IMG/VR virus record: IMGVR_UViG_3300042502_001580
Span: 1-22,999 of that record
DNA length: 22,999 nt
Strand: one strand, 5' to 3'
Source: a virus
Below the pieces are notes generated by a model that was not told the origin of the DNA, ran no database searches, and saw only the letters and a list, made by a program, of their open reading frames with translations. The position numbers were made by a program, and so were the translations under genes. This document shows positions 1 through 22,999 of the stretch, in pieces (within the stretch, counting starts at the first letter, position 1; each line of letters begins with the position of its first letter).

Positions 1-761
1 TTTACTGATGGGTGTGGCTGATAAAATATTATGCGTGCCTCTTTAGGGTCAAAGTCCCATAGAGTGCTGTCAAGTATTAGCTCAGGCTTCATGGTAATGG
101 GCTCACGTTTAACTAACTTTATAGCGTCCATAATATGATTTCTATATATGTGGGCGTTACCAAAATAAAACTTTAGCTTACCTAGATTTAAACCACATTC
201 TTTAGCTAGTAAGTGAGTTAGGCCTGCATAGACTATTAAGTCATAAGGAAGACCTAACATAATATCAACGCTACGCATATAGACTACGCAGCTTAGTTCG
301 CCTTCATGTATATTAAATTGGGCTGTTATATGACAGGGCGGCAATGCCATTTTATGCAAGTCAGCTGGATTCCAGGTAGACAAAATATGCCTTCTTGAGT
401 AAGGGTTTTCTTTTAAGTTTGCTACTAACTCTTGCAATTGGTTAGTCCCGTTAAAGTTTACCCATTGAGCGCCATATATTGGTCCTAAGTTATCGTCAGT
501 ACCAACACCTTTAGTAGAGTTCCAATAGTTACAACCAAGTTCAGAGAACTCTTTTTTTGAGGTAGCGCCTTTTAAGAATGCTGCCAGTTCACCAAATGCT
601 TGCTTGTAATCAATTTTCCTTAATGTAACAATAGGGAATTGGTCTTGTAAATCAATTTCTATGCTTTCGCCAAATTTAAAAATAGTGCCAACTCCGGTTC
701 TATCTGGGCTAACTTGCGCTAAATCTAAAACACGGTTTATTAAATCTTTATATTGCTTCAT
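1..761 (-). CDS. Thymidylate synthase family enzyme, probably dCMP-specific hydroxymethylase (3' end missing)
   Basis: About 253 codons are present before the gene runs off the left edge. All main thymidylate synthase landmarks can be read: phosphate-binding DRTGVGT near residue 21, IYGAQW, the SRRHIL arginine pair, the catalytic cysteine in LPPCH (Cys143, E. coli Cys146), MRSVD (Arg163) and AHIYRNH. The family transfers a one-carbon unit from methylene-tetrahydrofolate to the pyrimidine of a deoxynucleotide in the cytoplasm. The residue that reads the pyrimidine edge (E. coli Asn177, in GLPFN) is Asp174 here, in GLPYD; Cys143 to Asp174 is the same 31-residue distance as in E. coli. Asp at this site is known from T4 dCMP hydroxymethylase, and Asn-to-Asp synthases prefer dCMP. 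I infer dCMP as substrate; hydroxymethyl versus methyl product cannot be settled. The start has AAGGA 8 nt upstream and overlaps the DUF6378 gene by 14 nt. Confidence 0.88.
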   Translation of the reverse strand, partial: MKQYKDLINRVLDLAQVSPDRTGVGTIFKFGESIEIDLQDQFPIVTLRKIDYKQAFGELAAFLKGATSKKEFSELGCNYWNSTKGVGTDDNLGPIYGAQWVNFNGTNQLQELVANLKENPYSRRHILSTWNPADLHKMALPPCHITAQFNIHEGELSCVVYMRSVDIMLGLPYDLIVYAGLTHLLAKECGLNLGKLKFYFGNAHIYRNHIMDAIKLVKREPITMKPELILDSTLWDFDPKEARIIFYQPHPSV

Positions 762-1017
762 TTGAAAGATCCTTATAAACTAAGGTTGCATAACCAGCTA
801 TGTCTAACCAATGATCCGGCTCATGTGGATTACCGCATGTTATTCTTGAAATCTTGTGCATAATCATATCAAGAGCTTCCCTTTGTACATGTGTCATACT
901 TTCATAGCTATTGGATCTTTTTACAACTCTTTTTAGTCGTTGTGAATCAAAAGCATTTTCAGCAAATGAACCATGCGTTGAACTTCTTTCAGCTAATGTA
1001 AAATCTATTTTATTCAT
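748..1017 (-). CDS. DUF6378-like small phage protein
   Basis: An 89-residue protein with the pattern AERSSTHGSFAENA near the N-terminus, a central helix around REALDMIMHKISRIT, and the C-terminal block HWLDIAGYATLV. HGxFxxNA followed by DxWxDIAGYAxL is what I recall for DUF6378, a family common in tailed phages and of unknown function. No catalytic motif is evident. The start is preceded by GGAG at 8-9 nt spacing. The gene overlaps the start of the downstream thymidylate-synthase-family gene by 14 nt, so the two are probably translated from one message. A terminator-like hairpin lies just upstream (1048-1079), so they may have their own promoter or depend on read-through. Confidence 0.75.
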   Translation of the reverse strand: MNKIDFTLAERSSTHGSFAENAFDSQRLKRVVKRSNSYESMTHVQREALDMIMHKISRITCGNPHEPDHWLDIAGYATLVYKDLSNEAI

Positions 1018-1047
1018 CTAATACTCCAGTCAAAGGTTTAATACTAA

Positions 1048-1079
1048 GAAGCCCCGATATAGTTAAATATCAGGGCTTC
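1048..1079 (-). terminator. Leftward terminator hairpin
   Basis: Inverted repeat with arms GAAGCCCYGATAT and its complement around a 6-nt loop. One position is C/A on the + strand, which becomes a G-U wobble only in leftward RNA, so the stem is fully paired in that direction. The U-tract after it is weak (UUAGUAUU). It sits just past the frameshifted gene 1100-1425 and before the DUF6378 gene. Confidence 0.6.
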
Positions 1080-1149
1080 TGTAGTTAGCTAACTTAGCGT
1101 TAGTCTTCTGCTACAACTTTTTTAGGTCTTTTGCCATCAGGCCATGCTT

Positions 1150-1425
1150 TTAATGCATTACGATACCAATTAATGCAATTAGTATTAGTTCTTTTAATTG
1201 AGCTTTTAACTGGCTTAAATTAGCATTGATAGTGTCAATTTCTAATTTAATTTCTGCAACTCTAGCCTCTGATTCAAGTTTAGCTGCTGCAATTGCTTCT
1301 ACTTCTTCAGCTGATAATTCTACTTTTGCTACTTTTGCTTTTTTAGCGCGGGGCTTTTTAGCAGATGCAGTTTCTTCGTCAATTAAGTTCATTGCTTCTT
1401 CACGTTCTAAGTCTATATCAGACAT
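1150..1425 (-). CDS. WYR-motif coiled-coil protein, frameshifted near its C-terminus (extension to 1100)
   Basis: Frame 0 gives 91 residues: an acidic start, a Lys/Ala-rich stretch (KKPRAKKAKVAKV) and a helical region ending LSQLKAQLK, then an implausible hydrophobic tail that stops at 1150. The -1 frame is open from about 1222 to a stop at 1100 and reads TNTNCINWYRNALKAW followed by GKRPKKVVAED. That matches the C-terminus of the protein at 9480-9812 (TNTTYACVAWYRNKM), so the native product probably continues into the -1 frame. The sequences TTA AAA G at two places in the overlap are possible slip points; a mutation or sequencing error is equally possible. Compared with its paralogue it also lacks the middle segment (KGVGDLIRGYIQDG). 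The start is preceded by GGAG and by promoter P1. Function unknown; a nucleic-acid-binding role is only a guess. Confidence 0.65.
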   Translation of the reverse strand: MSDIDLEREEAMNLIDEETASAKKPRAKKAKVAKVELSAEEVEAIAAAKLESEARVAEIKLEIDTINANLSQLKAQLKELILIALIGIVMH

Positions 1426-1468
1426 TTTATTATCTCCAGGTTGAGGTTTTGGGCAAGATTGCCGTTGA

Positions 1469-1519
1469 TACTTATCAGTAAGTACATGTTATTATACTGC
1501 AACAAAATGCGTATGTAAA
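1469..1519 (-). promoter_or_regulatory. Leftward promoter P1 with 5'-terminal hairpin
   Basis: On the - strand: -35 TTTACA (1514-1519), a 17-nt spacer, -10 TATAAT (1491-1496). The predicted start is near 1484. A perfect inverted repeat TACTTA-CTGA-TAAGTA occupies 1469-1484, so the RNA would begin with a stem-loop. The -35 is followed by TA, giving TTTACATA as in P2 and P3. It drives the gene at 1425 and possibly those beyond. Confidence 0.7.
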
Positions 1520-1528
1520 CCTTGTGGA

Positions 1529-3601
1529 CTAAAATTTTTTCGTTTTAAAATAACGTCCAATTAAGAAATTCAAAAGCGCATCTTTGTTGTATTTATCATT
1601 AAAGAAGATTGCTCTATTTATTAGAACAGTGGGTCGTAAATTGATTTTATCAGGCCAGGCATCAGTAGGGCTGAAGTGCATTTGACCTCTTGTTACGTCC
1701 CAAGGGCCATTTACAAAGCCATATTGTTTTATTTTTCGTGCAAAGAAAGTGGGGGAATACTTTTCATAAGGATAATTTTTAATAAACAACTCATATTCAA
1801 GCTTAGGCACTATATATTGTAGGTCTAGTAGTTCATTCTTTATGTAATGATCCATTGTATTTTCTAATGCTTCAGCCATATCCAACTTTGATTTACCAGT
1901 TGGTGCAACCTGCGTGCCATCATAGCCATTTAAGTCCATGTTTAAGTAATGATACAACAGCGCACTACGGGCCTCGGGAGTATTAATCCAAGACTTTAAT
2001 TTACTAGCATCAGCCCAAAAGTCTCTTAATTTAGTAGACAATGGCGAATAGCCTGGTATAGCGTAGACCAGCTCTCTACGTGAAGTTGCGTCAAGCTGGT
2101 GAGTATAGTTTTCGTTAGTAGTTATACAGTATAAAGCATAAGTTTTTGTTGTATATGGCTTCATATACTTCTCATTAACTGTAATGGTATGCGAAGTAAC
2201 TAAGTCTTTTAGTAAGTTTGTATGGCGCTCTCCCTTTTCACCTATCTCATTAAACACTACAAGACTTTTGTTAGCTATTACGCCATTAAAGTTATTATCC
2301 AGGTTTTGCGCTGAAGTTACAAGCGCGTGGTTTGGCCTATGGTCTACTGGTGCTCCTTTCATTGAACCATTTATTATAGCCGCAAAGGTCTCAAAGTAAA
2401 ACGATTTACCAATACCTGTTAAGTCAGACCTAAGTATAGGCAGCCTATCTTGTTTAATCCAAGGTTTTTGTAGCATAAGGGCCATTGTTTGCTCAAAATG
2501 AAGCTGAATTTCTGGCTCGTCGCTAAAAAATAAGTTTACAAAGTCTACCCATAAATCTACGTCGCCTTTAACAGGTTGCGTATTAAACCCTTTCCATAAA
2601 TTAACCAGGCTTTTGTCTGTTATTCTAGATAATGTTGAGGGTTCATAAACATGGCCATATACTGAGGTTCTGTCTAAAGAATTTAAAAACTTGGTAATTG
2701 GCGTTACTTTGTCTTCGCCTGATACATTTGGGTCAATTGGATTTGAGCAGTTTTGTTCTTGTATAGCAAACTTTGTTCTTGTTAGTACATCGCCGGTATT
2801 TAAGTCGATCAGATCGCCTTCATATACTGCCCATTTAGATAGCAAGTAATTTTCGCCATCTTTTTTAGTTGGCATGTAAGGCAGTGCTTGTGCCATTAAA
2901 GGTTCTAGTCTTTCGCCACTTTGTAAATAATCATCGAGGCCTATTTTAATATTGCTACCACCTTGCCCAAGTCTTATAAAGAATACATTAATGCCTCTTA
3001 TTTTTAGGAAAGCTGCTAGTCTTAATTCAGCGCGCCTAACTGCTTCTTTAGGCTCACCGTTAAGCATTCTATCTGAGGGGTCAAAATCATAGCAAATATA
3101 AACATCTTTATTGTAAGGTAAATGGCTTAGTGGTGCTAATAGCACTCTATCGTCATTGAATATATTAGTTAAAGAATCTACACCACCAAGACCTACTGTG
3201 TCGTAGCCATTTAAATGTCCTGATAGTGCTTTAAACTCGCCTTCAGTTATAACCAAAGGTCTTGTTATGTCATTAAGATTACGTTTGAAGTTTTTATTTG
3301 GTGGAAGATAGGCTTTAACTGGACTCCGTGGTGGCTGATGATATTTATTACCAGCAAAAGAACCTAGAAATCTATATCTAAAAAAGTTAGTAGCTTTGCC
3401 ATTAATGTCAAAATACTGTATCTTAATTGCGCCAGTGCCTTTAGAAAAGCCTATTTCCTGGGTAACATCAATATTGTTAAGCAATGATAACCCATAAGCC
3501 GCTGGGTCTTTTATGCCCAGGTCTATAAGGCGTTGATCGTACTCATCTGAGGCTTGTGTAAATCCTGCTGCTGAAGCTTGCGACGTAAATGTAGGACCCA
3601 T
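1529..3601 (-). CDS. Primase-helicase (TOPRIM-like DUF3854 region plus SF3-type helicase)
   Basis: A 690-residue replication protein. Residues about 113-225 look like a TOPRIM-type primase region: LVITEGEFKALSGH (Glu120/Glu122) then VYICYDFDPSD with the DxD pair Asp172/Asp174, resembling DUF3854. Residues about 380-520 form a superfamily-3-type ATPase resembling DUF5906: Walker A variant SDLTGIGKS (Lys399), Walker B SLVVFNE (Glu452), sensor TTNE (Asn496) and arginines at 508-509. No N-terminal zinc finger is visible. It should prime and unwind the phage DNA at the fork. The start ATG overlaps the stop of a 25-codon leader ORF (TGATG), so initiation is probably coupled to it. The domain layout supports a combined primase-helicase as in many podovirus-like and satellite replicons. 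Confidence 0.88.
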   Translation of the reverse strand: MGPTFTSQASAAGFTQASDEYDQRLIDLGIKDPAAYGLSLLNNIDVTQEIGFSKGTGAIKIQYFDINGKATNFFRYRFLGSFAGNKYHQPPRSPVKAYLPPNKNFKRNLNDITRPLVITEGEFKALSGHLNGYDTVGLGGVDSLTNIFNDDRVLLAPLSHLPYNKDVYICYDFDPSDRMLNGEPKEAVRRAELRLAAFLKIRGINVFFIRLGQGGSNIKIGLDDYLQSGERLEPLMAQALPYMPTKKDGENYLLSKWAVYEGDLIDLNTGDVLTRTKFAIQEQNCSNPIDPNVSGEDKVTPITKFLNSLDRTSVYGHVYEPSTLSRITDKSLVNLWKGFNTQPVKGDVDLWVDFVNLFFSDEPEIQLHFEQTMALMLQKPWIKQDRLPILRSDLTGIGKSFYFETFAAIINGSMKGAPVDHRPNHALVTSAQNLDNNFNGVIANKSLVVFNEIGEKGERHTNLLKDLVTSHTITVNEKYMKPYTTKTYALYCITTNENYTHQLDATSRRELVYAIPGYSPLSTKLRDFWADASKLKSWINTPEARSALLYHYLNMDLNGYDGTQVAPTGKSKLDMAEALENTMDHYIKNELLDLQYIVPKLEYELFIKNYPYEKYSPTFFARKIKQYGFVNGPWDVTRGQMHFSPTDAWPDKINLRPTVLINRAIFFNDKYNKDALLNFLIGRYFKTKKF

Positions 3602-3678
3602 CAGAATACCCCATAAATTAATTTATTGTGTACATAAAAGTTTTTATAGGCTATAATATATTTGAATATCTTAGACAT
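3601..3678 (-). CDS. 25-residue leader peptide ORF coupled to the primase-helicase
   Basis: A short ORF beginning MSKIFKYIIAYKNFYVHNK and ending at a TGA that shares one base with the primase-helicase ATG (TGATG). It has one of the best ribosome-binding sites in the region (GAGGAG, 8-9 nt before the ATG), while the primase start has none as good, so ribosomes probably load here and reinitiate. The peptide is aromatic and basic with no recognised family. It may matter only as a translational relay, or be a real small protein. Confidence 0.55.
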   Translation of the reverse strand: MSKIFKYIIAYKNFYVHNKLIYGVF

Positions 3679-3703
3679 TTGATATTTCTCCTCGAAGGTG
3701 TTT

Positions 3704-3743
3704 AGTCCGTTTAGCCTCTTGTTAAACTAAACGGACTTTTTTT
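3704..3743. terminator. Strong hairpin with 11-bp perfect arms; T-run on + strand side
   Basis: Arms AGTCCGTTTAG (3704-3714) and CTAAACGGACT (3727-3737) around a 12-nt loop, followed on the + strand by seven T. In form it is a rightward intrinsic terminator, yet no rightward gene precedes it. In leftward RNA it lies in the leader of the primase-helicase message, downstream of the GIY-YIG gene, with an A-run before it and no U-run after it. Just upstream of it (leftward) is an AT-rich stretch with TATAAT at 3756-3761 but a poor -35, so a weak primase promoter is possible. It may protect or separate leftward transcripts, or stop antisense transcription. Confidence 0.6.
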
Positions 3744-3789
3744 GTGTGGACTTATATTATATAGCAATTTTAATATATATAATATATAA

Positions 3790-4227
3790 TTATTTTTGTG
3801 GTCTATCCAGCCTTTTTCTTTGCGCAATGCTTTGGTTTAGCCTTGTTTCTTTTGACAATGGTTTGCCAGTTCGTCGAGCTATATGCAACTTTTTGTTATG
3901 CTCCATTTTCATAGCGTTTAAACCATTATACCCTTTTGGGAATACGGTATCTTTGTCTTTTATTAAGCATTTTTTAAGTACCCTTAAGTCTGCTAAAGAT
4001 CCAGTTGCATAAATAATTACTTTAGCAATACCAAAGTCTCTGTAGGCATAATCAATAGGTCTATTTCTTTTAGTTTTAGAAAACCATTTTATGTTATTAA
4101 TTATTTTTTGAATAGTCATGTAACTTGATATTCCATAATATAATTTACCATCGCCAAATGTTATTTCGTATAAAAATGGTTCTGGTAATTCGTTTTTAGG
4201 TGGTGCTATGTTAGCCTTAATCATCAT
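3790..4227 (-). CDS. GIY-YIG nuclease-like protein with NUMOD3-like tail
   Basis: A 145-residue protein. Residues 19-33 read LYEITFGDGKLYYGI, which fits the two beta-strands of a GIY-YIG domain (YEI, then YYG about ten residues later). The later segment VLKKCLIKDKDTVFPKGYN fits the helix and GYN turn, but the catalytic Glu expected four residues before the Ile is Lys, so activity is doubtful. Residues about 118-140 (GKPLSKETRLNQSIAQRKR) resemble a NUMOD3 DNA-binding repeat, as in phage homing endonucleases. It is free-standing and overlaps the preceding gene by 11 nt. Probable role: a mobile-intron-type or stand-alone homing nuclease, perhaps decayed. Confidence 0.68.
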   Translation of the reverse strand: MMIKANIAPPKNELPEPFLYEITFGDGKLYYGISSYMTIQKIINNIKWFSKTKRNRPIDYAYRDFGIAKVIIYATGSLADLRVLKKCLIKDKDTVFPKGYNGLNAMKMEHNKKLHIARRTGKPLSKETRLNQSIAQRKRLDRPQK

Positions 4228-4423
4228 TTTTCCTTTGGTATTTTTCTAGTTCTGCTATACAGCCAAATACTTCATCTTGCATAGTGGGGCTTAAACTACG
4301 ATGGCTATCCCATAATACGTCTATTACTCTTTTATGTAAGTCTGGCTTGTTATTAAATATTCTTTCCCAATTGTCAGAATATTTTTTATGGTCTGTTGGT
4401 CTTCTACTGCTACCTTTACTCAT
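4217..4423 (-). CDS. Small conserved phage protein (SxRRPxDxxxYxxNWxxIF type)
   Basis: A 68-residue protein starting MSKGSSRRPTDHKKYSDNW and continuing ERIF, then a helical C-terminal half. Short proteins beginning MSKGS-RP followed by NxxxIF are frequent in tailed phages and have no known function. I start it at 4423, not at an upstream in-frame ATG at 4501, because GGAGGG lies 4 nt before this ATG and the upstream gene stops only 1 nt away (4425). The ribosome-binding site is formed by the last glycine codons of that upstream gene. Confidence 0.72.
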   Translation of the reverse strand: MSKGSSRRPTDHKKYSDNWERIFNNKPDLHKRVIDVLWDSHRSLSPTMQDEVFGCIAELEKYQRKNDD

Positions 4424-4424
4424 C

Positions 4425-4802
4425 TTACCCTCCAATGCCGTGATGTTTTTCAGCGAAATCAACACCTGCCCAATAACTATACGGGTGTATGGCTTTATCA
4501 TCAGCTTTAAACCCGTTTGATATTTCTATGCCAGTTATAGGCTCAGATTTTACTGGCGGTGCTGTGTAGAGCGGTATTGGTTCTTTAATAGAATCATGCT
4601 CTTCCAGGTAATGTTTTTTATCCATACATACCCATTCACTAAGTTTTCCATAAATTTCTGTTTCAATTATCCAAGCCACAGGCTCTTGCTCTTGCTCAGG
4701 TTGGGCGAGGAGTTCTTTAGTTTCTTCAAGAAGGCTTGTATTAACAGCACGCCCAATACACTCAATTAACCACTTCTTCAACAGCTCTCTTTCTTTACTC
4801 AT
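4425..4802 (-). CDS. Phage accessory protein with QEPVAW...LYTAPP module (short paralogue)
   Basis: A 125-residue protein: MSKERELLKKW at the start, a spacer helix, then QEQEPVAWIIETE ... IPLYTAPPVKSE, then a segment ending SYWAGVDFAEKHHGIGG. The EPVAW-to-LYTAPP module is common in phage accessory proteins, including Ea22-like ones, with no known biochemical role. It shares its first eight residues and its HGIGG end with the gene at 4799-5548, so the two are duplicated or recombined copies. It overlaps that gene by 4 nt (ATGA). The final GGA GGG codons form the ribosome-binding site of the next gene. Confidence 0.7.
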   Translation of the reverse strand: MSKERELLKKWLIECIGRAVNTSLLEETKELLAQPEQEQEPVAWIIETEIYGKLSEWVCMDKKHYLEEHDSIKEPIPLYTAPPVKSEPITGIEISNGFKADDKAIHPYSYWAGVDFAEKHHGIGG

Positions 4803-5548
4803 TCCCCACCTCCAATGCCGTGTGCTTTTTCTATTGCTCTTGCAAATGTAAAAATATCCTCAACCACATTATCCCCATAAAGTTTACACAATTCTTCTAA
4901 ACTTAAAGGCTCACGTTTTGGTGGCGCTAGAAAAAGAAGGTCGTTATTTTTTATAGGCAAGTCCCAAATATTAACCGCATCACTTAGCACTACCCCTGTT
5001 ATAGCCACTGGTAAATTCTCGCCGTCTGCGTGAATACTGGTAATTTTAACCACAGGCTCTTGCTCAGATTTTACTGGCGGTGCTGTGTAGAGCTTTAATC
5101 GATCAACAACATCAGCTCCAGTGTGTCCATCAAACTCAAACAATGCTTTTTCTACTTCTTGTATAGAAAACAAATCCCAATCTTTTGCTTCGTAGTGGTT
5201 ACTGATTTGCCCTTGAGGAAGGGTAGCAACCACAATGAACCAACCACCACCAAAGCATAATTCTCCATCATTGTGTCTCCATGATTTGTGAGTATGGCAT
5301 TTGCCAGTTGCTCCCCACTCGTTAAATAACGCCACGTTGTATGCTTTGCGAAATTCATACAGCTCTTTAAATGTGTGATAACCGTCTGATGTATTTTCAT
5401 CAATCGCCACAGGCTCTTGCTCAGTCTTCTCAGGTTGGGCGAGGAGTTCCTTTATTCTTTCTGGTAAATCTCCACAATGCTCAATGTTAAGTCCTAGCGG
5501 ATCAAAATATTCTAAAACTTCATTTAGTAGCTCTCTTTCTTTACTCAT
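4799..5548 (-). CDS. Phage accessory protein with two EPVA...APP modules
   Basis: A 249-residue protein starting MSKERELLNEVLEYF. It contains two modules: EQEPVAIDENTSDGYHTF ... LKLYTAPPVKSE and EQEPVVKITS ... LLFLAPPKREP, then a C-terminal helix ending EKAHGIGGGE. The beginning and end match the 125-residue neighbour, but the middle differs, as expected from recombination between repeated ends. No enzymatic motif is visible. Probably a non-essential host-interaction protein of the Ea22-like kind, which is inference. It overlaps the upstream gene by 8 nt and the downstream one by 4 nt. Confidence 0.7.
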   Translation of the reverse strand: MSKERELLNEVLEYFDPLGLNIEHCGDLPERIKELLAQPEKTEQEPVAIDENTSDGYHTFKELYEFRKAYNVALFNEWGATGKCHTHKSWRHNDGELCFGGGWFIVVATLPQGQISNHYEAKDWDLFSIQEVEKALFEFDGHTGADVVDRLKLYTAPPVKSEQEPVVKITSIHADGENLPVAITGVVLSDAVNIWDLPIKNNDLLFLAPPKREPLSLEELCKLYGDNVVEDIFTFARAIEKAHGIGGGE

Positions 5549-5768
5549 CTTTCTTCTCCTTCTCTGCTAACATTGCGTCTGCCATGTCGTATGACAACTC
5601 TGCAATGCTTTCATTATCCCAAATTACTCTTACATCAGCTGCCATTAACTCTTGCATTGCAAGTCCTGCAAAGTGGTCTCGTAGTGCTTCTTGTCTATTT
5701 ATAAGTGAAGCATTTTGATTTTGTAGCCACATGATTTGTTGCTTAAGATCATTTATTTCTTTACTCAT
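5541..5768 (-). CDS. Small conserved phage protein (DHFAGLAMQ...ADAMLAE type)
   Basis: A 75-residue protein with an N-terminal coiled coil (MSKEINDLKQQIMWLQNQN), then RDHFAGLAMQELM, and the C-terminal motif IAELSYDMADAMLAEKEK. The pairing of an R-D-x-FAG-x-A segment with ADAMLAE is widespread in small phage proteins of unknown role. It starts like the two module proteins downstream (MSKE), and its final codons supply GGAG for the next gene, which it overlaps by 8 nt. Confidence 0.72.
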   Translation of the reverse strand: MSKEINDLKQQIMWLQNQNASLINRQEALRDHFAGLAMQELMAADVRVIWDNESIAELSYDMADAMLAEKEKKDE

Positions 5769-6264
5769 TCTCCGCCTCCAGTTCTTTTATAAAATTAGGC
5801 ACTTCACGACTTTTCCAACTAAACAAATTGCATTTAGCTCCTTTATAATAGTTTTTATAGGCTTGTATTGAGTCGCCTATAATTTTGTATTCATCAGGCA
5901 TTGCTTGAGTAGGCTCTGTAAAATTGCAAGTTGGTATACTTATAGGTGCCAGTCTTAAAGCATGTAATAAGCCTGATGACTGTACTTTGTGAGTTTTTTT
6001 ATACCGGTAGGTATACTCACAACATAAGTCTACTAATAAATCATATAGCCAAAAGTAATTTTCACATGATTGCCTGGCCCACACTGCTGATGGGTGATTA
6101 ACATGTGTCGCCTTATAAAAAAGACTATCTTCGGGTACGTTATTAAGAACACGGTGCGTAGTGGAAAGCAGTTGCGCGTATTCTAATATCATTTTAACAA
6201 CATGCTTGTCAACATGCATTTGAGCACATTCTTCAGTGTCATGACTAAGATAAAATATATTCAT
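5761..6264 (-). CDS. Conserved phage protein of the MNIFYL...CAxxHxDKHVVKM family
   Basis: A 167-residue protein. Strong features: MNIFYLSHD at the start, CAQMHVDKHVVKMILEYAQ (residues about 13-31), ATHVNHPSAVWARQS, then TEPTQAMPDEYK and a final YYKGAKCNLFSWKSREVP. The Cys, His, Asp and Lys of CAxxHxDKH and the His-Pro pair look like an active or metal site. I recognise the family as common in phages but not its activity; some databases label similar proteins as DNA-repair glycosylases and I cannot confirm this. I start at 6264 because its ATG overlaps the upstream stop (TAATG) and GGGGGA lies 5 nt before it; another in-frame ATG lies at 6276. Confidence 0.75.
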   Translation of the reverse strand: MNIFYLSHDTEECAQMHVDKHVVKMILEYAQLLSTTHRVLNNVPEDSLFYKATHVNHPSAVWARQSCENYFWLYDLLVDLCCEYTYRYKKTHKVQSSGLLHALRLAPISIPTCNFTEPTQAMPDEYKIIGDSIQAYKNYYKGAKCNLFSWKSREVPNFIKELEAENE

Positions 6265-6458
6265 TATATCCCCCATTCAATAAAAAAATAGCACTTTTCA
6301 TCTTCTAACGGTGGAAACTCTTTTTTAAAGTCCGCAAAACAAAATAGCGGGTCTTTGTCTAGTTCTATAGTTAACTGTCTTTGGCACACGTTTTTGAGGT
6401 TGCATTTGTTACTAACACACCTAACATAACTATTGTCTAGTGGCGTAGTCATGTTCAT
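6264..6458 (-). CDS. Small cysteine-rich phage protein, possible zinc-binding
   Basis: A 64-residue protein with cysteines in the order CVSNKC, NVCQRQ, FCFADF, KCYFF. Spacing of the first three (CxxxxCxxxxxC) plus two later cysteines suggests a small zinc-binding fold; similar short proteins occur in many phages. It has a strong site GGAGG 7 nt before the ATG. Its stop TAA overlaps the next ATG by one base, and its own ATG overlaps the stop of a 30-codon membrane ORF upstream. Confidence 0.68.
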   Translation of the reverse strand: MNMTTPLDNSYVRCVSNKCNLKNVCQRQLTIELDKDPLFCFADFKKEFPPLEDEKCYFFIEWGI

Positions 6459-6550
6459 TATAAGCCTCCAATTATTACAAATGTAGTCATTATAAACAAC
6501 AAAGTTATCACAAATAAAATAAACTGGGCAATTACTTTACTTAGGTGCAT
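6458..6550 (-). CDS. Tiny single-pass membrane protein (30 aa)
   Basis: An ORF starting MHLSKVIAQF and continuing as an almost uninterrupted run of I, L, F, V and T up to IIGGL, so a single transmembrane helix fills nearly the whole peptide. It begins inside the last codons of the lipoprotein-like gene 6537-6803 and its TAA overlaps the next ATG (TAATG). A GAGG lies about 10 nt before the start. The 78-nt gap would otherwise be empty in a region where all genes touch. Function unknown. Confidence 0.55.
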   Translation of the reverse strand: MHLSKVIAQFILFVITLLFIMTTFVIIGGL

Positions 6551-6803
6551 AGTCGTAAAACCTCATAATGTTTTGCAAATTTTGGTTGCGTAATTGATTC
6601 TCTAATCTTTGTGCTTGAAAAGAGCGCTCGTAATTGTCCCAGTTATTTTGCCTTTCTTGCTCACGTATTTGGTAACGTTGGTTCCAGACTTGCTCTTCCA
6701 TTAAGCTAGTTTGCTTTTCAAGTTCTTGCAACTCGTCTGCCTGGCTATCGCTACACGCAAATACAATAGTTAACAACACGCCTACTATTATTACTTTATT
6801 CAT
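6537..6803 (-). CDS. Putative lipoprotein with coiled coil
   Basis: An 88-residue protein. Residues 1-16 are a signal sequence (MNKVIIVGVLLTIVFA) ending in a lipobox-like VFAC with Cys17, although Phe at -2 is unusual. The rest is highly charged, Gln/Glu/Arg-rich and predicted helical (ELQELEKQTSLMEEQ and similar), ending in RFYDYAPK. It would sit in the periplasm anchored to a membrane by lipid. That shape recalls outer-membrane spanins, but it lacks the Pro-rich body typical of Rz1 and lies in the early region, away from the lysozyme. A superinfection-exclusion lipoprotein is another possibility. GAGG precedes the ATG. Confidence 0.62.
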   Translation of the reverse strand: MNKVIIVGVLLTIVFACSDSQADELQELEKQTSLMEEQVWNQRYQIREQERQNNWDNYERSFQAQRLENQLRNQNLQNIMRFYDYAPK

Positions 6804-7029
6804 ATCTATCCTCTTTACTTTGGTGGAGTTGCTCTAAAATATCAATTTCTATTTTTTCTAATACGTACTCGTCTAGCAAGTCTGCTAATTCTAAATCATG
6901 GTATACTATTGAGTTAATCATTAAGTATTCAGATATGAAAGGTGTATTCCAGCCATCGCCTTCTGCAGGGTCATAGTCATAGTCTACGTCTAGCATTACA
7001 CCGGATAATTTTGTTTGTATGTTAGGCAT
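6796..7029 (-). CDS. Small phage protein (VDYDYxPAEGD type)
   Basis: A 77-residue acidic protein. LDVDYDYDPAEGDGWNTP followed by an INSIVYHDLELADLL segment and a C-terminal helix is a pattern frequent in small phage proteins of unknown function. The next gene upstream (7029-7322) has the same order: a tyrosine-rich strand, an acidic loop, a hydrophobic strand, then an acidic helix. I think the two are diverged copies. They share one base (stop/start overlap), and this gene overlaps the next by 8 nt, so they are co-translated. Confidence 0.65.
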   Translation of the reverse strand: MPNIQTKLSGVMLDVDYDYDPAEGDGWNTPFISEYLMINSIVYHDLELADLLDEYVLEKIEIDILEQLHQSKEDRYE

Positions 7030-7322
7030 TACACAGCTCCTATATAATAAGTATTGCTTTCTTGGTCAGTTTCTAGCATATCATTCATAGTCCAGGAAAT
7101 CTGGTTCTCAATGTCATTACGCGTAGTTTCGTTTATTATGCTTGCCAGGTCTATATATTCAATTTCTTGTGGGTCATAGGTAGGCAGGCGCACCATAATA
7201 CTAATAATATCTATTACCTCACAATTACAGTTTGTATCACTAACAGTAGGGTATTGATAATTATATTCACAAAGAGCATCGACTCCAGCTATTACAACTT
7301 CTGTACTTAAATTTTCAAGCAT
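7029..7322 (-). CDS. Small phage protein, likely paralogue of the 6796-7029 product
   Basis: A 97-residue acidic protein: EVVIAGVDALCEYNYQYPTV, then NCNCEVIDIISIMVRLP, an acidic ASIINETTRNDIENQ helix and a short tail. Its CEYNYQYP...EVIDIISI block lines up by eye with VDYDYDP...LMINSIV of its neighbour. A CNC pair at about residues 32-34 could bind metal but nothing else supports that. No function recognised. Confidence 0.6.
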   Translation of the reverse strand: MLENLSTEVVIAGVDALCEYNYQYPTVSDTNCNCEVIDIISIMVRLPTYDPQEIEYIDLASIINETTRNDIENQISWTMNDMLETDQESNTYYIGAV

Positions 7323-7325
7323 AAA

Positions 7326-7475
7326 TTACTCCCAGCCTTGGTCACGTATTGAGGTTTCAACTATTGCCAATGCTTCTACTTGGCGAATAGCATTTAAGCC
7401 AATTCCACTATTATATGTGGTGTCTATAAAACTTAACAACAGTACAACTACTAAACATTTCAATATAAAATTCAT
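7326..7475 (-). CDS. Small membrane or secreted protein
   Basis: A 49-residue protein, MNFILKCLVVVLLLSF then a polar tail ending SIRDQGWE. The start is a hydrophobic helix that could be a signal peptide or membrane anchor. I place the start at 7475 because AGGAG lies 8 nt upstream in a leader that is nearly identical to that of the DUF3102 gene; an upstream in-frame ATG at 7511 lies inside the promoter-leader hairpin. It is the first gene of the long leftward operon behind promoter P2. Confidence 0.6.
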   Translation of the reverse strand: MNFILKCLVVVLLLSFIDTTYNSGIGLNAIRQVEALAIVETSIRDQGWE

Positions 7476-7503
7476 TATTATTCTCCTGGTTGGTTTGTTA
7501 CAG

Positions 7504-7560
7504 TGAGCCATGTTTGCACATGACTCAGATAATTATAAACTCATTAAGCGAATATGTAAA
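7504..7560 (-). promoter_or_regulatory. Leftward promoter P2 with 5'-terminal hairpin
   Basis: On the - strand: -35 TTTACA (7555-7560), 17-nt spacer, -10 TATAAT (7532-7537), predicted start near 7525. An inverted repeat at 7504-7527 (TGAGTCATGT / ACATGGCTCA, 4-nt loop, one G-U pair) begins at the predicted start. The stretch TTTACATATTCGCTTAATG is shared exactly with P3, and so is the downstream leader CCAACCAGGAGAATAATA. Confidence 0.78.
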
Positions 7561-7563
7561 CCG

Positions 7564-7833
7564 CTACTGGACTAACTTAATTTCTTTAAGCATCACCTTG
7601 TAAATCTGCGCTCGCCTATTCACTGGGTACAACGCATCTTGTGCCTCAAGCATCTGCTTCCAGTAGTCACGTTGCTCCTTAGGTAATGAACCTATTGCTA
7701 GTAGCAGGATATTACGAGCATACGGTGTAGCCTTGATGCGTTCAGCCTTACGGGCTTGAAGTGCCTCTGCTAAGCACTTGGATTCTTTATTAATTTTAGC
7801 TATTAAATGGGCCCTTTGTTCTGCTTTGGTCAT
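7564..7833 (-). CDS. Hypothetical phage protein in the DUF3102 operon
   Basis: An 89-residue basic helical protein: an N-terminal stretch rich in Lys/Ala (MTKAEQRAHLIAKINKESK), then TPYARNILLLAIGSLPKEQ and YWKQMLEAQDALYP. I do not recognise a family. It overlaps the DUF3102 gene by 4 nt (ATGA), so the two are probably coupled and may act together. It ends 3 nt before the -35 of promoter P2, so no terminator separates it from the next unit. Confidence 0.65.
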   Translation of the reverse strand: MTKAEQRAHLIAKINKESKCLAEALQARKAERIKATPYARNILLLAIGSLPKEQRDYWKQMLEAQDALYPVNRRAQIYKVMLKEIKLVQ

Positions 7834-8621
7834 AGTGACGATAACTCCTCTTGCAATGCTACTAGAGCTTTGTTATGTATTGCCACCTGGTCAGAATGCC
7901 ATTTGATTTGCGCAAGCACTAATGTCTTACGATCTGATAAACCCCCGGCATTTGACTTCAAAGCTTCTATTTCGTTTTGCTTACGCACTAGGTCTTTTTG
8001 AAGCTCTTTGTTAGGGTCTTTGGCTTGGCTTGCATTCTTAAGCTCCATAATATGCTTAAGTTTATCTTTCATCATGGTAGCGCGAAGTGAGTCCATTTCT
8101 CTACGTATAATGGCTATTTTCTGGCTATCACGGTCGTGTTGAGATAACTCAATTTCCAGGGCTCTGATGGTGTCCATGTGTTTCTTGTTTTGCACGCGCC
8201 AGTCTTCAGTACGTTTCTTCTCTTCTATTAGTGCACGCTCAACTTGAGCAAGTTTAGTTATTTCTTCTCGCACTAGGCTATCATCATTAATCACTTGCTC
8301 CATTGTATCCGGAGCACCTAACGCCAAGAACAACTTACTAAGCTTGACATTAGACAAATCAGTTCGTAAACTAATATTGCCATGCTCTTTGGCCAACTTA
8401 ATATACTTATTGGCATTGCCTGGATTTACGCTAGTGTTCACCGTTACCCAAGGCATGAATTCACCATGCGGTAGAATTGCTTTTACTTTGCCTAACTCGC
8501 GCCCAAGCTCTATTGCCATTAACACAGTTAAACCTTTTAAATGCTCAAGTTGGGCAGACTTATAATTAATTGACTCAATATACTGGCTTGCTTGCTTTTG
8601 TAATGCATTAGTTGTTGACAT
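7830..8621 (-). CDS. DUF3102-like protein with long coiled coil
   Basis: A 263-residue protein. Residues about 25-85 fit DUF3102: GRELGKVKAILPHGEFMPWV followed by NANKYIKLAKE. Known DUF3102 proteins occur in phages and mobile elements; their role is uncertain though the N-terminal part resembles DNA-binding regions of plasmid and phage proteins. Residues about 120-255 are a charged coiled coil (for example RALIEEKKRTEDW, LQKDLVRKQNEIEALK), pointing to dimerisation. The start has AGGAG 8 nt upstream and lies in the P3 leader. As the first gene behind a strong promoter next to the dyad-rich region, a replication or regulatory role is reasonable inference. Confidence 0.75.
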   Translation of the reverse strand: MSTTNALQKQASQYIESINYKSAQLEHLKGLTVLMAIELGRELGKVKAILPHGEFMPWVTVNTSVNPGNANKYIKLAKEHGNISLRTDLSNVKLSKLFLALGAPDTMEQVINDDSLVREEITKLAQVERALIEEKKRTEDWRVQNKKHMDTIRALEIELSQHDRDSQKIAIIRREMDSLRATMMKDKLKHIMELKNASQAKDPNKELQKDLVRKQNEIEALKSNAGGLSDRKTLVLAQIKWHSDQVAIHNKALVALQEELSSL

Positions 8622-8645
8622 TATTATTCTCCTGGTTGGTTACAT

Positions 8646-8701
8646 TATGGTGCATTACATACACCATACATAATTATAATCACATTAAGCGAATATGTAA
8701 A
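8646..8701 (-). promoter_or_regulatory. Leftward promoter P3 with 5'-terminal hairpin
   Basis: On the - strand: -35 TTTACA (8696-8701), 17-nt spacer, -10 TATAAT (8673-8678), predicted start near 8666. An inverted repeat TATGGTG / CACCATA with a 9-nt loop spans 8646-8668, at the 5' end of the transcript. It shares the -35 and spacer with P2 but its hairpin sequence is unrelated. Confidence 0.78.
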
Positions 8702-9134
8702 CCGTGCATATTGGCTTAATGTTTAAACGATAGTAGCGAAAACATATTTTACTAATAACAAAATGGATATGAAGCCATATGAAGCCAAATCTGTCTCAAT
8801 TACTCGAAAACGAGTAGTAATAAACTAAACAGTAGTAGTAGTTGAGTAATTCTAAGTTACTGATTTATAAGAATTATTTCACATACTTACTATCGTTCTA
8901 TCGATTCGCGCGAAAAAAGTTTTAAGTTTATATATATAGCTATATATTATTTAACAGTTTTTATTAAATATTAAATAGTAAGATAGATTTAAGACTAAGT
9001 CTTACAAAACAATAACTTACACAGCCCAATTTGTAGACACAAATCTGACTACTACTGGCAAAATTTCGTCAAAAGTCACGCAATCAGTAAAATATGTGTG
9101 TACTTTCGACGAAATTTATGCACCTCGAGGTTAT
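8702..9134. other. Non-coding, dyad-rich AT-rich region (candidate replication origin or control region)
   Basis: No convincing ORF. It holds many inverted repeats: AACGATAGTA (8726-8735) with its complement at 8888-8897; ACTCG-AAAA-CGAGT near 8804; the palindrome TTCGCGCGAA (8905-8914); ATATATAGCTATATAT near 8935; AAGACTAAGTCTT; ATTTGT-AGAC-ACAAAT near 9030; and the 16-bp arms at 9061-9117. There is also a direct repeat of ATATGAAGCC near 8767-8787. The mix of dyads and AT-rich stretches beside replication-type genes fits an origin; this is inference only. Confidence 0.45.
9061..9117 (-). terminator. Large inverted repeat, possible leftward terminator
   Basis: Arms of 16 nt (9061-9076 and 9102-9117, core AAATTTCGTC / GACGAAATTT) around a 25-nt loop. 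The single non-complementary position is an A-C clash in rightward RNA but a G-U pair in leftward RNA, so the structure is intact for transcripts of the 9135 gene just upstream. The tail is only UUU then GCC, so termination would be weak; it could also be part of an origin. Confidence 0.45.
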
Positions 9135-9344
9135 TTAGTGTACAGGCACTAAGGGAATCACGTCCACTAGTAACCCAGCACGATTAACAAAGACCAACTC
9201 CTCATAGCCATCACGCATCATAAAATCCAGGTCCCGAATACTACAGTACGGTCCACCAAGTATCTTGAAATCCTTACCTTCAGCCCAATCATTCATGTTG
9301 GTGTCACGACCATAAGCGCCATGTAATTCTAAACTCTTCTTCAT
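9135..9344 (-). CDS. Hypothetical phage protein (LHGAYGRD...GKDFKILGGPY)
   Basis: A 69-residue protein: LELHGAYGRDTNMNDW, GKDFKILGGPYCSIRDLDFM, then a hydrophobic strand LVFVNRAGLLVDVIPLV. It looks like a small compact alpha-beta protein. I have the impression of a recurrent phage family with GAYGRD and GKDF motifs but cannot name it. Its ATG overlaps the stop of the tiny membrane ORF 9341-9430 by 4 nt, with GGAGG just before, so it is co-translated with that ORF. Confidence 0.68.
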   Translation of the reverse strand: MKKSLELHGAYGRDTNMNDWAEGKDFKILGGPYCSIRDLDFMMRDGYEELVFVNRAGLLVDVIPLVPVH

Positions 9345-9430
9345 CTTCTTCTACCTCCAAAGTTACAAAGCCCTAGTATAACCAGGATTATTACAAAAAA
9401 AGTTACAACATCGCCTAATGATTCAGTCAT
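9341..9430 (-). CDS. Tiny single-pass membrane protein (29 aa)
   Basis: The ORF reads MTESLGDVVTFFVIILVILG, then LCNFGGRRR before the stop. One transmembrane helix is flanked by an acidic N-terminus and a three-Arg C-terminus, which predicts a cytoplasmic C-terminus. GGGG lies 7 nt before the ATG, and the stop overlaps the next ATG (ATGA). The last codons GGA GGT provide the ribosome-binding site for the downstream gene. It resembles the 30-residue ORF at 6458-6550 in size, make-up and coupling. Function unknown. Confidence 0.6.
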   Translation of the reverse strand: MTESLGDVVTFFVIILVILGLCNFGGRRR

Positions 9431-9479
9431 TATATTCCCCAGTAGTTAAGTAAGTTAGGACGTCCATGTCCCAGAATGA

Positions 9480-9812
9480 TTACATTTTGTTACGATACCA
9501 AGCAACACAAGCATAGGTAGTATTGGTGTTACCATAGTGAGCATGGACTTTAGGAAGGATTTCTGTATTAGTTAACCCATCTTGAATATAACCACGAATT
9601 AAGTCACCAACACCTTTGTTGATTGCCTTTTTGTGGATTTTAGGTTCAACTGGTAGTAAGGCACGAAGTTCAATCAACTTAGACTCCAATAATGAGATTG
9701 CAGTTTTAATTTCTTCAATCTTAACTTCATTGTTTTCTTCAAGAGTAGCCTCCTCTTGTAATGCTTCTTCAAAAGTTACTTCTTCCAAGATTACTTTTTT
9801 AGGTCTAGCCAT
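9480..9812 (-). CDS. WYR-motif phage protein with coiled coil
   Basis: A 110-residue protein: MARPKKV, an acidic linker, a coiled coil EIKTAISLLESKLIELRALL, then GVGDLIRGYIQDGLTNTEIL and the C-terminal TNTTYACVAWYRNKM. Phage proteins ending in a TN-x-ACVAWYR-like motif after a GLTNxEIL helix are, as far as I recall, common; the C-terminal half looks like a helix-turn-helix-type fold. The gene at 1100-1425 is a shortened, frameshifted paralogue. It is the first leftward gene next to the tandem promoters at 9856-10015, a position typical of immediate-early regulators. GGAG precedes the ATG by 8 nt. Confidence 0.72.
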   Translation of the reverse strand: MARPKKVILEEVTFEEALQEEATLEENNEVKIEEIKTAISLLESKLIELRALLPVEPKIHKKAINKGVGDLIRGYIQDGLTNTEILPKVHAHYGNTNTTYACVAWYRNKM

Positions 9813-9855
9813 GATACTTCTCCGATATAGGTTGTCCTGAGGACGAAAGGGGTTT

Positions 9856-9912
9856 ATCAGTTAGATTATCTAAGTGATGAGCTATATTATCATTAATCAA
9901 TTCAGTTGTACA
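9856..9912 (-). promoter_or_regulatory. Leftward promoter-like element in repeat copy 1, with 5' inverted repeat
   Basis: On the - strand: -35-like TGTACA (9907-9912), 17-nt spacer, -10-like TAATAT (9884-9889), predicted start near 9877. An inverted repeat with 11-nt arms and one mismatch (ATCACTTAGAT / ATCTAACTGAT) spans 9856-9878. Its 5' arm is mostly inside the repeat unit and its 3' arm is outside. It would drive the gene at 9812. Confidence 0.5.
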
Positions 9913-9944
9913 CATTTATTTTACCTTAATGATTAAATAATTTA
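9868..9944. repeat. 77-bp direct repeat, copy 1
   Basis: Near-identical to 9971-10047 with period 103. Only two bases differ by eye (GATGAG/GATGAT and CAATTC/CAATGC). Each copy carries arms ATCATTAA / TTAATGAT and a leftward promoter-like sequence. Confidence 0.9.
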
Positions 9945-9962
9945 TTCTTTAATATATACGCA

Positions 9963-10015
9963 ATCACAATATCTAAGTGATGATCTATATTATCATTAAT
10001 CAATGCAGTTGTACA
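9963..10015 (-). promoter_or_regulatory. Leftward promoter-like element in repeat copy 2, with 5' inverted repeat
   Basis: Same -35-like TGTACA (10010-10015) and -10-like TAATAT (9987-9992) as copy 1, predicted start near 9980. A different inverted repeat, ATCAC / GTGAT with a 9-nt loop, spans 9963-9981; its 3' arm again lies outside the repeat unit. Confidence 0.45.
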
Positions 10016-10047
10016 CATTTATTTTACCTTAATGATTAAATAATTTA
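9971..10047. repeat. 77-bp direct repeat, copy 2
   Basis: Second copy of the 77-bp unit, separated from copy 1 by 26 bp of unrelated AT-rich sequence. Both lie in the divergent control region between leftward and rightward genes. Confidence 0.9.
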
Positions 10048-10050
10048 GTA

Positions 10051-10178
10051 ACCTGGCTAACAACCAGGTAATTACTATTACTATCAAGAACTTAGGTTAC
10101 TTTGCTACTAAGTTCCTTAAGGTTTGGAGCCTAAGTCCTTGATTTCCAGGCTACCAGGTTCCTGGTGTGAATTCCAGG
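10051..10178. other. Cluster of hairpins and CCWGG sites
   Basis: Six CCAGG/CCTGG pentamers in 127 bp (10052, 10064, 10146, 10154, 10161, 10174). They form inverted repeats: ACCTGG/CCAGGT (10051-10069) and ACCAGG-TT-CCTGGT (10153-10166). Between them is GAACTTAG/CTAAGTTC with a 12-nt loop (10088-10115). No ORF of interest. Together with the adjacent G-tract it may be a protein-binding or packaging region. Confidence 0.6.
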
Positions 10179-10181
10179 CAA

Positions 10182-10211
10182 GCGGGCGGGGGGGTCGAGG
10201 CGACGAGGCGA
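10182..10211. other. GC-rich tract with G-run, candidate cos/pac site
   Basis: GCGGGC then seven G (10188-10194), followed by a tandem 8-bp repeat CGAGGCGA (10196-10203, 10204-10211). It stands out sharply from the AT-rich surroundings and lies about 200 bp before the small terminase gene, where packaging sites of many phages are found. No direct evidence of a genome end. Confidence 0.35.
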
Positions 10212-10231
10212 AGTCAATGGTACCTCCTAAA

Positions 10232-10248
10232 CATTTTATGATAAAATG
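10232..10248. promoter_or_regulatory. 17-bp perfect palindrome, possible operator
   Basis: CATTTTAT-G-ATAAAATG, 8-bp perfect arms around one base. It lies about 70 bp upstream of the late promoter -35. The shape suits a dimeric DNA-binding protein; no such protein is identified here. Confidence 0.45.
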
Positions 10249-10315
10249 ATCCATGATAACATCCAGTGTTACTAAGTATAGGCGCCCCTTTGTGCCTAGT
10301 ATAAAAAAATAAAAG

Positions 10316-10344
10316 TGTACAAAACTCTAAAACCGTGCTATAGT
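10316..10344 (+). promoter_or_regulatory. Rightward promoter for the packaging and late genes
   Basis: -35-like TGTACA (10316-10321), 17-nt spacer, -10 TATAGT (10339-10344) with an upstream TG giving an extended -10 (TGCTATAGT). The predicted start is near 10351, leaving a leader of about 58 nt to the terS ATG; the leader holds a small GAGTC/GACTC hairpin. It shares TGTACA with the two leftward repeat promoters. Confidence 0.55.
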
Positions 10345-10408
10345 TACGCTAGGCAATAAAATTATCGGAGTCCACTTTTAGACTCAATGTAACCAAGAGA
10401 ACATAACC

Positions 10409-10777
10409 ATGGAACGATATGACCCTTACTCATATTTACCAGATAGCTTAAAGATATTTGACGCAGCAAGCCTGGCAGAAGTAGAGGAAATGGCGGCGGG
10501 TCTAAGCCAAGAGGAAATATTATTGTACTTTAATATATCTAGAGAACAGCTAGCGCCGAATCTAGAAGACCTGGCATACTTTGAGGCCTCATTTAATAGA
10601 GGACGCCAAATAGCAAAACACAAGGCTGTCGTGCAATTATTCAGGCAAATGTCCAACGAGAAGAACGGCGCGGCTGCATCCCTAAGTTATCTTCGCCAGG
10701 TGAGTGAGGTATTCCCCCAAGGTGAAGGCGATATAGGGGTTGGAAAGAACTTCAGCTTCAAGGTAGTGCTAGACTAA
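10409..10777 (+). CDS. terS: Terminase small subunit (probable)
   Basis: A 122-residue protein directly before the large terminase and sharing one base with it (TAATG). AGLSQEEILLYFNISREQL (residues about 30-48) is a helix-turn-helix-like segment; it is followed by LEDLAYFEASFNRGRQIAKHK and a helical VVQLFRQMSNEKNGAAASLSYL typical of the oligomerising core of small terminases. Its job would be to recognise the packaging site and recruit TerL. The call rests mainly on the helix-turn-helix, size and position. AAGAGA lies about 8 nt before the ATG. Confidence 0.75.
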   Translation: MERYDPYSYLPDSLKIFDAASLAEVEEMAAGLSQEEILLYFNISREQLAPNLEDLAYFEASFNRGRQIAKHKAVVQLFRQMSNEKNGAAASLSYLRQVSEVFPQGEGDIGVGKNFSFKVVLD

Positions 10778-12174
10778 TGGACATCGTCTATGTGGCGTCT
10801 AAAACTATGAAGGACTTCCACAAGTCTGACAAGTTTGTACGCAGTCTAATGGGTCCAATAGGTAGTGGAAAGTCTGTAGCGTGCATAGTAGAGACACTAA
10901 TAAAGTGTTATGCGCAAAAGCCCAACCAAGATGGTGTTAGGAAATCAAGATGGGTTATAATACGCAACACCTATCGTGAACTACTAGATACTAGCATAAA
11001 ATCGTTTAATGACTGGATACCAGAAGCAAGTGGAAAATGGCATAAACTAAGCTTAACATTTTTCTTTAAGCAGCATCTACCAGACGGTACCATAGTTGAA
11101 GCCGAGTTTATGTTTAGAGCCTTAGACCGCCCCAATGATGTTAAGAAGCTCCTATCGCTAGAGTTAACTGGAGCCTGGGTTAACGAGGCTCGTGAAATAC
11201 CAAAGCAGGTTATAGACATGCTCCAGGGTCGCGTAGGTCGTTACCCTAATAAGCGTGATGGTGGACCGACCTGGCATGGGGTTATCCTGGATACCAACCC
11301 TCCAGATAATGACAGTTGGTTTTACAAACTGTTTGAGGAAACGCAACCGGATAACCACATACTGTTCAAACAGCCTAGTGGTGATGCTGTAGATGCTGAG
11401 AATATAGAGAATTTACCAAGTGACTACTACAAAAATATGGTGCAAGGTAAAGACCAGGAGTGGATAAATGTTTATGTTAAGGGGCAATATGGGTTTATAA
11501 TGGAAGGCAAACCAGTATTCCCAGAATATAAAGACAATATACATTCGAGTAATGAACCTTACTTCTACGACCCTAAGTTACCATTATATGTAGGCATAGA
11601 TTTTGGACTGACACCAGCCGCAGTGTTTGGGCAAATTACTACCACAGGTAGAATGGTAATAATAGATGAACTAGTAACCTTTGATATGGGTGCTATGTCA
11701 TTTGGTAAACTGCTTAGAGAAAAACTAACACACAAGTACTCAAAGTGCTTAAATATAGAGATATACGGTGACCCTGCAGGGGAGCAACGTTCTCAAGCTG
11801 ACGAAATGACGCCGTTTATGATTTTGCAAAACCAAGGCATAAAAGCATACCCAACTTATACTAATGATCCAATAATAAGAAGAGAGTGTATAGCCGATTA
11901 TTTACAAAGACTTGATTTTGGCGGTAACCCAGCATTCTTAGTAACCTCAGGAGCTCCAATACTAAGGAAAGCATTTGCTGGCGGCTACAAATATAAACGC
12001 GTGCAAGTCTCCGGTGAAGCACGCTTTATGGACAAACCTGATAAAGGTAAGTACTCTCACGTTGCTGATGCATGCCAATATTTATTCTTGGGGGCAGTTG
12101 GCGGGGAAAGAGTTATTGGTGGTTTCGATACTAAAGAAATTGATTACACTTTAGCGAACCGTGGTATAATATAA
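10777..12174 (+). CDS. terL: Terminase large subunit
   Basis: A 465-residue packaging motor. ATPase: Walker A GPIGSGKS (26-33), Walker B-like TGAWVNEA with Glu137, coupling motif LDTNPPD (171-177). Nuclease: YVGIDFGLTPA with Asp275, EIYGDPAGEQRS with Asp332, and KYSHVADACQYLFLG with Asp431, the three acidic residues of the RNase H-like fold. It translocates DNA into the procapsid through the portal and cuts it. Length and motifs are complete. It is translationally coupled to terS and followed by small genes that share stop/start bases. Confidence 0.95.
   Translation: MDIVYVASKTMKDFHKSDKFVRSLMGPIGSGKSVACIVETLIKCYAQKPNQDGVRKSRWVIIRNTYRELLDTSIKSFNDWIPEASGKWHKLSLTFFFKQHLPDGTIVEAEFMFRALDRPNDVKKLLSLELTGAWVNEAREIPKQVIDMLQGRVGRYPNKRDGGPTWHGVILDTNPPDNDSWFYKLFEETQPDNHILFKQPSGDAVDAENIENLPSDYYKNMVQGKDQEWINVYVKGQYGFIMEGKPVFPEYKDNIHSSNEPYFYDPKLPLYVGIDFGLTPAAVFGQITTTGRMVIIDELVTFDMGAMSFGKLLREKLTHKYSKCLNIEIYGDPAGEQRSQADEMTPFMILQNQGIKAYPTYTNDPIIRRECIADYLQRLDFGGNPAFLVTSGAPILRKAFAGGYKYKRVQVSGEARFMDKPDKGKYSHVADACQYLFLGAVGGERVIGGFDTKEIDYTLANRGII
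12162..12170 (+). promoter_or_regulatory. Possible extended -10 promoter at the end of terL
   Basis: TGGTATAAT, a perfect extended -10, inside the last codons of terL. No good -35 is found at 16-18 nt upstream. It would serve the genes from 12188 to the scaffold. Confidence 0.35.
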
Positions 12175-12187
12175 ACGAGGTAATAAA

Positions 12188-12256
12188 ATGGCTAAAGCAA
12201 AAACACAACCAAAGAAGCCTACGCCAATGCCTGGTAAGAAAAAAGGAGCATGCTAA
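12188..12256 (+). CDS. 22-residue basic peptide
   Basis: MAKAKTQPKKPTPMPGKKKG then AC and stop. Seven lysines and four prolines make it strongly basic and unstructured. GAGG lies 7 nt upstream and its TAA overlaps the next ATG (TAATG), so it fits the coupled gene string between terL and portal. I suspect such tiny Lys/Pro peptides recur after terL in related phages but cannot check. A DNA- or capsid-binding role is only a guess. Confidence 0.6.
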   Translation: MAKAKTQPKKPTPMPGKKKGAC

Positions 12257-12417
12257 TGGCTGGTAAAATTTACAAAAACTCTTTTAAATTAAATGAAGCA
12301 TGGGGTGATGGACGTAGGGCAGCACAAACAGGTGCGCTAGTCGGTACTAATCCATTTGATGCAAGTGTTCCAGCTTACCAAGCATGGATAGACGGTTTCA
12401 ATGACACTTTCGCATAA
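12256..12417 (+). CDS. Small protein resembling ribosome modulation factor (Rmf)
   Basis: A 53-residue protein. AWGDGRRAAQTGALVGTNPF followed by AYQAWIDGFNDTF has the Rmf-like order: A-x-x-x-G, a second Gly, an NP-[FY] or CP-Y pair, then W-x-x-G-[WF]. Rmf in bacteria binds 70S ribosomes and makes inactive dimers. Short phage proteins of this pattern exist near structural genes; whether they bind ribosomes is unknown. It shares single bases with genes on both sides. The Rmf link is a pattern impression, not proven. Confidence 0.62.
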   Translation: MAGKIYKNSFKLNEAWGDGRRAAQTGALVGTNPFDASVPAYQAWIDGFNDTFA

Positions 12418-13190
12418 TGTCTGCATTTGATAAATTTTTAGCTTCATTAAATCCTATTGGAAATGCTGAAGCTGAACCTTTAATGTACGGTGCCCCCGGG
12501 TATCCTTATGGCAATGATACTAAGGCTGCTTTAGCGTTAGGACATGGCGCGTCAGATGAAGATATTTGGAAAAAATTTGGACTATACAAAAGTCCTATGG
12601 CTAATGGCGGCAATGCTTTAGTTGGAGAGGTAATAGACAGCGGGGCAAGTTTAAATCCAGGCAAAGCTAGAAATATAGGAGATGCGTTAAACCATCCCGC
12701 ACTATTTAGTAACTACCCAGACTTAGCAAAAATACCAGTAAATTTAACTAGGTATAGCGAAGATAAGCTGCCGGCTGAAAGAGGCGCATTTTTAGCAAAG
12801 CCTCAAAAAATTATTGATAACGCAAACTGGTATGACATTGCGGGCACACTTAAAGAGCTGAATAAGCCAGTGGAATACAAAACTAGCATAACTGCTAACT
12901 ATGCAACTGATGCTCAGAAACAAAGTACACTGCTGCATGAACTTACCCATGCGATACAACGTACGTACGGACTGGCTATTGGAGCGGACGGAGATAAAGA
13001 GGCCCCTAGGGCTTATACCGATTCAGAAGGCGAAGAACAAGCTCGCATGACGCAAGTTAGAGCATTAATGACGCCCGAGCAAAGAGTTAATGAGTCACCA
13101 AAGACTACGATAGAAAACATGAGAAAACATGGACTAAACCAGTTTTCTGTCATACAAAAATTATTAGAAAATAGTGCTAATGAAAAATAA
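12417..13190 (+). CDS. Stand-alone zinc-peptidase-like (LPD-type) protein
   Basis: A 257-residue protein with HELTH at residues 174-178 (STLLHELTHAIQ), a classic HExxH zinc site, and GEEQAR (about 205-210) offering a third acidic ligand. Upstream, IWKKFGLYKSP and IGDALNHPALFSNYP match the pattern of large polyvalent-protein-associated domains (LPD23-like, as I recall), which are normally pieces of giant phage proteins. Here the domain is nearly the whole protein and sits between terL and portal. It may process a virion protein or be packaged and ejected. The gene overlaps the portal start. Confidence 0.72.
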   Translation: MSAFDKFLASLNPIGNAEAEPLMYGAPGYPYGNDTKAALALGHGASDEDIWKKFGLYKSPMANGGNALVGEVIDSGASLNPGKARNIGDALNHPALFSNYPDLAKIPVNLTRYSEDKLPAERGAFLAKPQKIIDNANWYDIAGTLKELNKPVEYKTSITANYATDAQKQSTLLHELTHAIQRTYGLAIGADGDKEAPRAYTDSEGEEQARMTQVRALMTPEQRVNESPKTTIENMRKHGLNQFSVIQKLLENSANEK

Positions 13191-15339
13191 ACTATCTGAG
13201 AGTGACATTCTTGCTATTATAGCAAATGAACTTAGTAATGCAAACATTACTACTTCAAGTCCATCTATGCTAAAAGACCCTTTACTGTACTATCTTGGTT
13301 TACCAAATGGCACAGAACAAGAAGGTCGTTCGTCAATAGTATCTACTGATATAGCAGACGCTATTGAATGGATAATGCCTCAGATAATGAAGTCTTTTAC
13401 TCAAAATAATGAAGTAGTAGTATTTGACCCTATTAGTGAGGCAGATGAATTACAAGCTAGTATAGAATCTGAATATGTGTATGATGTGCTAATGAAACAA
13501 AATGATGGGTTTGTATTAATCCACCAATTTGTAAAAGATGCACTTATGCAACGTAATGGTATGCTTAAAGTGTACTATGAAGAATCAGTAGAAACAAAAG
13601 TATATAACTATACTGGATTGACAGAAGATCAGTTGCATATAATTGTAGCTGATAAAAATACAGAGATAAAGCAATTAACCCCTAATCAGTATATTGATGA
13701 GCAAGGGCAACCACAAGTAATATATGATGCTAAGTTATCCGTTACTAATAGAGACGGCAGAGTAAAAATTGATGGCGTAGCGCCTGAAGAATTTAGAGTT
13801 AATTCACAACATAATTCTATTGACTTATCAAATGCTAGATTTACGGCTCAGATAGTTAACAAATCATTATCAGACTTACGTGAAGAAGGATTCAAACAAT
13901 CTGAAATTGAAGATATTGCATCATCTGACTTAATACGTTCATCATATCGTTTTAACTATCAAAACGAGCCAACTCTTATACCGTCAACGCTTTCACAAGA
14001 TGATGCTAATAAGTTAGTTGAGATTGGTGAGTGCTATATGAAACTTGACATGGATGGCTCAGGTATAGCAGAACTTATGAAAATAACTGTAGCAGGTGTA
14101 GAACCCCCCACAAAAATACTTAGTATTGAGTCTATTGATAGTAGTCCTTGGATTGCCACAACTGCTATTCTAATGTCACACAAGTTTCAAGGATTATCAG
14201 TATATGATAGGCTTAAGCAGATTCAAGACAATAAAACAGCAATTATCCGAAACATTATGGATAATATGTACTTACAAAATAATCAACGAAATGTTATTCT
14301 TGAAGGTCAAGTTAATCTTGATGACCTTCTTGTCTCTCGCCCTGGCGGCCTCATTAGAGCTAAACGACTAGATGCAATACAACCACTAGCTACGCCACAA
14401 ATTGGCGATGCAGCTTTTAGTATGATGCAATATCTTGACGAAGTAAAGGCAGGACGTATAGGAGTATCTGCTGATGGCACTGCTTCACCAGAAAATATAG
14501 GTGATAGAGTAGGTTCTCAAGGTGTTGAGAGAATGATGAACGCCAAAGAAGAATTAATTGGCTTAATTATTCGTGTTATATGCGAAACTGGTATTAAACC
14601 ATTATGTAATAAGATTCGTGATATAGTAACGCAACATGTTGATACAATACAAGACTTTCAGTATCGTGGTCAATGGGTTAAAGTTAATCCTGCAGAATGG
14701 CCAAAACGTACTAAGAGTTCAGTACGTGTAGGAACAGGCACTGGTGACGTTACTGCTAAATTAGCTGCTATTCAGCAGATACAAATGATTCAAGAAAAGA
14801 TTATGTCAATACCTGGCCAAGCATTAACAAATCCAGTTAAAATATATGCAACACTTGATGATTTTTGTAAGTTTTCAGGTCTTAATGGTGCTAACAAATA
14901 TTTTATTGACCCTTCTTCACAGGAAGGTCAGCAAGCACAACAACAAGCATCACAAGGTTCTCAACAGCAGCAGCAGCAGCAACAGCAGTTAGAAATGGAG
15001 CAAATAAGACAACAAGCTGAGATTGCAAAGTCTGCCACTACTACTGCTGAAGCTCAAATGGCTAATGTGCAATTAAAAGGACAAGTTGAACTTGGTAAGC
15101 ATCAACGTGAAATGGAAAGACAAACTTCAGCAGCTGAAATAGCCAGCCTAAAAATGCAACTAGAACAGCTAACATTGTTAGGTAAAAGCAATAAAGAACA
15201 AAGTGACCTTAAATTTAAATACGATGAACTTGAGGCAAAGACTGCACTTGAATTAACTAAACTAGAAGCTGTTACTCAGGCTAATGAGGAAGCTAACTTT
15301 AAAGCCAATGAAGAAGCTATAGACGAAGGTAACTACTAA
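13180..15339 (+). CDS. Portal protein (P22-like podovirus type)
   Basis: A 719-residue protein. The N-terminal part (RSSIVSTDIADAIEWIMPQI, then FDPISEADE and KDALMQRNGMLKVYYEE) is typical of large podovirus portals. The C-terminal ~160 residues are a Gln-rich, then heptad-like coiled coil (AEIASLKMQLEQL and similar), as in the barrel of P22-type portals. It forms the dodecameric ring for DNA entry and tail attachment. I start at ATG 13180; an in-frame GTG lies at 13174. Neither has a clear ribosome-binding site and the gene overlaps the preceding one by 11 nt, so reinitiation is likely. It contains a run of nine Gln encoded mainly by CAG. Confidence 0.88.
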   Translation: MKNKLSESDILAIIANELSNANITTSSPSMLKDPLLYYLGLPNGTEQEGRSSIVSTDIADAIEWIMPQIMKSFTQNNEVVVFDPISEADELQASIESEYVYDVLMKQNDGFVLIHQFVKDALMQRNGMLKVYYEESVETKVYNYTGLTEDQLHIIVADKNTEIKQLTPNQYIDEQGQPQVIYDAKLSVTNRDGRVKIDGVAPEEFRVNSQHNSIDLSNARFTAQIVNKSLSDLREEGFKQSEIEDIASSDLIRSSYRFNYQNEPTLIPSTLSQDDANKLVEIGECYMKLDMDGSGIAELMKITVAGVEPPTKILSIESIDSSPWIATTAILMSHKFQGLSVYDRLKQIQDNKTAIIRNIMDNMYLQNNQRNVILEGQVNLDDLLVSRPGGLIRAKRLDAIQPLATPQIGDAAFSMMQYLDEVKAGRIGVSADGTASPENIGDRVGSQGVERMMNAKEELIGLIIRVICETGIKPLCNKIRDIVTQHVDTIQDFQYRGQWVKVNPAEWPKRTKSSVRVGTGTGDVTAKLAAIQQIQMIQEKIMSIPGQALTNPVKIYATLDDFCKFSGLNGANKYFIDPSSQEGQQAQQQASQGSQQQQQQQQQLEMEQIRQQAEIAKSATTTAEAQMANVQLKGQVELGKHQREMERQTSAAEIASLKMQLEQLTLLGKSNKEQSDLKFKYDELEAKTALELTKLEAVTQANEEANFKANEEAIDEGNY
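14962..14988 (+). repeat. CAG/CAA trinucleotide tract coding nine Gln
   Basis: Nine consecutive Gln codons in the portal gene: CAA, five CAG, CAA, CAG, CAG. The run of five CAG is a simple repeat, and such tracts can vary in length by slippage without leaving the frame. Confidence 0.85.
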
Positions 15340-15340
15340 A

Positions 15341-15604
15341 ATGGCGAATAAAGACATAGACCATATATTACAGGAAGAAGTAAATATAGGCAACAGAGCT
15401 CAACAAGCTTATGACATATATCTAAAGGATTACTTTGATAAATTTCAAAGTAATGTTGCTAAACAATTATATGTAAGTGATCTTGCTTGTGATGATATTT
15501 TAGTTATTAAATATCAAATAACTGCAATAAAAGCTTTGGAAGAAATTATACTTAGTGATATAGAAACAGGACAACTTGCATTTAAACAACTTAGTGAAAA
15601 GTGA
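15341..15604 (+). CDS. Small helical protein between portal and scaffold
   Basis: An 87-residue, all-helical acidic protein, MANKDIDHILQEEVNIG to the end FKQLSEK. Its first half (RAQQAYDIYLKDYFDK) and second half (IKYQITAIKALEEIIL) could form a helical hairpin. I recognise no family. It starts 2 nt after the portal stop and ends 9 nt before the scaffold. A role in head assembly is inferred from position only. Confidence 0.65.
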   Translation: MANKDIDHILQEEVNIGNRAQQAYDIYLKDYFDKFQSNVAKQLYVSDLACDDILVIKYQITAIKALEEIILSDIETGQLAFKQLSEK

Positions 15605-15612
15605 GATAAAAT

Positions 15613-16716
15613 ATGAATGATGACCAAAATACTACTTCAACGGCTGAACTTTCGAGTGAAGCTGGAAGCGTAAACATGGTTGACCAAATTGCTGACTTAT
15701 TATTAGGTGAGTCAGAAAAACCAACTGAACAAAAAAAGAAACCTATTGAAGAATCTGAGGAGGCTGATACCCAACCAGATGATTCTACTCAAGAAGATGA
15801 CTATGAAGCAGAAGGCGAAGAATCAGATGAAGTTGAAGACGATAACTTTGACGATTCTGATGAAGAAGTTACCTGGGCTAAAACACTAGGTATAGATGAA
15901 AAAAATGTAGTACTAGATGATGATGGTAATTTATCAGGTATTAACGTAAAAGTTGATGGCAAAGTAACTACTGTTGGAGTAAAAGATTTAATTGCTGGCT
16001 ACCAAAGTAATAAAAGTAATACTAATAAGTCTAAACAACTTGCAGAACAACGCAAAGAGTTTGACACTATTAAAGTTGCAGTTGCTAATGAGTATACCCA
16101 AAAAATTGAAACTATAGATAGACTAACACAACATCTTAAAGATATACTATTAGGTAGTTATAAAGATGTTGATTGGAATAGATTAAGAGTAGAAAATCCT
16201 GGTGAATATGCAGCAGCAGTTCAAGACTTTAATTTTAGAAACTCTGAAATTGAACAAATTGCTAATGCCGTAGGCCAAGAAAAACAAGGTATTAATCAAC
16301 AAATGACTGCAGAGCAACAAGCAATGCAACAAGAGTTTATTAAAAGCCAAGCAGACAAAGTTATAGAAAAAAATCCTTCATGGGCAAAACCTGAAGTATT
16401 TAGAAAAGCTGTATCTGAAATGACTGAATTTTTATCAGATACATATGGATTTACACAAGAAGAATTTGCAAATACACAAGATGCTAGATTGTTTGAAGTA
16501 ATTAAAGATGCTATGAAATATAGGTCTAGTGTTAAAACTGCTAAAACTAAACTTGATGTACAAATACCTAAGTATCAAAAAAGTACAGGCAAAACAACAA
16601 AAGCACTTACTAAACTTGACAGACTCACAAAGACTGCAAAGTCTTCACAAGGATATCAAAAACGTAATGCTGAAACAGACGCTGTTGCAGAATTGCTAAG
16701 CGGTTTATATAATTAA
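15613..16716 (+). CDS. Scaffolding protein
   Basis: A 367-residue protein immediately before the capsid gene. Residues about 30-90 are extremely acidic (Glu/Asp-rich, for example EEADTQPDDSTQEDD), then a short beta segment (GINVKVDGKVTTVGVKDLI), a long charged helical middle rich in Gln, and a Lys-rich C-terminus (KTTKALTKLDRLTKTAK). Acidic N-terminus, helical core and basic capsid-binding C-terminus is the usual build of podovirus scaffolds that direct procapsid assembly and leave before or during packaging. No catalytic motif. Confidence 0.82.
   Translation: MNDDQNTTSTAELSSEAGSVNMVDQIADLLLGESEKPTEQKKKPIEESEEADTQPDDSTQEDDYEAEGEESDEVEDDNFDDSDEEVTWAKTLGIDEKNVVLDDDGNLSGINVKVDGKVTTVGVKDLIAGYQSNKSNTNKSKQLAEQRKEFDTIKVAVANEYTQKIETIDRLTQHLKDILLGSYKDVDWNRLRVENPGEYAAAVQDFNFRNSEIEQIANAVGQEKQGINQQMTAEQQAMQQEFIKSQADKVIEKNPSWAKPEVFRKAVSEMTEFLSDTYGFTQEEFANTQDARLFEVIKDAMKYRSSVKTAKTKLDVQIPKYQKSTGKTTKALTKLDRLTKTAKSSQGYQKRNAETDAVAELLSGLYN
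16685..16713 (+). promoter_or_regulatory. Promoter for the major capsid gene
   Basis: -35 TTGCAG (16685-16690), exact 17-nt spacer, -10 TATAAT (16708-16713), overlapping the end of the scaffold gene. The start near 16720 would give a very short leader before the capsid ATG at 16736. With the terminator at 17805-17835 it would make a capsid-only transcript. Confidence 0.5.
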
Positions 16717-16735
16717 TTTTTAAAAGGGTATCAAA

Positions 16736-17797
16736 ATGAGTACAGCTAACTTAGATGCAGCAACACTTAAAGGTGTTGTTCGTGGCGGTTTAATCCGTGA
16801 AGATGTAATGAACCAAATTTGGGATATTTCTAAAATCCCATTACCATTTACTGATGCGATTGGCACTGAAACTTCAGGCAATCCATACAAAGAATGGACT
16901 ACTGATGCACTTGCTGCACCAAACTTAACCAACGCTGTTATCGACGGCTCAGATGCTTCAGGTAACAACACTGTTACTGGCTTAAGAGTTGGTAACCATC
17001 ACCAAATATCTACTAAAGTTGTTCGTACATCTTTCAGAGCAGATGCTTCTGATGTTATTGGTCGTACTAAAGAGTTGAGCTACCAAATGATGCGTAGACA
17101 ACAAGAGTTGCGTCGTGACGTTGAGGCTATTGCTTTGACTAACCAAGCATCTTTTGCTGATACTGGATCTGCTGCTGGTACTGCTGGTGGTTTGCCATCT
17201 TGGTTGACTACTAACTTCTCTGCTGGTGCAACTGGCGCAATCGGTGGTTTCCAATCTTCAGGTGTAACTCTAAAACGTACTTATGGTACTGCTAGAGCGT
17301 TGACTGAAACTCTTGTGCGTGATGCAGTTCAGTCTGTTTACTCACAAGGTGGCGATCCAACTATCATGATGTCAGTTCCTGGCGTTATTCGTAGATTCAG
17401 CGAGTATTTATTTACTTCGTCTGCTCGTGTAGCAACATTGATGTCAGATCAAGGTAAATCTGCTTCTGCTGCAACTGCGATGGGTGCTGTAAACGTATTT
17501 GTAACTGACTTTGGTACTTTGAAATTAGTTCCAAACCGTTTACAAATTCCTTACACTGGTACTGCTGGTTCTACAACTGGTGTTTATGCTTCTTCTGGCG
17601 TATCTGCTGACGTGTTTATCCTTGATCCTTCATACTTGGCTATGTCTTACTTAAAAGGCTATAGAACTGAAGAATTAGCTAAAACTGGTCTTGCAGAAAA
17701 CCGTCAAATGTCTGTTGATTGGACATTGATATGCAACACTGAGAAGTCACACGCAATCATTGGTGATATTACCATTGCATCTGCTGTAACTGCTTAA
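16736..17797 (+). CDS. Major capsid protein (SU10/DUF5309-like)
   Basis: A 353-residue protein. It has the DUF5309/SU10-type order: NPYKEWTTDALAAPN, then RVGNHHQISTKVVRTSFRA, ELSYQMMRRQQELRRDVEAI, TAGGLPSWLTTNF, and a late IRRFSEYLFTSSARVATL with PNRLQIPY. The central E-x-x-RDVEA helix is the spine helix of an HK97-like fold. It builds the icosahedral shell. Codon use (GCT, ACT, GTT) differs from its neighbours, as expected for a highly expressed gene. AAAAGGG precedes the ATG. Confidence 0.92.
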   Translation: MSTANLDAATLKGVVRGGLIREDVMNQIWDISKIPLPFTDAIGTETSGNPYKEWTTDALAAPNLTNAVIDGSDASGNNTVTGLRVGNHHQISTKVVRTSFRADASDVIGRTKELSYQMMRRQQELRRDVEAIALTNQASFADTGSAAGTAGGLPSWLTTNFSAGATGAIGGFQSSGVTLKRTYGTARALTETLVRDAVQSVYSQGGDPTIMMSVPGVIRRFSEYLFTSSARVATLMSDQGKSASAATAMGAVNVFVTDFGTLKLVPNRLQIPYTGTAGSTTGVYASSGVSADVFILDPSYLAMSYLKGYRTEELAKTGLAENRQMSVDWTLICNTEKSHAIIGDITIASAVTA

Positions 17798-17804
17798 TAT
17801 TGAT

Positions 17805-17835
17805 AGCCCACTGTAACAGGTGGGCTTTCTTTTAT
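17805..17835 (+). terminator. Rho-independent terminator after the capsid gene
   Basis: Arms AGCCCAC (17805-17811) and GTGGGCT (17820-17826) with an 8-nt loop, then a T-rich run TTTCTTTTA. Confidence 0.9.
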
Positions 17836-17848
17836 CTGAGGAATAAAC

Positions 17849-18019
17849 ATGGCTACAACAAAAGAAGTGGTAAAAGAAGTAAAACCAAAAACAGTCAAAG
17901 TTAAAAACATCTGGACTGATCCTATTAGTTTTGAAAGTGGTGTTATTGCACCAAACGCTGAAGGCGAAGTATCTTTAGCAGAAGCTGAAGCATTATCAGA
18001 TTACGTTCAAAAGGTGTAA
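17849..18019 (+). CDS. Small virion-associated protein candidate (56 aa)
   Basis: A 56-residue protein: a Lys/Val-rich start (MATTKEVVKEVKPKTVKVK), then NIWTDPISFESGVIAPNAEGE and a helix ALSDYVQKV. The central part reads as two short beta-strands, as in small head-decoration or head-fiber proteins of other phages, but I recognise no named family. GAGG lies 8 nt upstream. Its place right after the capsid terminator would fit an accessory head protein, supplied by read-through or an unseen promoter. Confidence 0.62.
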   Translation: MATTKEVVKEVKPKTVKVKNIWTDPISFESGVIAPNAEGEVSLAEAEALSDYVQKV

Positions 18020-18022
18020 ACA

Positions 18023-18346
18023 ATGGATAGTGTAATTAAAAGTGACATGCACTATGATGCTCAAAGCAATACAGTTACTCATGTTACAACACAACCTACT
18101 GAAAAGATTATCCTTGAACGTAATGCCGAGCTAAGAAAAAACCAAGGTGCTTTACATGATTTAGGTAAACAAAGTGGAGAATCTTTTGGTCGTATGGTAG
18201 CATCTATACCATTCATTATTTTTGAGAAAGCATTAAGAGATGGATACGATCTTAACAGTCCAGACAGCCAAATTGCAGGTCAAGAGATGAACAGATTTCT
18301 AAAGTCAACAGAAGGGAAGATGTGCCTAGTTCAAGGTAAGCACTAA
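18023..18346 (+). CDS. Conserved phage protein (VASIPFIIFEKALRDG type)
   Basis: A 107-residue protein: polar N-terminal half with AELRKNQGALHDL, then GRMVASIPFIIFEKALRDGYD and EMNRFLKSTEGKMCLVQGKH. An ASIP-x-x-x-[FY]-x-x-x-L-x-x-G segment ending in a short basic tail recurs in podovirus-like phages in this genome position, as far as I recall; its function is unknown. It shares one base with the next gene (TAATG). Confidence 0.62.
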   Translation: MDSVIKSDMHYDAQSNTVTHVTTQPTEKIILERNAELRKNQGALHDLGKQSGESFGRMVASIPFIIFEKALRDGYDLNSPDSQIAGQEMNRFLKSTEGKMCLVQGKH

Positions 18347-18618
18347 TGGCTAAATTTCTTGATTTTGCTAGAAACGTATGGGCTGGAAGTAAAAATCCAG
18401 ATGAAGGAAGATTAAGTTTAAAAGGATTGGGAAAGCCTCAAATAGTTACACCATTATTAATTGGTATGACATTGGCGCAAGCCACTAATGCTTTATTGTC
18501 TGCTAGTTTGAAATTAGGAACAGTTACATTAACAACAGGATTAGTAACAGCTCAAAGTGTAGCTGCATATACTAATGTATCACCTGGTACTATCGTTAAT
18601 ATTACATTAACTTCATGA
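18346..18618 (+). CDS. PASTA-domain protein
   Basis: A 90-residue protein. Residues about 33-90 fit one PASTA domain: IVTPLLIGMTLAQATNALL, LKLGTVTLTTGLV, and VSPGTIVNITLTS, matching the family pattern P-x-LIGM-x-x-x-x-A-x-x-x-L ... V-x-x-Q-x ... V-x-x-GT-x-V-x-x-x-[VL]. In bacteria PASTA domains sit in penicillin-binding proteins and kinases and bind peptidoglycan or muropeptides. It is coupled to the holin-like gene (4-nt overlap) and lies two genes before the lysozyme, so a cell-wall-binding role in lysis or in virion penetration is plausible. The basic N-terminal 30 residues have no signal peptide. Confidence 0.68.
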   Translation: MAKFLDFARNVWAGSKNPDEGRLSLKGLGKPQIVTPLLIGMTLAQATNALLSASLKLGTVTLTTGLVTAQSVAAYTNVSPGTIVNITLTS

Positions 18619-18854
18619 GTGCTTATATGCCTGACATTAATTGCAGAGTAGCTAAAGTAGAACAGCAAATAGAAGCATTGCTTAATGACATACATCATGA
18701 CCGTGAGGAATCACGTAGACGATCTGATAGAATATTTTTAATATTAGATGAACTTCAAAAAACCACTCATAATAATAAAGGATTTTTTGGTGGCGTAGTA
18801 TTTAGTGTTTCAGCTATTTTTGCTTTTATTGTATATTTAACGAGCAAGAATTAA
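18615..18854 (+). CDS. Holin-like or XhlA-like membrane protein
   Basis: A 79-residue protein: a charged helical N-terminal part (RVAKVEQQIEALLNDIHHDR), then one C-terminal transmembrane helix (about 58-76, GFFGGVVFSVSAIFAFIVYL). Haemolysin XhlA-type proteins have this design and act with a holin and endolysin. Its stop shares one base with the lysozyme start, which argues for a lysis role. With a single helix at the C-terminus it could also be an anchored spanin-type or accessory protein. Confidence 0.6.
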   Translation: MSAYMPDINCRVAKVEQQIEALLNDIHHDREESRRRSDRIFLILDELQKTTHNNKGFFGGVVFSVSAIFAFIVYLTSKN

Positions 18855-19285
18855 TGAGCGCATTAGAGATATTAATCAAGCTAATTAAAGATAGTGAAGG
18901 TTGTAAATTAAAATCTTATAAATGCCCAGCAGGAATATGGACTATTGGTTATGGACAAACCAAAGGTGTTAAAGAAGGAATGGTATGGACACAACAACAA
19001 GCTGATGAAGATATAATTAAAACCGCATTACAGGCTTTTAATGAGGCGATTAAGGCATCACCAATACTATCAACTGCTAACATGGAGAAACAAGCTGCAA
19101 TAGCGGATTTTGTTTATAATTTAGGCATAACGAATTACAATAAATCAACATTAAAACTAAGGGTTGATAAAGGTAACTGGGTTTCTGCATCAACAGAGAT
19201 CAAGAAATGGAATAAGAGTAATGGAACTATTCTTAATGGTTTAGTTAAAAGAAGGCAATTAGAAGCTGACTTATTATTGATGTAA
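18854..19285 (+). CDS. Endolysin, T4-type lysozyme (GH24)
   Basis: A 143-residue muramidase that cuts the glycan backbone of peptidoglycan. The catalytic pattern is Glu15-x8-Cys24-x5-Thr30 in SEG-CKLKSYKCPAGIWTIGYG, i.e. Cys in place of the T4 Asp20, as is known in some active phage lysozymes. Later blocks AIADFVYNLGI and LVKRRQLEADL match the family. No signal or SAR helix at the N-terminus, so it depends on a holin to reach the wall. It follows the holin-like gene directly. Confidence 0.93.
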   Translation: MSALEILIKLIKDSEGCKLKSYKCPAGIWTIGYGQTKGVKEGMVWTQQQADEDIIKTALQAFNEAIKASPILSTANMEKQAAIADFVYNLGITNYNKSTLKLRVDKGNWVSASTEIKKWNKSNGTILNGLVKRRQLEADLLLM

Positions 19286-19294
19286 GGAATTATA

Positions 19295-19711
19295 ATGGCT
19301 ATATCGGTTTACACAAAATACACTGCTGGAGTTGAGTCACTGGTAGAAGGCACAAATGCAGGAACAGATGTTTGGAAGGTAGCATTAGCAAATACTATCA
19401 ACATTTCTGATACAACATTTGTAGCTGGAACAACAGATTTACCTACATCTGGTGGATATACAGCAGGTGGAAATACTTGTGCTACAACATCATCATCTCA
19501 GTCTGGTGGAATATTTAAACTTGTTCTTGCAAGTCCAGCTATTTGGACAGCAACAGGCGCAGGATTTACTTATCGCTATGCGATTCTATATAATTCAACA
19601 CTGAATATTCCAATAGGTTTTTGGGATTATGGTTCAAGCCAGCTTATTTCAGCTTCTGAAACAGTGCAGATCGTACTTGATTCGGTCAATGGCGTGTTTC
19701 AAATAACTTAA
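19295..19711 (+). CDS. Virion structural protein, fiber-associated family
   Basis: A 138-residue beta-rich protein. DVWKVALANTINISD, SGGYTAGGNTC, and AIWTATGAGFTYRYAILYN then GFWDYGSSQ form a pattern common in phage proteins encoded just before tail fibers. The family is generally labelled structural without a defined function. The leader AAGGAATTATAATGGCT is identical to that of the next gene, so both should be translated at similar rates. Confidence 0.7.
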   Translation: MAISVYTKYTAGVESLVEGTNAGTDVWKVALANTINISDTTFVAGTTDLPTSGGYTAGGNTCATTSSSQSGGIFKLVLASPAIWTATGAGFTYRYAILYNSTLNIPIGFWDYGSSQLISASETVQIVLDSVNGVFQIT

Positions 19712-19720
19712 GGAATTATA

Positions 19721-21421
19721 ATGGCTCTTGCATTAAAAGATCGTGTTAAAGAAACAACTATTGTTGTAGGCACAGGAGCAGCTACTTTATTAGGCTCTAG
19801 CATTGGGTTTCAGCCTTTTTCTGTTGTTGGCAATGGCAATACTACTTATTACTGTATTTCAGATCAGTTTGGCTCTAATTGGGAAGTAGGTATTGGAACT
19901 TATACAGCTTCAGGGACTACTCTTGCTCGTACTACTGTCTTAGCATCTTCTAACGGTGGTGCATTAGTTGTATTTACAGCTGGTGTTAAAGATGTATTTG
20001 TAACTTACCCTGCTGAAAAAGGTGTTTGGCTAGACGCTAGTGGAAACGCTATAGGACTTGGAACTCCTGCTGCATTTGTTGGAACTAATATTACAGGTAC
20101 TGCTTCTGGATTAACCGCTGGTAATGTTACTACTAACGCCAATCTTACTGGGGCTATAATCTCTACAGGCAATGCAACATCTTTAGGGTCTTTTACTTCT
20201 TTACAATTAGCAACGGCTTTAACAAATGAAACTGGTACTGGTTCAGCGGTGTTTTCTGACAATGCCTCTTTATTAAACCCAACCTATACAGGCACACTCA
20301 CAGGTGGTACAGGCATACTGAACATAGGATCAGGTCAGGTTTATAAAGATGCGTCAGGCAACGTGGGGATTGGGACGAGTAGTCCAAGTTATCGTCTTGA
20401 AGTAAAAGGGGCATCTGCTACTGCTGGTCAATTAAGCATACATGACGGTACTGGGGATACAACTGTTTCGGGAGCGACAGCAGGGTCTTTATTGTTTCAA
20501 GCAAGAGATTCATCAATAAGAACAATAGCTGAAATTGATGCAGTTAATACCACCACTAATGGAACGGGTGGTGCAATGGTATTTCAAACTCGAATTAGTG
20601 ATGCTCTTGCAGAACGCATGAGGATTGATTCGGCAGGCAACGTGGGGATTGGGACGAGTTTGCCAGCAACAAAACTCCATGTTGCTGGAAATGCGCTTGT
20701 TCAAAATACCTCCGCATCTTTGCAAATTAACTCAACAACAACAGCACAAGCCAGATATTTAAATTTATCAAACTCAACAGATTCCAGCAATGCGTATTTA
20801 TATGCGGTTGGATATGGTGTTGGTTTGGTTCAAGCAGATGCAAATGCAAGTTCTAATGTGTATATAAGCACCCAAAACATAGAACGCATGCGCATCGACT
20901 CCTCCGGCAACGTGCTGGTGGGGGTTACGGCACCCATCGGAGGTTTAAATGCTGTTGGTCATTTTAAGAATGTCAATGCGGGTGCGGCTGGAATAGTTGT
21001 GGGAAATGCAGGAGGTACGTCTACAACCAATACAATACTCTTTACTAATTCAAATGGTACAGTTGGTGGAATCTCAACAAGTGGTTCTGCTACCGCTTTT
21101 AATACATCCTCAGACTACCGCCTAAAGAACACCATCGCACCAATGACAGGAGCTTTAGATAAAGTTGTATTACTTAAGCCGGTAACTTACAAGTGGATTG
21201 TAGATGGCTCAGATGGTCAAGGTTTCATAGCTCACGAACTGGCTGAAGTATGTCCTCATGCTGTAACAGGTGAAAAAGATGCTGTTGACAAATATGGTAT
21301 TCCAGTTTATCAAGGCATTGATACTTCATTCCTAGTAGCTACATTAACTGCAGCAATCCAAGAACTCAAAGCCATCATCGACACGCAACAAGAACAAATT
21401 AACTCTTTACTAGGAAAATAA
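19721..21421 (+). CDS. Tail fiber or spike with C-terminal S74 chaperone
   Basis: A 566-residue receptor-binding protein. N-terminal about 115 residues form a virion-attachment domain (DRVKETTIVVGTGAATL, GIGTYTASGTTLARTT). The middle has collagen-like or beta-helix repeats with three related blocks: GNVGIGTSSPSYRLEV, GNVGIGTSLPATKLHV and GNVLVGVTAPIGG. The C-terminal 103 residues are an intramolecular chaperone of peptidase family S74: Ser464-Asp-Tyr-Arg starts the domain, then GFIAHELAEVCP and a terminal coiled coil. It should trimerise the fiber and cut itself off before Ser464. Confidence 0.9.
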   Translation: MALALKDRVKETTIVVGTGAATLLGSSIGFQPFSVVGNGNTTYYCISDQFGSNWEVGIGTYTASGTTLARTTVLASSNGGALVVFTAGVKDVFVTYPAEKGVWLDASGNAIGLGTPAAFVGTNITGTASGLTAGNVTTNANLTGAIISTGNATSLGSFTSLQLATALTNETGTGSAVFSDNASLLNPTYTGTLTGGTGILNIGSGQVYKDASGNVGIGTSSPSYRLEVKGASATAGQLSIHDGTGDTTVSGATAGSLLFQARDSSIRTIAEIDAVNTTTNGTGGAMVFQTRISDALAERMRIDSAGNVGIGTSLPATKLHVAGNALVQNTSASLQINSTTTAQARYLNLSNSTDSSNAYLYAVGYGVGLVQADANASSNVYISTQNIERMRIDSSGNVLVGVTAPIGGLNAVGHFKNVNAGAAGIVVGNAGGTSTTNTILFTNSNGTVGGISTSGSATAFNTSSDYRLKNTIAPMTGALDKVVLLKPVTYKWIVDGSDGQGFIAHELAEVCPHAVTGEKDAVDKYGIPVYQGIDTSFLVATLTAAIQELKAIIDTQQEQINSLLGK

Positions 21422-21422
21422 A

Positions 21423-21752
21423 ATGATTACAAACACTTGGAATATCTTAGCGATGGATTGCAAACCTGATGTCAACGGTATGCTTGATTATGTCGTGACC
21501 TCACACTGGACACTTACAGCTACAGATGGAACTTACACAGGTTCGGTATATGGAACAGCATCATTTGAAGTTGATCCTGACAAACCTAATTATGTACCTT
21601 ATGCAGATTTAACTTTAGATCAAGTAGTTGCTTGGACACAAGATGCTTTGGGAGAAGAACAAGTAGCGTCTTACGAAACTAACGTAGCAAGCCAAATTGA
21701 AGCACAAATAAACCCGACTATTGTCACTCCACCTTTACCTTGGGTAGCCTAA
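21423..21752 (+). CDS. Fiber-region structural protein (DUF7936-like)
   Basis: A 109-residue protein beginning MITNTWNILAMDCKPDVNG, then DYVVTSHWTLTATDG, YVPYADLTLDQVVAWTQDAL and a PPLPWVA end. I associate WxIxxMxC, V.xxxWxxT and the final PLPW with the DUF7936 family seen after tail fibers in many marine and freshwater phages. Its function is unknown. It starts 1 nt after the fiber stop and shares one base with the next start. Confidence 0.68.
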   Translation: MITNTWNILAMDCKPDVNGMLDYVVTSHWTLTATDGTYTGSVYGTASFEVDPDKPNYVPYADLTLDQVVAWTQDALGEEQVASYETNVASQIEAQINPTIVTPPLPWVA

Positions 21753-21907
21753 TGATTAACCTAGAATTATCAGTACAAGAAATAAACTTAATCCTACAAG
21801 CATTGGGACAAGCTCCTTATGTGCAAGTTGCAGAACTTGTAGATAAAATAAAAGCACAAGCTGTACCTCAAGTTGAGGCGTTACCTAAAGAAGAGGTTGT
21901 GGAATGA
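21752..21907 (+). CDS. Small conserved phage protein (51 aa)
   Basis: MINLELSVQEINLILQALGQ then PYVQVAELVDKIKAQAVPQ. The order LxLxxxEVNxILxALxxxPYxxVxxLIxKIxxQ is, in my memory, widespread in short phage proteins encoded near fiber and lysis genes, of unknown role. Overlaps the next gene by 4 nt (ATGA) and the previous one by 1 nt. Confidence 0.7.
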   Translation: MINLELSVQEINLILQALGQAPYVQVAELVDKIKAQAVPQVEALPKEEVVE

Positions 21908-22065
21908 AATTTGACTGGTCAGAAGCCTCCACTAAACGTGGTCTTATTTGGGTAGGTACAGCTATTGTGGGTGCAGTTCTTATTTTTATGGGTAAGCCTA
22001 TAGATCAATTATTATTGCTTGCTAGTGGCGTTGCTGGTGGTCTTGGTATGATGTTTAAAGACTAA
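21904..22065 (+). CDS. Two-helix membrane protein, putative holin
   Basis: A 53-residue protein with two hydrophobic helices: RGLIWVGTAIVGAVLIFMG and QLLLLASGVAGGLGMMF, joined by KPID. The KRGLIW...GKPID...SGxAGGLG pattern belongs to a small holin-like group in phages as I recall. It would form membrane holes at lysis. It is separated from the lysozyme by the fiber genes, so it may act together with, or instead of, the 18615 product. Confidence 0.62.
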   Translation: MKFDWSEASTKRGLIWVGTAIVGAVLIFMGKPIDQLLLLASGVAGGLGMMFKD

Positions 22066-22676
22066 TGTTTGGGCTAACCGCTTTTGCACAATCTTCATTT
22101 GCTGATTTTGAGCATGATACAACATCGTATGGAAATTATTTATACGCAGGATTAGACGCTAATATTCTTAATAATAGAAGCATAACTGCATTAAATGGTG
22201 TTTATAATTACACAGGATCGGAAAGCAGTTTACTTGTTAATAGAAACTTAACAGCATCAAGCGCAGTAAATAGGACGATTGCTTTTTCAGAATTGCCTTT
22301 TGCTGGACTTGATTTAGTAACACAAAATAAATCTTATACCTATATAGGATTAACATCAGATTTACTGGTTAATAGAAGTTTAAGTGCATTACATGGAACT
22401 TATGCTTATACAGGCATGAATTCTGTTTCATCGCAAACACTGACAGCGTTAAATGGCGTTTATAACTATACAGGCAATAATGCAAGTTTACTTAAAGCCT
22501 TTAAAGTCTATGCCATTAATGGTGAATATAATTATGTAGGCTTTACATCAAGACGAAAGATATTTATTGGTAACTGGGAGATAGGAGAGGATTTTGTTGA
22601 TGTATGGACGTGTCAGGACGATAATGCTTCATCAGTATGGACAAAACAAACACCACCAACTGCAACTTGGAATTAA
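22065..22676 (+). CDS. Repeat-containing structural protein
   Basis: A 203-residue protein built of short repeats of about 25 residues: ALNGVYNYTG, ALHGTYAYTG, ALNGVYNYTG and AINGEYNYVG alternating with LLVNRNLTA, LLVNRSLSA and ILNNRSITA. The last 45 residues (RRKIFIGNWEIGEDFVDVW) differ and are rich in Trp. Such repeat proteins are found among virion or tail-associated proteins of phages. No signal peptide is evident. It follows the holin-like gene with a one-base overlap. Confidence 0.68.
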   Translation: MFGLTAFAQSSFADFEHDTTSYGNYLYAGLDANILNNRSITALNGVYNYTGSESSLLVNRNLTASSAVNRTIAFSELPFAGLDLVTQNKSYTYIGLTSDLLVNRSLSALHGTYAYTGMNSVSSQTLTALNGVYNYTGNNASLLKAFKVYAINGEYNYVGFTSRRKIFIGNWEIGEDFVDVWTCQDDNASSVWTKQTPPTATWN

Positions 22677-22679
22677 AAA

Positions 22680-22999
22680 ATGAATTATGCAGATATTGTA
22701 AGTTTAACGCTTGGTTATGCTGATAGGCAAGATACAGAGGTGACATCTCGCATTGATCTATTTATGCGTGTTACTGAGGCTCGCATTAATAGACTTCTTA
22801 TGACGCTTGATATGTCATGCAGAGCTACAACACCAATGAACAGCACAACTGAATATTATTCATTGCCAATCAACTATTCTGTTATGCGCTCTATTAAGGT
22901 TATTGATAATAATAACTCAAAAAGTAGAGTAACTTTGTTGCAAGTCAATCCAGAGCAGATGGCTAATCTGGTTAATAATGGTGAAACACAATTTCCATG
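22680..22999 (+). CDS. Head-to-tail adaptor, P22 gp4-like (partial)
   Basis: The first 106 codons of a gene that continues beyond the window: MNYADIVSLTLGYADRQDTE, then VTSRIDLFMRVTEARINRLL, STTEYYSLPINYSVMRSI and VTLLQVNPEQMANL. The pattern (R-x-D near the start, FM-x-x-x-E-x-R-INR-x-L, YY-x-LP-x-x-Y) is that of gp4-like adaptors that bind the portal ring and close the head. Starts 3 nt after the preceding stop. Confidence 0.75.
   Translation, partial: MNYADIVSLTLGYADRQDTEVTSRIDLFMRVTEARINRLLMTLDMSCRATTPMNSTTEYYSLPINYSVMRSIKVIDNNNSKSRVTLLQVNPEQMANLVNNGETQFP

Follow-up and report, generated by a model that had tools for sequence, protein, structure and literature searches.

A phage thymidylate-synthase-family protein with aspartate at the Asn177 position is a candidate dCMP C5-methylase

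The window analysed here, a 22,999-base IMG/VR fragment from a virus of bacteria, ends in a gene for a thymidylate synthase (TS)-family protein that carries Asp at the position of E. coli ThyA Asn177. Sequence comparison makes it probable, in our judgement, that this protein is a phage dCMP C5-methylase in which the Asn to Asp change accompanies a 5-methyl-dCMP product, and that 5-methyl-dCTP would enter the phage DNA as in phage Xp12.

The specificity residue and the predicted product

The TS gene is located at 3..761 on the minus strand and encodes 253 residues, of which residues 2-252 match PF00303 (E 9e-77). It is cut by the contig end, and its last ~6 residues and the stop codon are beyond the window edge. 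In the relative L002, the TS locus of the 40,146-base genome G001, the missing C-terminus reads KFELNL; these absent residues matter for the choice between methyl and hydroxymethyl. The catalytic Cys143 (codon at 333..335, minus strand), which corresponds to E. coli Cys146, is followed by His144, the counterpart of His147. The intact catalytic cysteine and TS-family fold described in the earlier note are thus borne out.

Asp174 is encoded by a GAC codon at 240..242 on the minus strand, 31 residues after Cys143, and the same spacing separates Cys146 and Asn177 in E. coli. MAFFT alignments with E. coli ThyA, T4 gp42, SPO1 gp29 and the TS of phages AXL1 and DLP4 place Asp174 in the Asn177 column, as had been claimed. 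The same column holds Asp179 of T4 gp42 and the Asp of both AXL1 and DLP4 TS; Asn177, the feature of a canonical dUMP-specific ThyA, is absent from the window protein. In the L002 TS, 96% identical in the alignment and 93% by tblastn, residue 174 is likewise encoded by GAC, and a comparison of the two genes counts 38 synonymous against 10 non-synonymous codon differences. Asp174 is therefore not a sequencing slip, and the surplus of synonymous changes indicates that the TS is under purifying selection.

A comparison of the L002 TS with E. coli ThyA shows 39% identity, with the catalytic and most substrate residues kept. The differences are Asp for Asn177, Trp61 to Ala, Asp81 to Asn, Trp83 to Thr, Gln165 to Met and Asp205 to Asn, and, on the phage side, a dCMP deaminase and a MazG as neighbours. 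An ordinary dUMP thymidylate synthase that merely tolerates Asp would explain why the remaining substrate and folate residues, His147 included, are almost all ThyA-like, and the adjoining dCMP deaminase would supply its dUMP. However, each of 80 cellular TS taken from genomes of bacteria and archaea is Asn-His, and Asp is conserved across the clade of the window TS at 40-53% identity in a distinct gene neighbourhood. Furthermore, as cited in PMC8670742, the Asn to Asp change alone makes a TS favour dCMP and form 5mdCMP. An ordinary thymidylate synthase is thus very unlikely.

The published signature of hydroxymethylases consists of an acidic residue three positions before the catalytic Cys and a Ser or Thr two positions before the catalytic Tyr, and T4 gp42 additionally has no C-terminal tail (PMC6400193). 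The acidic residue is Asp145 in T4 dCMP hydroxymethylase and Leu140 in the window TS. At the position of Ser94 no Ser or Thr is found, since Pro-Ile precedes the Tyr96 equivalent (Pro-Ile-Tyr). The L002 protein ends in HPSVKFELNL, the same length as HPGIKAPVAI in E. coli ThyA. The features for hydride transfer are kept, namely Leu at E. coli position 143, read from the window, and a full-length C-terminal tail, read from L002 only. Because the signature is absent, the predicted product is 5-methyl-dCMP and not hydroxymethyl-dCMP; other things being equal, hydride transfer should take place and 5-methyl-dCMP be formed, as by the Asn to Asp mutants of TS cited in PMC8670742. The earlier note had proposed either product, a choice that narrows here to the methyl one.

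T4 gp42 belongs to the same family and also has Asp at the specificity position, and the dCMP deaminase and MazG-like partners found here parallel the dCMP deaminase and dCTPase of T4, so that a T4-like enzyme making 5-hydroxymethyl-dCMP deserves consideration. We nevertheless find it quite unlikely and rejected it as first choice, given the missing signature. Leu stands in place of Asp or Glu before the Cys, Ser or Thr is missing before the Tyr, and the relative keeps a tail that gp42 lacks; gp42 and the L002 TS are 21% identical. In addition, no sugar- or carbamoyl-transferase gene is seen near the TS, and the sole glycosyltransferase (GT)-like ORF of the relative is in its tail module. Asp at the acidic position is found elsewhere among Asp-type TS, in 9/10 loci of the Asp-Thr group.

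Gene neighbourhood and known clusters

Gene order is conserved between the window and G001 over the TS and the genes next to it, at ~84-91% DNA identity. In G001 a dCMP deaminase (PF00383, 1.4e-19) adjoins the TS without a gap, and then come a PRA-PH/MazG-like pyrophosphohydrolase (PF01503, 1.7e-13), DNA polymerase A and a helicase. HAE and PCxxC motifs are read in the deaminase, and acidic motifs of the EExxE type in the MazG-like protein. Based on this conserved order (synteny ~90%), we infer that dCMP deaminase and MazG genes come next in the genome of the window, immediately beyond the contig end. The statement that partner genes are outside the window is thus true, as the contig ends there, but incomplete, since a dCMP deaminase and a dCTPase-like MazG/PRA-PH protein are directly downstream in L002. 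A T4-type dNMP kinase (PF21448), the lack of which counts against the methylase reading, was found neither in G001 nor in the clade contigs, with a model that also missed AXL1 and DLP4. No ThyX was found in the clade contigs, no second TS in the genome of L002, and no DHFR beside the window-type TS gene.

On the other side, a DUF6378 protein of 89 residues (748..1017, minus strand; PF19905) is directly upstream of the TS and overlaps its start by 14 bp; in relatives, too, it immediately precedes Asp-type TS. It is predicted with high confidence as a four-helix protein (pLDDT 95.7) without a significant PDB match. The idea of a second MazG-like pyrophosphohydrolase found no support, as profile comparison gave a probability of 0.4% and the four-helix model had no significant match in the PDB. 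Further upstream is a DUF3854/DUF5906 primase-helicase-like replication gene (1529..3601, minus strand).

At 1185-1189 of the window ~130 bases are absent relative to L002 (5695-5822), and the junction shows an overlap of 5 bases. Where L002 encodes a 152-residue protein (5454-5912), the window has a frameshifted ORF of 91 residues (1150-1425). Two small ORFs at 4425-4802 and 4799-5548 both begin with MSKEREL and have ELLAQPE stretches in common, a local duplication. A mosaic relative of 37.8 kb (G009; L509, L510) has virion genes up to 97% identical to those of the window and lacks the TS, the PRA-PH and the G001-type replication genes. In the tail module of G001, the GT-A-like ORF (L016:745-1539) carries a DPDVIFW motif and is accompanied by cupin-like and acetyltransferase-like ORFs; it has no Pfam or PHROG match and is found at one other locus only. 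Axeltriavirus AXL3, by its PolA one of the nearer isolate relatives, has a thymidylate-synthase-complementing protein and not this TS.

This type of cluster, with TS, dCMP deaminase and pyrophosphohydrolase, is already known from close relatives of Xp12. Xp12 has 5mC in its DNA, and AXL1 is resistant to cytosine-sensitive restriction enzymes (PMC9206674, PMC7653180). Our comparison with the Xp12 type (Xp12, MT664984) was made through its relatives AXL1 and DLP4 (Bosavirus), in which DHFR, dCMP deaminase, an Asp-type TS and a pyrophosphohydrolase are side by side. Asp177 and the position of the TS by a dCMP deaminase and a PRA-PH pyrophosphohydrolase are common to both lineages. In contrast, the AXL1 TS is 28% identical, has Pro147 and Asn143 and is beside DHFR, whereas the window TS has the backbone of a canonical ThyA, with His147 and Leu143; the two are not sisters on the tree.

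In MetaGPA, Asp177 and the same Pfam domain set are associated with modified cytosine (PMC8670742). Like the TS of those modified contigs, the window TS has Asp177, and the PRA-PH, dCMP deaminase and MafB19-like deaminase domains are all matched here. Unlike them, no carbamoyltransferase is seen and His147 is kept; position 147, one of two marker positions in MetaGPA, differs in modified contigs (PMC8670742).

Asp-type and Asn-type TS in viral contigs

Two scans of viral contigs gave at least 119 Asp loci and at least 120 Asn loci by the TS motif, all encoding TS. Of the 119 Asp-type TS listed, 57 have His at position 147, 43 have Tyr, 10 Thr and 5 Phe, so that the His147 of the window is matched by nearly half of them; among the Asn-type matches listed this residue is His wherever the position is covered. 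On a tree of 127 rows, built with the column in question left out, the Asn/Asp label changes at least 8 times, and all of these changes are forced by starred branches. The window lineage, represented by L002, clusters with L034, L068 and L102, all of them Asp, on a starred branch with a support of 96. One closely paired couple, L134 (Asp) and L171 (Asn), differs at position 177 with starred support of 100; both TS genes are beside DHFR and without MazG, which makes them a natural pair for a residue switch. In G003, G004 and G005 (L010-L015) the TS genes are interrupted at residue ~168, within the conserved active-site region, by an insert that is probably an intron or intein.

A scan seeded with the clade recovered seven Asp-His loci, including the four named above, with a dCMP deaminase adjacent in 7/7 and DUF6378 beside the TS in 6/7. 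A second scan, seeded with DUF6378 only and run without regard to the TS residue, gave 14 TS as neighbours, of which 12 are Asp; the loci of these two scans are related and not independent samples. Three Asp-Thr loci near DUF6378 carry the acidic hydroxymethylase residue.

A MazG-like gene is found within 1.5 kb of the TS in 96/119 Asp-type and 0/120 Asn-type viral loci among the matches listed. This count used a profile grown from the same loci, which is a possible bias, and the control was therefore repeated with Pfam's own models. In 40 whole Asn-type contigs, PRA-PH was over the cut-off in none, and MazG was found in nine, never within 1.5 kb of the TS. Independent Asp/Asn pairs number five, and MazG agrees in 1-2 of them and opposes in none, too few for significance; the association of MazG with Asp rests on few evolutionary switches. 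Five MazG-like neighbours adjoining Asp-type TS (L019:1806-2606, L030:9025-9897, L048:4066-4878, L062:6776-7558 and L074:7413-8252) were checked by Pfam. All have a C-terminal MazG/PRA-PH domain and belong to a large viral lineage, and two of the five (L048, L074) also have an N-terminal GIY-YIG-like T5orf172 domain. Judging from their superfamily, proteins of this kind would hydrolyse dCTP.

DHFR is needed for folate recycling after methylation. It is near the TS in 3/119 Asp-type and 56/120 Asn-type viral loci (L019-L257) among the matches listed. Its absence here and its rarity beside Asp-type TS speak against a methylase. The rarity could stem from the size of the genomes or from an altered folate balance in Asp-type phages, and it would also be expected of a hydroxymethylase, if tetrahydrofolate is not oxidised.

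Taken together, the dCMP specificity advanced in the earlier note is well supported by the identity of the column, the repeated changes of this residue on the tree, the MazG-like, dCMP deaminase and DUF6378 genes that accompany it, and the MetaGPA results (PMC8670742).

Proposed pathway and virion DNA

In the pathway that we favour, the Asn177 to Asp change would have made dCMP the pyrimidine substrate in place of dUMP, with the hydride-transfer machinery of TS kept. The MazG/PRA-PH pyrophosphohydrolase would convert dCTP to dCMP, and the TS-like enzyme would turn part of the dCMP pool, with methylene-tetrahydrofolate, into 5-methyl-dCMP. Another part of the dCMP would be deaminated by the dCMP deaminase to dUMP, for the formation of dTMP by the host thymidylate synthase. 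In the phage DNA, 5-methyl-dCTP would then replace some or all of the dCTP, in a manner like that of Xp12, and the cytosines of the virion DNA may thus be modified.

The same enzymes could also be arranged differently, with 5-methyl-dCMP made by the Asp-type TS and deaminated directly to dTMP, so that the virion DNA would contain ordinary cytosine. In every clade locus the TS gene overlaps the dCMP deaminase gene or directly adjoins it, the genome of L002 has neither a second TS nor ThyX, and such a route is chemically possible, as dCMP deaminase accepts 5-methyl-dCMP (PMC12088426). However, relatives of Xp12, a phage with 5mC, have the same three genes, and T4 also has a dCMP deaminase. A dCMP deaminase is also beside Asp-type enzymes with the hydroxymethylase signature residue (L403, L407, L379), and most Asp-type viral TS among the matches listed have no neighbouring deaminase. 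A MazG that hydrolyses dCTP would better fit a replacement of the pool. We therefore consider direct deamination to dTMP unlikely.

The observed/expected ratio of C-containing six-base palindromes is 0.69 in the window and 0.73 in G001, compared with 0.54 in T7, 0.89 in AXL1 and 0.95 in T4. This avoidance is nearer to that of unprotected phages, a point in favour of direct deamination to dTMP, and the counts do not suggest full protection of the window or G001 DNA. Restriction-site avoidance as a sign of modified DNA finds no support, since the palindrome depletion does not differ between Asp- and Asn-type contigs (Mann-Whitney p 0.62).

As a dCMP C5-methylase, the window enzyme would represent a further lineage whose almost canonical ThyA seems to have been turned into a dCMP enzyme, with the predicted product narrowed to 5-methyl-dCMP. 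The switch between Asn and Asp is repeated in viruses and accompanies a MazG-like neighbour. A single residue together with a single neighbouring gene can thus point to phages in metagenomes that are candidates for modified cytosine.

Follow-up and report, generated by a model that had tools for sequence, protein, structure and literature searches.

The window analysed here is an entire IMG/VR record (IMGVR_UViG_3300042502_001580) of 22,999 bases and covers a portion of a tailed-phage genome. Its early half is oriented leftward and encodes a primase/helicase (phrog_1156 match, E=1e-22; domains DUF3854 and DUF5906) and many small genes, with a thymidylate-synthase-like gene, whose reading frame was inspected by eye, at the left edge of the window. 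The structural half is oriented rightward and comprises the terminase and the portal and capsid genes, these last two being assigned from position and size. By terminase identity the closest named phages are Vibrio phage vB_ValP_VA-RY-3 (56.5%) and Cronobacter phage vB_CsaP_Ss1 (54.9%), while the nearest contigs are L007, L004/L009 and G001 (IMGVR 3300037493_003139). A homing-endonuclease-like gene (3790-4227, minus strand; phrog_314, E=1e-6) adjoins the primase gene.

Three promoters, designated P1, P2 and P3, are the best sigma-70 matches within the first 12 kb of the window. Each of them scores 11/12 with a 17-nt spacer, and their boxes read TTTACATA with TTTACA-17-TATAAT on the minus strand. 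When viral contigs were scanned for the exact P2/P3 box, only G001 and L004 (3300042549_006653) were recovered, and no further close relatives. Since promoter and leader are common to both, P2 and P3 are related copies, the arms of which differ. The coordinates of these and other features are collected in Table 1.

Table 1. Promoters, hairpins and associated features of the window.
Feature	Position	Strand	Description
Promoter P1	1491..1519	-	TTTACA-17-TATAAT; orthologue in G001 at L058:5360
P1 hairpin	1468..1485	-	GTACTTA-CTGA-TAAGTAT, 7 bp, starts 5 nt after the -10 box; gene 1150-1425 downstream
Promoter P2	7532..7560	-	TTTACA-17-TATAAT
P2 hairpin	7504..7527	-	TGAGTCATGT-GCAA-ACATGGCTCA, 10 bp, starts 4 nt after the -10 box
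61-aa ORF	7326..7511	-	Program-listed start 7511 inside P2 hairpin; ATG led by a Shine-Dalgarno site at 7475 (49 aa)
Promoter P3	8673..8701	-	TTTACA-17-TATAAT
P3 hairpin	8646..8668	-	TATGGTGTAT-GTA-ATGCACCATA, 10 bp, starts 4 nt after the -10 box; 263-aa gene 7830-8621 downstream
Claimed first repeat-borne promoter	9856..9912	-	Weak, imperfect hairpin; unsupported
Claimed second repeat-borne promoter	9963..10015	-	5-bp hairpin; unsupported
Promoter-like site of probable small RNA	3629..3657	+	TGTACA-17-TATAAT
Probable small RNA, ~80 nt	3664..3743	+	Hairpin GAATATC..GATATTTC (3664-3687, at +1), then terminator stem (3704-3737) with T run

A first-pass annotation of this DNA had claimed an inverted repeat just after the -10 box of each of the three promoters, and this is borne out at offsets of 5, 4 and 4 nt. 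The stems (7, 10 and 10 bp) are slightly longer than it stated. These offsets lie within the usual range of transcription start, the start sites being predicted ones. In the AT-rich window, repeats of 5-6 bp are frequent, and such DNA past a TATAAT might yield repeats by itself, which the annotation had named as a possible refutation. The 60 nt downstream of each promoter were shuffled with dinucleotides preserved, and sequences with a stem as long at offset 3-6 were counted. Equal stems were rare (P1, p=0.0044; P2, p=0.0002; P3, p=0.00095), and stems of at least 7 bp at all three promoters were found in 0 of 5,000 shuffled sets. The predicted 5' ends of P1-P3 fold at -9.9 to -13.8 kcal/mol, the P1 value counting a second small hairpin; the P2 hairpin (-13.8 kcal/mol) was equalled by none of 200 shuffles. 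Shuffles, the slid controls and a set of 226 unrelated promoters having identical boxes all fall far below the observed rates and refute chance or composition for P1-P3 and their relatives, the repeat-borne sites excepted; we regard it as a very improbable explanation.

The scan of relatives for a promoter with an inverted repeat near +1, as the annotation had proposed, covered 1.34 Mb and yielded 88 distinct sites in which TATAAT is combined with a good -35 box. At these sites, stems of at least 8 bp start mostly 4-6 nt past the -10 box and almost never at 9-15 nt, with the counts at offsets 4, 5 and 6 overlapping because sub-stems of one 10-bp stem are tallied at each. Among the sites with the exact boxes (n=33), nine bear a stem of 8 bp or longer at offset 3-6, versus 0.14 expected. 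By our own count, all eleven intergenic promoters of this quality in the window, L004 and G001 have a stem there, a number that takes in L058:1360 (8-bp stem with a structured apex) and the two promoters of the probable small RNA. In a list of 17 hairpins that we compiled, the standard deviation was 0.8 nt for the arm start, which is bounded by the search window and owes part of its small spread to that, 2.7 nt for the dyad centre and 5.4 nt for the arm end.

Two orthologous promoters of Ss1 and VA-RY-3 also bear hairpins (-12.6 to -16.2 kcal/mol), the arms of which differ between the phages. At the SS1_45/gp22 promoters the stem starts 4 nt past TATAAT in both phages, with ATCCGGTCAG..CTGGCCGGAT in one and AGCCGTTCTGGTA..TGCTAGTGCGGCT in the other; at the SS1_40/gp26 promoters it starts 6 and 4 nt past TATAGT and TATAAT, with CTAGCCCG..CGGGCTAG and GCCTACTCTA..TAGGGTAGGT, respectively. 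Other promoters in these two phages have no such hairpin. An unusual -35 box, TAGACG or TAGACT, combined with a good -10 box recurs in VA-RY-3 and Ss1 (L082:15625; L083:790 and 1006, minus strand).

The base rate was determined on TTTACATA-15-TATAAT sites from unrelated viral contigs and bacterial genomes, which gave the 226 control promoters. In 3/114 viral and 4/112 bacterial promoters a stem of 8 bp or longer was present at offset 3-6, about the rate at control offsets (0 to 2). Because unrelated promoters stay at background, the hairpin is a trait of this lineage and not of phages generally, and the phage-wide rule of capped early mRNAs that the annotation had put forward is rejected. The hairpin is not universal even inside the lineage: the near-consensus promoters L065:1096, L067:19323 and L073:4475 of G005, G006 and G009 lack it, and the presumed late promoter at window position 10316 has no hairpin at +1.

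Covariation of the arms between relatives, another check suggested at the outset, was studied in an alignment of six P2/P3-family promoters, all that could be aligned, which come from three genomes. All 60 base-pair cells are paired (60/60), and 8 of the 10 pairs have changed on both sides. The covariation score of 0.69 was matched by 0/500 shuffles, and pairing falls to 22-43% when the partner is slid by 1-3 columns. The imperfect cells consist of five G-U and no A-C. The L004 orthologue of P2, TGAAGTATAC-AAA-GTATGCTTCA, differs from P2 by double changes at four pairs, and the MNFILKCL gene lies downstream of both. In L004 (6201-6263), one promoter precedes two tandem hairpins, the second of which, CATGGTGTG-TAA-CGCGCCATG, is similar to the window's P3 hairpin; a comparison by eye shows double changes and G-U exchanges between the two. 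The outermost pair of the P1 hairpin is G-U in the window and A-U in the G001 orthologue.

That selection acts on the fold at the predicted 5' end of the RNA, rather than on an operator sequence in common, is well supported, since the arms covary, orthologous promoters carry exchanged arms and the arm start is fixed. This is the reading that the first-pass annotation had favoured, and the arms of P1, P2 and P3 are in addition mutually unrelated within one genome. The P2 arm TGAGTCAT has no second occurrence within the window, and a single operator shared by the three promoters is rejected for the window. The palindromes could instead be DNA operators at which dimeric phage or host repressors, a different one for each promoter, would bind just past the -10 box and block initiation. 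A palindrome over +1 does occupy the classical operator position, and several promoters of the genus share TGAAG or TGAGTCAT arms; against this stand the unrelated arms of P1-P3, the uniqueness of the P2 arm in the window, and an arm length and centre that vary around a constant start. The non-Watson-Crick cells of the P2/P3 family are, moreover, all G-U on the RNA strand. In a strand-neutral count restricted to strong promoters at offset 4-6, a subset picked after the data had been seen, G-U outnumbers A-C by 7:0; this subset alone was used because the pooled count over all sites, with weak, coding and offset-0 sites taken in, is 13:10 and not significant. In favour of operators, the palindromes of G005, G006, G009 and G010 start directly past the -10 box and have two double changes, both in outer pairs predicted to be untranscribed. 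An operator is possible in this subgroup because its palindromes extend into DNA that is presumably not transcribed. Overall we judge operators to be rather unlikely, and the RNA reading is adopted for the hairpin class of the window.

With respect to function, host sigma-70 polymerase would transcribe from P1-P3 and start 5-7 nt past the -10 box, so that the transcript would open with a 7-10 bp hairpin lying at most 1-2 nt from its first nucleotide. An unstructured leader and the Shine-Dalgarno site would come next. Most stems begin 1-2 nt ahead of the commonest start position (the 7th nt), and the outer one or two pairs may therefore be untranscribed. Such a paired 5' end would withhold the single-stranded terminus needed by RppH and by the 5' sensor of RNase E, and early mRNAs denied to these enzymes would presumably live longer. 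The hairpin probably moves with its promoter as a cassette, and may additionally keep the Shine-Dalgarno region free. In the predicted folds the Shine-Dalgarno site is mostly unpaired, being touched just by weak helices of two or three pairs. Folded 5' ends with a nearly free Shine-Dalgarno region therefore make 5'-terminal stabilisers against RppH/RNase E decay the best explanation of the P1-P3 hairpins, one that we consider probable. The chances seem about even that the lineage has made a covarying 5'-terminal hairpin standard in its host-polymerase promoters, as a structural cap that includes one probable small RNA, with arms renewed fast while the fold is kept.

The same position at the extreme 5' end of operon mRNAs, and the mostly open Shine-Dalgarno site, would also suit an RNA signal to the transcription or translation machinery, acting either in antitermination or as an insulator by which the ribosome-binding site would stay open irrespective of the sequence upstream. 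The put RNA antitermination sites of phage HK022 are stem-loops of specific sequence in early transcripts near the promoter, and the hairpins of P1-P3 share with them this location in early phage transcripts. However, put keeps its primary sequence, whereas arms and loops vary here, without a conserved sequence for polymerase or protein to read, and the window has no Rfam match; insulation, for its part, does not require a stem that starts at +1. We hold such a signal to be unlikely, and retain stabilisation as the preferred function.

A hairpin is also tied to early phage promoters in N4, in which the virion RNA polymerase recognises a hairpin of single-stranded DNA as the promoter itself, while the hairpins of P1-P3 lie downstream of complete sigma-70 boxes. 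Closer to the present case are the E. coli ompA and papA mRNAs, in which a stem-loop stands at the 5' end, ahead of the Shine-Dalgarno site, and the terminus is barely or not at all unpaired. These are, however, single host genes, as opposed to a repeated phage promoter cassette whose arms diverge between copies and for which stabilisation is a prediction. In phage T7, a stem-loop in the gene 10 leader raises mRNA abundance and expression (PMC6146998). This is likewise a phage mRNA with a stem-loop in its 5' leader, but gene 10 is a late gene with a T7 polymerase promoter, whereas the promoters here are host sigma-70 ones of presumed early genes, and the hairpins are many and divergent. Stabilisation by 5' hairpins is thus already known as a mechanism. 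A literature search covering few subscription journals found no report of a recurrent phage promoter-hairpin cassette, and as a recurrent, sequence-free element of the promoters of a phage lineage the hairpin appears to be new, within the journals covered. Protection of early mRNAs from host 5'-end-dependent decay has been little studied in phages that use the host polymerase, and a review on T4 names the role of RppH as yet to be investigated (PMC3014915). The question is directly testable, as natural hairpins with different arms on matched promoters exist also in Ss1 and VA-RY-3. The elements further provide ready promoter-hairpin cassettes and a route to start-site prediction in uncultured phages.

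The annotation had extended the arrangement to two repeat-borne promoters, which is not supported. Both sites lack TTTACATA and TATAAT, the best reading being TGTACA-17-TAATAT (8/12), and they form weak hairpins of -3.6 and -4.8 kcal/mol, of which one has a C-C mismatch. The arms are conserved in sequence in relatives, with no covariation. With weak boxes and weak, invariant hairpins, these sites are rejected as members of the hairpin class. Positions 9867-9944 and 9970-10047 form a direct repeat whose two copies are nearly identical and contain weak promoter-like boxes; L004 and L007 also have two copies each, and G001 has one.

The probable small RNA runs counter to the primase leader and is conserved in G001, where the terminator stem has changed from GTTTAG/CTAAAC to GCTTAG/CTAAGC with pairing kept. 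An Rfam search of the window gave no match at the gathering score, and the low-scoring ones represent chance; the small RNA shows a weak, sub-threshold resemblance to RF02278 (E=0.09). A long inverted repeat, AAATTTCGTCAAAAGT..ACTTTCGACGAAATTT, is located at 9060-9118 between P3 and the next leftward genes. Apart from a variable middle it is conserved in L004 and G001, and it is possibly an origin or a regulatory site.
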